Assembly: GCF_900445265.1 (NCBI RefSeq) | Contig: NZ_UFTA01000002.1 | Location: forward strand, 248,001-312,000 | Direction of reading: 5' to 3' | Length of the DNA stretch: 64,000 nucleotides | Source of the DNA: Anaerococcus octavius | Lineage (GTDB): Bacteria > Bacillota > Clostridia > Tissierellales > Peptoniphilaceae | Part shown: positions 1-64,000 of the stretch, in pieces | Layout: every line of letters starts with the position of its first letter | How positions within the stretch are numbered: the stretch's first letter is position 1 | Program-made: the position numbers and the translations under genes | The notes under the pieces: model-generated | Database searches by the model: none | The model's input: only the letters and a program-made list of their open reading frames with translations | What the model was told of the DNA's origin: nothing

Positions 1-1
1 A

Positions 2-526
2 GTAAAAATTGTTATGCTTGTTAGAGGAATAACTTGCATATTACCAGATATTAAAGATCGCACAGAAAATGTAGAAATATATTCAATAGTAGGTAGATTT
101 TTGGAGCACCACAGAGTTTACCAATTCGGTAAGGGAGATTGTGCAAAAGTATATATTTCTTCAGCTGACTTTATGACTAGAAATATAAGGCATAGGATGG
201 AAGTGGCAGTTCCTATTTATGATGATGTTATTAAAAAAAGAATTATAAAATTTATGGACCTAATGCTATCTGATGATGTAAAAATCAGAAAGATGCTTTC
301 AAATGGTGAATATACAAAAGTACAAAATATAAATAATATAGATGCTCAAGCAACTTTAGCTAGCCATGCCAAAAAACGTAGCCTACAAGCTGAAGAAGAT
401 AGAGCAGCAGAAAAAGTTGCAAAAAGAAATCAAAGAAAGCACGAAAATAACATAAGTGAAGAAAGAAAAAATCTAAAGAAAAGAAGAAATTATTTGCAAA
501 GAATAGCAGATATTTTCAGAAAGTAA
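2..526 (+). CDS. ppk1: Polyphosphate kinase 1, C-terminal part (gene begins before the window)
   Basis: The reading frame is open from base 2 and continues off the left edge, so this is the 3' end of a longer gene. The translation carries the conserved C-terminal block of polyphosphate kinase (VRGITC, then SIVGRFLEHHRVYQF, then ISSADFMTRN), the fold that closes over the ATP and polyphosphate channel. The enzyme makes and degrades polyphosphate from ATP at the membrane. The catalytic histidine that is phosphorylated lies upstream and cannot be checked. After the family domain there is a tail of about 60 residues rich in Lys, Arg and Glu, probably helical and nucleic-acid or polyphosphate attracting; that is inference. 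A terminator follows at 545-580, so the gene ends its transcription unit. Confidence 0.85.
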   Translation, partial: VKIVMLVRGITCILPDIKDRTENVEIYSIVGRFLEHHRVYQFGKGDCAKVYISSADFMTRNIRHRMEVAVPIYDDVIKKRIIKFMDLMLSDDVKIRKMLSNGEYTKVQNINNIDAQATLASHAKKRSLQAEEDRAAEKVAKRNQRKHENNISEERKNLKKRRNYLQRIADIFRK

Positions 527-544
527 TCAATATTTATAAAATTA

Positions 545-580
545 AGAAAAAATCGACTAATCAGTCGATTTTTTTTGTTT
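545..580 (+). terminator. Rho-independent terminator after ppk1
   Basis: AATCGACT and AGTCGATT form a hairpin, followed by a run of eight Ts, 20 bases after the ppk1 stop codon. Confidence 0.85.
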
Positions 581-627
581 TTTATTAAAATAAAGTCATT
601 TTACCCCTATTAAATTTACTAGAATCA

Positions 628-636
628 TGCTATAAT
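628..636 (+). promoter_or_regulatory. Candidate extended -10 promoter upstream of the VanY-like gene
   Basis: TGCTATAAT is a perfect extended -10 element. No good -35 box is visible, as is usual for extended -10 promoters. It would give a 5' untranslated region of about 105 bases before the start at 749; a second TATAAT lies at 717-722. Confidence 0.4.
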
Positions 637-748
637 GTTAATAAATAGTTAATAAATCACTTTGCATAAAATTGAGATATATTTTATAAAAGAGATTTCC
701 CTCAGTCAAAAATTACTATAATATTGAAATAAATGAATAGGAACAAAT

Positions 749-1753
749 ATGTCTAACAAAGGTATCAGAGAAAAAAAGAGAAAACAAGAGAGAAAAAGAA
801 AAGCTAGAAATAAAAAAATCATAACTACAGGATTATCTTTAGTATTAGTAGGAAGCCTATATCAATTTGCTTTTAAAGGAAATAGTGACAACGAATTTCA
901 AATTTCAAGACCAAGTGAGATTAGGCAAGCCTCTGGTGATCTTCAACAACTTAAAGAAGAGACAGTAGAAGAAAAAAATGACAAAATCTATGTTGCTACA
1001 GATTTTGGGTTTACTGATGCAGATATTGATAAAAGTCAAGCCTTAGAAGATGATAAGTATAGTGATGAATTAAAAGAATATGTACTTTGTGCACAAACAC
1101 AATATGCTTATCAATTTCCAAATGATTATTCAAAAACTGAAAAATACATAGAAAAAGGAACATATGTACCATATTTTGGTACAGAAAACGGCTTTTCTAA
1201 GGTAAAATTAGATGATACCTATTATTATGTAAATAAGTTTGGATTATCAAAACTTCCAGAAGATAAGAAAATAAAGGTTGTAAATGGTCTAGCTTATGTA
1301 AGTGAAAACTATCCTTTGCCAGAAGATTTTGATCCAGGAGTGGATAAAACTGCTAGACGTGCTTATGAAACTATGCGTCAAGATATGCAACGTCAAAATT
1401 TAGATCTTAAAATTGCATCTGACTATAGGGGATATAACTTAGAGAAAAAAATGTTTGAAGTTTCTGAACCAGATAGCTCAGAAGCTGGTACAAACGAACA
1501 TCAACTTGGCTCTGCCTTTGACTTTTTTACAGAAGGAAGCAAGTATAACGATAAATTTGAAAAAACAGCAAGTTACGATTGGTTAGCAAAAAATGCTTAC
1601 AAATACGGTTTTATTGAAAGATATCCAAAGGGTAAGGAAAATAAAACTGGTCATAAGGCTCAGCCTTGGCATTTTAGATTTGTAGGTGTTGAAAATGCAA
1701 AGAATATCTACGAAAATGATCTTACACTTGAGGAATATTTGAAAATTAATTAA
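749..1753 (+). CDS. Membrane-anchored D-Ala-D-Ala carboxypeptidase (VanY / peptidase M15B family)
   Basis: A protein of 334 residues. It opens with a very basic cytoplasmic segment (residues 1-23), then one hydrophobic anchor at about 24-42, so the rest is outside the cell. The C-terminal half is an M15B zinc peptidase: SDYRGY near 225, then the zinc-binding stretch NEHQLGSAFDFF with His251 and Asp258, and PWHFRFVG with His308, the third metal ligand. This family removes the terminal D-Ala from peptidoglycan stem peptides. The middle region (about 60-180) contains an SH3-like or linker stretch that I cannot assign. The gene stands alone between the ppk1 terminator and ridA. No vancomycin-resistance partners are nearby, so a role in ordinary wall trimming is more likely than resistance. 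Confidence 0.85.
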   Translation: MSNKGIREKKRKQERKRKARNKKIITTGLSLVLVGSLYQFAFKGNSDNEFQISRPSEIRQASGDLQQLKEETVEEKNDKIYVATDFGFTDADIDKSQALEDDKYSDELKEYVLCAQTQYAYQFPNDYSKTEKYIEKGTYVPYFGTENGFSKVKLDDTYYYVNKFGLSKLPEDKKIKVVNGLAYVSENYPLPEDFDPGVDKTARRAYETMRQDMQRQNLDLKIASDYRGYNLEKKMFEVSEPDSSEAGTNEHQLGSAFDFFTEGSKYNDKFEKTASYDWLAKNAYKYGFIERYPKGKENKTGHKAQPWHFRFVGVENAKNIYENDLTLEEYLKIN

Positions 1754-1761
1754 AAAATTCC

Positions 1762-1790
1762 TTGAATTATTTTGTGATTTGTTATATAAA
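1762..1790 (+). promoter_or_regulatory. Promoter of ridA
   Basis: TTGAAT at 1762-1767 and TATAAA at 1785-1790 are separated by 17 bases, about 40 bases before the ridA start codon. Confidence 0.6.
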
Positions 1791-1829
1791 TGTAATGTAA
1801 AACATTTAAAAATTTAAGGAGATATAATT

Positions 1830-2201
1830 ATGAAATCATTTCACACAGAAAAAGCACCAGCAGCAGTAGGACCATATGTACAAGCGATTGGTACAGAAGA
1901 ATTTGTATTTACATCAGGTCAAATTCCATTAAATCCAGAAAATGGAGAATTAGTAACAGAAATCTCTGCTGCCGCTAGACAATCATTAAATAATATAAAA
2001 GCTATCTTAGAAGAATCTGGTTCATCACTTGATAAAGTAATCAAATGTACAGTATTCTTAGCAGATATTAATGATTTTGCAGCAGTTAATGAAGTTTACA
2101 AAGAATTCTTTGATGAACATAAACCAGCAAGATCAGCTATACAAGTAGCTGCACTTCCATTAGGAGCACCATTAGAAATCGAAGCAATAGCTTCATTATA
2201 A
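1830..2201 (+). CDS. ridA: RidA family enamine/imine deaminase
   Basis: 123 residues, the full usual length of the YjgF/YER057c/UK114 family. The signature near the C terminus, KPARSAIQVAALPLGAPLEIEAIA, is clear and includes the conserved Arg that binds the carboxylate of the substrate. RidA hydrolyses reactive enamines such as 2-aminoacrylate formed by PLP enzymes acting on serine or threonine, protecting other PLP enzymes in the cytoplasm. A strong AAGGAGAT ribosome binding site lies seven bases before the ATG. The gene has its own promoter (1762-1790) and terminator (2213-2242), so it is a single-gene unit. Confidence 0.93.
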   Translation: MKSFHTEKAPAAVGPYVQAIGTEEFVFTSGQIPLNPENGELVTEISAAARQSLNNIKAILEESGSSLDKVIKCTVFLADINDFAAVNEVYKEFFDEHKPARSAIQVAALPLGAPLEIEAIASL

Positions 2202-2212
2202 TTTATTATTTG

Positions 2213-2242
2213 AAACGGCAATGTAATTATTGCCGTTTTTAT
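2213..2242 (+). terminator. Terminator after ridA
   Basis: AAACGGCAAT pairs perfectly with ATTGCCGTTT around a six-base spacer and the right arm continues into Ts. Confidence 0.85.
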
Positions 2243-2377
2243 TTGCAAATTTTACAATCGAAATTTTCTTTATTTAAGGTAAAGTAACTATAATGATCCG
2301 TAAATTTTCATTATTATTTAAAATTAAGAATTTATTATAAATTACAATGAATAAAGTAAGGTCTAATTGGAGTAAAA

Positions 2378-3574
2378 ATGAGCATATCAAATGATAGTAT
2401 AACAAAAAGCGTAGAAATTATTGAGAATTATCTTGTAAAAACTAGAAGGTACCTTCATGAAAATCCAGAACTATCTGGTGAAGAATTTGAAACCAGCAAA
2501 TTTTTAAAATCTGAAGTCCAAAAATTAAATTTACCGATTACAGAAGTAGAAGGCACAGGTTTTTATGCAATCCTTGATACAGAAAAAGTAGGAAAAACTA
2601 TAGGTCTTAGAACTGATATAGATGCACTGCCAATAGTAGAAAAAGAAGAAAATCAAAAAGCAAAAAGAGTCTGCAAATCAAAAGTAAATGGCAAGTTTCA
2701 TGCTTGTGGTCATGATGGTCACATGGCAATACTTTTAGCAGCTATGCATATACTAGTTAAGAATAAAGATAATTTAAAAGGAAAAATTATTTTTATTTTT
2801 AAAGAGGGCGAAGAAATATGCTCAGGGATAGGAAAAATGGTAGAAGCCTTAGAAAAAGAAAAAATAGATGCTATATATGGAGCCCATCTAGCAGCTTTTT
2901 TAGATACTGGAAAAATTGCTATAGATGCAGGTCCTGTTATGGCAGGCAATGCTATAGTTGATTTTACAGTACGTGGTAAGGGTGGGCATGGGTCTCGTCC
3001 TGACTTGTCAATAAATCCAATATTTGCAGTTACAAATATTATTAATGGACTAGCAAGTGCATGGGTAAATCGTGTTGATGTTAGAAAAACGGTCACTCTT
3101 GGTCTTGGCATGATAAATGGTGGTACAATTGCAAATGTAATTCCAGATGAAGTTAGGGTTGCAGGAACTTTAAGATACTTTGATATAGAAGAAGGCAAAA
3201 AAGCCCTAGAATTTGTTAGAAAAGTAGGCTCTCTAACAGCCGAGGCCCACGAATGCCAATTTATAGAAAATAAAATAATTCAAGATAATGATCCTGTAAT
3301 AAATGATAAAATTTTATCTGAATTTATCCAAAATTCAATAGAAGATATTATGCCAGACTCTTTAGCTAAAGATATAATTTGGTTTGCTTCAGAATCTTTT
3401 GCAGGATATAGCAAGCTTTGTCCAACAGCTCTTGCAATGATTGGTACAAAAAATAAAGAAGTAGGTTCAGGAGCTGAACACCACAATGAATACTTTGATA
3501 TAGATGAAAAGTCACTAACTATAGCTACTACAATTATGGTTAAATTTGCTAATGATTTTTTAAAGGCTAATTAG
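2378..3574 (+). CDS. M20-family metal-dependent amidohydrolase (hippurate/IAA-amino-acid hydrolase type)
   Basis: 398 residues with the M20D layout: metal ligands in GLRTDIDALPI and HACGHDGHMA, a lid/dimerisation domain starting near GGHGSRPDLSINP, and the last metal ligand near the end in GAEHHNEYF. These enzymes cleave N-acyl or N-aminoacyl amino acids, releasing free amino acids, in the cytoplasm. The catalytic glutamate motif, normally QPAEE, reads FKEGEE here; the two final glutamates are kept, so activity is plausible but substrate preference may differ. A GGAG ribosome binding site precedes the ATG. Neighbours give no specific substrate; an amino-acid-fermenting coccus would use such an enzyme to recover amino acids from peptides or conjugates. 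Confidence 0.85.
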   Translation: MSISNDSITKSVEIIENYLVKTRRYLHENPELSGEEFETSKFLKSEVQKLNLPITEVEGTGFYAILDTEKVGKTIGLRTDIDALPIVEKEENQKAKRVCKSKVNGKFHACGHDGHMAILLAAMHILVKNKDNLKGKIIFIFKEGEEICSGIGKMVEALEKEKIDAIYGAHLAAFLDTGKIAIDAGPVMAGNAIVDFTVRGKGGHGSRPDLSINPIFAVTNIINGLASAWVNRVDVRKTVTLGLGMINGGTIANVIPDEVRVAGTLRYFDIEEGKKALEFVRKVGSLTAEAHECQFIENKIIQDNDPVINDKILSEFIQNSIEDIMPDSLAKDIIWFASESFAGYSKLCPTALAMIGTKNKEVGSGAEHHNEYFDIDEKSLTIATTIMVKFANDFLKAN

Positions 3575-3624
3575 TTGGGTATATATTATATCATAGTAAA
3601 ATAAGAATCTAAAAGGAGTGTATT

Positions 3625-4077
3625 ATGACTATTAATGTAAACGAAAAAGCACCAGAATTTTCACTAAAAGACCAATACAAAAATGATATAAACTTATCAG
3701 ATTTAAAAGGCAAAAAAGTAATTCTTTCTTGGCATCCACTTGCATTTACATCTGTTTGTACAGATCAAATGAGATCTTTAGAAAGAAATTATGATAGAAT
3801 CCAAGAAAAAGGGGATACAGTGGTTATTGGGCTATCCATAGATCCATTCCCAGCAAAACAAAAATGGGCAGATATGCTCTGCATAGAAAATGTAAAAATC
3901 GCATCAGATTTCTTCCCATATGGAGAAGTTACTAAAGCTTATGGTTTGTTTAATGAAGAAAATGGAGCTAGTCAAAGAGCAAATGTAATTATCGATGAAG
4001 AAGGAAAAGTAAAATGGGTAAAGGTTTATGAACCATCTGAACTACCTGACATCGAAGAAGTAATAGAAAATTTATAA
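3625..4077 (+). CDS. Peroxiredoxin (AhpC/TSA family, AhpE/BCP-like)
   Basis: 150 residues with a thioredoxin fold. The peroxidatic cysteine is Cys45 in HPLAFTSVCTDQMRSL, matching the family motif PxxFTxVCTxE; a second cysteine near residue 92 (DMLCIEN) is not at the standard resolving position, so this may be a 1-Cys or atypical enzyme that uses an external thiol reductant. It reduces hydrogen peroxide and organic peroxides in the cytoplasm, useful to an anaerobe meeting oxygen. AAAAGGAG lies just before the ATG. It is followed by its own terminator. Confidence 0.9.
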   Translation: MTINVNEKAPEFSLKDQYKNDINLSDLKGKKVILSWHPLAFTSVCTDQMRSLERNYDRIQEKGDTVVIGLSIDPFPAKQKWADMLCIENVKIASDFFPYGEVTKAYGLFNEENGASQRANVIIDEEGKVKWVKVYEPSELPDIEEVIENL

Positions 4078-4088
4078 TAAGATAGATG

Positions 4089-4121
4089 ACCTTCTAGATA
4101 GCTAGAAGGTTTTATTTTTTT
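4089..4121 (+). terminator. Terminator after the peroxiredoxin gene
   Basis: ACCTTCTAG and CTAGAAGGT form a nine-base stem with an ATAG loop, followed by TTTTATTTTTTT. Confidence 0.9.
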
Positions 4122-4176
4122 ACATATTTTAGGGTAAGAATAAATAAAAGAGTACGAAAAACTAAGGAGATAATAA

Positions 4177-5547
4177 ATGAATTTAGCAAATATAGTAGAT
4201 CTGCAAAGAGAATATTTTTATTCTGGTCAGACAAAAACCTTGGGATTTAGGTTAACAAATTTACAAAAATTAAAAGATTTGCTAGTCAAATTTGAAGATA
4301 ATATTCTAATGGCTCTTGCAAAAGATTTAGGAAAGTCCAATTTTGAGGCTTATTCAACAGAATTAACTATGGCTTATGAAGAAATAAATTTAGCTATAGA
4401 CAGTTTAGAAGATTGGATGAAGCCAATTTATGAAAAAACTTCTCTAATGTCTATGCCAGCAAAATCATATACACTATATGAACCAATGGGCGTTACTTTG
4501 ATTATTTCACCATGGAATTATCCGTTCTTATTAGCTGTAGATCCAATAATAGGAGCTATGGCAGCAGGCAATACTATAATTTTAAAAACAAGTAGGAAAT
4601 CAAAACACACATCAAATTTGCTAAGAGAATTAGTTAATGCAAATTTTGATTCTAGATATTTATATGTTGTAGATAATAAAGAAGTAAGTCACGAAGAGCT
4701 ACTTTCTTATAATTACGATCATATTTTTTACACTGGTAGAGCAGAAGTTGGTAAAACAATAATGCAAGCTGCAAGCAAAAACTTATCCAAAGTTACTTTG
4801 GAACTAGGCGGTAAATCTCCTGCTATTATAGAAAGCGATGCAAATATAGGATTGGCTGCTAGATCTATTGCCTGGGGAAATACTATAAATGCTGGGCAAA
4901 CATGTGTATCTCCAGATTATATATTAGTAAATGCAGCTGTCAAAGATAAATTTATAAAAGAATTAAAAAAAGCTTTGATAGAGTTTTATGGACTAGATCC
5001 AATCCATTCTTCTGATTATGCAAATATAATAAATGAAGAGCATTTAGAAGATTTAGTATCTTTACTAAAAGATCAAACTATAGTTTATGGTGGTAGGTAT
5101 GATAGCAAAAACTTGAGACTAGAACCTACTATTGTAGATGGGGTTGATTTCAATAACAAACTTATGGACAAAGAGATATTTGGTCCAATTTTTCCAATTA
5201 TAAGCTATACTAATTTAAATGACATTTTATATAAGGTAAAAACTTTACCAAAACCACTAGCTCTTTACTTATTCACAGAAGATGAGAGAATTAAAGAGAA
5301 AGTAATGTATAATATGGAATTTGGAAATGGCATGGTAAATGATACCTTGATGATGGTATCAAATCCTTACTTGCAATTTGGTGGTGTAGGATATAGTGGT
5401 CAAGGTGGCTATCATGGTTATTATGGATTTAAAAATTTCTCCAACCAAAAATCTATTATGCAAGCTAAATCTAATTTCGAAATGAAATTAAAATATCCAC
5501 CATATGATGATGGAGCTTTGAAAATAATTAAAAAGATAAAAAAATAA
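4177..5547 (+). CDS. Aldehyde dehydrogenase (class 3 / long-chain NAD(P)-dependent type)
   Basis: 456 residues, the shorter length typical of class 3 enzymes such as YwdH and AlkH. Family motifs in order: PWNYPFLLAVDPIIGAMAAGN (cofactor site), TGRAEVGKTIMQAASKNL, LELGGKSP with the general-base glutamate, NAGQTCVSPDY with the catalytic cysteine, and EIFGPIFPII. It oxidises aldehydes to acids with NAD or NADP. The last residues are basic and hydrophobic, as in membrane-associated class 3 enzymes, but no clear transmembrane helix is seen. AAGGAGAT lies just upstream of the ATG. The stop codon overlaps the terminator stem. Confidence 0.9.
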   Translation: MNLANIVDLQREYFYSGQTKTLGFRLTNLQKLKDLLVKFEDNILMALAKDLGKSNFEAYSTELTMAYEEINLAIDSLEDWMKPIYEKTSLMSMPAKSYTLYEPMGVTLIISPWNYPFLLAVDPIIGAMAAGNTIILKTSRKSKHTSNLLRELVNANFDSRYLYVVDNKEVSHEELLSYNYDHIFYTGRAEVGKTIMQAASKNLSKVTLELGGKSPAIIESDANIGLAARSIAWGNTINAGQTCVSPDYILVNAAVKDKFIKELKKALIEFYGLDPIHSSDYANIINEEHLEDLVSLLKDQTIVYGGRYDSKNLRLEPTIVDGVDFNNKLMDKEIFGPIFPIISYTNLNDILYKVKTLPKPLALYLFTEDERIKEKVMYNMEFGNGMVNDTLMMVSNPYLQFGGVGYSGQGGYHGYYGFKNFSNQKSIMQAKSNFEMKLKYPPYDDGALKIIKKIKK

Positions 5548-5577
5548 AGGAGCCAGTTAGGCTCCTTTATTTTTATA
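5546..5577. terminator. Bidirectional terminator between the aldehyde dehydrogenase and flavo-diiron genes
   Basis: AAAGGAGCC and GGCTCCTTT form a nine-base stem with an AGTTA loop, flanked by A-rich sequence on the left and Ts on the right, so it can serve both converging genes. Confidence 0.85.
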
Positions 5578-6798
5578 TTAATATTCTTGTGAATCTATAT
5601 CTTTTTTTATGGCTTTTGCTAATTCTTTGATTTGATCAACTTGTTCTTCTTTTACTGATGAATTTATTAATACATCTTCTCCAACATATGTGTGTTTGCC
5701 ATTATCTAATATTTCTTTTGAAGTTTTAAGGCTTGTACCACCCCATGACCAGTTATTTAAGAAAGAAATATGTCTATTTTGGTAGCTTGTTCCAGCTAAT
5801 TCTTGTAAAAATGCTTCCATTTTGTAATATAAACCTGAATTGTAGTTTATTGGTGCAAATACAGCATTGCTATATTTATGGCATTCTGCTATTGCATATG
5901 AAGGATCTACGTCAGATACATCATATATTTTTATATCTTCTGTAAGACCTAGTTCTGCAAGTTCTTTTGCTAAAATATCGGCAGCTTGCTCTGTATCGCC
6001 ATACATGGAAGAATATACAATTACAATTCCTTTTTCTTCTGGAGTGTATGTTGACCAATTATTGTACTTGTCCATAATAAAAGCAACTGATTCTGGATCA
6101 TCATAAACTGGTCCGTGTAATGGTAAAATAGCATTGATTTCAAGATCAGATACTTTATTAAATACTGCTTGAACTTGTTTGCCAAATTTACCAACTATGT
6201 TGATATAATATCTACGTGCTTGGTCTAACCAATCGCCTTTATACATAACGTTTTTAGCTTTTAAATGACCTTCTATGGCATTAAATGAACCAAAAGCATC
6301 TGCTGAGAATAAAATTTTGTTATTTGTTTCATATGACATCATCACTTCTGGCCAGTGAACCATAGGTGCCATTACAAATTTAAGATTGTGCTTGCCAAGA
6401 TTTAGCTCATCGCCTTCTTTTACTTCATAATATCTGTCTTTAAATTCATCATTATAAAATTGTTCGTAAAATTTGAATGTTTTTGCATTTCCGACTAATT
6501 TGGCATTTGGCCATTTTCTCATGCAAAAATCTATATTTCTACAATGATCAGGTTCCATATGGTGAACAACTATATAATCTAAATCTTCACCATCAAGTGC
6601 TGCTTCAATATTTTCTAAATATTGTCTAGTAAAACCTGCTTCTACACTATCAAGTAAAATATTTTTTTCATCTTTAATTACATAAGAAGAATATGAAACA
6701 CCATTTTCAACTGGGAACATATTTTCAAATCTGTCTATTCTTCTGTCATTTACTCCTACATAGTAAATGTCATCTAGAATTTCTCTGATATTTTGCAT
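5578..6798 (-). CDS. Flavo-diiron protein (FprA-type oxygen/nitric oxide reductase)
   Basis: I start at the ATG at 6798 because AGGAGG sits four bases before it; an in-frame codon 18 bases upstream has no such site. The 406-residue product has an N-terminal metallo-beta-lactamase-like domain with the diiron ligands His80-x-Glu82-x-Asp84-His85 (HMEPDH), a further His in VHWPEVMMSYE, Asp in SADAFGS and His in LPLHGPVY, then a flavodoxin domain from about 255 beginning IVIVYSSMYGDTEQAA. Such proteins reduce oxygen to water or nitric oxide to nitrous oxide in the cytoplasm of anaerobes. There is no fused rubredoxin, so electrons must come from a separate carrier. A TATAAT at 6833-6838 on this strand is a possible -10 box. 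Confidence 0.93.
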   Translation of the reverse strand: MQNIREILDDIYYVGVNDRRIDRFENMFPVENGVSYSSYVIKDEKNILLDSVEAGFTRQYLENIEAALDGEDLDYIVVHHMEPDHCRNIDFCMRKWPNAKLVGNAKTFKFYEQFYNDEFKDRYYEVKEGDELNLGKHNLKFVMAPMVHWPEVMMSYETNNKILFSADAFGSFNAIEGHLKAKNVMYKGDWLDQARRYYINIVGKFGKQVQAVFNKVSDLEINAILPLHGPVYDDPESVAFIMDKYNNWSTYTPEEKGIVIVYSSMYGDTEQAADILAKELAELGLTEDIKIYDVSDVDPSYAIAECHKYSNAVFAPINYNSGLYYKMEAFLQELAGTSYQNRHISFLNNWSWGGTSLKTSKEILDNGKHTYVGEDVLINSSVKEEQVDQIKELAKAIKKDIDSQEY

Positions 6799-6951
6799 TT
6801 TTCCTCCTAAATACATTTATCTTGTCTTCCTTATTATACGACTTATCATATTATAAATAAAATAATTTGTGAAAAAATAATTTAATATTTATATAAAGGT
6901 CTCTGCCAATATAATTGCATTATGTGGTAAAATATCTTTAAGAGGTGGATT

Positions 6952-8769
6952 ATGAGAAAAAATTTAAAAATTAGATCTACAAACTTTGATCTAGCCCTTG
7001 GAAATGTTAATAAAAATAAAGAAATCATAAAAAATTTAGTAAAAAACGCATATGATGACGGTGTAAGTATATTATCCTTACCTGAGTTATCCCTTACAGG
7101 AGCTAGTCTTTATGATGGATATAAAGATATAGCTTTATTGTGTGAGGATGCTATCCTTGAGTTAAAAGAGTTTTCAAAAGGCTATAATATTTTATTTTCT
7201 GTTGGTTTTCCTTTAATATACAATAGAAAAATTTATAATGCCATAGCTTTACTAATGGATGGATATTTAGTAGATTTGTATACCAAAAAGAACCTGTCTA
7301 TAACAGAAAAAAATGTATTTGCTATTGATATACCAGACGGAGAAGTTATACCGTTTTTGGATGACTGGTGTGAGGTAAATCCATTATCAAAAAGTATTAG
7401 TCACTTAAATATAGCAGTAAGCATTGGCGAAGATGAAATGATGGATATACCAAGAAGCTTAACTTACAAGTCTGATATTGCTAATCGCCCTCAAATTATT
7501 TTAAATCCAACGGCAGAGGTAAAAATGGCTTTAAATGAAGAAGAAATTTTAAATAGAATAAAATTTTTATCAAAAGATGTAACTTACGTCTATACATCTC
7601 AAGGCAGGGGAGAGAGCACAACAGATTTTGTATATGGCGGCTTTAATATAATTGCTGAGAATGGTCAAGTAGAAAAAGTTATTTGTAATGATCAGATAGA
7701 TTTTGTAAACAGATATAGGATATATACTGATCAAGAATTACTACACTTTGATAAGTTTGAAGAAAATATAACTAGGGAAAAATTCCCATATTTACCAATA
7801 TATGAAAAAAGAGATGCATATGTAAAAGATGTCCTAGATATTGGAGCAAGTGCTCTTTTAACCCGCATGCAAAAAATTGGTGTAAAAAAAGTATTTTTAG
7901 GAGTATCTGGTGGCCTTGACTCAACTATGGCCCTTTTATTTTTAGTCCATGCTTATAAAAAAGCAGGATTAGATTTATCAGGGATAAACTGCTACACAAT
8001 GCCAGCCTTTGGTACAAGTGATAGAACAAAATCAAATGCATATCTACTTTGTAAAGCACTAGGACTTAAATTAAGAGAGATTAATATTACTGATGCGGTA
8101 AAAATCCACCTAAGAGATATAGGACACGATGGTGTAAGTACTGATACTGCTTATGAAAATGCTCAAGCTCGTGAGAGAACACAAATATTATTTGACTTAG
8201 CAAATATGCATAAGGGAATTGTAATTGGTACTGGAGATCTATCTGAAGCTATGCAAGGATTTGCAACCTTTAATGGAGATCAAATGAGTAATTATTCATT
8301 AAATGCGTCCCTTACAAAAACAGAAATCCGCTATATAGTAGGTGCTATAGCAGAAACAACAGAAAATCCAAAGCTAAGAAGAGTTTTAGAGGACATATTA
8401 GATACACCAATTTCTCCAGAACTTATTAGCCAAGATAAAAAGGAAATAAGTCAAAAAACGGAAGATATTATTGGTCCATATGAATTAATTGACTTTTTTA
8501 TCTATGAACACTTGACCTACCATCTACTAGCCAAAGAAATTTTAGAAGATGCAATATCTGCATTTTCTGATAAATATGATAAAGAGATTATAAAAAGATG
8601 GCTCATATCATATTTTAAAAGATTTACCGCAAGCCAATTTAAAAGATCAACTTCAGTTGATGGACCAAATATAACTGGCAGATCTTTTAGCCCGAGGGCA
8701 GGATTTAAAATCCCAAGTGATATGAGAAGTGAAGGATATTTAGAAAATTTAAATGAAAAAGAAAAGTAA
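6952..8769 (+). CDS. nadE: NAD+ synthetase, two-domain form, with a glutaminase domain lacking its cysteine
   Basis: 605 residues. The N-terminal half is a nitrilase-type glutamine amidotransferase domain; the C-terminal half is the synthetase, with the ATP P-loop SGGLDS at 319-324 and the deamido-NAD/ATP stretch GTGDLSEAMQGFATFNGDQMSNY. Together they convert nicotinate adenine dinucleotide to NAD using ATP and ammonia from glutamine. The nitrilase triad should be Glu-Lys-Cys. Glu45 (LPELSLTG) and Lys112/113 are present, but the block normally reading GVEICEDLW reads AVSIGEDEM here, so the nucleophile position is Gly159. The synthetase would then depend on free ammonia, abundant in an amino-acid fermenter. 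GAGGTGG precedes the ATG. The end overlaps the next gene by 17 bases. Confidence 0.92.
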   Translation: MRKNLKIRSTNFDLALGNVNKNKEIIKNLVKNAYDDGVSILSLPELSLTGASLYDGYKDIALLCEDAILELKEFSKGYNILFSVGFPLIYNRKIYNAIALLMDGYLVDLYTKKNLSITEKNVFAIDIPDGEVIPFLDDWCEVNPLSKSISHLNIAVSIGEDEMMDIPRSLTYKSDIANRPQIILNPTAEVKMALNEEEILNRIKFLSKDVTYVYTSQGRGESTTDFVYGGFNIIAENGQVEKVICNDQIDFVNRYRIYTDQELLHFDKFEENITREKFPYLPIYEKRDAYVKDVLDIGASALLTRMQKIGVKKVFLGVSGGLDSTMALLFLVHAYKKAGLDLSGINCYTMPAFGTSDRTKSNAYLLCKALGLKLREINITDAVKIHLRDIGHDGVSTDTAYENAQARERTQILFDLANMHKGIVIGTGDLSEAMQGFATFNGDQMSNYSLNASLTKTEIRYIVGAIAETTENPKLRRVLEDILDTPISPELISQDKKEISQKTEDIIGPYELIDFFIYEHLTYHLLAKEILEDAISAFSDKYDKEIIKRWLISYFKRFTASQFKRSTSVDGPNITGRSFSPRAGFKIPSDMRSEGYLENLNEKEK

Positions 8770-9553
8770 AATAATACTAGGACTTGCAGCGGCTGCTGTA
8801 GGTCTTGGTTTTTATATAGATAATCAATGTTTTAAAGCAAAAGAAAAAAAGATAGAATTGGTAAGTGAGAATTTGCAAAATCCTATAAAGATTACTCAAA
8901 TAACAGATTTCCACTCAAATGCTATCAAAAATTTGGATGAGCTATTAGAAAATATTAGACAATTTAAACCTGATTTTATAATTTTGACAGGGGATATAAT
9001 AGATTATGGAAAAGAATCCAAAATAGATAGATCTATTTACTTTCTAAAAAAATTATCAAGTTTAAATATAAAAACCTATTATATTACAGGTAATCATGAG
9101 GAGTCTGGACCAAATTTAGATGTTTTTTTAAAAGAGATTGACAAACTAGGTATAAAATATTTAAAAAATGACGGAGAATTATTAAATATAAATGGCAATG
9201 AGATTTATATATATGGGACTAGTATGTTTGATTTTTCTTATGAAAATTATAAAGCAAGTGAAAATAGTGTAAATATTATCCTAAGTCATTTTTCAAAAAA
9301 TGTACGAGATAATTATAGGGGAGATGAAGACTTTATTTTCTCAGGCCACACCCATGGCGGTCAAGTAAGAATGCCAATTGTAGGTGGACTAATAGCCCCA
9401 GGAGAAGGGATATTGCCAGATTTCGACAAGGGTGTCTTTAAATATAAAAAATCAATCATATATGTAGATAGTGGGCTAGGAAACACATTTTTACCACTAA
9501 GATTTTTAGACCAAATCCAGTATAGTAATATTACACTTGCGCCAGTAGTTTAG
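8753..9553 (+). CDS. Membrane-anchored calcineurin-like metallophosphoesterase (YkuE type)
   Basis: 266 residues. A basic start and hydrophobic stretch (residues 7-21) form an N-terminal anchor or uncleaved signal. The metal-binding blocks of the family follow in order: TQITDFHSN, LTGDIIDYG, YITGNHE, ILSHFSKN and FSGHTHGGQVRMP. It hydrolyses phosphomonoester or phosphodiester bonds; YkuE and relatives act outside the membrane, but the natural substrate is unknown. It overlaps nadE by 17 bases and has no clear ribosome binding site, suggesting coupled translation. Its last five codons lie inside the tRNA-Arg gene at 9539-9612, with the TAG stop in the D-arm sequence. Confidence 0.85.
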   Translation: MKKKSKIILGLAAAAVGLGFYIDNQCFKAKEKKIELVSENLQNPIKITQITDFHSNAIKNLDELLENIRQFKPDFIILTGDIIDYGKESKIDRSIYFLKKLSSLNIKTYYITGNHEESGPNLDVFLKEIDKLGIKYLKNDGELLNINGNEIYIYGTSMFDFSYENYKASENSVNIILSHFSKNVRDNYRGDEDFIFSGHTHGGQVRMPIVGGLIAPGEGILPDFDKGVFKYKKSIIYVDSGLGNTFLPLRFLDQIQYSNITLAPVV

Positions 9554-9612
9554 TGGTAAAACAAAGGTGTCCGAAGCCTAAGATAGGAGTTCGATTCTCT
9601 TCTGGCGTGCCA
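9539..9612 (+). tRNA. tRNA-Arg (anticodon CCG)
   Basis: Acceptor stem GCGCCAG/CTGGCGT with encoded CCA. The anticodon loop GTCCGAA gives CCG at 9571-9573, and the T-loop is TTCGATT. The outermost pair of the anticodon stem is A-A and the last acceptor pair is G-T, so it is slightly weak but all arms are present. It overlaps the metallophosphoesterase gene by 15 bases. Confidence 0.85.
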
Positions 9613-9618
9613 TAATGA

Positions 9619-9796
9619 TCTATCCCAATCCCAGCAGGTAAGCTGGATTGATGGAAGGTCAGATGTTGCTGCTTTTCAAAGATACAAAGCAGCTTTGCCA
9701 TAAAGCCTACTATAAATTCTATTCTTATAATCATTTAGTAAAAATTATATATTAAAAATAAATCACCAAGCTCATTCATATATTTTTATATATGAA
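9619..9796 (+). other. Gene-free stretch with three hairpins
   Basis: AATCC(C)AGC pairs with GCTGGATT near 9625-9652, GCTGCTTT (9668-9675) with AAAGCAGC (9686-9693), and TTCATATAT (9775-9783) with ATATATGAA (9788-9796), the last followed by ATTTTT and possibly acting as a weak terminator just before the next gene. No protein gene is supported here. Confidence 0.4.
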
Positions 9797-9821
9797 ATTT
9801 TTGTATTAGTAAGGAGAAATT

Positions 9822-10676
9822 ATGAAAATTGCACATGAGAAAATTTGGATATCTGGTTGTTCAGGAAGACTTGGTACTTCTATGCTTAGATTACTAGACC
9901 CATTGGATGCAGAAATAATAGCAACTGATGAAAGAGGAGTAGATATTACAAATCAAGAAGAAGTAAGTCATTTTGTAGATCGTGTTAGACCACATACAAT
10001 TATAAATTGCTCAGGTTTATCAAATAGAGATAAGTGTGAGCAAAATCCTGATGCGGCCTATTTACTAAATGCTGTTGGAGCTAGGAATATAGCTATAGCT
10101 TCTAATAAATATATGGCAAAACTAGTTCAGCTTTCAACAGCTGATGTATTTGATGGAAAATCTAAGTTACCCTACACAGAATTTGATCAGCCAAATCCAC
10201 AGAGTATTTACGGAAAAAGTAAGCTAGCTGGTGAAAATTATGTAAGAGAGTTTTCTAATTATCATTTTATTGTAAGAGTCAGTAGACTTTATTCTAGAGA
10301 AAATCAATTTGTCGAAGATATTTTAAAAGAAGCTAAAAGTGGGCAAGTAGTAGTTTCTAAAGACCTATATATGTCACCTACTTCAGCACATGAATTAGCT
10401 AACTTTTTAATAGAGCTTATAAATACCAGTTCATTTGGTACTTACCATACATCAGCAGATGGGTTTATATCTATGCATGATTTTACGTCTGAAATTTTAT
10501 CTTATACTGGTGTTAAAGCTGATATTATAGAAAGTAGTGAATACACTTCTTTAAAATCAAGACCAGGATTTTTTGCACTTGATGATTATATTTTAAAAAT
10601 AACTGGAGGGTATAAGATCCCAAATTGGAAGGACACCCTACATGAATATATAGACAGGGAGGGACTGAATGGATAA
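9822..10676 (+). CDS. RmlD-like sugar-nucleotide reductase (extended SDR)
   Basis: 284 residues of the RmlD substrate-binding superfamily, close to dTDP-4-dehydrorhamnose reductase. The Rossmann glycine motif is ISGCSGRLGTSM near residue 10, a NCSG stretch follows, and the catalytic YGKSKLAGE (YxxxK) is near 130. The family reduces 4-keto sugar nucleotides with NAD(P)H, usually for rhamnose of cell-surface glycans. No rmlA, B or C genes are adjacent, so the exact sugar is uncertain. AAGGAG precedes the ATG. It overlaps the following symporter gene by eight bases, which implies joint translation, although no functional link is obvious. Confidence 0.75.
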   Translation: MKIAHEKIWISGCSGRLGTSMLRLLDPLDAEIIATDERGVDITNQEEVSHFVDRVRPHTIINCSGLSNRDKCEQNPDAAYLLNAVGARNIAIASNKYMAKLVQLSTADVFDGKSKLPYTEFDQPNPQSIYGKSKLAGENYVREFSNYHFIVRVSRLYSRENQFVEDILKEAKSGQVVVSKDLYMSPTSAHELANFLIELINTSSFGTYHTSADGFISMHDFTSEILSYTGVKADIIESSEYTSLKSRPGFFALDDYILKITGGYKIPNWKDTLHEYIDREGLNG

Positions 10677-11928
10677 AAAAAAGAAAAGAAATAGCCAATC
10701 AAAGAAAATCTTTATTGGTCTCATATTAGGAATTGTAGTTGGGATATTGCTTCACACCCTAGTTCCTGATTCACATTTTAAAAATGATATTTTGATTGAT
10801 GGTATTTTTTATACTATAGGTCAACTTTTTATAAGATTAATGCAAATGCTTGTTGTACCTCTAGTATTTTTCTCTATTGCCGATGGTTGTAGAAATATAG
10901 GTGATACTGAAACCCTTGGTAAGGTAGGTGTTAGAATAGTTGCATATTATTTGTTGACAACAGCCTTAGCTATAGTCGTTGCTTTGAGTCTTGCAAGTTT
11001 AATTAGACCTGGTAAGGGTATGAATATGTCTATTGGAGATCAAAGCTTTGAAGCTGTGGATACTGATATATCTCTTGTTGATACTATCCTTGATTTTGTA
11101 CCAACAAACCCTATCGAAGCTCTTGCTACTGGAAATATGATACAAATCATTATTTTTGCAGTTCTTGTTGGTCTTTTGATAGCATCTATGGAAGATAGAC
11201 TCATTACTCTTGGTAATATAGTAACAGAAATGAATGACCTTATGATGGGTATGACAATGTGGGTTATGAAACTTGCTCCAGTTGGTGTATTTTTCTTAAT
11301 TGCAAGGACTTTTTCAAATCTAGGTTTCGATGCAATATTATCTATGCTATCATATATGGGATCAGTTTTAGGTAGTCTTGTTGCTCAATTGATACTTGTA
11401 TATATGTTATTACTAAGTTTATTTGTAAGAGTAAATCCATTTAAATTTATAAAAAAATATGCTCCAGTAATGACCTTTGGTTTTTCAACAGCCTCATCAT
11501 CAGCTACTGTTCCTCTAAATATAAATACTCTTGAGGAAATGGGAGTTGATAGAAAAATATCATCATTTACTATTCCCCTTGGTGCAACTGTAAATATGGA
11601 TGGTACAGCTATAATGCAAGGAGTTGCAGTAATATTCATATCCAATGCTTATGGTATAACACTTAGTCCTACTGACTTTTTAACTGTAATTTTAACTGCA
11701 ACAATAGCTTCAGTTGGTACTGCTGGTATACCTTCTGTAGGTCTAGTAACCTTATCAATGGTATTAGAATCAGTTGGTTTGCCTGTTGAAGGTATAGCAA
11801 TAATTATGGGTATTGATAGGATCCTTGATATGGCTAGAACCACAGTAAACTTATCAGGAGATGCAGTTGGTACAATAATTGTGGCAAATACAGTAAATGC
11901 GTTTGATAAAAATAAATTTAATAGTTAA
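10669..11928 (+). CDS. Dicarboxylate/amino-acid:cation symporter (DAACS family)
   Basis: 419 residues with about eight hydrophobic membrane segments. Family hallmarks are present: the serine-rich re-entrant loop STASSSATVPLN, the NMDGTA motif in IPLGATVNMDGTAIMQG, the second re-entrant loop around GTAGIPSVG, and DRILDMARTTVNLSGDA, whose Asp and Arg bind the acidic substrate. It takes up glutamate, aspartate, serine/threonine or C4-dicarboxylates with sodium or protons; the exact substrate cannot be read. The coding start overlaps the sugar-nucleotide reductase by eight bases. A strong terminator closes the unit. Confidence 0.9.
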   Translation: MDKKKKRNSQSKKIFIGLILGIVVGILLHTLVPDSHFKNDILIDGIFYTIGQLFIRLMQMLVVPLVFFSIADGCRNIGDTETLGKVGVRIVAYYLLTTALAIVVALSLASLIRPGKGMNMSIGDQSFEAVDTDISLVDTILDFVPTNPIEALATGNMIQIIIFAVLVGLLIASMEDRLITLGNIVTEMNDLMMGMTMWVMKLAPVGVFFLIARTFSNLGFDAILSMLSYMGSVLGSLVAQLILVYMLLLSLFVRVNPFKFIKKYAPVMTFGFSTASSSATVPLNINTLEEMGVDRKISSFTIPLGATVNMDGTAIMQGVAVIFISNAYGITLSPTDFLTVILTATIASVGTAGIPSVGLVTLSMVLESVGLPVEGIAIIMGIDRILDMARTTVNLSGDAVGTIIVANTVNAFDKNKFNS

Positions 11929-11930
11929 AA

Positions 11931-11966
11931 AAAAGGATGTATGAAAATAATCATACATCTTTTTTA
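11931..11966 (+). terminator. Terminator after the symporter gene
   Basis: GATGTATGA (11936-11944) and TCATACATC (11951-11959) form a nine-base stem, followed by TTTTTT. Confidence 0.9.
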
Positions 11967-12030
11967 ATAAAAAATTTAAAGGCGATATAAAGTGATTTGA
12001 TTTTTAACCTCATAAATTATTATTTAATAT

Positions 12031-12453
12031 TTATTTTTCGTTATTTTTCATTTGGCAGTCTGGGCAAATACCTGTAAATTCAAAATTATGCCCATTAAGT
12101 ATAAAACCTGTTTCTTCTTGAATACTTTCTTCCAAATCATGGACAGGGCAGTTTTCAATAGTAAATTTTTTTTGACAAATATTGCATGTTATAAAATGCT
12201 TGTGTTTACTATTGTTAATTTGATAATAATTTATACCATCTAAATTTGTACTTTTTAGCAATAAATTTTTTTCTTCTAAAATGTTTAAATTTCTATAAAT
12301 AGTAGATAAATCAACATCATAATCTGCTTTTAGTTTATCAAAAAGCTCTTCAGCGGATACGGGATCGGCTATATTTTGTAAAGCTTCTAATATTATTCTT
12401 CTATTTTTGGTTACTTTTAAATTTTTTTCTTTTAATAGGTTATTTATATTCAT
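12031..12453 (-). CDS. Fur-family metal-responsive repressor, probably Zur
   Basis: 140 residues with the Fur layout: N-terminal winged helix (VTKNRRIILEAL, then DLSTIYRNLNILEEKNLL, the recognition region), and a C-terminal dimer domain with HKHFITCNICQKKF and GICPDCQ, the two CxxC pairs that hold structural zinc. Fur, Zur and PerR are hard to separate by sequence alone. Divergent placement beside znuACB, with a shared promoter region and a perfect palindrome, favours a zinc regulator. TGGAGG lies before the ATG and a TATAAT (12471-12476, minus strand) is a plausible -10 box, so it may be partly autoregulated. Confidence 0.85.
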   Translation of the reverse strand: MNINNLLKEKNLKVTKNRRIILEALQNIADPVSAEELFDKLKADYDVDLSTIYRNLNILEEKNLLLKSTNLDGINYYQINNSKHKHFITCNICQKKFTIENCPVHDLEESIQEETGFILNGHNFEFTGICPDCQMKNNEK

Positions 12454-12483
12454 TATTAACCTCCAATATTATTATACAAGTAT

Positions 12484-12511
12484 TTGACATATAAAAAAAT
12501 TATTATATAAT
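12484..12511 (+). promoter_or_regulatory. Promoter of the znuACB operon
   Basis: TTGACA at 12484-12489 and TATAAT at 12506-12511 are separated by 16 bases, with the operator palindrome starting six bases downstream. Confidence 0.8.
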
Positions 12512-12516
12512 CTTAG

Positions 12517-12533
12517 ATGCAAATGATTTGCAT
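12517..12533. promoter_or_regulatory. Probable Zur/Fur-family operator
   Basis: ATGCAAA-TGA-TTTGCAT is a perfect inverted repeat. It covers the expected transcription start of znuACB, where a bound repressor would block transcription. Confidence 0.65.
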
Positions 12534-12553
12534 TAACATTAATGGAGGTATTT

Positions 12554-13723
12554 ATGAAATATAAAAAAATGGCCTTAGTTCTTGCTTTAGGAGTAGGCTT
12601 AAGTGCATGTAATAATCAACAACCAGCAGAAGATAATGCGAAAAATAATACTGAAACAACAGTAGAAGATGCAAAAGATGCACAAAAAGAAAATGTAGAA
12701 GAAAATGATAATCAAAAGGAAGAAAAAGATAAGACAGAAATCTCAGATCAAGCTGTAGAAAGTCCAACAATTTATTCATCATTTTATCCAATCTATAATC
12801 TTACTAAACAAATTGCAGGAGATAAATTTGATGTAAAATCTTTTACTAATTTAAAAACAGAAAGTCATGGCTGGGAACCTTCAGCTAAAGATATTGCTGA
12901 ATTATCAGATAGCCAAGTTATGTTTATAAATGGTGCCGGCATGGAAGAATGGGAAGATTCATTAGAAGATTCTTCTGATATTGAATTAGTAAATACTACT
13001 GAAAATGTAGAACTTATAAAAGGCAGCCATGACCACGAACACGAAGATGAAGACCATGATCACGAACATGAAGAAGAAAGCGAAGAAATGAATGAAGACC
13101 ATGATCATGAAAATGAAGAAGAAGCTTCAGAAGAAAATGAACAAGCAGATGATCATGAACATGAAGATCAAGAAGAAGAACATCACCACCACCACGGAGA
13201 ATTTGACCCACACACATGGTTAAGCCCAAAAAATGGTATAGCTCAAGCAAAAGTAATTGCTGATAAGCTTTCAGAAATAGATCCAGCAAATAAAGACTAC
13301 TATATGGATAACTATAAAGAAATTGAGGATGAGCTAAATGCGATGATTGATGAATATACAGATAAATTTGCAAGTGTAGATAACAAAAACTTTTTAGTAA
13401 GCCATCAAGCTTTTGGTTACTTAGCTCGTGACTTTGGTCTTACTCAAAATGCTCTTACAAGTCTAACATCTACAGAAGATGCTGATGCAAAAACTTTAAA
13501 AGATGCAGTAGATAAAGCAAATGAGCTTGGCATAAATACAATTTTCTACGAAATGGGTGGATCTGATAAATCTGCAAAAACTATTGCTGATGAAATTGGA
13601 TCAAAAACTGTACCACTAAATACATTAGAATATGCTACAGATGAAGAATTAAATGATGACACAACATACCAAGATTTGATAAAATATAATTTAGAAGAAC
13701 TTTACAAATCTATGGAAAAATAA
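12554..13723 (+). CDS. znuA: Zinc ABC transporter substrate-binding lipoprotein (ZnuA/AdcA type)
   Basis: I place the start at 12554 because GGAGG lies just before that ATG; an in-frame ATG 12 bases upstream overlaps this site. The 389-residue product has a lipoprotein signal with lipobox LSAC, an acidic linker, then the cluster A-I metal-binding fold: SHGWEPS, FDPHTWLSP, SHQAFGYLARDFGL and YEMGGSDKSAKTIADEIG supply the metal ligands. Between the first two ligands there is a long His/Asp/Glu-rich insert (about residues 155-220) with many HDHE-like units and a five-histidine run, typical of zinc rather than manganese proteins. It captures zinc outside the cell for ZnuB/ZnuC. Confidence 0.92.
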   Translation: MKYKKMALVLALGVGLSACNNQQPAEDNAKNNTETTVEDAKDAQKENVEENDNQKEEKDKTEISDQAVESPTIYSSFYPIYNLTKQIAGDKFDVKSFTNLKTESHGWEPSAKDIAELSDSQVMFINGAGMEEWEDSLEDSSDIELVNTTENVELIKGSHDHEHEDEDHDHEHEEESEEMNEDHDHENEEEASEENEQADDHEHEDQEEEHHHHHGEFDPHTWLSPKNGIAQAKVIADKLSEIDPANKDYYMDNYKEIEDELNAMIDEYTDKFASVDNKNFLVSHQAFGYLARDFGLTQNALTSLTSTEDADAKTLKDAVDKANELGINTIFYEMGGSDKSAKTIADEIGSKTVPLNTLEYATDEELNDDTTYQDLIKYNLEELYKSMEK

Positions 13724-14389
13724 ATGAGTATTATTGAAATAAAAAATCTGAATTTTGCTTATAATGAAAAATTAATATTAGAAAATATCAATCTCACAGT
13801 AGAAAAAGGGGACTTTTTGGCTATATCTGGTCAAAATGGTAGTGGAAAAACAACTTTGATTAAAATTCTTACAGGAGAATTAAAAAAGAGAAGTGGAGAA
13901 ATAAATATACTTGATCAAAGTATTGAAAAAATTGATGACTTTAGTCAAATAGGCTATGTGCCACAGCTTAGCGAATCAAAGGATATTACATTTCCTCTAA
14001 CTTGCTTTGAGTATGTAATTTTAAATCTATACAGAGAATTTAATGCTTTTAAAAGACCTACCAAAGAAGTTATTAGAAAAACTAGTGGTATATTTAAAAG
14101 ACTAGATATTGAAAATCTAAAAGATAGACCTTTTAATAAGTTATCAGGTGGTCAGCAGCAAAGGGTAATGGTAGCTAGAGCCTTGGTATCAAGTCCAGAA
14201 ATCTTAATATTAGATGAGCCTACTGTAGGTATAGATCAAAAAAGTAAGGAAGAATTTTTGGACTTGCTTGGACATTTGAATAAAAAACATAAAATTACTG
14301 TACTTATAATTAGCCACGAAATGGAACTTATAGATAATTATGTAAATAAAACTATGTTTTTAAAGGAAGGAAGGCTTATTAATGCTTGA
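13724..14389 (+). CDS. znuC: Zinc ABC transporter ATP-binding protein
   Basis: 221 residues, a complete ABC ATPase: Walker A GQNGSGKTT near residue 40, Q-loop region VPQLSES, signature LSGGQQQR, Walker B ILILDEPTVGID and a switch His in ISHEMEL. The ATG follows the znuA stop codon with no gap, so translation is presumably coupled. It energises zinc import through the permease encoded next. Confidence 0.92.
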   Translation: MSIIEIKNLNFAYNEKLILENINLTVEKGDFLAISGQNGSGKTTLIKILTGELKKRSGEINILDQSIEKIDDFSQIGYVPQLSESKDITFPLTCFEYVILNLYREFNAFKRPTKEVIRKTSGIFKRLDIENLKDRPFNKLSGGQQQRVMVARALVSSPEILILDEPTVGIDQKSKEEFLDLLGHLNKKHKITVLIISHEMELIDNYVNKTMFLKEGRLINA

Positions 14390-15188
14390 GTTTTCTTTTA
14401 TGAGAAGGGCTTTTGCTATTGGTATAATGCTTGCAATTATTATTCCTATGATTGGGATAATAATGATTAATAGAAAAACATCAATGATAGGAGATGCCCT
14501 AAGCCATAGTTCTTTGGCAGGAATAGGACTGGGCCTGATTTTTGGAATAAATCCTATGTGGACATCTATTCTTATTTGCATATTGGCAAGTTTCGCAATT
14601 GAAAGTTTAAGGAGAAAATTTCCTAAATACGGAGATATGGCAACAGCTATTGTAATGAGTACAGGAATTGCTATTGCATCAATACTTTCCGATTTCACAC
14701 CAGGCGGGACTAATTTTGAGTCCTTTATGTTTGGTTCTATTACTACAGTTAGCAGTGAAGACTTGTATATAGTTGCTCTTATATTCGTGATAGTGCTTAT
14801 CTCTTCCATATATTTTTATTACGGATTATTATATACATCTATAAATCCTGTCTTAGCTAGACTTGCTGGAGTAAATACCAGACTTATTAATAATTTATTT
14901 ACATTTATAACAGCAATTACTGTAGCCATTTCAGCAAAGACTGTAGGTGCCTTAATGATCACTTCACTTATGACAATACCAGTTGCATCGTCTATGGTAT
15001 TTACAAAATCATATAAAGCCACTTTCAAGCTTTCTATAGTTTTTTCAGCTATATTTATGATTTTGGGTATAACAGTTAGTTACTACAAGGGATTAAAACC
15101 AGGTGGAGCTATAGTATTAATAGCAGTAGGATTTTTTATTTTAATATCTTTAATATCATATATAAAAAAAACAAAAATAGCAGGTTAG
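14382..15188 (+). CDS. znuB: Zinc ABC transporter permease
   Basis: 268 residues, almost wholly hydrophobic with seven or eight membrane helices; family features include MIGDALSHSSLAGIGLG near the start and the coupling region around MITSLMTIPVASSM. It forms the membrane channel of the zinc importer. It overlaps znuC by eight bases. The terminator stem begins before the stop codon. Confidence 0.9.
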   Translation: MLEFSFMRRAFAIGIMLAIIIPMIGIIMINRKTSMIGDALSHSSLAGIGLGLIFGINPMWTSILICILASFAIESLRRKFPKYGDMATAIVMSTGIAIASILSDFTPGGTNFESFMFGSITTVSSEDLYIVALIFVIVLISSIYFYYGLLYTSINPVLARLAGVNTRLINNLFTFITAITVAISAKTVGALMITSLMTIPVASSMVFTKSYKATFKLSIVFSAIFMILGITVSYYKGLKPGGAIVLIAVGFFILISLISYIKKTKIAG

Positions 15189-15203
15189 GGCCTGCTATTT
15201 TTC
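15174..15203 (+). terminator. Terminator of znuACB, overlapping the znuB stop codon
   Basis: AAAATAGCAGG (15174-15184) pairs with CCTGCTATTTT (15191-15201). The left arm is coding sequence of znuB. Confidence 0.85.
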
Positions 15204-15205
15204 TA

Positions 15206-15214
15206 TGCTATAAT
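15206..15214 (+). promoter_or_regulatory. Extended -10 promoter of the yaaA-sbcDC-addBA operon
   Basis: TGCTATAAT, about 23 bases before the yaaA start codon and just after the znuB terminator; it is the only promoter-like element I see before this 11.6-kb run of genes. Confidence 0.6.
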
Positions 15215-15236
15215 TTATATAGATGGAGGAATTAGA

Positions 15237-15959
15237 ATGAAAATAATTATTTCACCTGCAAAAAGTTTTAAAAAAAATGAAGGAATAGATACCTATAATT
15301 TACTATTTCCTGAAAAAACAAAAATTTTAGTAGATAAACTAAAAAAATATACTATGAATGAAATTGGTAATCTTAATAGAACAAATGATAAGCTAACAGA
15401 AAAAGCTTACTATGATTACCAAGAATTTGACTTTAATAATTTAAATAATCCTGCTATTTTTGCCTATGATGGCTTAGTATTTAAGCAATTTAATAAAGAT
15501 GATTTTGATGATTTAGAGTATTTAAATGATCATGTTTACATAATATCTGCTCTTTATGGTTTATTAAAACCCTTAACAGCTATAGCAGACTACAGATTAT
15601 ATTTTGATAACTCTGATATGAATTTATACAAGTTTTGGGGCAAAGATTTATATGATGAATTATTTAAAAACGATGAATTAGTTATAAATTTAGCTAGTAA
15701 AGAATATACAAAGACCATAAGACCATTTTTAGGAAAAAATGATAGATTTATAAGTTTAAATTTTAAGGATGATAAGGATGGGAAATTGCGCTCATATACA
15801 GCTTGGATGAAACAGGCTAGAGGAGAGATGCTTAAAACAATTATTCAAAAAAAGATTGAAGATCCAGACGATATAAAAAAACTTATAGTAAATAATTACA
15901 AATATGATCCATATAACTCAACTGAAAGTGAATATGTATTTATAAGGAGTCATTCATGA
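15237..15959 (+). CDS. yaaA: YaaA family peroxide-stress / DNA-binding protein
   Basis: 240 residues, close to the usual YaaA length. The family start MKIIISPAKSF and the later blocks LTEKAYYDYQEF, AIFAYDGLVFKQF, YIISALYGLLKPL and NLASKEYTKTI are easily recognised. In E. coli YaaA lowers damage by peroxide by limiting free iron, and the fold binds nucleic acid; the exact mechanism is not settled. GGAGG precedes the ATG. The stop overlaps the sbcD start (ATGA), placing it as the first gene of a DNA-end-processing operon, which fits a role in oxidative DNA damage. Confidence 0.9.
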   Translation: MKIIISPAKSFKKNEGIDTYNLLFPEKTKILVDKLKKYTMNEIGNLNRTNDKLTEKAYYDYQEFDFNNLNNPAIFAYDGLVFKQFNKDDFDDLEYLNDHVYIISALYGLLKPLTAIADYRLYFDNSDMNLYKFWGKDLYDELFKNDELVINLASKEYTKTIRPFLGKNDRFISLNFKDDKDGKLRSYTAWMKQARGEMLKTIIQKKIEDPDDIKKLIVNNYKYDPYNSTESEYVFIRSHS

Positions 15960-17056
15960 GATTGCTCCACCTAGCAGATTTACACTTAGGAAAATATATT
16001 GGAAATTATTCTCTAATAGAAGATCAAAAATATGCCATAGATCAAATATTAAATATAATCGATGAAAAAAAAGTAGATGTAGTAATGATAGCAGGAGATA
16101 TTTTTGATACCTCTGTTGCAAGTGTCGATGGACTTAAACTTTATTCTGACTTTATAGATGAGATTATTTTTAAAAGACAGAAGCCAGTCTTAGCTATAAG
16201 TGGTAACCATGATTCTGCCAAAAGATTAGATATAAACAATAAATTTTTTGCAGAACATAATTACCATCTATATGGAGAATACAAGGATGAAGTGGTAAGT
16301 CTAGAGGATGAGTATGGCAAAATAAACTTTCACCTAATACCATATATTTCCCTAAATCAAGCTAAAGTATTATTTGATGATAAGATAGATAATTTTACTG
16401 ACCTTTATAGTTATCTACTAAAAGATAAATCTTATGAGGGTAGAAATGTCCTAATTACCCATTGCTATGCAAATAATGTAGGAATAGAAAGTGAGGATGC
16501 CTATAATGAAGGGCAAAAACCCCTTATAATTGGTGGGTCTGATGCCATGGATGGGCATCTTTTTTTAAACTTTGATTATGTGGCTCTAGGACATTTACAC
16601 GGCAAGCATTTTGTAATTGATCCAAAAATTAGATATTCAGGAACATTTATGAAATATTCATTTGATGAAACAAAGACTAGTAAAAGCGTAACCATTGTTG
16701 ATATAACTGATGATGTAAATACTTTTGATGTTGAAATAAAACCTTTAAGAGATTTTAGGATAATAGATGGTAAATTTGATGACATAATAAAAATGGCAAA
16801 AAATGATGATTACATAAAATTTATTTTAGAAGATGATCATACAGTTGATAATGCTATGAGTAAATTAAAAGAAATATTCCCACATGCAGTTCAAATTACT
16901 TATAAAAATAGTGGAATATTTAATGCAACAAGTGATTTAAATTTGGATTTGGAAAATAAAACTACCATAGAACTTTTTAAAGAGTTTTATAAATATAAAA
17001 TGGATGAAGAAATTAGCAAAGAAGAACTAGAAATAATAGGAAGGATCGTTGAATGA
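15956..17056 (+). CDS. sbcD: Exonuclease subunit SbcD (Mre11-type nuclease)
   Basis: 366 residues with the five Mre11/SbcD phosphoesterase blocks: LHLADLHLGK, VVMIAGDIFDT, AISGNHDS, LITHCYANN and ALGHLHGKHF, which bind two manganese ions. With SbcC it forms a nuclease that cuts hairpins, palindromes and protein-blocked DNA ends. The ATGA overlaps on both sides (with yaaA and sbcC) show tight translational coupling. Confidence 0.95.
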   Translation: MRLLHLADLHLGKYIGNYSLIEDQKYAIDQILNIIDEKKVDVVMIAGDIFDTSVASVDGLKLYSDFIDEIIFKRQKPVLAISGNHDSAKRLDINNKFFAEHNYHLYGEYKDEVVSLEDEYGKINFHLIPYISLNQAKVLFDDKIDNFTDLYSYLLKDKSYEGRNVLITHCYANNVGIESEDAYNEGQKPLIIGGSDAMDGHLFLNFDYVALGHLHGKHFVIDPKIRYSGTFMKYSFDETKTSKSVTIVDITDDVNTFDVEIKPLRDFRIIDGKFDDIIKMAKNDDYIKFILEDDHTVDNAMSKLKEIFPHAVQITYKNSGIFNATSDLNLDLENKTTIELFKEFYKYKMDEEISKEELEIIGRIVE

Positions 17057-20000
17057 AGCCTATAAAATTAGAGTTTAGAGGATTTATAACCTATAAAGAA
17101 AAAATAGAAATAGATTTTACTAGGCTATATAATAAAAAAATATTTATTATTTCGGGAGATACAGGTTCTGGAAAAACAAGCATATTTGACGCTATAAGCT
17201 TTGCTCTTTATGGAAAAACATCTCGAAATATACCTATGGAAAAGCTTAGGTCAGATTACCTTTCTACTAAAGATTTATACACTTATGTGATACTTACTTT
17301 TGAAGTAGATAATAAAGTTTATGAAATAGAAAGAATACCTTCTCAAATAGCAAAAAAATCAAAAGTAAACCAAGATATAAAACATTCAGCAAGTCTTTAT
17401 GAGATAAGTGATGAAAAAATATTATTAGCTGAAAAAATAGGAAATGTTGAAAATGAAGTCATAAATATAATTGGTCTAGATAAAGATCAATTTACAAAGG
17501 TAATGCTATTGGCTCAAGGAGAATTTCAACAATTTCTTCACTCTAGTTCTAAGGAGCGTACAGAGCTTTTAGGAAAAATTTTCAAAACTGACCAGTATAA
17601 AAATATCCAAGAACTTATAAAAGAAAAATCACTCGCTAGTAAAAAAGAGCTAGATTTTATAGATAAAAATTTACAAAATGAAATAGTAAAAGATATTGAG
17701 ATAGAAGAAGCTATAGATAGTAGTGAGAAAATCACCCATGATTTCGATCAAATGGTTAAAAAAATTGAAAATATTAATTACAAATATGATAAAGCTTTAA
17801 AAAGCAAAAAAGAAAGCTATGAAAGAAAAAATCAAATATATACATCACTTTTAAAACAAAGAGAGATGGATAAAAATTTAAATGAAAATATCCTCAAATT
17901 TCAAAAAGTAAGTGCGGATTTAAAAGAAAAACAAAAGCAAGAAAGCTATTATAAAGATCTTAGAGAAAAAAGTGAAAAGTCAGCTTTTGCAAAAAATATA
18001 AAAATAATTGAAGATAATTTAGATAAGATAAAAAAAGAATTATCAGTTAATAAAAGTAGATTAGAAAAAGCTAATGAATTACTAGAAAAATATAAGAAAG
18101 AAATAGCAGCTAGCAATAAAGAGATTTCTGCTATAGATGATAAAAGTAATAAATTAGATGCATTAAAAATAAAAAGAACAAAGCTAGTAGAATCTATAAG
18201 AGAACTTAAAGAGTTTAAAGAAAAAGAGAAGGAATACTTACAAATAGAAAAAGATCTATCAAAAATAGATCGGATTGTTAAAGAAAATGATAAACTAAAA
18301 GAAAATTTAGAAAAAATTAGAAAAGACCTATATGAATTAAATGATAATCTTGATGAAAAGAGAAATGAAAAACTATCCATAGAAAAAAATCTCTCTGAAT
18401 TAAAAGATAGGAAAAAAGAAATAAATGATGCATTAGACTTATATAAGAAAAACCAGGATATATTAGAAAAAATAAATCAAAATGACAAACTATTAATTAG
18501 TAAAGAAAATGAACAAGCAAAATTACTAGATCAAGTAAAAATCTTCGAGCAAAATCGTAAAATAATTGAAATAAATAAGCTCATAGATGATATAAACAAA
18601 ACAGGAACTTGTCCAGTATGTGGAGATAAACACGACAAGCACTTTAAAAAATTACAAGTTAGCAATGTAGATATAGATTTAGTAAATAAAAATTTAAATA
18701 ATATAAATAAAGAGATAACAAAAATAAAAACACAAAATCAGCTATATAAAGAATCAATTATTGAAACTAAGTCATTAGATAAGATAATAGCTGAAAAATA
18801 TAATATAGAAGTTGAAATTAACAATATAAATAAAGAAAAAGAAAATTTAGAAAAAACAATAGAAAAGTTTTTATCGATAAAGCAGGATAAAGAAAATATA
18901 TCAGTTAATTATTCATATGATATTGAAAAAAATACTAAAATATTAGATAACTTAAAATTAAAAACTAAAGACTCAGAAGACTTGAAAATTTACTATCAAT
19001 TAAATAAAGAAAAAATGCAAAATCTTGATATAAATGAACTTAATAAAAATTTAGATGAAATAGATGAGCAAATAAATTCCTTAGATATTTATATAAGAGA
19101 AGTAAATCAAAGGCACAACAATTTATTAAAACAACAAGTAAAAATTCAAACAGAGATTGGAAATTATAAGACAAATATAGAAAAAGCTAAGGAAAATATA
19201 TTTACTATCAAAAAAGATTTAGCCGGTAGGATTGGTGAAAAATTTATTGATTACAGTGAATATAAGACATATCTTTCTTACTATGATGAAATTCAAAACA
19301 AGCTAGAGCAGGTAGATGCGTATTTTAAAGCTTTGGATGAACTTAAAATCAATTATAAAAACTTAAAAGTATATGAAGGCAAGCAATTAGCTAATCTAGA
19401 TAGTATTGAAGAAAAAATAAATGATGCTTATGAAAATTTAAATACATTAAATGAAGAAATTTCAAATGTTAAAGTAAAAATTATATCCATAAGTTTGATA
19501 CTAGAAAATATACAAAAACTAGAAAAAAAATATGAGAAATTATCTGATGAAAGTATAATTTTAGATAAACTTTCAGAAATTTCTAATGGAGCTACTGGGA
19601 AAGTAGCTGGTAGGCAAAAAATAGATTTTCAAACATTTGTCCTAACTTACTACTTTGATAGGGTCCTAAATTATGCAAACAAAAGACTTTTACAAATGTC
19701 TAACGGTCAATTTACAATGGCTAGAACATCTGAAGGGCAAAATTTAAGATCTCAATCAGGATTAGATATAGAAATTTTGGATGCCAATACTGGAAAAACT
19801 CGACCAGCATCAACTCTTTCTGGTGGAGAATCATTTTTAGCTTCTCTGTCACTTGCCCTGGGCTTATCAGATGAGATAAGTGCAGAAAATGGAGGTATTA
19901 CTATTGATACTTTGTTTATAGATGAAGGATTTGGGACCTTATCTGATGATTATTTATCAAAAGTAATAGAGCAAATAGAAAAACTTTCTTATGACGATAA

Positions 20001-20109
20001 ATTTGTAGGTCTAATTAGTCATGTAAGTGAGCTAAAAGATGCCATTGATGGCAAAATATTAGTTTCTTATAAAGAAGATAGGGGAAGTAGCTTAGAGGTA
20101 ATAGCATGA
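17053..20109 (+). CDS. sbcC: Exonuclease subunit SbcC (Rad50-type ATPase)
   Basis: 1018 residues. Walker A is SGDTGSGKTSIFDAI at about 30-45, followed by long Lys/Glu-rich coiled coils, a zinc hook CPVC near residue 520 (GTCPVCGDKH), the return coiled coil, and the C-terminal head with signature LSGGESFLASLSLALGLS and Walker B TLFIDEGFGTL. ATP binding by the head dimer controls SbcD nuclease access to DNA ends. It overlaps sbcD and addB by four bases each, making a single translational chain. Confidence 0.95.
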   Translation: MKPIKLEFRGFITYKEKIEIDFTRLYNKKIFIISGDTGSGKTSIFDAISFALYGKTSRNIPMEKLRSDYLSTKDLYTYVILTFEVDNKVYEIERIPSQIAKKSKVNQDIKHSASLYEISDEKILLAEKIGNVENEVINIIGLDKDQFTKVMLLAQGEFQQFLHSSSKERTELLGKIFKTDQYKNIQELIKEKSLASKKELDFIDKNLQNEIVKDIEIEEAIDSSEKITHDFDQMVKKIENINYKYDKALKSKKESYERKNQIYTSLLKQREMDKNLNENILKFQKVSADLKEKQKQESYYKDLREKSEKSAFAKNIKIIEDNLDKIKKELSVNKSRLEKANELLEKYKKEIAASNKEISAIDDKSNKLDALKIKRTKLVESIRELKEFKEKEKEYLQIEKDLSKIDRIVKENDKLKENLEKIRKDLYELNDNLDEKRNEKLSIEKNLSELKDRKKEINDALDLYKKNQDILEKINQNDKLLISKENEQAKLLDQVKIFEQNRKIIEINKLIDDINKTGTCPVCGDKHDKHFKKLQVSNVDIDLVNKNLNNINKEITKIKTQNQLYKESIIETKSLDKIIAEKYNIEVEINNINKEKENLEKTIEKFLSIKQDKENISVNYSYDIEKNTKILDNLKLKTKDSEDLKIYYQLNKEKMQNLDINELNKNLDEIDEQINSLDIYIREVNQRHNNLLKQQVKIQTEIGNYKTNIEKAKENIFTIKKDLAGRIGEKFIDYSEYKTYLSYYDEIQNKLEQVDAYFKALDELKINYKNLKVYEGKQLANLDSIEEKINDAYENLNTLNEEISNVKVKIISISLILENIQKLEKKYEKLSDESIILDKLSEISNGATGKVAGRQKIDFQTFVLTYYFDRVLNYANKRLLQMSNGQFTMARTSEGQNLRSQSGLDIEILDANTGKTRPASTLSGGESFLASLSLALGLSDEISAENGGITIDTLFIDEGFGTLSDDYLSKVIEQIEKLSYDDKFVGLISHVSELKDAIDGKILVSYKEDRGSSLEVIA

Positions 20110-23100
20110 TAAATACAATTATTTCAAAATCAGCTTATGCAAATAGCATGTATACTTACAAAAAAATCGAAGAAAACTTAGACAATAAGCAGAAAGCTTT
20201 TTTAATTGTTCCTGAACAGTATACACTCCAATCAGACATAAATCTTATCGATAATATTTCTTATAATACTGCTATGGATGCTAAAGTTCTCTCATTTTCA
20301 TCTCTAGCAAGATTTATAATTGATAGGACAGGAGGGCTTTCAGATAATATTTTAACTAAATCTGGCAAGATTATAATGCTAAGTAATGTTTTAAGAGATA
20401 TAAATGGTGATCTAACTCTTTTTAAAGATAAGTACAATAATATTGATTTTATAAATGATATAGAATCAATAATTACCAACATAAAAGATAATAATTTTGA
20501 CCAGACTTTTTACCAAAATATAGAATCCAATTTAGATGATGAAATATTAAAATTAAAATTTAAAGAAATAAAGCTAATCTATGAAGCCTACCAAAGGGAA
20601 ATAAATGATAAGTACCTAGATTCAGAAGATAAGCTAAATCAAGTAATAACTAGACTTTCTAGCTGTGAATTTTTTAAGGATGCTTACTTTTATTTTGATA
20701 AATTTGACTATCTTTCAGATATAAAGATGGATTTTATATCTGAGTTATTAAATCTTGGAGCTAAAGTCAGCGTCACTCTTACCTTAGATAAAACTTTTAT
20801 AGATAATCCCATGGCAAAGGACTTAGAAATATATGATATGTCCAATAAATTCTATTATAGGCTAAAGGATATAGATCAAATAAATGAAATAAATATAGGC
20901 GGAAGAATAAATAAGCATAACGATATCAATCATCTTTGTACAAATTTTGAAAGGTATAATCCACTTTTCTTTAAAGGAAATCCAGCGAATGTTCATTTAA
21001 TTGAGTCTATATCAAGTAAAACTGAAGTGGAAAATGTTGCTCTCATAATAAATAAGCTTATATATGAAAATAATTTACGTTACAAAGACATATCAATATA
21101 TATTTCTGATGCTAGCCAATATGAAAACGAAATCAATAAAATTTTTAATAGATATAATATTCCGGTTTTTTTAGATAAAATAAATAAGCTTTCAGATAAT
21201 CATATAGTTAGAAGTTGGCTAGCAGCGTTTAGACTTGTTATCTATGACTTTAATGTACATGATTTATCTTACTTTTTAAGGTCAAATATTTTTGATTTTG
21301 GACCAAATGGCGTTGATAAAATAATTATTTTTCAAAATTATATAATTAGTAGAAAAATAAAGGGATCAATGTTTTTAGAAGATAAGTATTTTGAGATTGA
21401 CATAGACTTTTATAAAAATTTATATAAAGATAATCCATTTGCTGATGATAAATTGCTTTATAAAATTAATGAAGAAAAAATTGTAAAAGAAATTAGAAAA
21501 AAAGTTTTAGATCTTTTAGGAGATCTTATATCAATAAAAGAAAAAGAAATAGCTAAAAGCTCAGATATAATAATCGCTGTTTATAAATTAATAAGCAATG
21601 AAGGATTTATAAAAGGAATTAATAATTATCAAAATATTCTTTTAGAAGAAGGAGATTTGGATGATTATAATCAAAATGACCAAGTTTGGGACAAGTTTGT
21701 TTCTATACTTGAAGAACTTATGAATCTAATGGCAGATAGAAAGTCCACATTAAAATCAATTTATAATATAATTTTATCCACTGCAAATGATATGGAAATA
21801 GGCACCATACCTCCAAGTAAGGATCATGTTATAGTAACAAATTTTAAAAGACCTCGAGTTTCACAAAGACCTATAAATTTTGCATTAGGATTAAATGATA
21901 CATTTTTTCCATCAAAATCGAATGGAGATTTTTTAATAGGAAAAGACGATAAGGATAAATTGACAGAGCTAAATCTAGATTTAAAAATATATGAGGAAGA
22001 TATAGAAGAAAGAGAAAAATTAAATCTTTATAAGATGATGAGTATATCTGATAAACTATATCTATCTTTTGCCCTAAGTGATAAGGATGGGGCAGCTATA
22101 AATAAATCTATAGTTTTAAATGATATTTTAAAAATATTTCCTGAAATAGAGATAACAGATCTAACAACTTTGCCATTAAGTGAAAGTATATATTCTAAAG
22201 AAGTCTCAAAAAAGTATGCTATGGATGTGCTTTGGAGGGTACGCAAAGGTGAAAAAGTAACAGAAAATGATCTTAAATTTACTAAGTCTTATTTATCATA
22301 TTTAAAATCATATGGTGATTTTCAAACCGTGGTAGATGGTCTATACTATAGCAACAATAAAAATAATTTGACATTAACTAATGCAAGTAAACTATATCCC
22401 AAAAATCACTTCAATGTTACGGAGATAGAAACATACTCAAAATGTCCATATAGATACTTTGTAAACTTTGGAATAAAACCATATTATGACGAAAACTATG
22501 ATGTAGATGCTAGAGAATTGGGATCTATAGTTCATACATCCTTAGAAGATGTATCAAGATTGATAAAAGATGAAGATATAGAAAAGATAACTAGCGAGCA
22601 ATTAGATGAGCTAATAATAGAGAATTTCAATACAAGTGTTGATAATTACCTAGATATGACCCGTAAAAATGATCCACGTAATAGATTTATTTTAAATAAT
22701 ATTATAAAAAATACTAAAAATAACTCGAGAGAACTTATAAATCAACTTAAAAAAGGTGAGTTTAAAGTTTCTGATGTAGAAGTGGACTTTGGTTATAATA
22801 AAGAAAATGATTTGCCTGGAGTGTATGTAGATGACAAAAATTATTTAAGGGGCAGAATTGATAGGATAGATAAAGCAAATAATTATTTAAGAATAATTGA
22901 CTATAAAACAGGCAAAAAAGTATTTAAAATCGTAAATATTTTAAATGGTTTAGATTTGCAACTTTTAGTTTATATGATGAGCGCAAGCAGTCTAAGCGAT
23001 ACAATTACTCCTATAGGCTCATTTTATATGCCCCTATCAGATGAGCTAGAAAAAATGAAAGATACTTACGAAAAATCTAATATTGAGAAAATTTATGAAG

Positions 23101-23474
23101 ATAAGTTTAAAATGAATGGATTAGTAGTAAAAGTAAATGAGGAAGTATTTAAACTAATAGATAAGGAAAATTTTGATAGCAAAAACATTGGAGTAATAGA
23201 TATTAAAAATACTGATATTTTAACAAAAGAAGAGGAACAAGTAGTAAATAATTTTGCAAAAGAACTAATCAGTAAATATATCAAAGAGATTAAAATAGGA
23301 AATATAAAACTTAATCCAATAAGATATAATGAAAGCCAAAATGAATGTCAGTATTGTGATTTTAAAGGCATATGTAAGTTTGATGAGAGCATAGACACCG
23401 ATAAATATAGGGATTTTGATAGCAAAAAAACTATAAGTGATCTTTATAAAAGTACGGAGGATCTAGATGAGTGA
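20106..23474 (+). CDS. addB: AddB / RexB subunit of the ATP-dependent helicase-nuclease
   Basis: 1122 residues. Recognised by AFLIVPEQYTLQSD near the N terminus, VTNFKRPRVSQRP in the middle, and the C-terminal RecB-type nuclease domain (GRIDRID, then IIDYKTGKK) framed by the iron-sulfur cysteines: one in SKCPYRYF and three in CQYCDFKGIC. AddAB processes double-strand breaks to give a 3' single strand for RecA. Many AddB proteins begin with a P-loop (GRxGSGKT); here the equivalent stretch is IISKSAYANSMYTYKKI, with no P-loop, as I recall for the RexB subtype. It overlaps sbcC by four and addA by eight bases. Confidence 0.92.
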   Translation: MINTIISKSAYANSMYTYKKIEENLDNKQKAFLIVPEQYTLQSDINLIDNISYNTAMDAKVLSFSSLARFIIDRTGGLSDNILTKSGKIIMLSNVLRDINGDLTLFKDKYNNIDFINDIESIITNIKDNNFDQTFYQNIESNLDDEILKLKFKEIKLIYEAYQREINDKYLDSEDKLNQVITRLSSCEFFKDAYFYFDKFDYLSDIKMDFISELLNLGAKVSVTLTLDKTFIDNPMAKDLEIYDMSNKFYYRLKDIDQINEINIGGRINKHNDINHLCTNFERYNPLFFKGNPANVHLIESISSKTEVENVALIINKLIYENNLRYKDISIYISDASQYENEINKIFNRYNIPVFLDKINKLSDNHIVRSWLAAFRLVIYDFNVHDLSYFLRSNIFDFGPNGVDKIIIFQNYIISRKIKGSMFLEDKYFEIDIDFYKNLYKDNPFADDKLLYKINEEKIVKEIRKKVLDLLGDLISIKEKEIAKSSDIIIAVYKLISNEGFIKGINNYQNILLEEGDLDDYNQNDQVWDKFVSILEELMNLMADRKSTLKSIYNIILSTANDMEIGTIPPSKDHVIVTNFKRPRVSQRPINFALGLNDTFFPSKSNGDFLIGKDDKDKLTELNLDLKIYEEDIEEREKLNLYKMMSISDKLYLSFALSDKDGAAINKSIVLNDILKIFPEIEITDLTTLPLSESIYSKEVSKKYAMDVLWRVRKGEKVTENDLKFTKSYLSYLKSYGDFQTVVDGLYYSNNKNNLTLTNASKLYPKNHFNVTEIETYSKCPYRYFVNFGIKPYYDENYDVDARELGSIVHTSLEDVSRLIKDEDIEKITSEQLDELIIENFNTSVDNYLDMTRKNDPRNRFILNNIIKNTKNNSRELINQLKKGEFKVSDVEVDFGYNKENDLPGVYVDDKNYLRGRIDRIDKANNYLRIIDYKTGKKVFKIVNILNGLDLQLLVYMMSASSLSDTITPIGSFYMPLSDELEKMKDTYEKSNIEKIYEDKFKMNGLVVKVNEEVFKLIDKENFDSKNIGVIDIKNTDILTKEEEQVVNNFAKELISKYIKEIKIGNIKLNPIRYNESQNECQYCDFKGICKFDESIDTDKYRDFDSKKTISDLYKSTEDLDE

Positions 23475-24111
23475 CATAGTTTATACACCAGACCAGCAAA
23501 AGGCTATAAGCCAGAGAAATAAAAATATAATAATTTCAGCAGCCGCTGGTTCTGGAAAAACAAGAGTTCTAGTTGATAGGGTAATTAGTCTTATGTTGGA
23601 TGAAAAAGTTCCTATAGATAAGATGATTATAGTTACATTTACTAATAAAGCATCTATAGAAATGAAAGATAGGATAAGGTCTTCCTTAGAAAATAGTATA
23701 AAAAATGATCCCACAAATAAATTTTTAAAAGATCAACTAAAATTACTAAAACACGCTCATATCCAAACTCTGCATTCTTTTGCTTCAGATATGCTTAGAG
23801 AATATTTTTATTACTTTGATAATCTTAGTCCAAATTTTAGTATTATCAGTGAAAATTCCAATGTAATATTAAAAGAAGAGACAATAGAAGAAGTTTTCGA
23901 TGAAGAATATTCAAAGGGAAGTCCAGAATTTCATAACTTTATCCACAATTTCGCAAGTAGCCGCAGTGATAGAGATGCTAAGTCAGTTATTTTAAAAACT
24001 TATGATAAATTGGCTTCACAAATAGATTCTTTAGCTTGGCTTGATAATAAAACACAAAGTCCTTTTGATTTTAATATATTCCAAGAAATAATCAGAAAAA
24101 AGTTGACTTAA
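23467..24111 (+). CDS. addA: AddA / RexA helicase-nuclease, N-terminal part, broken or frameshifted at 24096-24102
   Basis: 214 residues in this frame, carrying only the start of AddA: the Q-motif region YTPDQQKAI, Walker A SAAAGSGKT and motif Ia VTFTNKAS, then AHIQTLHSFASDMLREYF. The frame ends in TAA at 24109-24111, while AddA sequence continues without a break in the -1 frame from GTT at 24102. The joint is A AAA AAG (24096-24102), read in the zero frame as AGA AAA AAG: the same heptamer and phase that directs -1 slippage in E. coli dnaX. Possible explanations are programmed frameshifting, a natural one-base loss in a six-A tract, or a sequencing/assembly error. The 214-residue piece alone could not be a helicase. 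Confidence 0.85.
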   Translation: MSDIVYTPDQQKAISQRNKNIIISAAAGSGKTRVLVDRVISLMLDEKVPIDKMIIVTFTNKASIEMKDRIRSSLENSIKNDPTNKFLKDQLKLLKHAHIQTLHSFASDMLREYFYYFDNLSPNFSIISENSNVILKEETIEEVFDEEYSKGSPEFHNFIHNFASSRSDRDAKSVILKTYDKLASQIDSLAWLDNKTQSPFDFNIFQEIIRKKLT

Positions 24112-26837
24112 TAATCGAAGATATTAGTAAAAATAAAGATATTGCTAGAGAAAATAATTTGCGTGTAGAATATGAAGAGATATTAGAGGATGATTATATC
24201 CTTGTAAATAACTTAAATCAGTTAATATTTACCAACTGGGACTTATTTATAGAAAAAGTAAATAAGGCAAAATTTGCAACCATGGTAAGGGCTCGTAAAG
24301 ATGAAAAAGACATCCAAGCTATTATAAAAAATAATAGAGACCTTTATAAAAAAGAATTAAAAAATATAAGCTCCCTAGTTATAAATACAAATTCTAATAT
24401 TATAAGTGAATTCAGCAAAAAAGAAGTAAATGTCCTTAAAGAGATTAATTATTTGACAAAAAGATTTATTAAAAAATATCAAGCAAAAAAGGATGATAAA
24501 TCTTATCTTGATTTTAATGATATAGAAGCAGAGTTTATAAAATTAATCGATAATGATGAAGCTAATCAAATATTAAAAGAAAGATTTGCTTATATATTTT
24601 TCGATGAATATCAGGACAGTAACGAAATTCAAAACTATATCATTGAAAAACTAAAAAGAGATAATAATTTATTTTTTGTAGGAGATGTAAAGCAATCTAT
24701 ATATGGTTTTAGGCGTGCTGAGCCTCAGCTTTTTTTAGACAAACTTGAATCATATGATAGTGATGAAAATAAAGATTCTATTAGAATAAACCTTAATGAA
24801 AACTTTAGAACAGATAAAGATATTATAAAATTTGTAAACTATATTTTTGATAGGCTAATGACCAAAGACTATTCTGTAATAGATTATAAAAATGGTGGCC
24901 ATAGATTAAATGCAATTAAGGAATTTGAAAACGCAAAGCCTAAATCAGAAGTCCATGTTTTGGATGAAAAATTAAAAGAAGAAAGACATTTAGTAAGTGT
25001 AATAGAAAATTTAATAAATGAAGGATATAAATATAAGGACATTGCCATACTATTAAGAAGTGGATCAAAGTCTTATTTATATGAAAATGCCTTTAAAAAA
25101 GCAGGAATTCCTTTTTTTAACGACATTAGTAAAGTTTCTTTTGGGGCAGTAGAAGTAACATTTTTTATAAATATACTAAAATTAATTGCAAATCCAAAAG
25201 ATGATATAACTCTTTTATCGGTTATTCGCAGTGATATATATAAATTTAGCGAAGATGATATAGCTACTATTAGATTAAGTAAAAAATATGCTAAATTTTA
25301 TGAAGCTTTTGAAAATTATGAGCAAGATGATGAAATATTAACAAAAATAAATGACTTTAAAACTATCTACAATGATTTTACCTACCAGTTATCTTTGATG
25401 AACCTATATGAATTTGGAAATTATATATTTGAAAATTCTAAATTTTACGATTTTTTAATGGCTAGAGATAGGGCTATCGATAGGATAGAAAATGTAGAGG
25501 CTTTTATAGATTTGATGAGTGATTATGAAGCTAATAATGACAATGGCTTATATGGATTTTTAGATTATATTCAAAATTTATCTTTACACCAAACGGATAA
25601 TATAAATCCGGCTCGTGAATTGTCAGAAAATGAAAATCTAGTGAGGATAATGACTATTCATAAGTCAAAAGGCTTAGAATTTCCTGTAGTTATTTTAGCA
25701 GATACTAATAAAAGATTTAACAACAAACATCTAAGAGAAAGTGTAGTTTTTGATGATGATCTGGGTATTGGTATAAATATCGCTGACTATGAAAATAAAA
25801 TAAGGCTAAGTTCTTTAAAAAAAGACATAATTACTGAAAAAATGACTACAGATAATAAAAGAGAAGAGATGAGGGTATTATATGTAGCTCTAACCAGAGC
25901 TATAAATAAATTAATTATTGTTGGTAATAGAAATCTAAATACTGTTAATAAGTTAAATGGTAGAGATGATTATCTAAACATGTCAACTTATATGGATTGG
26001 ATATTAGTTAGCTTATCAGATGATAAAATAAGTTTAGATTTGCTAGAAAATGACTATGAAACTGATGAATTAAGTGAAGTTGCAAGTGTATTTGTTTTTA
26101 ATGAAGAAAGTAAATATGAAGTTAGTAAAGGTAACGATATTTCAGATATTTTATCAGCAAATGTTCACGATAATTTATATGATAAATTTGTAAATATTTT
26201 TACTAGACCTTATCCATATGAGGCTGATACCAGGGATTCTATAAAAAAATCAGTAACAGAAATTAGTAAAAATTTTAACCCAGAGGAAGATGGCTACGAG
26301 CTACCAAGATATAGTAAATTTGAAGCAAAATCTGACTTTAGAAAACCAAATTTTATTTCTGAAGTAAGAGAGTACAAGCCAACCGATAGGGGAACTATCA
26401 TACATAAAGTTTTTCAAGGGTTAAACTATCAAAAATATGATAGTAAAAGCCTAGCTAGAGCTTTGGATAGGTTAGTTATAGAAAATAAAATAACAAGAGA
26501 TGAATTAAAAGTCATAGAAGAAGAAAAAATAATAGCATATTTTAAAGATCTTTTAATAAAAAAACTCTACCAAAATGCAGCAAATATCAGAAAAGAAGAA
26601 ACTTTCTTGATGAAATATGAAGACTATTATGTAAATGGACAGATAGATATCATGTTTGAATTTGAAGATGAAATAGTCTTACTAGACTTTAAAACTGATA
26701 AAATAAAAAGAGAAGGTATCTATGATGACCAGCTAAAAATATACAAATTAGCTATTGAAGAAAGTTTAAAAAAACAAGTGAGTAAATCATATATTTATTG
26801 GTACAATTTTTCTGAGTTGGAAGAAGTAAATAAATAA
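24102..26837 (+). CDS. addA: AddA / RexA helicase-nuclease, C-terminal part (reached by -1 frame change)
   Basis: From GTT at 24102 the -1 frame reads VDLIIEDISK and onward for about 911 residues, completing AddA to about 1,123 residues, a usual length. Motifs are intact: Walker B FFDEYQDSNEIQ, VGDVKQSIYGFRRAEP (motif III), NENFRTDKDI (IV), TIHKSKGLEFPVV (V), RVLYVALTRA (VI) and the nuclease motif GQIDIMFEF...LLDFKTDK. No stop or further shift is seen, so decay is at most recent. A TTG at 24159 could serve as an internal start but has no good ribosome binding site. AddA is the leading SF1 motor and 3' strand nuclease of the complex. Confidence 0.85.
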   Translation, partial: VDLIIEDISKNKDIARENNLRVEYEEILEDDYILVNNLNQLIFTNWDLFIEKVNKAKFATMVRARKDEKDIQAIIKNNRDLYKKELKNISSLVINTNSNIISEFSKKEVNVLKEINYLTKRFIKKYQAKKDDKSYLDFNDIEAEFIKLIDNDEANQILKERFAYIFFDEYQDSNEIQNYIIEKLKRDNNLFFVGDVKQSIYGFRRAEPQLFLDKLESYDSDENKDSIRINLNENFRTDKDIIKFVNYIFDRLMTKDYSVIDYKNGGHRLNAIKEFENAKPKSEVHVLDEKLKEERHLVSVIENLINEGYKYKDIAILLRSGSKSYLYENAFKKAGIPFFNDISKVSFGAVEVTFFINILKLIANPKDDITLLSVIRSDIYKFSEDDIATIRLSKKYAKFYEAFENYEQDDEILTKINDFKTIYNDFTYQLSLMNLYEFGNYIFENSKFYDFLMARDRAIDRIENVEAFIDLMSDYEANNDNGLYGFLDYIQNLSLHQTDNINPARELSENENLVRIMTIHKSKGLEFPVVILADTNKRFNNKHLRESVVFDDDLGIGINIADYENKIRLSSLKKDIITEKMTTDNKREEMRVLYVALTRAINKLIIVGNRNLNTVNKLNGRDDYLNMSTYMDWILVSLSDDKISLDLLENDYETDELSEVASVFVFNEESKYEVSKGNDISDILSANVHDNLYDKFVNIFTRPYPYEADTRDSIKKSVTEISKNFNPEEDGYELPRYSKFEAKSDFRKPNFISEVREYKPTDRGTIIHKVFQGLNYQKYDSKSLARALDRLVIENKITRDELKVIEEEKIIAYFKDLLIKKLYQNAANIRKEETFLMKYEDYYVNGQIDIMFEFEDEIVLLDFKTDKIKREGIYDDQLKIYKLAIEESLKKQVSKSYIYWYNFSELEEVNK

Positions 26838-26838
26838 G

Positions 26839-26877
26839 AAAAATCCCCTAGAGATAAGATTCTCTAAGGGATTTTTT
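26839..26877. terminator. Bidirectional terminator between addA and the SDR gene
   Basis: AAAATCCC-C-TAGAGA pairs with TCTCTA-A-GGGATTTT, one mismatch, with As on the left and Ts on the right. Confidence 0.88.
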
Positions 26878-27604
26878 AATAAAAACCTCCATTTATGTGG
26901 ATAATATCACCAGTAATATAACTTGCCTCATCTGATATCAGATATCTTACAAGTCCAGCAATTTCTTCTGGTTTTGCAAATCTATTTGTATCTACTTCCT
27001 TTTTTAAATCTAAAAGTTCGCTTTCTGAAAAATCATTTCTCATCATATCTGTATCTACAATTCCTGGGGCTATAGCATTTACTCTTATCCCAGATGGTGC
27101 TAGTTCTTTGGCCATTGCCTTGGTAAAAGTATTTATTGCACCTTTACTTGCAGAATACAAGGTCTCCATACTAGCTCCAATTTCTCCCCAAATGGAACTC
27201 ATATTTATAATTACTCCATATTGTTTTGAAATCATGTTTGGTATGGCTCGTTTGCTATTTAGAAAAACTGAATTTAGATTGGTATTTATTACATCCTTCC
27301 ATGTGCCAAAATCTATATCTTGGATAAGAGAAAAGTGAGAAATACCTGCATTATTTATCAAAATATCTACATGACCAAAGTTTTTTTCAGCTATAGAGAA
27401 CATATTTTCTACTTCACTTTCATCAGAAACATTAGCTTTTATAGCTATTACATTGGGATTGGTTTCTCTAAGTTCTTCCATAAGAGCAAAGGCCTTATCT
27501 TTGCTTTTATTGTAATTAATTATTATTTTGTATTCATCATTTAGTCTTCTTGCAATAGCAGCGCCGATACCGCGAGAAGAGCCTGTAATTAAAACTGTTT
27601 TCAT
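26876..27604 (-). CDS. Short-chain dehydrogenase/reductase (FabG-like)
   Basis: 242 residues from the ATG at 27604. Classical SDR motifs: TGSSRGIGAAIA (NAD(P) binding), NNAG, catalytic Ser in MSSIWGEIGAS and YSASKGA (YxxxK), then PGIVDTDM. It is close to 3-oxoacyl-ACP reductases but lies outside any fatty-acid gene cluster, so the substrate is open. No ribosome binding site precedes either possible start (ATG 27604 or TTG 27622); instead a TATAAT box lies about eight bases before the ATG, pointing to a leaderless or nearly leaderless message. Confidence 0.85.
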   Translation of the reverse strand: MKTVLITGSSRGIGAAIARRLNDEYKIIINYNKSKDKAFALMEELRETNPNVIAIKANVSDESEVENMFSIAEKNFGHVDILINNAGISHFSLIQDIDFGTWKDVINTNLNSVFLNSKRAIPNMISKQYGVIINMSSIWGEIGASMETLYSASKGAINTFTKAMAKELAPSGIRVNAIAPGIVDTDMMRNDFSESELLDLKKEVDTNRFAKPEEIAGLVRYLISDEASYITGDIIHINGGFY

Positions 27605-27655
27605 ATTAAAATTATAACACAATAGGGTATATATGAAACAAAAGGAGTGAAGAAT

Positions 27656-28492
27656 ATGGATTATTTTACATTAAATGATGGTATTAAAGTACCTGCTATA
27701 GGATTTGGTACTTTTAAAATTAAAGAAGAAAAGGAAATGGATCTAGCTATAGAAGCAGCTTTAAAGGCTGGCTATAGATATTTTGATACAGCTAAATTTT
27801 ATGAAAATGAACATCTTTTAGGAAAATATTTAAAAGCTTATGAAAAAAATAGGGAAGATTATCAAATAGCTACAAAAGTTTGGCCAAATGCTTATTCAGC
27901 TGATAAAACAAAAGAATCTATAGAAGGCTCTTTAAAAGATTTGGATGTTGATTACCTAGATGTAGGACTTTTACATTGGTATGGAGAAGACTTTAGAGAG
28001 GCTTGGAAAGTTTTAAATGATTACAAAGACCAAGGCATTATAAAAAGTATTGGTGTTTGTAATTTTTCTGTAGATCAAATGTCAGAATTACGAAAAGAAG
28101 GTACTATTCCAGTTGTCGATCAATTAGAAAGTCACTTGCACTTACAAGATAAAGATACTCATCAATTTTTAAAAGAAAATAAAATTCTCCACCAAGCATG
28201 GGGACCACTTGCTCAAGGAAAATCAAATCTACTTCATGAAGATATCTTAGAAGATATTGGTAAAAAATATGGAAAAAGCCCTGCACAAATTGCTTTAAAA
28301 TGGAATATACAAAGGGGAGTTATGGTTTTAGTAAAATCTTCCCATGAAAAAAGAATAAATGAGAATATAGACATATTTGATTTCAATTTAACTAATGATG
28401 ATATGCATGCTTTAGCAAGCTTAGATAAAAAAGAAAGATATTCAGCTAATCCAGAAGATAAGGAATGGCTAGAAAAAGCAGCCAATATGTAA
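27656..28492 (+). CDS. Aldo/keto reductase
   Basis: 278 residues from the ATG at 27656, chosen because AAAGGAG lies eight bases upstream; an in-frame GTG at 27647 overlaps that site. The AKR barrel motifs are present: GFGTFKI, FDTAKFYENE with catalytic Asp and Tyr, Lys in ATKVWP, His in LLHWYG, and the NADPH-binding end LVKSSHEKRI. It reduces aldehydes or ketones with NADPH; the substrate is not readable. The gene is divergent from the SDR gene, both being reductases and perhaps sharing regulation. Confidence 0.92.
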   Translation: MDYFTLNDGIKVPAIGFGTFKIKEEKEMDLAIEAALKAGYRYFDTAKFYENEHLLGKYLKAYEKNREDYQIATKVWPNAYSADKTKESIEGSLKDLDVDYLDVGLLHWYGEDFREAWKVLNDYKDQGIIKSIGVCNFSVDQMSELRKEGTIPVVDQLESHLHLQDKDTHQFLKENKILHQAWGPLAQGKSNLLHEDILEDIGKKYGKSPAQIALKWNIQRGVMVLVKSSHEKRINENIDIFDFNLTNDDMHALASLDKKERYSANPEDKEWLEKAANM

Positions 28493-28531
28493 TAAAAAAA
28501 CAAGCTCATATTTGCTGAGCTTGTTTTTTAT
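28493..28531. terminator. Bidirectional terminator between the aldo/keto reductase and the surface phosphatase gene
   Basis: CAAGCTCA (28501-28508) pairs with TGAGCTTG (28516-28523), preceded by seven As and followed by six Ts. Confidence 0.9.
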
Positions 28532-28543
28532 TTGTATTTTTAA

Positions 28544-30799
28544 TTATTTTCTTTTTGAAGCAAATAATCCTGCACTTGCTAGGGAGAGTGCTGCATATAC
28601 ACCACTTAAGCTAGCTATACCTGTTTTAGGATTGTTAGATTTTTTAGCTTCTTTTATTTCTGCTTTTTTTATTTTTTTAGCTGCTTTTGGAGCTTTTACT
28701 TCTTTAACTTTTTTTGTGGTTTTAGAAGGACTTACTTTTTGATCTATCTTATTTTCACCAAGGAATTCTACATTTGAAAGTCTTGTATTTAAAACTTCGA
28801 TAGCTGCATCAACTTCTTCTTGTGATGTATAAGTAGAATTTAATACGTCTTCTGCTGATTGAATAGCTTCATTATAAGCTTCTATATTTTCTTTATTATC
28901 TACTACTTTTAGAGCCTTAGCTTGTTTAATAGAAGCTTCTAATTGGGATTTTGATGCTGATTTATCAAGCATATTTGGATTATTGATAAAGTCATCTGTT
29001 TTATGAATTGTATAAAAATCTACTATTTCGCCATATGGGTTCATAGTTTGAACATTGAATAGATTTTTTGTAAATGTTAGATTTGAGAATAATTGGCTTC
29101 TATCATCTAAGCTTCTTGCTACAAACCATTGGTCTTCACCAATTGGATTATAAAATTTAGATCCTGCAGATGTTGACATTGTTAAGAAAAGTGTTCCTCT
29201 TGGGTTTGTAACTTCTTTTTTATCAGCATCTAGTGAAATACCATCAACTACAACTTTTCCATTTTTATAAACTTTGTTGTTGTAAGTTTCTGAGAATCCA
29301 TCTTTAATACCTGCATTTTCATTTGATGGATCAGTTCCATATGCATCTTTGAATGATAGAGCTTGTTCACCAGCAATCATTTGTCCTGTTCTTGTATATA
29401 TATGATCGTGTCCGTTTAATACAACATCGATTCCATTTTCATTAAAGATTCTAACTAATTCGTGTCTTCTTTGGAGAATATCTTCATCTGAAGTATGTGT
29501 TGCTGTTGAGTAAGGAGCATGGTGGAATGATACTACCTTCCATGAATAGTTTTTGCCGTGTTCTTTTGTAGCTTTTGCTATTGCATCTTTTAAGAAAGCT
29601 TCATGTTCTTTTGAATCTTCAACATTTGAGTTTAGATTTAAGAATAATGTATCTCCATATGAATAGTAGTAGTCACCAGAAATATAAAAAGGTGTACCAT
29701 CTTCATTTATATTTGTAATAGAACCAAGTTTTGACTCATTTGGTAAGTAGAAATGATCTGAGAAAACAGTGTTTTGTTGGCTAGTATCATTTTTATCAAC
29801 ATATGTTTCATGGTTTCCTACTACAGTTGAGAAAATTCTTTCTCTAAATAAATCATTATCTAAGAAATAATCATATTCGCCTTCAAGACTTGAGATTTCT
29901 ACGTTATCACCCATTGATAGGTAAATATGTGGATCAAGTTCACGAGCTTTTTTTATAGTTTTTGCAAAGTCTATTTTATCTTGGTCAACTTTTGCTTGAG
30001 TGTTTTTATTAAGTCCTTTTGAATCCCAAACACTATCTCCAGAACCTATTTGTGGATCACCGAAGTAAGCTACTTTAAATTCATTATTTTTTCCTAGGGC
30101 TTTAGTTTTTAAAGTATATGTTTCGGAGACATATTTTCCTGTTTGTACGTAATATGAATAGGTATTTCCAGGAGTAATATTTGCTATAGCAGTATAAGTA
30201 CTATATCCGTTTGAATCACCAGTTTTTCTAGCTCTTATTACACTATATTCTTTTCCGCCAAAAAATAGTTTAGAACTAGAATTTGCATCACCTTTAGCAA
30301 ACCATGTAATAGCTACTTCATTTTCGTTTTTACCAGGATTTACAACTACATTTTTAATAGGTGTTGTAGTAGCTTTTAGGTTGTTGTCAGCATATTTTCC
30401 ACCTTTTTTACCGTATTCACCATCGGTTTCTTTTAGTTTTTTAGCAACTTCTGGGTCTATGTCATTTACATTTTTATCTTCACCAAAAGTATCTCTTTCT
30501 GTTTCGGTAGCTCTATTAAATTTGTTTGTTCCATCAGATTCTCTTACATTAGCTTCATTTTTTGGAAATGTAACCTCATCATCTGTGAAGTTCATGTAGT
30601 TATTTGATGAATATGTACTAGTTTCTAAATTTGTTTCTTCTGTGCTTAAATCATCTAGACTTTCTTTACTTTCTACTATAGCTTTTTCATTTTCAACTAA
30701 GGCATTTTCTTCTGCTGCATATGTATTTTGTACAGGGAAAATTGCAGCGGTTGCACTTGCTATAGCTAGGGCTAAAACTAATTTATTATTTTTTTTCAT
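28544..30799 (-). CDS. Cell-wall-anchored purple-acid-phosphatase-like metallophosphoesterase
   Basis: 751 residues. A signal peptide ends near NTYAAE (residues 25-31). After an acidic spacer there is a fibronectin-like N-terminal domain of purple acid phosphatases (about 130-230), then the metal-binding blocks AYFGDPQIGSG, SMGDNVE, VVGNHETY, SFHHAPYST and NGHDHIYTRT (about 245-480). A FIVAR-like helical module (about 640-700, including SYT-type sequence TYTSQEEVDAAIEVL) precedes a Lys-rich stretch and a sorting signal NPKTG, a hydrophobic segment and a KRK tail, a variant of LPxTG. It would be displayed on the wall, releasing phosphate or acting on nucleotides. AGGAGG lies before the ATG. 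Confidence 0.9.
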   Translation of the reverse strand: MKKNNKLVLALAIASATAAIFPVQNTYAAEENALVENEKAIVESKESLDDLSTEETNLETSTYSSNNYMNFTDDEVTFPKNEANVRESDGTNKFNRATETERDTFGEDKNVNDIDPEVAKKLKETDGEYGKKGGKYADNNLKATTTPIKNVVVNPGKNENEVAITWFAKGDANSSSKLFFGGKEYSVIRARKTGDSNGYSTYTAIANITPGNTYSYYVQTGKYVSETYTLKTKALGKNNEFKVAYFGDPQIGSGDSVWDSKGLNKNTQAKVDQDKIDFAKTIKKARELDPHIYLSMGDNVEISSLEGEYDYFLDNDLFRERIFSTVVGNHETYVDKNDTSQQNTVFSDHFYLPNESKLGSITNINEDGTPFYISGDYYYSYGDTLFLNLNSNVEDSKEHEAFLKDAIAKATKEHGKNYSWKVVSFHHAPYSTATHTSDEDILQRRHELVRIFNENGIDVVLNGHDHIYTRTGQMIAGEQALSFKDAYGTDPSNENAGIKDGFSETYNNKVYKNGKVVVDGISLDADKKEVTNPRGTLFLTMSTSAGSKFYNPIGEDQWFVARSLDDRSQLFSNLTFTKNLFNVQTMNPYGEIVDFYTIHKTDDFINNPNMLDKSASKSQLEASIKQAKALKVVDNKENIEAYNEAIQSAEDVLNSTYTSQEEVDAAIEVLNTRLSNVEFLGENKIDQKVSPSKTTKKVKEVKAPKAAKKIKKAEIKEAKKSNNPKTGIASLSGVYAALSLASAGLFASKRK

Positions 30800-30910
30800 G
30801 ATATCCTCCTAAGATTTTCATGATAATTATAAAATATCTTTATTATAGATTTTAAATAATATTGTAAATTTTATGTAAAATATTTGTTATGTAGCAAAAA
30901 CTTTTATTAA

Positions 30911-30925
30911 TGATAATGATTATTA
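30911..30925. promoter_or_regulatory. Fur-box-like operator upstream of the ABC exporter gene
   Basis: TGATAAT-G-ATTATTA matches the 7-1-7 Fur consensus TGATAATNATTATCA at all but one position. It lies 60 bases before the ABC transporter start, in the 186-base region divergent from the surface phosphatase gene. Confidence 0.6.
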
Positions 30926-30985
30926 AAGTATAAAAAATAGAGTACAGTATATAAGTATTGATTAATTTTTTTAAAAGGAGGACTT

Positions 30986-32755
30986 ATGGAGAAACAAGCT
31001 TATAGCAATAAGCATTTGATCAAGAAATTTTTACCTTATTATAAACCTTATAAAAAAATCCTTTTTGCTGACTTATTTGCAGCGGCTCTAACAACTGTTT
31101 CTGAGTTGGTGTTGCCTATTTTATTATCATATCTAACAGACTGGGCGCAATTAGGATTATTGAATACAAATAGAGTAGTAAAAGTAGGAATTATATATGT
31201 TCTAACAAAGCTAGTTGAGGTAGCTGCAAGATATTTTATGCAATCTTTAGGTCATATCATGGGTGCTAAGATTGAACGAGATATGAGAAAAGATGTTTTT
31301 GATCATCTTCTTACAATGGATACCGAATTTTTTAATGAAGCAAGAATCGGTGCATTAATGAGTAGAATTACAACTGATTTATTTGATATTACAGAATTTG
31401 CTCATCATGTTCCTGAAGAATTTTTAGTAGGTATAATAAAACTAATAGTATCGTTTGTTGTACTTGTAACAATTGATTGGAAGCTTTCTTTAATAATTTA
31501 TATAATTATTCCAATAATGGTCATAGTTTCTAGTAAAAAAAGAAAAGAATTTAGACAAGCTACAATGAATGTTAAAAGACAAATTGGTGATATAAACTCA
31601 GGAGTAGAGGATACTTTGTTGGGTATATCAGTTGTAAAATCTTTTGCAAATGAAGATATAGAAAAATCAAAGTTTCAAATTAATAATGATAAATTTGTAG
31701 ATATCAAAAAAGAAAGATATTTTGATATGGCTGGTTTTTTTATGATTAACCAATCATTTGCAGGAGCTATGTATGCAATTTTGATTTTTGTTGGTGGTCT
31801 TTTTGTAATAAGAGGAGAAATTAGTCCAGGAGACTTAGTTGCTTTCACAATGTATTTAAATATGCTTGTTGCAACAATTGAAAGACTAATTAATTTTACA
31901 GATATTCTTCAAGCAGGAACTACTGGTATAGAGAGATTTACAGAAGTTATGGGAATGGATAATTTAATATTTGATTATGAAAATTCAAAAGATTTAACAA
32001 ATGTTAAGGGAAAAATTGAGTTTAATAATGTATATTTTAAATATCCAGAAACTAGCGAAAAAGATCCTTATGTACTTGAAAATATCAATTTTAACGTAAA
32101 TGTAGGAGAAAATATTGCTCTAGTTGGACCATCCGGTGCTGGTAAAACTACTATTTCTAAACTAATACCAAGATTTTATGATATAGATAAAGGTTCTATA
32201 AAAATAGATAATAAGGACATAAGAGATTTAACTTTAGAATCACTTAGAGATAATATTGGTATAGTTCAACAAGATGTATATCTATTTAGTGGTACAGTAA
32301 AGGATAATATTCGTTATGGAAAAGAAGATGCAAGCGATAAAGATATAATGAAAGCTGCAGAACTTGCTGGAGCTACAGAATTTATTAAAGACTTGCCTTA
32401 TGGAATGGACACTCATATAGGTGAACGTGGAGTAAAATTATCTGGTGGACAAAAGCAAAGAATTTCTATTGCAAGAGTATTTTTAAAAAATCCTCCAATA
32501 TTGATTTTGGATGAAGCAACTAGTGCCCTGGACAATAAGAGTGAAGCGATTGTCCAACAATCCTTAGAAGTTTTATCAAAAGGAAGAACGACAATTACCA
32601 TAGCTCATAGACTTTCTACAATTATAAATGCTGATGAAATTTTAGTATTAACCTATGATGGTATAGTAGAACGAGGTAGCCACCAAGAACTATTAGATAA
32701 AAAAGGTATTTACTATAACTTATATAATAGTAATAACGAAGAATTATTTGGATAA
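30986..32755 (+). CDS. ABC exporter half-transporter (fused membrane and ATPase domains)
   Basis: 589 residues: an N-terminal type-1 exporter membrane domain with six helices (about 25-310) and a C-terminal ATPase with Walker A VGPSGAGKTT, Q-loop VQQDVYLFSG, signature LSGGQKQR, Walker B ILILDEATSALD and switch IAHRLST. It should act as a homodimer, as no partner half-transporter is adjacent, and export a lipid, drug, peptide or metal-related molecule; the substrate is unknown. AAAGGAGG precedes the ATG. The Fur-box-like site upstream suggests iron-responsive control, so export of a siderophore, haem or a related compound is a reasonable but unproven idea. Confidence 0.88.
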   Translation: MEKQAYSNKHLIKKFLPYYKPYKKILFADLFAAALTTVSELVLPILLSYLTDWAQLGLLNTNRVVKVGIIYVLTKLVEVAARYFMQSLGHIMGAKIERDMRKDVFDHLLTMDTEFFNEARIGALMSRITTDLFDITEFAHHVPEEFLVGIIKLIVSFVVLVTIDWKLSLIIYIIIPIMVIVSSKKRKEFRQATMNVKRQIGDINSGVEDTLLGISVVKSFANEDIEKSKFQINNDKFVDIKKERYFDMAGFFMINQSFAGAMYAILIFVGGLFVIRGEISPGDLVAFTMYLNMLVATIERLINFTDILQAGTTGIERFTEVMGMDNLIFDYENSKDLTNVKGKIEFNNVYFKYPETSEKDPYVLENINFNVNVGENIALVGPSGAGKTTISKLIPRFYDIDKGSIKIDNKDIRDLTLESLRDNIGIVQQDVYLFSGTVKDNIRYGKEDASDKDIMKAAELAGATEFIKDLPYGMDTHIGERGVKLSGGQKQRISIARVFLKNPPILILDEATSALDNKSEAIVQQSLEVLSKGRTTITIAHRLSTIINADEILVLTYDGIVERGSHQELLDKKGIYYNLYNSNNEELFG

Positions 32756-32790
32756 AGAATGGTTTAAATGGCCATTCTTTTTTTATTTTT
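32754..32790 (+). terminator. Terminator after the ABC exporter gene
   Basis: AAAGAATGG (32754-32762) pairs with CCATTCTTT (32772-32780), followed by Ts; the stem begins at the stop codon. Confidence 0.85.
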
Positions 32791-32806
32791 AATGATTGGC
32801 AAACTT

Positions 32807-32815
32807 TGATATAAT
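32807..32815 (+). promoter_or_regulatory. Extended -10 promoter of the J-domain gene
   Basis: TGATATAAT matches TGnTATAAT and lies 22 bases before the ATG at 32838. This also rules out a start further upstream. Confidence 0.6.
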
Positions 32816-32837
32816 TCTTATTAGAATGGAGAAAATC

Positions 32838-33614
32838 ATGAAGTTTTTAGGAAAGATACTGCACGGACTTGCAACAGGTCTGGGCACATTATTTAATGTT
32901 CTGATAAATATTATGAATGTAATAGTTGTAACTTTTGAAGGTATAAGAGAATTATTATTCATGATATTTGTTTTTGGATGTTCAACAATTATTATATTCC
33001 CAATCATACCTTTATTTCTGCCAAAAAAAGCCTTGTATTTTATTTTTGCAGTGATATTTATACCGATTTTGGGACCAAAATTCATTTCTTTTTTAAGATA
33101 TATAAATTATACTTTAACCGAGTGGATGTATGATAGAGCTGACTCAATGATTACTGGACAAAAAGTTGGCTATGAAAAAATATCGGATTATTCTGATAAA
33201 TACATTTATGAACAAGAACAAATAAGGCGTCGTCAGCAAGAAGAAGAAGCTAGACGCCAGCAAGAAGAGATGAATCGCCGTTTCGAAGAATTTGTAAGAA
33301 ATTTTGGAAACTACGAAGAAACTAGAAACTATGGTGGATACAGTGGTGGTTATAAGAATGATAATTATTCTGGCTACCAAGGTGTAAATGACATTGGTTT
33401 TAAGGAAAAATATGAAAATGCTTGTAAGACTTTGGGTGTAGATGTAGACACAGATATTTATAAAGTAAAGCTAAATTATAGAAAACTTGCAAAAAAATAT
33501 CATCCCGATATTAACAAGGATCCCAATGCTACAACAATGTTTACCAAAGTAAATGAAGCTTACGAATTTTTGACAGAGGAAAATATAAAAAAATATAAAC
33601 AGAATTATCTATAA
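32838..33614 (+). CDS. Membrane-anchored J-domain (DnaJ-like) protein
   Basis: 258 residues from the ATG at 32838, which follows GGAGA and the promoter at 32807-32815. The N-terminal ~100 residues hold two or three hydrophobic helices; then comes a charged, Gln/Arg/Glu-rich helix (about 140-170, IRRRQQEEEARRQQEE), a Gly/Tyr-rich linker, and a C-terminal J domain (about 195-258) with the KYHPDINKD HPD motif. J domains call Hsp70/DnaK to a client. Here the domain is at the C terminus on the cytoplasmic side of a membrane protein, with no zinc-finger or client-binding domain of DnaJ, so it is likely a specialised recruiter of DnaK at the membrane. I do not know a named family. Confidence 0.75.
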   Translation: MKFLGKILHGLATGLGTLFNVLINIMNVIVVTFEGIRELLFMIFVFGCSTIIIFPIIPLFLPKKALYFIFAVIFIPILGPKFISFLRYINYTLTEWMYDRADSMITGQKVGYEKISDYSDKYIYEQEQIRRRQQEEEARRQQEEMNRRFEEFVRNFGNYEETRNYGGYSGGYKNDNYSGYQGVNDIGFKEKYENACKTLGVDVDTDIYKVKLNYRKLAKKYHPDINKDPNATTMFTKVNEAYEFLTEENIKKYKQNYL

Positions 33615-33638
33615 AAAAGATTTAGAAAAGGATAGCCA

Positions 33639-34418
33639 ATGACTAATGAAAAAATCAAAACTCTGGAAGAAGCAGTGATTCTTTCAGAGATTGCTTCATC
33701 TGCTGGGGCACTTATGCTTGCCAATGGAGCAGAAATTTACAGGGTTGAAGATACAGTAGAAAGAATAATTAGATCAAAAGAAGCTATAAAAGACGTAGAT
33801 GTATTTTCCTCCTACAATATGATAATGATCTCTTTTTCTTATAAAGGCGAGATACATACAAACATGCGTAGGGTTAGAAATCGTGGAAATAATTTATATT
33901 ATGTAGATAGGGTAAATACTTTTTCTAGAAATTTCTCAGCAGGCCTTTATAGCTTGGATGAAGCCCTTATGGAAATAGATAAAATAAAAAAAGAAAAATC
34001 TGTACCTATTTACTTAAAAAGCTTGGGAGCTACGCTAGCTGCGGGTTCTTACTCAATACTTCTTGGTGGAAATATTATAGAAGTAATTAGCTCCTTTGCT
34101 ATAGGTTATATTGCTTATAAATTTTCCTTATTTTTAGAAAGAGAAAAGATAAACTTTTTTGTAGTTCACTTTTTATATGGATTCGTCTTATCTTTTTTGG
34201 CTTTGTTGACAAATGAAATTACACCGGTAAGTATAAATATCCTTATTATTAGTGGAATGATGGCTTTTGTTCCTGGAGTTATGCTTACAAATGCAATGAG
34301 AGATTTAATGAGTGGGGATGCTCTTAGTGGTATAACTGGAACTGCAATGGCAATTTTAATTTCCATTGCTCTTGCTGTGGGAGTTGCTACCCCTATTTCA
34401 GTATGGAGGTTATTTTAA
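33639..34418 (+). CDS. Threonine/serine exporter, large subunit (ThrE N-terminal domain, YjjP type)
   Basis: 259 residues. The soluble start with ANGAEIYRVEDTVERI is the hallmark of the ThrE/DUF1212 family; after about residue 115 there are five hydrophobic helices. In E. coli and others this half pairs with a small DUF3815 protein to export small organic acids or amino acids such as succinate, serine or threonine. The partner is encoded directly downstream with no gap. AAAGGAT precedes the ATG. Confidence 0.85.
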   Translation: MTNEKIKTLEEAVILSEIASSAGALMLANGAEIYRVEDTVERIIRSKEAIKDVDVFSSYNMIMISFSYKGEIHTNMRRVRNRGNNLYYVDRVNTFSRNFSAGLYSLDEALMEIDKIKKEKSVPIYLKSLGATLAAGSYSILLGGNIIEVISSFAIGYIAYKFSLFLEREKINFFVVHFLYGFVLSFLALLTNEITPVSINILIISGMMAFVPGVMLTNAMRDLMSGDALSGITGTAMAILISIALAVGVATPISVWRLF

Positions 34419-34892
34419 ATGTCATATATAATACAATTTATTGCAGCCATCCTTTCAACTGTAGGATTTGCCTTAGTATTTTCTGTTCCACTTAAAACAC
34501 TGTTGGTATCAGCTGTTAATGGAGGATTCGGCTGGATTATATTTAAATTTGTTATTGATACAACAGGAAGCAAATATATAGCGGTATTTTTATCTGCACT
34601 TTCAATTACTTTTGTATCAGAAATGCTTGCAAGAAAACTAAGATATCCAGCTTCTGTATTTATTATTCCAGGGATTATTAACCTTGTACCAGGTGAGGGT
34701 ATATACAATACAATGAGTTACTTTGTAAATAAGCAGTCAGAATTAGCTATATCTAGTTTTTATAGCACAATAGTAGTAGCAGGCTCTATTTCATTCGGTG
34801 TTCTACTAGCTAGTTCCTTTTCAACATCACTTAAGGCTTTTAGAACAAGAACTGTAAATAGAACCAATTATTTAAAAAAGGGGAAAAAATGA
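34419..34892 (+). CDS. Threonine/serine exporter, small subunit (DUF3815, YjjB type)
   Basis: 157 residues, four or five hydrophobic segments, with the family block ALSITFVSEMLARKLRYPASVFIIPGIINLVPGEG containing the conserved Arg-Pro and PGxxxLVPG. The ATG follows the stop of the large subunit without a gap and the stop overlaps msrA, so the three genes form a unit. Confidence 0.85.
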   Translation: MSYIIQFIAAILSTVGFALVFSVPLKTLLVSAVNGGFGWIIFKFVIDTTGSKYIAVFLSALSITFVSEMLARKLRYPASVFIIPGIINLVPGEGIYNTMSYFVNKQSELAISSFYSTIVVAGSISFGVLLASSFSTSLKAFRTRTVNRTNYLKKGKK

Positions 34893-35374
34893 TAAAAGAA
34901 ATATATCTAGCAGGTGGTTGTTTTTGGGGAGTAGAAGCATATTTTAAAGAAATAGAAGGAATAACAGACACAAAAGTTGGATATGCAAATGGAAATACCG
35001 AGCAAACTAACTATCAAGAAGTAAAAAAGACAGATCATGCAGAAACAGTAAAAGTATCATATGATAATGAAAAAATTAGCTTAGAAGAAATATTAGAATA
35101 TTTTTACTATATAATAGATCCATTTAGTATAGATAGGCAAGGAAATGATATGGGTCGTCAATACAGAACTGGCATTTATTCTAATGACGAAGAGGATTTA
35201 ACAAAAGTAAAAGCATTCTTAGATAAAAAGCAGGTAGTAGCAGAAAAACAAATACAAGTTGAAGTGGGAAAATTAAATAATTTTATAATAGCAGAAGACT
35301 ACCACCAAGACTATTTAGAAAAAAATCCAACAGGCTATTGTCATATCAACTTAAATGATAGACCAGAATTTTAA
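34889..35374 (+). CDS. msrA: Peptide-methionine (S)-S-oxide reductase MsrA
   Basis: 161 residues. The catalytic cysteine is Cys11 in AGGCFWGVEAYF; substrate-binding blocks VGYANG, TDHAETVKV and GRQYRTGIY are present, and another Cys lies near the end (GYCHIN). It repairs oxidised methionine in proteins, using thioredoxin-type reductants. No MsrB domain is fused. It overlaps the exporter small-subunit gene by four bases, an odd functional pairing but clear translational coupling. Confidence 0.93.
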   Translation: MIKEIYLAGGCFWGVEAYFKEIEGITDTKVGYANGNTEQTNYQEVKKTDHAETVKVSYDNEKISLEEILEYFYYIIDPFSIDRQGNDMGRQYRTGIYSNDEEDLTKVKAFLDKKQVVAEKQIQVEVGKLNNFIIAEDYHQDYLEKNPTGYCHINLNDRPEF

Positions 35375-35382
35375 AATAGATT

Positions 35383-35397
35383 TTGATTTAGAATCAA
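35383..35397. promoter_or_regulatory. Inverted repeat, possible metal-regulator operator, before the iron-type importer
   Basis: TTGATTT-A-GAATCAA is a 7-1-7 inverted repeat with one mismatch, in the size class of Fur boxes, 43 bases before the start codon. It overlaps the region where a promoter would lie. Confidence 0.35.
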
Positions 35398-35410
35398 TAT
35401 AATATATAAT

Positions 35411-35466
35411 AATCTTACTAATATTATTAAGGAGGAAGCGTGAAAAGCAATATTATTAGTAAGATT
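35411..35466 (+). promoter_or_regulatory. Long hairpin holding the ribosome binding site and GTG start in its loop
   Basis: AATCTTACTAAT (35411-35422) pairs perfectly with ATTAGTAAGATT (35455-35466). The stem continues inward with one mismatch and five more pairs, leaving a 20-base loop (35429-35448) that contains AAGGAGG and the GTG start codon. The right arm is coding sequence for residues 4-9. Confidence 0.7.
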
Positions 35467-36609
35467 TCTTTGATAACTGCTATGCTTTTAGCATTTACAG
35501 CTTGTGGTTCTGAACAAAATAATACAGAACAAAAAGCTACAAATGATACAAATGTAGAAGAAACAGCTAAAGAAGAAAAAGAAGTGAAAGATGATGGCAA
35601 GAAAGAAGATGCAACAACTAGCGAAAATGAAGATGCTGATTCAAAAGAAGCTAGTGAAGATAACAACTTCGAAGGCAAAACTTTAAATGTAGTAGCAACA
35701 AGTGATTCTTATGTACCATTATTTGAAGAATTTACAAAACAAACTGGTGCAGATGTGGAATTTTTATCTATGTCTAGTGGAGAAGTTATTTCTAGAACTA
35801 AAGCAGAAGGAAAACCAATGGCTGACCTTTGGTTCGGTGGTGGATTAGATGCTTTTATGGAGGCAAAAGATGACGATCTTTTAGAACAATATAGTTCAGA
35901 AATGACAGACAAACTTCCAGCAGAATACAAAGATGAAGATGATTATTATTTCTCAAAAGGTCTTACAGTAGTAGGTTTTTTAGTAAATGATTCTATTCTT
36001 CAAGAAAAAGGTTTACAAGTACCAAAAACTTGGAAAGATTTAGCAGATCCAAAATATAAAGGTGAAATTATAATGTCTAACCCTGCAATTTCGGGAACAA
36101 ATTATGCAGCACTTAAAGGATTATTAGATCTATATGGTGAAGAAGAAGGTTGGGAATTATTTGAAAAAATAAATAAAAATATCGACTTCTACTCAAAAAG
36201 GGGTAAAGATCCACAAGAAAAAACAGCACAAGGAGAATTTGGAATCGGAATTATACCAGTTGACCAAAAAGCATTTGATGCAGCAGAAGATTATGGATTA
36301 ACAGTAGTATATCCAGAAGACGGTATTCCATGGGTTCCTGAAGGAGTTGCTATTTTTAAAGATAGCGAAAACGTAGATATTGCAAAAGCATTCGTGGATT
36401 TTATGTTAAGCGAAAAATCTCAAAATATGATAGCTGAAATCGATGGAAAAGATACAAATCAACTAATAGTTCCTGATATAAAAGGCCTTGATTTAGGTTT
36501 GCCAAAAGATAAGCTAATCGATGAAGACCTAACAACATTTGGTTCTGACAGAGAAAAGATTTTAAACAAATTTAAAGAAATAGCTGGAAATAAAGCTAGC
36601 GAAGAATAA
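35440..36609 (+). CDS. Ferric-iron-type ABC transporter substrate-binding lipoprotein (FbpA/AfuA family)
   Basis: 389 residues starting at GTG, with AAGGAGG just before it. A lipoprotein signal with lipobox FTAC is followed by a long acidic linker (about 25-70) and a periplasmic-binding-protein fold: LNVVATSDSYVPLFEEFTKQTG, then FGGGLDAFMEA and VGFLVNDSIL, VPKTWKDLADPKYKGEI, YSKRGKDPQEKTAQGEFGIGI. These match extracellular binding proteins of the iron(III)/2-aminoethylphosphonate/thiamine class; the neighbouring two-domain permease favours ferric iron, but phosphonate or thiamine cannot be excluded. A terminator-like hairpin after the gene would keep expression of the binding protein above that of the permease. 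Confidence 0.85.
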   Translation: MKSNIISKISLITAMLLAFTACGSEQNNTEQKATNDTNVEETAKEEKEVKDDGKKEDATTSENEDADSKEASEDNNFEGKTLNVVATSDSYVPLFEEFTKQTGADVEFLSMSSGEVISRTKAEGKPMADLWFGGGLDAFMEAKDDDLLEQYSSEMTDKLPAEYKDEDDYYFSKGLTVVGFLVNDSILQEKGLQVPKTWKDLADPKYKGEIIMSNPAISGTNYAALKGLLDLYGEEEGWELFEKINKNIDFYSKRGKDPQEKTAQGEFGIGIIPVDQKAFDAAEDYGLTVVYPEDGIPWVPEGVAIFKDSENVDIAKAFVDFMLSEKSQNMIAEIDGKDTNQLIVPDIKGLDLGLPKDKLIDEDLTTFGSDREKILNKFKEIAGNKASEE

Positions 36610-36615
36610 GATAAT

Positions 36616-36642
36616 ACCAAGGCTTAGCCTTGGTTTATTTTA
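36616..36642 (+). terminator. Partial terminator between binding-protein and permease genes
   Basis: ACCAAGGC-TTA-GCCTTGGT is a perfect eight-base stem followed by TTATTTTAT. The T-run is interrupted and the operon continues, so it probably acts as an attenuator or 3' stabiliser. Confidence 0.65.
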
Positions 36643-36654
36643 TATATACATATT

Positions 36655-38298
36655 ATGAAAAAAGTTAAAAAAATAAATTTAATTGACATTTTAATACAAG
36701 TTTTATTGGCGCTAGCAGTAGTATTTTTTGTACTAATGCCTTTTTTAAGTGTCTTTAAAGAGTCTTTTATCATAGATGGACACATAGATCTTAGCTATTA
36801 TAGTAATATTTTATCTAATAAAAACTTGCTTTTTAATTCCCTCAAATTAGCTACATTGACATCGGTATTTTCTTTGATATTTTCTACTGTTTTAGCTATA
36901 TATGCTTATGTTTCCAAAGAAAAAATAAAAAAGATTATCAACTTAATCTTATTAATAACCTTAGTTAGTCCTCCTTTTGTAACTAGCCTTAGCTATATTA
37001 CACTTTTTGGTAGAAGAGGTTTTATTACCCATAATTTATTATCATTATCAATTAACCCTTACAATATGTGGGGTGTAGTTTTTATGCAAACTTTATCCTA
37101 TATTTCCTTAAATTGTCTGATTTTACTAGGATATTTAAGTACTATGAAAAATGATGTTATAAATTCTGCAAGATCCTTAGGAGCAAATACCAATTCGATT
37201 ATCATGGACATACTCGTTCCACAATTAAAAAATGGAATTTATACAGTATTTTTACTAAGCTTTTTTAAATCTATATCTGATTTTGCTACTCCTTCTATTA
37301 TAGGAGGTAGATTTAATGTATTAGCTTTAGAATCATATTTTGAAGTTATAGCAAATGGTAATTTATCCAAGGCTAGCGCTATGAATGTATTGCTACTAAT
37401 ACCTATTCTCTTTGTATATGTACTAGTAAATTTTTTGAATAAAGATAAATCGTCGACATCAAGTTCAAATAACTTATCAGAACTTAATATCCAAAGAAAG
37501 GGATTTGTATATATCTTGTTTAAAATAATAGGGATTTTAATTTTATTATTATTACTTAGCTTATATATAGCAATTATTTTAAGTGCTTTTACTACTATGA
37601 AAAAAGGTTCCTTAGTTTTTAGCTTAGATAATTTTTTAAATGCTAAAAAATATATGAATGGTGCAATGCTTAGATCTATTGTTTATTCTTTGATTTCAGC
37701 TTTGTTTGGTACCTTTATAGGGATGCTAATTGGATACTACTTGATAATTAAAAACAGTAAATTTATGAAAATTATAGATCTCATTTCAAATATGCCCTAT
37801 ATAATACCTGGTACTTTTTTTGGATTAGGATATTTATTATATTTTAAAGCACCACCTATTATGATTACAGGAACTAGTATAATTGTTGTTCTAAATGTGC
37901 TTTTTAAACAATTGCCATTTTCAAGTAGAGTAGGCAATACAGCCATGAAATCTATTGATACAGATGTTATAAATTCTCTAAGAGATTTAGGAGCAAATAC
38001 ATTTTATGAAATCAAAGATGGTATTATTCCAAATATAAAGCCATCCTTGCGTATATCACTTATAAATAGTTTTACAACAACTATGACTACAGTTGGTTCT
38101 ATAATTTTCTTAGTCTATCCAGGAAAAAAACTTTTGACTCTTGTAATGTTTGATGTAATAAATAGTGGTAAATATGGTCAAGGCTCTGTGATATCTTTGA
38201 TGATTATGATTATTTGTATAATATTTAATATATTGACAAATTGGATGTTTGGCAATAAAAGTTTTAAAGAAAGGTCCAACTATGTACTTAGAAATTAA
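36655..38298 (+). CDS. Iron-type ABC transporter permease, double-domain (FbpB type)
   Basis: 547 residues, about twelve membrane helices arranged as two repeats of the binding-protein-dependent permease domain. Each repeat has its own coupling loop: ARSLGANTNSIIMDILVPQL near 175 and LRDLGANTFYEIKDGIIPNI near 445. This fused double permease is typical of FbpB-like ferric iron importers. There is no good ribosome binding site before the ATG. Its end overlaps the ATPase gene by 17 bases. Confidence 0.87.
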   Translation: MKKVKKINLIDILIQVLLALAVVFFVLMPFLSVFKESFIIDGHIDLSYYSNILSNKNLLFNSLKLATLTSVFSLIFSTVLAIYAYVSKEKIKKIINLILLITLVSPPFVTSLSYITLFGRRGFITHNLLSLSINPYNMWGVVFMQTLSYISLNCLILLGYLSTMKNDVINSARSLGANTNSIIMDILVPQLKNGIYTVFLLSFFKSISDFATPSIIGGRFNVLALESYFEVIANGNLSKASAMNVLLLIPILFVYVLVNFLNKDKSSTSSSNNLSELNIQRKGFVYILFKIIGILILLLLLSLYIAIILSAFTTMKKGSLVFSLDNFLNAKKYMNGAMLRSIVYSLISALFGTFIGMLIGYYLIIKNSKFMKIIDLISNMPYIIPGTFFGLGYLLYFKAPPIMITGTSIIVVLNVLFKQLPFSSRVGNTAMKSIDTDVINSLRDLGANTFYEIKDGIIPNIKPSLRISLINSFTTTMTTVGSIIFLVYPGKKLLTLVMFDVINSGKYGQGSVISLMIMIICIIFNILTNWMFGNKSFKERSNYVLRN

Positions 38299-39211
38299 TA
38301 ATTTAACCAAAAATTACGGGTCAAAGCAAGTTTTGGATAATATAAATATTAACCTAGAAAAGGGAAAATTTTTGTGTCTACTAGGACCGTCCGGATCCGG
38401 GAAAAGTACTATTCTACATTCTATAGGAGGCTTTATAGATTATGATGGTCAAATATTTTTAGATGGAGAAGACATAACATATCTAGAAGCTAGCCAAAGA
38501 AAAGTTTCTACTGTTTTTCAAAGTTTAGGATTATTTTCCCATATGACTATTTTTAATAACGTAATGTATGGTTTAAAATTTAATCAAAAAGCTTTGACAA
38601 CAAATGAAAAGAAAAAATTAGCTCATAAAACAATAGAAATGGTTGGACTTAAAGGATATGAAAAAAGAAAGCCTGGAGAGCTCTCAGGCGGGGAAAGGCA
38701 AAGAGTTGCTTTAGCCAGAAGTCTAGTAGTAAATCCTAAATTACTTTTGATGGATGAACCCTTTAGTGCACTTGACCAAAAACTAAGAGAAAAAATGCAA
38801 ATAGATATTAGAAAAATTCACAAAGATTTTAACCTAACAACTATTTTTGTCACACACGATCAGGGTGAGGCTTTTAAAATGGCTGATGAAGTTATAGTGC
38901 TTAATGAAGGCAAGATAATTGATCAAGGATCACCACAAAGAATCTATAATAAACCTTCTAATATAGAAACTTTAGACTTTATAGGGCAAAAAAATATTTT
39001 GGGAAATAGTTTTATAAGACCTGAGAAAATAAAAATATCAGAAAATGGTGAAGAATTTATAATTAAAGATATTATTTTTATGGGTAGCACAATCGAAGTT
39101 TTTTTAGCAAATAATAATAAAAACTTAAAACTTTTGTTATTAAATGATAACTTTGATAAAAAAATTGGAGATAAAATCAAATTGGATTATGATATGGAGC
39201 AGATAAAATGA
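38282..39211 (+). CDS. Iron-type ABC transporter ATP-binding protein (FbpC/PotA-like)
   Basis: 309 residues from the ATG at 38282, preferred over an in-frame codon at 38249 because AAAGAAAGG precedes it and the family start MYLEINNLTKNYG follows. Walker A GPSGSGKST, Q-loop VFQSLGLF, signature LSGGERQR, Walker B LLLMDEPFSALD and switch VTHDQGEA are intact. Residues after 235 form a short regulatory domain. It powers the permease. The stop codon overlaps the glycosyltransferase start (ATGA). Confidence 0.9.
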   Translation: MYLEINNLTKNYGSKQVLDNININLEKGKFLCLLGPSGSGKSTILHSIGGFIDYDGQIFLDGEDITYLEASQRKVSTVFQSLGLFSHMTIFNNVMYGLKFNQKALTTNEKKKLAHKTIEMVGLKGYEKRKPGELSGGERQRVALARSLVVNPKLLLMDEPFSALDQKLREKMQIDIRKIHKDFNLTTIFVTHDQGEAFKMADEVIVLNEGKIIDQGSPQRIYNKPSNIETLDFIGQKNILGNSFIRPEKIKISENGEEFIIKDIIFMGSTIEVFLANNNKNLKLLLLNDNFDKKIGDKIKLDYDMEQIK

Positions 39212-40425
39212 AAATACTACATGTACTAACTCAGTTACCAGCAAAAACTGGTAGCGGAGTATATTTCACAAATTTAATTGAAAGCTTAGATAATTTAGGA
39301 TATGAAAATGCTGCAGTATTTGGAACAGAAAATATATATCAAAACAATATAAATGCAGATTTTTTAAAGCCAGTTTATTATAATACAGAGTCAATGCCCT
39401 TTAATATTTGTGGCATGAGTGATTTGATGCCATATGATTCTACAGTTTACAGTAAAATGAGTGAAGAAGATATTGATGCTTTGATAGATAATTTTAGAAA
39501 AGCTTTGATCGAAGTCAAAGATGAATTTAACCCTGATATAGTGATATCACACCATTTATTTTTGATTACAGATTTAGTAAGAGAAGTTTTTAATGATAAA
39601 CAAGTAGTGGGCATATCTCACGGAACAGATATTAGACAAATAAAAAAACATCACAAATTTTTACCAAGATTGACTCATATAAAAAATTTAGATTATGTAC
39701 TAACCGTTACAGATAAAGAAGATGATTCAATTATAAATCTACTAGATATCAATAGAAATAAAATTTATAATGTGGGTGGAGGATACAATCAAGAAGTATT
39801 TTATCCTTTAGAAGAAGATACAGATAAAAACACTATAGACATTGTATATGCAGGTAAGATAAGCCAATCCAAAGGTGTTTTTGAGCTAGTAAAAACATTA
39901 CCTATACTAGAAAAGAAATATCCACAAATAAGACTTCATATAGTAGGAAACGCTGATTTAAAATCTTGCCGCAAAATGAAAGAACTAGTTAATCATTCAC
40001 CAAGACTTATTATTTGCCACGCCCTAGATCAAGAAAAATTAGCAAATCTATTAAGACAAGCAGATATATTTGTCTTGCCATCATATTTTGAAGCTCTAGG
40101 CCTTATAGCAATAGAAGCCCTAGCCTGTCATAAATTAGTTGTAGCTAGTTATATAGAAGGATTGGAAAAATTACTAGGAGAGGAAATAAAAAATAAAGAA
40201 CTTATAAAGTTTACAGAACTTCCAAGAATATATGATGTAGACAAGCCAGTAAAAGAAGACATACCTGGATATGTAAGTAGATTAAGTAATAATATAGAAA
40301 AACAAATTAATAGGCTAGATGAAAATCTTTTTACAGAAGAAGTAAACGGTGAAATTCAAACTCTAGCCTGGGCTAATATTGGACAAAAAATAATAAATGT
40401 AATAAAAAATAAAAAAAAGTATTGA
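39208..40425 (+). CDS. Glycosyltransferase family 4 protein
   Basis: 405 residues with a GT-B fold. N-terminal acceptor domain starts MKILHVLTQLPAKTGSGVYF; the donor domain has IVYAGKISQSKGVFELVKTLP, then the GT4 motif VLPSYFEALGLIAIEALAC with the conserved glutamates that hold the nucleotide sugar. It transfers a hexose or similar sugar to an unknown acceptor in the cytoplasm. Its start overlaps the stop of the iron-importer ATPase, so it is translated from the same message; a functional link, for example glycosylation of an iron carrier, is speculative. No terminator follows: the rRNA promoter begins at its stop codon. Confidence 0.85.
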   Translation: MKILHVLTQLPAKTGSGVYFTNLIESLDNLGYENAAVFGTENIYQNNINADFLKPVYYNTESMPFNICGMSDLMPYDSTVYSKMSEEDIDALIDNFRKALIEVKDEFNPDIVISHHLFLITDLVREVFNDKQVVGISHGTDIRQIKKHHKFLPRLTHIKNLDYVLTVTDKEDDSIINLLDINRNKIYNVGGGYNQEVFYPLEEDTDKNTIDIVYAGKISQSKGVFELVKTLPILEKKYPQIRLHIVGNADLKSCRKMKELVNHSPRLIICHALDQEKLANLLRQADIFVLPSYFEALGLIAIEALACHKLVVASYIEGLEKLLGEEIKNKELIKFTELPRIYDVDKPVKEDIPGYVSRLSNNIEKQINRLDENLFTEEVNGEIQTLAWANIGQKIINVIKNKKKY

Positions 40426-40450
40426 CAAGATAAAAATACCATGGTATTAT
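40422..40450 (+). promoter_or_regulatory. rRNA operon promoter
   Basis: TTGACA (40422-40427), 17 bases, then TATTAT (40445-40450) preceded by TGG, making an extended -10. The -35 box contains the TGA stop of the glycosyltransferase gene. Confidence 0.8.
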
Positions 40451-40762
40451 ATATCTTGTCGTTAAGAAACGACGAAAGAACTTGATGAAATATCCAGGAA
40501 ATGGGTACTCATCCATCAAATGCATATTTGATGACACAATAAAATAGTAATTAAACTTAAAGCAATTAATTTGAGTAACCAAAACCAACTTTTATTAATA
40601 TAATGAAAGTTAAAATGATTCCAATCTATTTATATATAGATAGGATACTTTAAATCACGCATTGATTATAAAGATCAATGTAAATGAAAAGAGCTTGAAT
40701 CAAAAAGCTTTTATGAACAAAAGATAAACTACATTAGTAAAAAAATAATGTAGAAAAATATT
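40451..40762 (+). other. rRNA leader region with several hairpins, no gene
   Basis: About 310 bases between promoter and 16S. Visible stems: CATTGAT/ATCAATG near 40662-40682, CTACATTA/TAATGTAG at about 40730-40753, and GAAAAATATTTTTC next to the 16S start. These are likely antitermination and RNase III processing structures. No coding frame is supported. Confidence 0.6.
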
Positions 40763-45894
<5,132 letters not shown>

Positions 45895-45933
45895 GGAAAT
45901 ATTGTCTGCTATTTATAGGTTCAAAATAGAATA

Positions 45934-46045
45934 TGGTGATAATGGCATGAGTGATACACCTGTTCCCATACCGAACACAGAAGTTAAGCCTCATTACGCT
46001 GATGGTACTCGGAGGGTGACCTCCCGGTAGAGTAAGAAATCGCCA
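45934..46045 (+). rRNA. rrf: 5S ribosomal RNA
   Basis: Terminal helix TGGTGAT/ATCGCCA; internal landmarks CCCATACCGAACACAGAAGTTAAGCC and CTCCCGGTAGAGTA. The true ends may extend a base or two on each side. Confidence 0.93.
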
Positions 46046-46121
46046 AACATCTAATAACTGCTAGCCACATTGGCTAGCAAGCTATTAAATGTATTTTAAG
46101 TAAGTTAAGAAGTATTAATAT

Positions 46122-46196
46122 GCTTAGGTAGCTCAATGGTGGAGCACCCGGCTGTTAACCGGTAGGTTGTGGGTTCGAGTCCCACCCTGAGCGCCA
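46122..46196 (+). tRNA. tRNA-Asn (anticodon GTT)
   Basis: Acceptor GCTTAGG/CCTGAGC, anticodon loop CTGTTAA, encoded CCA. First of eleven tRNAs downstream of 5S. Confidence 0.95.
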
Positions 46197-46242
46197 AATA
46201 TAATGTATTATAAATATTTAATAGTGAGCAAGTTTTTACTGA

Positions 46243-46319
<77 letters not shown>

Positions 46320-46330
46320 ATTTATTTTAT

Positions 46331-46407
46331 GGCGAAGTAGCTCAGCTGGCTAGAGCATTCGGTTCATACCCGAAGTGTCGGCGGTTCAAGTCCGTCCTTC
46401 GCTACCA
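46331..46407 (+). tRNA. Elongator tRNA-Met (anticodon CAT)
   Basis: Acceptor GGCGAAG/CTTCGCT, loop TTCATAC with CAT at 46365-46367, fully paired position 1, encoded CCA. A tRNA-Ile with modified CAT is less likely but not excluded by sequence alone. Confidence 0.88.
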
Positions 46408-46441
46408 TTTTTATATTAGATATGGTTGACCTATTAAATTT

Positions 46442-46516
46442 GGCCCCATGGTCAAGCGGTTAAGACATCGCCCTCTCACGGCGGGTTCTCGGGTTCGAAT
46501 CCCGATGGGGTCACCA
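46442..46516 (+). tRNA. tRNA-Glu (anticodon CTC)
   Basis: Acceptor GGCCCCA/TGGGGTC, loop CTCTCAC with CTC at 46475-46477, encoded CCA. It is very similar to the following tRNA-Glu and looks like a tandem duplicate that gained a second anticodon. Confidence 0.93.
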
Positions 46517-46532
46517 AAAACTATACCTATAA

Positions 46533-46607
46533 GGCCCTATGGTCAAGCGGTTAAGACACCACCCTTTCACGGTGGTATCCCGGGTTCGAATCCCGGTAGG
46601 GTCACCA
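46533..46607 (+). tRNA. tRNA-Glu (anticodon TTC)
   Basis: Acceptor GGCCCTA/TAGGGTC, loop CTTTCAC with TTC at 46566-46568, encoded CCA. Confidence 0.95.
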
Positions 46608-46707
46608 CAAAGCAAGCCCCTCCGGCTCATGGAGGAGTAGTGCAACAACTAAATACCGCAGGACGAAGTCCGAGGACTACAAAAAGTTCTGTGAGTATTG
46701 TCTATAT

Positions 46708-46783
46708 GGAAGTATAGCTCAGTTGGGAGAGCATCTGCCTTACAAGCAGGGGGTCACAGGTTCGAGCCCTGTTACTTCCACCA
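46708..46783 (+). tRNA. tRNA-Val (anticodon TAC)
   Basis: Acceptor GGAAGTA/TACTTCC, loop CTTACAA, encoded CCA. A 100-base spacer with two small hairpins precedes it. Confidence 0.95.
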
Positions 46784-46871
46784 TATATAGTTTTAATGAT
46801 CTTTTGATTTTGAAAACATATTAATAACTAGGGTAAATTGTTGCCCTAGCCCAACCCTTAACTTTAGCTAG

Positions 46872-46947
46872 GCTGATGTAGCTCAATTGGCAGAGCAATT
46901 GATTTGTAATCAATAGGTTGTAGGTTCAAGTCCTATCATCAGCTCCA
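46872..46947 (+). tRNA. tRNA-Thr (anticodon TGT)
   Basis: Acceptor GCTGATG/CATCAGC, loop TTTGTAA, encoded CCA. Confidence 0.95.
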
Positions 46948-47007
46948 AAGCAGATATTATCACTATAAAAAATAGTAAATTTAAATACCGGAAATAATAA
47001 AATATAT

Positions 47008-47084
47008 GGCTTGGTAGTTCAGCTGGTTAGAATGCCGCCCTGTCACGGCGGAGGTCGTGGGTTCGAATCCCATCCAAGTCGCCA
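47008..47084 (+). tRNA. tRNA-Asp (anticodon GTC)
   Basis: Acceptor GGCTTGG/CCAAGTC, loop CTGTCAC with GTC at 47042-47044, encoded CCA. Confidence 0.95.
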
Positions 47085-47133
47085 TTAAATTTATTAATTT
47101 TATATAAATCAAATATTTTAATTAATTGTTTAT

Positions 47134-47208
47134 GCGGATGTGGCTCAGTGGTAGAGCATCGCCTTGCCAAGGCGAGGGTCGCGAGTTCGAATCTCGTCAT
47201 CCGCTCCA
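47134..47208 (+). tRNA. tRNA-Gly (anticodon GCC)
   Basis: Acceptor GCGGATG/CATCCGC, loop TTGCCAA with GCC at 47166-47168, encoded CCA. Confidence 0.95.
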
Positions 47209-47213
47209 TAAAT

Positions 47214-47259
47214 TCACCAGATATCCCGAACAGTAGATGTTTGGTCATGGTGATTTTTT
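47214..47259 (+). terminator. Terminator-like hairpin inside the tRNA cluster
   Basis: TCACCA pairs with TGGTGA, enclosing a second stem CCGAACA/TGTTTGG, and six Ts follow. It lies between the two tRNA-Gly genes and could lower transcription of the last two tRNAs. Confidence 0.5.
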
Positions 47260-47264
47260 ATTAT

Positions 47265-47338
47265 GCGGGTGTAGCTCAGTGGTAGAGCCCCAGCCTTCCA
47301 AGCTGGTTGCGAGGGTTCGATTCCCTTCACCCGCTCCA
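47265..47338 (+). tRNA. tRNA-Gly (anticodon TCC)
   Basis: Acceptor GCGGGTG/CACCCGC, loop CTTCCAA with TCC at 47297-47299, encoded CCA. Confidence 0.95.
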
Positions 47339-47352
47339 AGTCACTTGTAGTG

Positions 47353-47431
47353 TTTCAGATGTATAACATCTGAAATCTTCGAGATGAGCATAGCAAATCC
47401 GAAGAACTAAGCAAAAGAAGCTTAAGCTTCT
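47353..47431 (+). other. Structured spacer before the last tRNA
   Basis: TTTCAGATGT-ATA-ACATCTGAAA (47353-47375) is a perfect ten-base stem and AGAAGCTTAAGCTTCT (47416-47431) a perfect palindrome. No gene is seen; tRNA-operon processing signals are the simplest explanation. Confidence 0.5.
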
Positions 47432-47455
47432 AGAGTGTATAAAAACCAAATATTT

Positions 47456-47532
47456 GCGTCATTAGCTCAGCTGGATAGAGCGTCTGGCTACGGACCAGAA
47501 GGCCTGGGGTTCGAATCCTCAATGACGCGCCA
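47456..47532 (+). tRNA. tRNA-Arg (anticodon ACG)
   Basis: Acceptor GCGTCAT/ATGACGC, loop CTACGGA with ACG at 47490-47492 (A34 expected to be inosine), encoded CCA. Last gene of the rRNA-tRNA operon. Confidence 0.95.
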
Positions 47533-47541
47533 TAACTAAAA

Positions 47542-47567
47542 CACCTTTATAAGGGTGCTTTTTTTAT
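47542..47567 (+). terminator. Terminator of the rRNA-tRNA operon
   Basis: CACCTT-TATA-AGGGTG (one G-T pair) followed by CTTTTTTT, ten bases after the last tRNA. Confidence 0.8.
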
Positions 47568-47661
47568 GCTTATTTTTAAAATGTATATAAATTAATATAT
47601 TAATTTTATATAATGTATTAAAATAGTATTTAGATATAAAATTATCATTAATGGAGGAACT

Positions 47662-50112
47662 ATGATTATAGCTCATAAAGATGAGAACGGTAGAGAACAA
47701 TCACTATTTAAACATTTAATAAATGTAGGTAATGCAAGCTTTAACCTAGGTAAACAATTAGATATTGAGTATATGTCTTTATTAGTTGGCCTTTTACATG
47801 ATCTTGGTAAGGCAGATCCCTTGTTTCAAGATAAAATAAAAAATAATAAAAATACTAGTGTAAACCACTCTTCAGCTGGTGCAAAATATTTATATCAAAT
47901 TTATTGCGATATAGGAGATGAAGATGAAAAGTTTAAAAGTCCTATGTGCCAGTCTTATACAGAAATTTTAATGTATGCCATAGAGGCCCACCATAGAGTT
48001 TTTGATATTGGTACCTATAATAAACAAGTTATCAATAGTATATATAAAAGACTTGAATATGATAGTCTAAATAGAAAATACAGCTATAACTTAGTAAGGA
48101 ATTATGCAAATAGTATTATAGACGAATATTGTAATAAAAAGTATAAGCTTTCTATTGAGGAAACCTTTACAAAAGGATTTGAAGAATATAAGAATATTAT
48201 AGAAAAGCTAGAATTAGGAAAATCAGATAATCCAGATATAGACTTTAATTATTATAACCACTGTATAATTAGACTTATCCTATCTATACTAAAAAATGAA
48301 GATATTTATGACACGATAAATGCTTATGAAAAGATTATTGATAAAAAAACATATGATGAAAACCAAGCTGTTATAGAATATTTTTATCAGCAAATAGAAG
48401 CTGAGTATGGATCTTATCCTCCGCCAACCAGCGATATAAATAAGGTAAGAGCAAGCATAGTAGATGTTATTCGCTCAAGATACGATACAGATAGCAATGG
48501 AATTTATAAACTAGATTTACCTACAGGGGCGGGTAAAACCAAACTATCATTATTATATTCTCTCCATCAAATGAAAAATAATCATAAAAATAAGATGATT
48601 TATATAGCGCCTTTTTTATCAATTCTTGAGCAAAATGCATATGAATATAGAAAAACTTTAGCAAATGATAAGTATATATTAGAGCACCACTCAAATGTAG
48701 TTGATAATACTCCTTTTGATAATGAAGATAATGATGATGATAATATAGCTGCTATGAAAGAATATATAATAGAATCTTGGGACCAGCTAGTAATTTTATC
48801 TACTATGGTGCAGTTTTCCAACACCCTATTTAAGTCAAGATCATCAAATCTTAGAAGATTTTATAATTTAAGCAATAGTGTAATCATCTTAGATGAGGTC
48901 CAATCTTTACCAGATGAGATGACCCATATCTTTAACCTAATGCTCAATTTTATAAGTAAGGTGATGAATTCTGTAATTATCTTATGCTCAGCTACTCAAC
49001 CTAGCTTAGACCATGATTCTATTAGTCATAAAATTATATATGGTGGCTCTAATAATGAAGATTATAACCTGATACAACTAGATGATAGGCAAAAACAAAT
49101 TTTTGACCGAGTAGATGTAAGTTTACTAAATGAAGGCAAAGAATCCAGGCTAACTGACATATATAACTCTGTGTTAGGTGACAAACAAAAATCTACCCTT
49201 ATAATTTTAAATACTAAAAAATCTGTAATGAACTTGTATGAAATGTTTGAAGAAGCTATGGATGATACAAGTAATTTATACTATCTAACTACCAATATGT
49301 GTCCAAAACACAGGCTTGATATCATAAATGAGATAAAAAATAAGCTAAATAGTGACATAGATGTTATAGTTATCAGCACTTCCTTGATAGAAGCAGGAGT
49401 AAACTTAGATTTTAGGAGATTGTATAGGTCATATGCGGGCTTTGACTCCATTATCCAAGCCGTGGGCAGGTGTAATAGAGAAGGAAAATATGATAAAGGA
49501 GAAGCCTACCTAGTAAATCTAGATAAGGACGATGAAAAGCTAGGTAATTTAAAATCTATTGAAAATAAGAAGAATATAACCAAGAAAGTATTAGACAACT
49601 ATGATGGAAACTTTGATATAGAAGATTTAAATAAAAGATATTATGCTAAACTATTTTCTAACCTAGATGATTTAGATAAAAAGGTGGCAGATAATAAAAC
49701 TTTACTAGACTTACTTTCTTTTAATAAAGAAATCAGACAAAGTGGGGATATGGAAGGAATAAATGCCCAAGCTCTAAAAGAAGCATCTGATCAGTTTAAC
49801 CTAATAGAGGATAGTAGTGAGTCAGTAATTGTTTATTATGGTGAAAGTTTTGCTTTGATAGAAGAACTCATAGCAGCGATAGAAGAATTTAGGGGTTATG
49901 ATGGTAACAAAGAAAAGATTAATGAAATTAAAATTTTATTAAATAAACTCCAACCCTACACTATAAGTATATATAATTTAAATGATTTTGAAGATAAGTT
50001 AGTAAAGATAGATGGACTAGATGCATTTGGAATAAAAATATTAAATGAATCAAACTATGATGAAAAAGTTGGATTGACTGAGGAGTCTAAGTTAGAAAGT
50101 TTTTTGATTTGA
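47662..50112 (+). CDS. cas3: CRISPR-associated Cas3, HD nuclease-helicase (type I-C)
   Basis: 816 residues. An N-terminal HD nuclease domain has His18, His46-Asp47 (LLHDLGK) and the later histidines NHSSAG (69) and EAHHR (110-111). The SF2 helicase has Walker A LPTGAGKT (286-293), DEVQ box (411-414), the SAT motif LCSATQP and motif VI QAVGRCNREG. It is recruited by Cascade to unwind and shred target DNA. TGGAGG lies before the ATG. It is first in the locus but is separated from cas5 by 217 bases with a hairpin and a fresh promoter. Confidence 0.95.
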   Translation: MIIAHKDENGREQSLFKHLINVGNASFNLGKQLDIEYMSLLVGLLHDLGKADPLFQDKIKNNKNTSVNHSSAGAKYLYQIYCDIGDEDEKFKSPMCQSYTEILMYAIEAHHRVFDIGTYNKQVINSIYKRLEYDSLNRKYSYNLVRNYANSIIDEYCNKKYKLSIEETFTKGFEEYKNIIEKLELGKSDNPDIDFNYYNHCIIRLILSILKNEDIYDTINAYEKIIDKKTYDENQAVIEYFYQQIEAEYGSYPPPTSDINKVRASIVDVIRSRYDTDSNGIYKLDLPTGAGKTKLSLLYSLHQMKNNHKNKMIYIAPFLSILEQNAYEYRKTLANDKYILEHHSNVVDNTPFDNEDNDDDNIAAMKEYIIESWDQLVILSTMVQFSNTLFKSRSSNLRRFYNLSNSVIILDEVQSLPDEMTHIFNLMLNFISKVMNSVIILCSATQPSLDHDSISHKIIYGGSNNEDYNLIQLDDRQKQIFDRVDVSLLNEGKESRLTDIYNSVLGDKQKSTLIILNTKKSVMNLYEMFEEAMDDTSNLYYLTTNMCPKHRLDIINEIKNKLNSDIDVIVISTSLIEAGVNLDFRRLYRSYAGFDSIIQAVGRCNREGKYDKGEAYLVNLDKDDEKLGNLKSIENKKNITKKVLDNYDGNFDIEDLNKRYYAKLFSNLDDLDKKVADNKTLLDLLSFNKEIRQSGDMEGINAQALKEASDQFNLIEDSSESVIVYYGESFALIEELIAAIEEFRGYDGNKEKINEIKILLNKLQPYTISIYNLNDFEDKLVKIDGLDAFGIKILNESNYDEKVGLTEESKLESFLI

Positions 50113-50117
50113 TATAC

Positions 50118-50156
50118 CAAATAGAAAAGAAATATTTCTTTTCTATTTTAAGGTAT
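50118..50156 (+). terminator. Long hairpin after cas3
   Basis: ATAGAAAAGAAAT pairs with ATTTCTTTTCTAT, extended by TATACC/GGTATA outside. There is no proper T-run, so it may stabilise the cas3 mRNA 3' end or be an inefficient terminator. Confidence 0.5.
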
Positions 50157-50236
50157 ACATTATTAGTACATTTTTTCAATCCGCTAGTAAAATTACTAGA
50201 TATTTGTATTATACTTTTTTTTTAACCTCTATTCAT

Positions 50237-50265
50237 TTGACACTTATAAGAAGTTGATGTAATAT
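50237..50265 (+). promoter_or_regulatory. Promoter of the cas5-cas8c-cas7-cas4-cas1-cas2 operon
   Basis: TTGACA (50237-50242), 17 bases, TAATAT (50260-50265), with a leader of about 60 bases before cas5. Confidence 0.65.
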
Positions 50266-50329
50266 TAAATATATGAGATGAATTAACATTATTAGAACAT
50301 TGAATAAAATATAGTTTTGAGGAGGTAAA

Positions 50330-51058
50330 ATGGATCAATCAAAAACTTTTTTTGCGAAGATTTATGGGGATTACGCGTTATTCAGTTCCCCATATTCCAA
50401 ATCTTCTGGGGATAAATCAAGCTATCAAGTTCCCACAAAAGAAGCTTTACGTGGGATAGTTGACCAAATTTATTTTAAACCAACTTTTAAGAATGTAATT
50501 GAAGAAGTGAAAGTTCTAAATGAAATAAAAACAGAAGCTATGGGAGCTAGAACTTTAATGATGGGAGGGTCTAATGATTTGAACTCTTACACTTATTTGA
50601 AAGATGTATCTTATCTGGTCAAATTTCACTTTGAGTGGAACCTAGATAGGGAAGATTTAGCCCATGATAGGAATATCAAGAAACATGAGGCTATAATGGA
50701 GAGGTCTTTAAAAAAAGGTGGTAGAAGAGATGTTTTTTTAGGGACCAGGGAGTGCTACGCATTTGTTGAAAAAATAGATAAAGAAGAATATGAAAATGCC
50801 AAGAGCTTTTATGATGGTCAAAGTCTATCTTTTGGTATCATGTTTCAAGAATTTATCTACCCTACTGAGCCAGGTGGGGAATTGGTATCGTGTTTTACAG
50901 AAACTAGAATGGAGGATGGGGTTATCACCTTTAAAGACAGCAAAGACTGTGAAATAAAAAATACCCTAGATACCTATAGTTTTAAATACCCAGATGAAAT
51001 AAAATCAGTTGATAAGGAATATGAAGAATATGAAAATTTTGAGGAGGGTGGTCTATGA
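50330..51058 (+). CDS. cas5c: Cas5c (Cas5d), crRNA-processing endonuclease of type I-C Cascade
   Basis: 242 residues. In type I-C systems, which have no Cas6, Cas5 cuts the pre-crRNA and stays on the 5' handle. The residues matching the catalytic set described for Bacillus Cas5d are visible: Tyr48 in GIVDQIYFKPTF and Lys118-His119 in NIKKHEAIMERSLKKGGRRDVFLGTREC. GAGGAGG-like sequence precedes the ATG and the stop overlaps cas8c by four bases. Confidence 0.93.
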   Translation: MDQSKTFFAKIYGDYALFSSPYSKSSGDKSSYQVPTKEALRGIVDQIYFKPTFKNVIEEVKVLNEIKTEAMGARTLMMGGSNDLNSYTYLKDVSYLVKFHFEWNLDREDLAHDRNIKKHEAIMERSLKKGGRRDVFLGTRECYAFVEKIDKEEYENAKSFYDGQSLSFGIMFQEFIYPTEPGGELVSCFTETRMEDGVITFKDSKDCEIKNTLDTYSFKYPDEIKSVDKEYEEYENFEEGGL

Positions 51059-53016
51059 ATGCACTAGAAGCTCTTCTTAACTCCTATAACTATGCTGAAG
51101 ATATAGGACTGGTAGATAATAACGACTATCCTATATTATTACCTATCTACCATAGTAAATTAAAATCTAATGGAACAAATATTATAAAGGTTGAAATCAA
51201 AAAAGATTCAAGCTTATATCAGGTATCCTATCTAGACCAATATAAAAGTAAAGCTGATGAAGATAATAATATAAGTGATGTAATACTATTCCCAGTAACT
51301 AAAGACTCTGCATCAAGATCAGGTAGAAAGGCTCCATCACACGCCCTAGTAGATAAGGTCAAGTATGTATTTGATGAAGATGGAAACTTATATGAAGATT
51401 ACAAAGAAAACCTATTAGCCTGGATAAATTTTGAAAAAGATCAAGATATTAAAACATTCCTTAAGATTATTTTTGAGTTTCTAGATAAAAAAGATGCTTT
51501 AAAAAGTATAGCTAGTAATTTAGTAAATGATTTTAAAAATCTAAGTGGCTATGATATAGAATACGAGAATAAAAATGTAAATATATCAGATGTCTTTTTG
51601 GAGTTTGAGATAAGTTCATTTTTAGGGGATAAAGATGTAAGCGTAAGCTCTTATAAAGATTTGCATAAATCTTTTATAAACTTTACAAACTCCATAGATA
51701 GTCCAAATGGTATATGTAATATTTCTGGGAAAGAAGAATATATTACTCAAAAACACAGGGGGCTATTAGGCAATGCAAAACTTATAAGTGTAAGTAATAA
51801 TAAAGAAGCCTATGTAGGTAGACTTAATAAAGATACCTCTAGCTTAAATGTAGGTAGAGAAACTTCTGAAAAAATCCACCTCATGCTTGCTTATCTTATA
51901 GAAAATAATAAGTCCCATATAAGGATAGCTGAAAAACAGTACTTAATAACATGGTTTTCTGAAGATATTAAAAACTCTCAAAACATAGATATAACTTTCA
52001 AAAAACCAAGTGGAAAAAACTTAGACTTTCTTAACCAACTTGCAAGTACTAGTATCAAAACAAGTCCTGCCAATATAAATACTGAAAATATAAGCCAGTC
52101 TTTTAAGCTTGGAAAAGCAAATTATAGTGATGATTCTAACTTTTATTGTATGATAATTGACTCATTTAACCCTGGTAGGGTAGTTATAAAATACTTTAAC
52201 CAACTAAAAGTTTCGGAATTACAAAATAACTTAAAAAAATGGGAAAGTAGATACCATTGGGATAAATACAATGAAAGTATTGAAGATTTTAATCCATTTA
52301 CTCCATCATTTTATAGTATCTTTATAAATGCTTATGGCATAGAGAGAACTTTAAAAAATGGCAGAAGTTTAGACTATGATAATAAAAATTTTATGAATAA
52401 TCAGTACGTTTCTTTGGTAACTAGCCTACTTAATGGAAGTTCTTTACCTAAAAATATAGAAAATAAATTTAAGCAAAATATCAGAAAAAGAAATAGTTAC
52501 AAAGAGCCTAGAGTTTGGAATAATTTATTATTTGTAGCAAGAGCAGTACTTAAGAACTCAAATGGAAAGGATTTCACAAGAATGATTGATAAAGATAATA
52601 ATGATAGGTCTTATCTTCTTGGAAGATTACTTAGTGTCTATCACAATATTGAACTAAGCACATATACAAGCAGAGATTTAAATGTAGGAAATGAAGAAGA
52701 CTATCCACAAAGACTTACAAATGCTGAGAAGTTTTGGAGTAACTATCTAGATAGACCAGCGACAACAATTACTATATTAGAAAAAAAGACCAATACTTAT
52801 TTAAATAAGCTAAAGACAACAGATTATAGGATGTATAAGGGATTAGACACTATAAAGTCACAATTACTTACAAAAATAAGTGAAAATTATAAGCTAGATG
52901 ATAAAAGCTTTAATATGCCTTTAGATTATAAATTTTTATTTGGATATACCGCTCAAAATAGCTCTATATATGGACTAAAAAATCAAGTGAATAAGGAGAT
53001 AGAAAATGATAAATAA
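51055..53016 (+). CDS. cas8c: Cas8c (Csd1), large subunit of type I-C Cascade
   Basis: 653 residues. Recognised as Csd1 by position and by the block CNISGKEEYITQKHRGLLGNAKLIS, equivalent to the CxVTG region of the family, followed later by DRSYLLGRLLSVYHNIE. The large subunit recognises the PAM and recruits Cas3. The protein is more divergent than its neighbours. The last ~145 residues probably are also made separately as Cas11c (see 52582-53016). It overlaps cas7 by 11 bases. Confidence 0.9.
   Translation: MNALEALLNSYNYAEDIGLVDNNDYPILLPIYHSKLKSNGTNIIKVEIKKDSSLYQVSYLDQYKSKADEDNNISDVILFPVTKDSASRSGRKAPSHALVDKVKYVFDEDGNLYEDYKENLLAWINFEKDQDIKTFLKIIFEFLDKKDALKSIASNLVNDFKNLSGYDIEYENKNVNISDVFLEFEISSFLGDKDVSVSSYKDLHKSFINFTNSIDSPNGICNISGKEEYITQKHRGLLGNAKLISVSNNKEAYVGRLNKDTSSLNVGRETSEKIHLMLAYLIENNKSHIRIAEKQYLITWFSEDIKNSQNIDITFKKPSGKNLDFLNQLASTSIKTSPANINTENISQSFKLGKANYSDDSNFYCMIIDSFNPGRVVIKYFNQLKVSELQNNLKKWESRYHWDKYNESIEDFNPFTPSFYSIFINAYGIERTLKNGRSLDYDNKNFMNNQYVSLVTSLLNGSSLPKNIENKFKQNIRKRNSYKEPRVWNNLLFVARAVLKNSNGKDFTRMIDKDNNDRSYLLGRLLSVYHNIELSTYTSRDLNVGNEEDYPQRLTNAEKFWSNYLDRPATTITILEKKTNTYLNKLKTTDYRMYKGLDTIKSQLLTKISENYKLDDKSFNMPLDYKFLFGYTAQNSSIYGLKNQVNKEIENDK
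52582..53016 (+). CDS. cas11c: Putative Cas11c small subunit, internal start within cas8c
   Basis: In-frame ATG at codon 510 of cas8c, with GGAAAGGA ending ten bases upstream. The 144-residue product starts MIDKDNNDRSYLLGRLLSV, the part of Csd1 from which the small subunit is known to be translated in other type I-C systems. The knowledge is from the family; that this ATG is the one used is inference. Confidence 0.5.
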   Translation: MIDKDNNDRSYLLGRLLSVYHNIELSTYTSRDLNVGNEEDYPQRLTNAEKFWSNYLDRPATTITILEKKTNTYLNKLKTTDYRMYKGLDTIKSQLLTKISENYKLDDKSFNMPLDYKFLFGYTAQNSSIYGLKNQVNKEIENDK

Positions 53017-53878
53017 TAAAATTGACTTTTTAATGACAATTGAAGTAAAAAATGCCAATCCAAACGGAGACCCTCTTACCTCAAATATGCCGAGAATAGA
53101 CTCGCTAGGCTATGGGATCATATCTGATGTTTGTATCAAAAGAAAAATTAGAAATAGGATGCAAGACCAATTTAAAGAAAATGATTTAGGAGAAGGCTAT
53201 GATATCTTTGTAAAGGCAAATGATAGGATAGATGACGATTTTAGATCCTTAGAAAAAAGATATAAGGCTTATTTTGATAAAGAAAAAGATAACGAAGTAA
53301 TAGAAAGATCTATGAATGAAAAATGGATAGATGTAAGATCTTTTGGTCAAGTAGTAACATTTAACAAAAAATCAATAGGTATCAGAGGCCCAGTATCAAT
53401 ATCTATTTCCAAGTCCCTAGACCCAGTTATTACAGAAACTATGCAAATAGTAAGAAGTACCAATGGACAAGATGCAGGGGAGAAGAGATCATCTGATACT
53501 ATGGGTAGTAAAAACTTTATAGACTATGGAGTTTATCTAATACAAGGAAGTGTAAATTCATTTTACTCAGAAAGAACTGGTTTTGATGAAAAAGATTTGG
53601 AAATTTTAAAAGAAGCTTTAAGAACCTTATTTATCAATGATGTATCAAGTGCTAGGCCAGATGGAAGTATGGAAATAAAAGAGATTTACTGGTTTACCCA
53701 CAGCAATAAGCTAGGCAATGTATCAAGTGCTAAGATAAAACAGCTAGTAAACTATGATCAAATTGACATAAACAATACCAATCCTTCCTATGAAGACTAT
53801 AACTTTAGACTAGATGATAAAAAGCTAAAAGAATATAAAGATAAGGGACTAACGCTCGAAATTATTGAAGGAATATAA
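53006..53878 (+). CDS. cas7c: Cas7c (Csd2), backbone subunit of type I-C Cascade
   Basis: 290 residues. Typical features are the start DFLMTIEVKNANPNGDP (the family's NPNGDP), SYGIISDVCIKRKIR-type region, and RGPVSISISKSLDPV. Several copies coat the crRNA spacer. An AAGGAG lies before the ATG inside the end of cas8c. cas4 starts directly after its stop. Confidence 0.95.
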   Translation: MINNKIDFLMTIEVKNANPNGDPLTSNMPRIDSLGYGIISDVCIKRKIRNRMQDQFKENDLGEGYDIFVKANDRIDDDFRSLEKRYKAYFDKEKDNEVIERSMNEKWIDVRSFGQVVTFNKKSIGIRGPVSISISKSLDPVITETMQIVRSTNGQDAGEKRSSDTMGSKNFIDYGVYLIQGSVNSFYSERTGFDEKDLEILKEALRTLFINDVSSARPDGSMEIKEIYWFTHSNKLGNVSSAKIKQLVNYDQIDINNTNPSYEDYNFRLDDKKLKEYKDKGLTLEIIEGI

Positions 53879-54526
53879 ATGTCAGCCCCAGATGATTACT
53901 TAATGCTAAGTGGCATCCAACACTTTTATTTTTGTAAAAGACAATGGGCGCTTATCCATATAGAACAGGTATGGTCTGACAACTCCTTTACAGCTGAAGG
54001 TAACAAGCTCCACGAAATAACTGATGACCCTTATTTAAAAGAAAAAAGAAATAATATTATTATCTCAAGAGCCATACCAGTTAGCTCAAAAGACCTAGGT
54101 TTATCAGGTATCCTAGATACTGTAGAATTTATAAAAAGTGATAAGGGTATAGAAATTGCCAATAATAAAGGATTGTGGATGCCCAATGTAGTCGAATATA
54201 AGAGAGGGAAAGCCAAAAAAGATAACAGGGATGTAGTACAAGTAGCTGCCCAAGTAATGTGTTTAGAAGAAAAATATAATATTCAGATAGAAAGTGCAGA
54301 TTTATTTTATTTTTCTACCAAGAAAAGAGAGACTATAGCCATAACCAATCAGTTAAAAGATGAAGTCAGAATCATGGCAAATCAAATGCACACTATGTAT
54401 GAAAATAAACTCACCCCAGATGCAGAGTACTTTAAAAATTGTACTATGTGCTCCCTTTATGATTTATGCATGCCCAGACTTACAAAAAAGAAAAAATCAG
54501 TACAAAATTATTTGCTAGGTGAATAA
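53879..54526 (+). CDS. cas4: Cas4, spacer-acquisition exonuclease
   Basis: 215 residues. The iron-sulfur cysteines are YFCKRQW near 20 and the C-terminal CTMCSLYDLC; the RecB-type nuclease residues are in GILDTVEF and VEYKRGKAK with QVAAQ. Cas4 trims prespacers and selects those with a correct PAM, working with Cas1-Cas2. The ATG follows the cas7 stop with no gap. Confidence 0.94.
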   Translation: MSAPDDYLMLSGIQHFYFCKRQWALIHIEQVWSDNSFTAEGNKLHEITDDPYLKEKRNNIIISRAIPVSSKDLGLSGILDTVEFIKSDKGIEIANNKGLWMPNVVEYKRGKAKKDNRDVVQVAAQVMCLEEKYNIQIESADLFYFSTKKRETIAITNQLKDEVRIMANQMHTMYENKLTPDAEYFKNCTMCSLYDLCMPRLTKKKKSVQNYLLGE

Positions 54527-54527
54527 T

Positions 54528-55559
54528 ATGAAGAAATTACAAAATATCCTATACCTAACCATAGATGATGCCTACCTATCAAAAGATGGGGAAAATGTAG
54601 TAATTATTAAGGATTCTAAAGTTTTAAAAAGATTTCCTATCCATATATTAGATGGAATTATGTGTTTTAATTACACAGGAGTAAGTCCAGCTTTGATGAA
54701 ATTTGCTATGGAAAATAATTTGCTTATTTCCTTCTTTACACCAGAAGGTAGGTTTTGTGGTAGGGTAATAGGTAAGACAAATGGCAACGTACTACTAAGA
54801 AGACGTCAATACCAGTTAGCTGATAGCGATGAAAGCTTAGAGTTTGTGCAAAATATTATCTATGCAAAAATATTTAATTCTAGAAAAGTATTAAAAAGAG
54901 CAATCAGAGATCACAAAGAAAAGATAGACTCAGAAAAACTTTTATCAACCATAGACTTTATAGACCTTGCTCTAAAAAATATATGGAAGGCAGACAACAA
55001 AGATAGTCTAAGAGCTATTGAAGGAAATGTAGCCAGCAGATACTTTGCTTGCTTTGATGAAATGATAGTATCCCAAAGAGATGAATTTTATTTTATAGAT
55101 AGAAATAGAAGACCACCAGAAGATAATACAAATGCCCTTCTATCTTTTATGTATTCACTTTTAACATATGAGATGCAATCAGCCCTAGAAGGAGTAGGAA
55201 TAGATAGCTATGTTGGATTTTTCCATGTAGATAGACCAGGAAGAAGCTCCATGGCACTAGATATGATAGAAGAACTAAGGGCTTATATGTGCGATAGACT
55301 TGCCCTAACTATGATAAATAGAAATATTATCACTGCAAAAGATTTTGAGAAAAAAGAAACAGGAGCAGTACTATTAAATGATAAGGGCAGGGCAAAGGTG
55401 CTAGAAAATTGGCAAAAAAGAAAACAAGATGAGATAATGCATCCATTTATTAACGAAAAGATAAAGATAGGACTATTACCACATGTGCAAGCTATGCTTT
55501 TAAATAGGTATATAAGAGGAGATTTAGAAGCTTATCCACCATTTCTGATGAAAGGTTAA
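54528..55559 (+). CDS. cas1: Cas1 integrase (type I-C)
   Basis: 343 residues from the ATG at 54528, chosen because AGGTGA precedes it at good spacing; an in-frame GTG at 54519 overlaps cas4. Metal-binding residues Glu165 (RAIEGNVAS), His233 (FFHVDRPGR) and Asp245 (SMALDMIEEL) are present. Cas1-Cas2 inserts new spacers at the leader end of the array. Confidence 0.95.
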   Translation: MKKLQNILYLTIDDAYLSKDGENVVIIKDSKVLKRFPIHILDGIMCFNYTGVSPALMKFAMENNLLISFFTPEGRFCGRVIGKTNGNVLLRRRQYQLADSDESLEFVQNIIYAKIFNSRKVLKRAIRDHKEKIDSEKLLSTIDFIDLALKNIWKADNKDSLRAIEGNVASRYFACFDEMIVSQRDEFYFIDRNRRPPEDNTNALLSFMYSLLTYEMQSALEGVGIDSYVGFFHVDRPGRSSMALDMIEELRAYMCDRLALTMINRNIITAKDFEKKETGAVLLNDKGRAKVLENWQKRKQDEIMHPFINEKIKIGLLPHVQAMLLNRYIRGDLEAYPPFLMKG

Positions 55560-55564
55560 TTATT

Positions 55565-55858
55565 ATGATGGTGTTGATCACTTATGATGTAAATACAAAG
55601 TCGGAATTAGGTACTAAAAGACTAAGGAAAGTAGCAAAACAGTGCGTCAATTATGGCCAAAGAGTTCAAAATTCTGTATTTGAATGTTCACTTACACCTG
55701 CTCAATTAGTTAATTTAAAAAAGAAACTATTAGATATAATAGATGAAGAAAATGATAGTATTAGATTTTATAATTTAGGGAAAAATTGGCAAAATAGGGT
55801 AGAAACCATAGGAAAAGATGACAGTTACGATCCCGATAAAGACCTGCTTATAATCTAG
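55565..55858 (+). CDS. cas2: Cas2, structural partner of Cas1
   Basis: 97 residues with the ferredoxin-like start MVLITYDVNT and later NSVFECSLTPAQL; typical length. A second ATG at 55568 is an equally possible start. It is followed by the leader and the array. Confidence 0.94.
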   Translation: MMVLITYDVNTKSELGTKRLRKVAKQCVNYGQRVQNSVFECSLTPAQLVNLKKKLLDIIDEENDSIRFYNLGKNWQNRVETIGKDDSYDPDKDLLII

Positions 55859-55981
55859 ACGACCCCAATCACCCATAAAATACCGGAGCACTCGCGCTAT
55901 ATATGACCATAATATGATGGATTTTATGAGTTTTCGTATTTTTTTCTAATAAAATTCATACAAAAACCTCTAAAAAATGCG
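55859..55981 (+). promoter_or_regulatory. CRISPR leader
   Basis: 123 A/T-rich bases between cas2 and the first repeat, with a GC-richer start and no coding capacity. Its side agrees with the degenerate repeats lying at the far end of the array. Confidence 0.7.
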
Positions 55982-56670
55982 GTCACCTCCTATACGGAGG
56001 TGTGGATTGAAATTGATGATGAGGTTAGAAACTTTGACAACATAAGGCAAGTCACCTCCTATACGGAGGTGTGGATTGAAATTTTATTTGCTATTGTTAA
56101 CTCACTATTAGCAGGGCGTCACCTCCTATACGGAGGTGTGGATTGAAATATATTTACGCTTTTGTTGCCTATTCATATCAAATCGGTCACCTCCTATACG
56201 GAGGTGTGGATTGAAATATAAAAAGTGTGATAAAAGAGTTGTACAGAGTGTGTCACCTCCTATACGGAGGTGTGGATTGAAATACTAATATCATCTTTAG
56301 TTAGTAAGTTTTTAGGCTCGTCACCTCCTATACGGAGGTGTGGATTGAAATTAGGTCTAATTTTTGTAGGCTTACGTATAAAATCACGTCACCTCCTATA
56401 CGGAGGTGTGGATTGAAATAGATTTGATAGAGAGCAAGGTGTCATCTGTATCTAGTCACCTCCTATACGGAGGTGTGGATTGAAATTACATTTTGTCGCA
56501 TCTCTTCTTGGCCACCTACAAGGTCACCTCCTATACGGAGGTGTGGATTGAAATTCCAGAGGATAAGTTGTTTATGTTGTATCTGTTAGTCACCTCCTAT
56601 ACGGAGGTGTGGATTAAAATATTTATCCTATCAACCAAAGTTACATAAGCCCTTTGTCACCTCCCATACG
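55982..56670 (+). CRISPR. Type I-C CRISPR array, ten full repeats plus a truncated terminal repeat
   Basis: The 32-base repeats begin GTCACCTCC and end GTGGATTGAAAT; CACCTCC and GGAGGTG form a seven-base stem around TATAC. Starts: 55982, 56051, 56118, 56186, 56252, 56320, 56388, 56455, 56523, 56589. Ten spacers of 34-37 bases. Repeats 1-9 are identical; repeat 10 reads GGATTAAAAT, and repeat 11 (56656-56670) stops after GTCACCTCCCATACG with one change. The repeat end GGATTGAAAT is typical of type I-C, matching the Cas genes. Confidence 0.98.
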
Positions 56671-56797
56671 AACCATCACTATTTGATTTTTATGACCAAT
56701 TAAATAAAAATTATAAATCTTTATATCTTCTTAACCAAACTCGGAGTATGATATACTTATAAATTAATACTTATATTTTATAGAAAGGGATGGTTTT

Positions 56798-58081
56798 ATG
56801 TCTGATAGACGTGAAAATAAAAATGGTTCTATGTCTTCTTTTGCTTCTGCTTTGATAGGAGCGATCATTGGGGGACTTTTGGTGTTTTTACTTACTAATG
56901 GCTTTGGGGCTAAGAAAAATAGTTCAAAGGATCCTGATCCGGTAGAAACTCCTAAAACCGAAGAAAAAGCTGATAATAATGAAAATGATTCTTCTAAAAA
57001 GAAGATTAGTAAGAATATTGGTAACCTTGATTCTGATGATACTAGTATATCTATGGAATCTAAGGTTGTTAAAAAATCTATTGATAGTGTAGTTGGTATT
57101 ACTACAAAAGCTGAGGTTACTCAACAAACATTTTTTGGTCCTCAATCTGGATATGTAGAAGGAATCGGTTCTGGTTCCATAGTTTCTAGTGATGGCTATA
57201 TTTTAACTAATTCTCATGTTGTTAGTAATGGAGAAGCTAGCGAAATCAGCGTTTTATTTAATGATGGAACATCTACTCCAGCAAAACTTGTGTGGAATGA
57301 TTCTACTCTTGACCTAGCTATTATAAAAGTTGAAAAAGATAATCTACCTGTCATGGAACTAGCAAATAGTGATGATGTTGGAGTAGGTGATAGGGTTGTA
57401 GCTATCGGTAACCCACTAGGTTTTGAGCTTCAATCAACAGTAACTAGTGGTATTATATCAGGACTTAATCGTACAGTAAGCTTTGAAACTGGAGCACAAA
57501 TGGATGGTTTGATGCAAACTGATGCTGCTATAAACTCAGGTAACTCTGGTGGGGCTTTATTAGATTCTAATGGAGAGCAAATAGGTATCAACTCAGCAAA
57601 AGCAGGAAATAGCGATGGAATTGGTTTTGCTATACCAATTAATACAGTGAAACCAGTTATAGATCAAATTATAAAAAATGGAGAATATAATTCAGTATAC
57701 CTTGGTATAACTGGCCAATCTCTAGATTACTTTAGACAATTCCCACAAGCAGATATGGGAGATCTTGAGGATGTGGACGGTGTGTATGTTTATAGTGACT
57801 TTGATAAAGATACTATATTTAAAAAAGGAGATGTAATAACTGCAGTGGATGATAAAAAAGTTACAGATATGGCATCTTTAAGAAAAGTATTACTTGATTA
57901 TCAAGTAGGTGAAAGTGCAAAAATCACAATAATTAGAAATGGTAAAGAACAAACATTAGACTTTACATTTACTATAGATTCTTCAAATGTTGATGAATAT
58001 AATAAAGCAAGACCGGATAATAAGATAGAAAGCGATGAAAATAATAGTAGAAGTTTGAACCCTTTTTCAAATCTTCCATAA
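56798..58081 (+). CDS. htrA: HtrA/DegP-type serine protease with PDZ domain, membrane anchored
   Basis: 427 residues. One N-terminal membrane helix (about 15-35), an acidic/Lys linker, a trypsin-like domain with His140 (TNSHVV), Asp172 (STLDLAIIKV) and Ser250 (INSGNSGGAL), and a C-terminal PDZ domain (about 295-395, including VDGVYVYSDFDKDTIFKKGDVI). It degrades misfolded proteins outside the membrane. AAAGGGA precedes the ATG. It lies between the CRISPR array and the ribosomal operon as a single-gene unit. Confidence 0.93.
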   Translation: MSDRRENKNGSMSSFASALIGAIIGGLLVFLLTNGFGAKKNSSKDPDPVETPKTEEKADNNENDSSKKKISKNIGNLDSDDTSISMESKVVKKSIDSVVGITTKAEVTQQTFFGPQSGYVEGIGSGSIVSSDGYILTNSHVVSNGEASEISVLFNDGTSTPAKLVWNDSTLDLAIIKVEKDNLPVMELANSDDVGVGDRVVAIGNPLGFELQSTVTSGIISGLNRTVSFETGAQMDGLMQTDAAINSGNSGGALLDSNGEQIGINSAKAGNSDGIGFAIPINTVKPVIDQIIKNGEYNSVYLGITGQSLDYFRQFPQADMGDLEDVDGVYVYSDFDKDTIFKKGDVITAVDDKKVTDMASLRKVLLDYQVGESAKITIIRNGKEQTLDFTFTIDSSNVDEYNKARPDNKIESDENNSRSLNPFSNLP

Positions 58082-58095
58082 ATAATAATATAAGT

Positions 58096-58127
58096 GCTTA
58101 CTAGTTCATTCTAGTAAGCTTTTTTTA
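58096..58127 (+). terminator. Terminator after htrA
   Basis: GCTTACTAG and CTAGTAAGC form a nine-base stem with a TTCATT loop, followed by seven Ts. Confidence 0.9.
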
Positions 58128-58207
58128 TAAAAAAATCAACTGGAAATTTAGTAAAAAAATATTAGAGTAATCTAAAAATAGCGAATTTTCAGAGTCAAGA
58201 AAAATCC

Positions 58208-58236
58208 TTGACACACACTTAAAAACATTGTATAAT
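58208..58236 (+). promoter_or_regulatory. Consensus promoter of the ylxM-ffh-rpsP-trmD operon
   Basis: TTGACA (58208-58213), 17 bases, TATAAT (58231-58236): a perfect match to the housekeeping consensus. The 85-base leader that follows has two small hairpins, TAGCC/GGCTA and GACCA/TGGTC. Confidence 0.88.
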
Positions 58237-58327
58237 GCATAGGTCAAGTAAAAACTTTGACAACTAGCCTGTCCGGCTATATTAAGACCAAGATCAAAGT
58301 GGTCGCAAAATTATTTAGTGGAGCATT

Positions 58328-58651
58328 ATGGAAAAAATTGTTAAGGTGGCCGAATTATTCGATATTTATGGACCGCTACTAAATGAAAAACAACGTGATG
58401 TTATAAATTGCTATTATAACGAGGATTTATCCTTACAAGAGATTGCGGATAATAATAACAAATCCAAGCAAGCAATATCTGATATGATGACTCGTTCAGT
58501 TGACAAATTATTTGAGTTTGAAGATGAGCTTTCTTTGCTAGAAAAAAAAGAGGGGCTCAAAGATGCTCTTATGAGTATAAGAGAGCTGATGGAAAGTTCA
58601 AATTATGAACAAGCAATTGAAAAAATAACAGAAGAAATTGAAAAAATTTAG
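58328..58651 (+). CDS. ylxM: YlxM, SRP-operon helix-turn-helix protein
   Basis: 107 residues, the usual size. The family start VAELFDIYGPLLNEKQRDVINCYYNEDLSLQEIADNN is a sigma-70 region-4-like helix-turn-helix; it is found next to ffh in Firmicutes and, in streptococci, modulates the SRP pathway. GTGGAG precedes the ATG. It is first in the operon, 11 bases before ffh. Confidence 0.92.
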   Translation: MEKIVKVAELFDIYGPLLNEKQRDVINCYYNEDLSLQEIADNNNKSKQAISDMMTRSVDKLFEFEDELSLLEKKEGLKDALMSIRELMESSNYEQAIEKITEEIEKI

Positions 58652-58662
58652 GGAGTGATAAT

Positions 58663-60015
58663 ATGGTGTTTGAAGGCCTATCCGATAGACTCCAAGAAAC
58701 CCTTGGCAAACTAACCGGAAAAGGAAAATTAACAGAAAAAGACATCGATAGTGCAATGAGAGAGATAAGACTTTCACTTCTTGAAGCTGATGTAAACTAC
58801 AAAGTCGTAAAAGAATTTGTAAAAACAGTTAAAGAGCGTGCATTAGGCGAAGATGTCATGCAGTCACTAAGCCCAGGTCAAATGGTAGTTAAAATCGTAA
58901 ATGAAGAGCTAACTAATTTGATGGGAAAAGAAAACTCCAAACTAGATCTTAAAGGCAGCACACCACATATGGTTATGATGGTAGGCCTTCAAGGTTCTGG
59001 TAAAACCACTCACTCAGGTAAATTAGTTTATAAACTTAAAAATGAAAACAGAAACCCAATGCTAGCTGCCCTAGATATTTATAGGCCAGCAGCTATTGAC
59101 CAATTAAAAGTAGTTGGTAAAAAGGCAGGAGTTCCTGTTTTTGAACAAGGTAAACAAGACCCAGTAGTTACTGCAAAAGAGGCTAGAGATTATGCCAAAG
59201 CAAATAACTACGATACGGTCATCCTTGATACCGCAGGTCGTCTTCAAATAGATACTGATTTGATGGAAGAGCTAAAAGAAATCAAAGAAGCAACCAAACC
59301 TGACGAAATCCTCCTAGTAGTAGATGCTATGACAGGACAAGAAGCAGTAAATGTTGCAAAGACATTTGATGAATATCTGGACATTACAGGTGTAATACTC
59401 ACCAAGCTTGACGGTGATGCCAGAGGTGGAGCTGCACTATCCATTAGACAAGTAGTTGGAAAACCAATAAAATTTGTCGGTGTAGGAGAAAAACTAGAAG
59501 ACCTAGAACCATTTTATCCAGATAGGATGGCAAATAGAATTCTAGGTATGGGAGATGTTTTATCATTAATAGAAAAAGCAGAAGCCCAAATCGATCTTCA
59601 AAATGCCAAAGAGCTTGAAGAAAAGATGAGAAATCAAACCTATACCCTAGATGATTTTATGGAACAAATCAACCAAATCAGGAATATGGGTCCATTAGAA
59701 GATTTACTTGCTATGATACCTGGTGTAAATAATAAGATGCTCAAGCAAATCAATGTGGATGACTTAGGCTTTGAAAGAATCGAAGCCATGATTAGTTCAA
59801 TGACGTTAGAAGAGCGAGCAAAGCCAGAAATAATAGGTAAAAGCCGTAAAGATCGTATATCAAAAGGATCTGGAGTTGATGTAAAAGAGTTAAATAAACT
59901 CTTAAAACAGTTTAAAGAACTGAAAAAAATGATGAAACAAGTTTCAAATATGCAGGGAAAAGGTAAAAAAGGTAGAGGTATGAGAATGCCAAAGATGCCA
60001 AAATTCCCTTTTTAA
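58663..60015 (+). CDS. ffh: Signal recognition particle protein Ffh (SRP54)
   Basis: 450 residues with N, G and M domains. GTPase motifs: GLQGSGKTTHSGKL, DTAGRLQID, TKLDGDARGG; the Met-rich M domain ends in a basic tail KGKKGRGMRMPKMPKFPF. It binds signal sequences at the ribosome and, with 4.5S/6S RNA and FtsY, delivers them to the membrane. GGGAG precedes the ATG. Confidence 0.97.
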   Translation: MVFEGLSDRLQETLGKLTGKGKLTEKDIDSAMREIRLSLLEADVNYKVVKEFVKTVKERALGEDVMQSLSPGQMVVKIVNEELTNLMGKENSKLDLKGSTPHMVMMVGLQGSGKTTHSGKLVYKLKNENRNPMLAALDIYRPAAIDQLKVVGKKAGVPVFEQGKQDPVVTAKEARDYAKANNYDTVILDTAGRLQIDTDLMEELKEIKEATKPDEILLVVDAMTGQEAVNVAKTFDEYLDITGVILTKLDGDARGGAALSIRQVVGKPIKFVGVGEKLEDLEPFYPDRMANRILGMGDVLSLIEKAEAQIDLQNAKELEEKMRNQTYTLDDFMEQINQIRNMGPLEDLLAMIPGVNNKMLKQINVDDLGFERIEAMISSMTLEERAKPEIIGKSRKDRISKGSGVDVKELNKLLKQFKELKKMMKQVSNMQGKGKKGRGMRMPKMPKFPF

Positions 60016-60077
60016 TAGCTAGTTGCTGTTGATAAGTATTAAATTTGTTTTAAATGTAAAAATGAAAGGAAGTAAAA

Positions 60078-60323
60078 ATGGCAGTAAAAATTAGATTAAA
60101 AAGAATGGGACAAAAGAAAAGACCATTCTACAGAGTTGTTGTAGCAGATAGCAGAAGCCCAAGAGACGGTAAATTTATAGAAGAAATCGGATATTACAAT
60201 CCAGTTAGCGAACCAAAAGAATTCAAAATCGACAATGAAAGAGCAAAATATTGGGTTGGCACTGGTGCAAAACCAACATCAATCGTTGAAAAACTTTTCA
60301 ATGACAATGATGTTTTAGCTTAA
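60078..60323 (+). CDS. rpsP: 30S ribosomal protein S16
   Basis: 81 residues; [31 protein letters not shown]-type start split by the usual family blocks, and GYYNPVS. AAAGGAAG precedes the ATG. It is part of the conserved rpsP-khpA-rimM-trmD-rplS series. Confidence 0.97.
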
Positions 60324-60327
60324 GACT

Positions 60328-60552
60328 ATGAAAGAATTAGTAGAAACAATAGTTAAAGAACTTGTAAAAGAAAAAGATCAAGTAGAAATCGAAGAAAGCC
60401 GCAATGACGGTGAAGTTAACATTATAATCCATGTAGCTGAATCTGATAAAGGCAGAGTAATAGGAGTAAGAGGAAATATTATAAACTCAATCCGTACTAT
60501 AGCTAGATCAGCAGCAATAAAAGAAAATGTTAAGGTAAATATAAAAATATGA
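60328..60552 (+). CDS. khpA: KhpA, KH-domain RNA-binding protein
   Basis: 74 residues with a single KH domain; the GxxG loop is in KGRVIGVRGNIINSIR. KhpA pairs with KhpB/EloR in Firmicutes and binds many RNAs. It starts four bases after rpsP and overlaps rimM by four bases. Confidence 0.94.
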   Translation: MKELVETIVKELVKEKDQVEIEESRNDGEVNIIIHVAESDKGRVIGVRGNIINSIRTIARSAAIKENVKVNIKI

Positions 60553-61034
60553 GAATAACAGTAGCAGAGATAGTAACAACTCATGGAGTAAGAGGAAATC
60601 TTAAAGTAAAAAGCCTAAGTGATTATGACAAAAGATTTGAAAATGGGGCAAAATTACTAATCGGAGATGAAGAAGTCACTGTAGAATCATCCTTTGATCA
60701 AAAAGGATTAAAGGTTATTAAATTTGAAGAATATGACGATATAAATGATGTTTTAAAATTTGTCGGCAAAGATATAACCATAGAAGATTCTGATTTAGGC
60801 AAGCTAGATGATGATGAGTATTATGTTTTCAGTCTTATTGGATTAGATGTGAAAAGCCAAGGGCAAATAGTAGGCAAAATCACAGATGTAATCACAGGTG
60901 TCTATCCAAATGATGTTTATGTAATAAAAACAGACAAAGATGAAATTTACTTTCCAGCCTTAAATGCTACTGTAAAAAAAGTTGATATAGAAAATAGATT
61001 TATAGAAGTAGAAAACTTTGGTGACTATGAATAA
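60549..61034 (+). CDS. rimM: Ribosome maturation factor RimM
   Basis: 161 residues: N-terminal barrel with IVTTHGVRGNLKVKSLSD and C-terminal PRC domain with EYYVFSLIGLDV and YPNDVYVIKTDKDEIYFPAL. It binds S19 and helps 30S assembly. It overlaps khpA by four bases and trmD by eight. Confidence 0.95.
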   Translation: MRITVAEIVTTHGVRGNLKVKSLSDYDKRFENGAKLLIGDEEVTVESSFDQKGLKVIKFEEYDDINDVLKFVGKDITIEDSDLGKLDDDEYYVFSLIGLDVKSQGQIVGKITDVITGVYPNDVYVIKTDKDEIYFPALNATVKKVDIENRFIEVENFGDYE

Positions 61035-61734
61035 AGTAACCATTTTAACCCTATTTCCAGAAAGTTTTGAGTTTTTAAAAACTTATGGAGTAATAGGTAA
61101 GGCTATTTCAAAGGGACTATTAGAACTAGAATTTGTAAATATAAGAGATTTTTCAAATGATAAGCACAACCATGTAGATGATACAGTCTATGGTGGAGCA
61201 GCAGGAATGCTTATGAGACCTCAACCTATATATGATGCTTTAATGTCTGTAAAAAAACCTGGATCCAAGGTAGCCTATATGTCTGCTGCAGGATCTCAAT
61301 TCAATCAGAAATTAGCAATCGACTTTGCAGAAATTAAACATCTTATATTAATCTGTGGTCACTATGAAGGCATAGATGCAAGAATAACCAATCACTATGT
61401 AGATTATGAAATCTCAATTGGAGATTATGTCCTAACAGGTGGAGAAATCCCAGCTATGGTTGTCATAGATTCTATGGCAAGATTTATAGAAGGAGTAGTT
61501 GGTAAAGAAGAGTCCTTAGTTACAGATTCGCATTACAATACATTATTGCAGCAAGATGAGTTTACCAAACCACGTGTATTTAATGGTTATATGGTGCCAC
61601 AGGATTTAATAAGTGGAGACCATAAGAAAATTGCAGCTTGGAATAAAAAAAGTGCAATAGAAAAAACTAAAAGGCAAAGACCTGATTTATATGAAAAATT
61701 CCTAAGAGAGGAGAATGAAAATGGACTTAATTAA
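61027..61734 (+). CDS. trmD: tRNA (guanine-N1)-methyltransferase TrmD
   Basis: 235 residues from the ATG at 61027; the TTG at 61018 is a less likely start. SPOUT knot motifs [15 protein letters not shown] and [16 protein letters not shown] are intact. It makes m1G37 in tRNAs reading CNN codons, preventing frameshifts. Its end overlaps rplS by 14 bases. Confidence 0.96.
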
Positions 61735-62068
61735 AAAAATCGAACAAGAAAACTTACGTGAAGACCAATTTGACTTTAACGTAGGAGATACAGTTAGAGT
61801 ATCATACAGAATCAAAGAGGGTGAAAAAACTAGACTTCAAGACTTTGAAGGTACAGTTATTAAAATCAAAGAAGGTGGAATCAACAAAGCATTTACACTA
61901 AGAAGAATCTCTTATGGTGTTGGCGTTGAAAGAACATTCCTTTACAATTCACCAAGAATTGAAAAATTAGTAGTAACAAGACACGGTAAAGTACGTCGTG
62001 CAAAACTTAACTACCTACGTGATCGTCAAGGTAAAGCTACAAAAGTAAAAGAAAAAACAAACTATTAA
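61721..62068 (+). CDS. rplS: 50S ribosomal protein L19
   Basis: 115 residues from the ATG at 61721, seven bases after GAGGAG; an in-frame ATG at 61715 is too close to that site. Family blocks [28 protein letters not shown] and [15 protein letters not shown] are clear. Confidence 0.96.
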
Positions 62069-62072
62069 ATGT

Positions 62073-62104
62073 AAGCAAGGATACCTAGTATTCTTGCTTT
62101 TTTG
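62073..62104 (+). terminator. Terminator after rplS
   Basis: AAGCAAGGATA pairs with TATTCTTGCTT (one G-T pair), and the right arm runs into six Ts. Confidence 0.88.
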
Positions 62105-62154
62105 TTATATAAAATATCTATATAACTAAATTTTCCGAATATTATCTATGATTT

Positions 62155-62168
62155 AAGAAACGTTTCTT
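62155..62168. promoter_or_regulatory. Perfect palindrome upstream of the aminotransferase gene, possible operator
   Basis: AAGAAACGTTTCTT, 56 bases before the likely start codon. The size and position fit a repressor or activator binding site; no regulator gene is adjacent. Confidence 0.4.
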
Positions 62169-62223
62169 TAAAAAAGTAGCAAAAAGTGATACAATAACTA
62201 AAATAATGAAAAGGGGAAATATT

Positions 62224-63465
62224 GTGGGCAAAGATATTATAGCAGACCATGCAAGATGGCCAAGACTTGAAGATGAAATTTTTAAAGTAAATAAAGAATG
62301 TAAAGAAGCTATAAAAGAAAAGGGGAGAGATAAGGTCATAGACTCAACACTTGGAACATTGATAGATGATAATGGAAATCTGATTGCTTTTGATAGTGTG
62401 TATGATACATTAAAAAATATGGATAAAAAGTCAATAGCAAGCTATGCTGCCATTGAGGGTAATGAGGCATATCTTGACCTATTAGTTGATAAATGTTTTG
62501 GACCTTATAAACCAGATGCTTATATTAAAGCTATTGCTACTGCTGGTGGTACTGGAGCAATTAGACATAGTTTTTGGACATTTTTAAACCAAGGAGATTA
62601 TGTAATTTGTCCAAACTGGTATTGGCCAGCTTATCAGACCATGTGCGAAGAATTTGATAGAGAATTTAAAACTTATGAATTTTTGGATGAAGATTTTAAT
62701 TTTAATCTTGAAGAGTTTACAAAGACTTTAGATTTTGCCTTAGAAAACAGGGATAGGGTGCTTTGTGTATTTAACTCTCCTGCCAATAACCCAACAGGTT
62801 TTAGCATAGATGATGTTATGTGGGATGAGATCCTTGATGTAATAAAGAAAAGAGCGGCAGCTGGCAAATTTATCTCTATACTTCTTGATGTTGCTTATAT
62901 AGAATTTGCAGGTGATGGATCTCAAAAGAAATTTTTTGAGAAATTCTCATCCTTACCAGAAAACATTATAACAACAGTGGCTTATTCTATGAGTAAATCC
63001 TACACAGCTTATGGAATAAGGACAGGAGCTTGTATAATAATTTCATCAAATGGAGATATTGCAAACAGAGCCTTTGATTCGATGAAGCATTCAAATAGGT
63101 CAATCTGGTCAAATATAACCCATGCTGGGATGAATATTCTAGTTGATATAGAAAATGACGAAGAAAAGAAAAAATTCTATGAAGATGAGCTTAAAGCAAA
63201 TAGACAGCTACTTGAAAAAAGAGCTAAGGCTTTTGTAGAAAGTGCAAAAGAAGTAGACCTTATTCATTTGCCATATTTTGGAGGATTTTTCATATCAATT
63301 CCATGTGATAATCCAAAAGAAGTTGCCGAAAAATTAAAAGAAAAAGATATGTATATAGTCGCAAATAAAAACGGACTAAGATTTGCAGTTTGTGCAGTAA
63401 GTGAAGATAAATGTAAAATCGCACCAAAGCTTATAAAAGAAGCAATTGATGAAGTAAACAAATAA
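62224..63465 (+). CDS. PLP-dependent aminotransferase class I/II
   Basis: I favour the GTG at 62224, seven bases after AAGGGG; an ATG at 62206 lies upstream of that site. The 413-residue product has the fold-type I pattern: GGTGAIRHSFWTFLNQGD, NSPANNPTGFS with the Asn that contacts PLP, LLDVAYIEFAG with Asp and Tyr, YSMSKSYTAYGIRTG with the Schiff-base lysine, and GLRFAVCAV with the carboxylate-binding Arg. It is of the aspartate/aromatic aminotransferase group; the substrate cannot be fixed. A palindrome upstream may control it. Confidence 0.88.
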   Translation: MGKDIIADHARWPRLEDEIFKVNKECKEAIKEKGRDKVIDSTLGTLIDDNGNLIAFDSVYDTLKNMDKKSIASYAAIEGNEAYLDLLVDKCFGPYKPDAYIKAIATAGGTGAIRHSFWTFLNQGDYVICPNWYWPAYQTMCEEFDREFKTYEFLDEDFNFNLEEFTKTLDFALENRDRVLCVFNSPANNPTGFSIDDVMWDEILDVIKKRAAAGKFISILLDVAYIEFAGDGSQKKFFEKFSSLPENIITTVAYSMSKSYTAYGIRTGACIIISSNGDIANRAFDSMKHSNRSIWSNITHAGMNILVDIENDEEKKKFYEDELKANRQLLEKRAKAFVESAKEVDLIHLPYFGGFFISIPCDNPKEVAEKLKEKDMYIVANKNGLRFAVCAVSEDKCKIAPKLIKEAIDEVNK

Positions 63466-63471
63466 AATAAT

Positions 63472-63503
63472 AACTCAAGCATATAATTTTGCTTGAGTTT
63501 TTG
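63472..63503. terminator. Bidirectional terminator after the aminotransferase gene
   Basis: AACTCAAGCA (63472-63481) pairs with TGCTTGAGTT (63490-63499), with Ts on the right; it serves the converging gene as well. Confidence 0.85.
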
Positions 63504-63508
63504 TGATT

Positions 63509-64000
63509 TTACATATTTTTAATCAGTTCAAATAGTTCTATGGCAGCAGCTTTTGGACCTTCAAATTGCATACTATCAAGTCCTAATTGTGTTCTAATTG
63601 TTCCTACTTTAACCTTATTTTTATATAAAGTTTCAAAGTATTGGTCTAATAATTTGTCACATTCTTCCATTTTTTGAACAGGGCCAAATGGATTTGCAAA
63701 ATAGGTTTGTACAAGACCAGTTTCTGTTGTAGTTCCCTTAGCAAGTCTTCCGCCTCTTTTAAAGATTCTTAAGGATTCTTTTTTATCATCAAGTATATCT
63801 ATTGAAGATTCATTGTCTAAAACTGCTGAGTAGTTATCAGCATAGAGGAAAAAATCAACCTCATATCCCTTATTTATCTCCTCAAAACTTGCTACAGGCA
63901 TTATAAGTCTAGAGTTTACTTTATCAGGATTCATAAAAATTGACCTGTCAATTTGCTTAAAGGCATAGCCAGCATCAAGGTCATCAAGTCTTACAAAAGC
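63509..64000 (-). CDS. Unrecognised protein, C-terminal part (gene enters from the right edge)
   Basis: The frame is open to the right edge of the window, so at least 22 residues precede the internal Met at 63934 and the true start is outside. The visible 163 residues are soluble, with mixed charge; readable stretches are LDAGYAFKQIDRS, SRLIMPVASFEEINKGYEVDFF, LRIFKRGGRLAKGTTTETGLVQTYF and an ending GPKAAAIELFELIKNM. No signal peptide, membrane helix or cysteine-rich motif appears in this part. I do not recognise the family and assign no function. Confidence 0.7.
   Translation of the reverse strand, partial: AFVRLDDLDAGYAFKQIDRSIFMNPDKVNSRLIMPVASFEEINKGYEVDFFLYADNYSAVLDNESSIDILDDKKESLRIFKRGGRLAKGTTTETGLVQTYFANPFGPVQKMEECDKLLDQYFETLYKNKVKVGTIRTQLGLDSMQFEGPKAAAIELFELIKNM

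Follow-up and report, generated by a model that had tools for sequence, protein, structure and literature searches.

Does the broken addA gene of this Anaerococcus genome reflect a frameshift that the organism carries or uses, or does the break exist only in the assembled sequence? The genome consists of two contigs (1.91-Mb), and the window, by which we mean the whole stretch of 64,000 nucleotides that was analysed, corresponds to positions 248001-312000 of contig 1. Its GC content is 26-35% in 4-kb steps when the rRNA operon is left aside. Four genes are arranged head to tail in the order sbcD, sbcC, addB, and addA. The first three, which we take to be sbcD, sbcC, and addB, are all unbroken, and the adjoining addA is split. 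The relevant features are as follows.

15956..17056, plus strand: sbcD, intact, first gene of the sbcD-sbcC-addB-addA cluster
17053..20109, plus strand: sbcC, intact, upstream in the addA cluster
20106..23474, plus strand: addB, intact, 1122 aa, overlapping the start of addA
23467..24111, plus strand: assembled 5' part of addA, 214 aa, encoding the first half of a UvrD-type helicase
24096..24102, plus strand: in-phase A AAA AAG heptamer on the six-A run, point of frame change
24102..26837, plus strand: 3' part of addA, read in the -1 frame, 911 aa, remaining helicase plus PD-(D/E)XK nuclease

The frame break is real as assembled. The zero frame reads AGA AAA AAG TTG ACT TAA (24094-24111), with the six As at 24096-24101, so that the TAA stop at the heptamer that had been described from the sequence alone is confirmed. 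The -1 frame is open from 24102 to 26837, which corresponds to 911 residues. That AddA continues in this frame had also been claimed, and this is borne out by matches of both parts to the NCBIfam AddA model TIGR02785 (202.9 bits for the N part and 534.2 bits for the C part; the cut-off of the model, 707.65 bits, is above the score of either part taken singly). The Pfam domain UvrD-helicase was found in the N part and the C part alike, and the latter also contains UvrD_C and PDDEXK_1. The gene thus has the UvrD helicase core and the C-terminal PD-(D/E)XK nuclease of AddA, with addB adjoining. A second in-phase A AAA AAG is located within addA at 24485, where the frame is unbroken. An exact search with 39 bases spanning the addA site matched 2 of 129 loci, both of them the window's own, and addA had no match in phage records.

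Each of the 30 further Anaerococcus genomes compared has addA, and in each of them the 5' and 3' parts are in one frame across the site. These genomes comprise 29 fetched addA loci, for which the ORF across the site was checked at the codon level, and genome G012, which was fetched separately and carries both parts within a single ORF of 1192 residues. For locus L032 and for G012 the matches end short of the site on both sides, and the in-frame call rests on the single open frame. Two loci (L030 and L031) are in one frame at the present site and have addA broken elsewhere. The nearest relatives among the Anaerococcus genomes compared are G023, which matches Anaerococcus sp. mt242 (86% identity over the AddA C part), and G011, which matches A. 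nagyae (74%). Both are devoid of an A-run at the site, the codons of G023 being AGG GAA AAG ATA GAC. Over the 56 kb of G023 that line up with the region, addA is the sole break (1 of 42 matched proteins).

A run of six to eight As is present at most nine codons from the site in 12 of the 29 relatives, all of which are unbroken across it. In 2/29, an in-phase A AAA AAG occurs at or near the site, namely at the identical codons in L015 (genome G021) and one codon upstream in L022 (genome G003). Neither is broken, which indicates that the heptamer can stand at this site without a frame change. The sequence-only reading had proposed to check whether heptamer and frame break are conserved in related species. 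They are not: the break, which should recur in relatives if this were a frameshift site, has 0/30 counterparts, and the two heptamers come without one.

The addA genes that are broken elsewhere belong to two assemblies which match A. hydrogenalis DSM 7454 (G002) and A. vaginalis PH9 (G029). They share one break, at an in-phase A AAA AAG located around residues 800-820 of the 911-aa part. Its position is about 3930-3960 in L030 and about 1700-1760 in L031. In A. vaginalis ATCC 51170 and in A. obesiensis, addA reads through at this second site. Other genes are affected as well: the addB gene of G002 is disrupted and that of G028 split, the addB match of G025 contains one stop, and the three assemblies G002, G028, and G029 each have a split sbcC. 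We considered, and rejected, a frameshift in addA that is conserved within Anaerococcus, because breaks in addB and sbcC also occur in these or in sister assemblies. The fact that several genes are broken in these assemblies points to assembly quality and shows that addA is not special.

The observation which raised the question is that addA is "split exactly at" a slippery heptamer. The location is correct, but the coincidence was overstated. In-phase A AAA AAG has 26 copies in 217 kb of long ORFs. When one base is removed in silico from A-runs of at least seven in these 217 kb, an in-phase A AAA AAG is left in 59 of 266 cases (22%); the corresponding figure over all A-runs of at least six is 59/742. 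Roughly every fifth one-base loss from a seven-A run thus produces the heptamer at the break, and frame breaks "at slippery sites" appear by phase arithmetic alone. We consider the coincidence of a break with A AAA AAG weak evidence of anything. Caution is warranted for AT-rich genomes in general, where seven suitably phased As before a G turn into A AAA AAG upon loss of a single A.

Other frame breaks in the same assembly were surveyed by searching 784 kb of it with the proteins from 640 kb of the relative G024. Of 356 matched proteins, seven were flagged. One flag was dropped as it concerned a spurious ORF in the rRNA operon, the window counterpart of which is inside the 23S gene, leaving 6/355 frame-broken. 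Besides addA and alaS, the latter identified also by TIGR00344, the broken genes are, judging by their sequences, presumably rsmD and those for an ABC transporter with a permease domain, a HAD hydrolase, and a 3-hydroxyacyl-CoA dehydrogenase. Five of the six breaks represent a net loss of one base, the run being left with six As (four cases) or six Ts (one case), and the heptamer is found at two of these five (addA and the 3-hydroxyacyl-CoA dehydrogenase gene). The sixth break, in the ABC transporter gene (911 aa in G024), is an insertion at a three-A run, with one base gained in net terms. This break, at about 222944-223035 of contig 1, is unlike the remaining ones.

With proteins from G023 and G011 as queries, 2/141 and 2/167 were broken, addA and alaS both times. 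The reciprocal surveys gave 0/367 in G024, 0/144 in G023, and 0/168 in G011 (pooled 0/679). Fisher's test results in p = 0.0016 for 6/355 against the pooled control, the counts of which are not independent because one and the same set of genes from a single genome served for the comparison with all three relatives, and in p = 0.014 for the G024 pair alone. Seven-base A/T runs number 115 per 100 kb in the assembly itself, 105 in G023, 109 in G011, and 59 in G024. Because G024 has only about half the run density, its zero taken alone is weak. Open ORFs of the assembly (678 kb) contain 781 seven-base A/T runs, so that most runs are evidently called correctly and any error rate must be low.

One of the other breaks is that in alaS. 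This gene is split between two frames at a six-A run (about 565585-568121 of contig 1; L190 and L191), and this run is not at a slippery heptamer. It is the only full-length-type copy in the genome, and the gene is whole in 30/30 other genomes of the genus. That the organism should have its single gene for alanyl-tRNA synthetase broken is difficult to believe. In E. coli, some activity is retained by N-terminal fragments of AlaS. A truncated AlaS might therefore be tolerated, and we regard the alaS break as strong, not absolute, evidence.

The absence of the addA break from relatives and the presence of several similar breaks in the same assembly, including the one in the single alaS, favor an error. 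We thus consider it likely, with a probability of roughly 0.7, that the frame break is a one-base homopolymer under-call in the consensus. One A would have been missed at the addA run, the organism itself would carry an unbroken addA, and normal full-length AddA would probably be made. The sequence-only reading had offered the loss of one base, by mutation or by sequencing error, as the simpler branch of its explanation. This branch gains support from the 30 unbroken relatives. Between its two versions, an error is the more likely, given that similar breaks are found in excess in other genes of the assembly, the single alaS among them.

Long-read assemblies typically retain errors in which a base is missing from a homopolymer and the reading frame is shifted; in one nanopore case A/T runs were the commonest place of error (PMC12007338, PMC8011154). 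The breaks reported here resemble these known indel errors in that they are mostly one-base net losses in A/T runs, are scattered over unrelated conserved genes, a normally essential one included, and are absent from relatives. They differ in their low rate and in that one of the six is an insertion. The attribution to an error is drawn from the consensus assembly of one strain.

Programmed -1 frameshifting of the type known from dnaX and insertion sequences would set the ratio of a 214-aa form to full-length AddA. The site does have the pattern X XXY YYZ in the zero frame followed by a long -1 ORF, and with the same heptamer in the same phase and a -1 frame that goes on it resembles E. coli dnaX. 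In dnaX, the shift yields the short product, while in addA it would yield the long one. Unlike the dnaX site, that of addA comes with neither an SD-like motif nor a hairpin as stimulator, the genome has two lysine tRNAs, and the break is not conserved. None of the motifs GAGG, GGAG, AGGA, GGNGG, and AGGKG (list from PMC4066793) occurs in the 30 nt before the heptamer plus the first base of the heptamer. Four segments of 61-120 nt, located at the site and downstream of it, fold more weakly than shuffled sequences (z +0.65 to +1.59; nested structures only), in line with the earlier remark that there is no strong hairpin just downstream. A downstream structure is absent from some known bacterial frameshift sites (PMC4066793). 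The shiftiness of A AAA AAG in E. coli stems from the weak pairing of AAG with the only lysine tRNA; with one tRNA per lysine codon AAG is expected to be held tightly (PMC5009743). The present genome encodes tRNA-Lys with anticodon TTT (L090) and also with CTT (L115); a single tRNA-Lys(UUU) aids shiftiness and is not strictly defining. The dnaX gene of the same genome is devoid of an in-phase A AAA AAG. Selection against A AAA AAG as a sign of slippage was likewise rejected, as the heptamer is not depleted (44 copies observed over 343 kb of ORFs, for which codon shuffles predict 48.4; z -0.64). The unbroken heptamers in L015 and L022 count against recoding as much as the A-runs make a real or technical slip plausible. 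With 30 relatives unbroken, no stimulator found, two lysine tRNAs, and a heptamer that is not avoided, we consider the programmed frameshifting which the sequence-only reading had offered very improbable.

A real, recent one-base deletion in the A-run of this strain, not selected as regulation, would be a more serious competitor, which we nevertheless consider unlikely. It would nearly abolish AddA, with slippage on A AAA AAG leaking a trace of full-length protein. The genome is AT-rich, its ORFs having 1592 A6 runs and 670 A7 runs over 678 kb, and A-runs are mutational hot spots. The nearest relatives have no run at the site, so that a break would be young, and the lack of decay fits this. 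Pseudogene decay was looked for and not seen in the 911-aa part, which has 38 amino acid changes on the window branch and 39 on the G023 branch (of 910) and a dN/dS of about 0.10, with dS over the compared genes being 0.8-1.8 and thus near saturation. For the 210-codon N part, the branch changes are 14 vs. 7, numbers too small to be given weight. As to the leak, the best V VVA AAG heptamers shift in E. coli at about 0.3% without stimulators and reach no more than about 3.7% with the most favorable 3' context (PMC4066793). What speaks against a deletion is that the assembly has several similar breaks, including that in the single alaS, with none in the three relatives surveyed, and that sbcD, sbcC, and addB beside addA are intact. 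It is very doubtful, as a special case of such a deletion, that the A-run indels in addA, alaS, and other genes exist in the organism and are tolerated genome-wide because RNA polymerase or ribosome slippage on A-runs yields full-length protein in sufficient amount. This would be akin to the transcript slippage of the insect endosymbionts Buchnera and Blochmannia (PMC5009743), transferred to a free-living AT-rich anaerobe. As in corrective ("savior") frameshifting (PMC5009743), slippage could partly compensate for a run indel; unlike there, both the indel and a slippage-dependent full-length product are hypothetical here. If indel and rescue by slippage were true, the dose of a main nuclease for double-strand-break repair would depend on slippage, and the evidence is against this. 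Least probable of all is phase variation, in which the length of the addA A-run would act as a reversible on/off switch. The breaks of addA in G002 and G029, which share an in-phase A AAA AAG elsewhere in the gene, and the A-runs close to the site in 12 of 29 relatives might be taken to favor it. Yet neighbouring genes are broken too in G002, G028, and G029, and place and length of the A-run at the site vary between species. Six or seven As are also short for a contingency locus. No paper was found that connects Anaerococcus, frameshift, and addA, and searches for ribosomal frameshifting with AddAB, or for addA with frameshift and homopolymer, returned nothing relevant, as judged from titles. 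A missed base in the consensus thus remains the explanation which we prefer.

Two further observations concern the gene neighborhood. The sbcC gene of genome G008 codes for a protein that is 62% identical to that from the window (17053-20109), with only 40-47% for AddB and 46% for the AddA C part, which looks as if an sbcC allele had been swapped between lineages. Downstream of addA, on the minus strand (28544-30799), a 751-aa protein is encoded that has an N-terminal signal-like stretch and the sequence NPKTG near its C end. From its translation, read by eye, it looks like a secreted, wall-anchored metallophosphatase.
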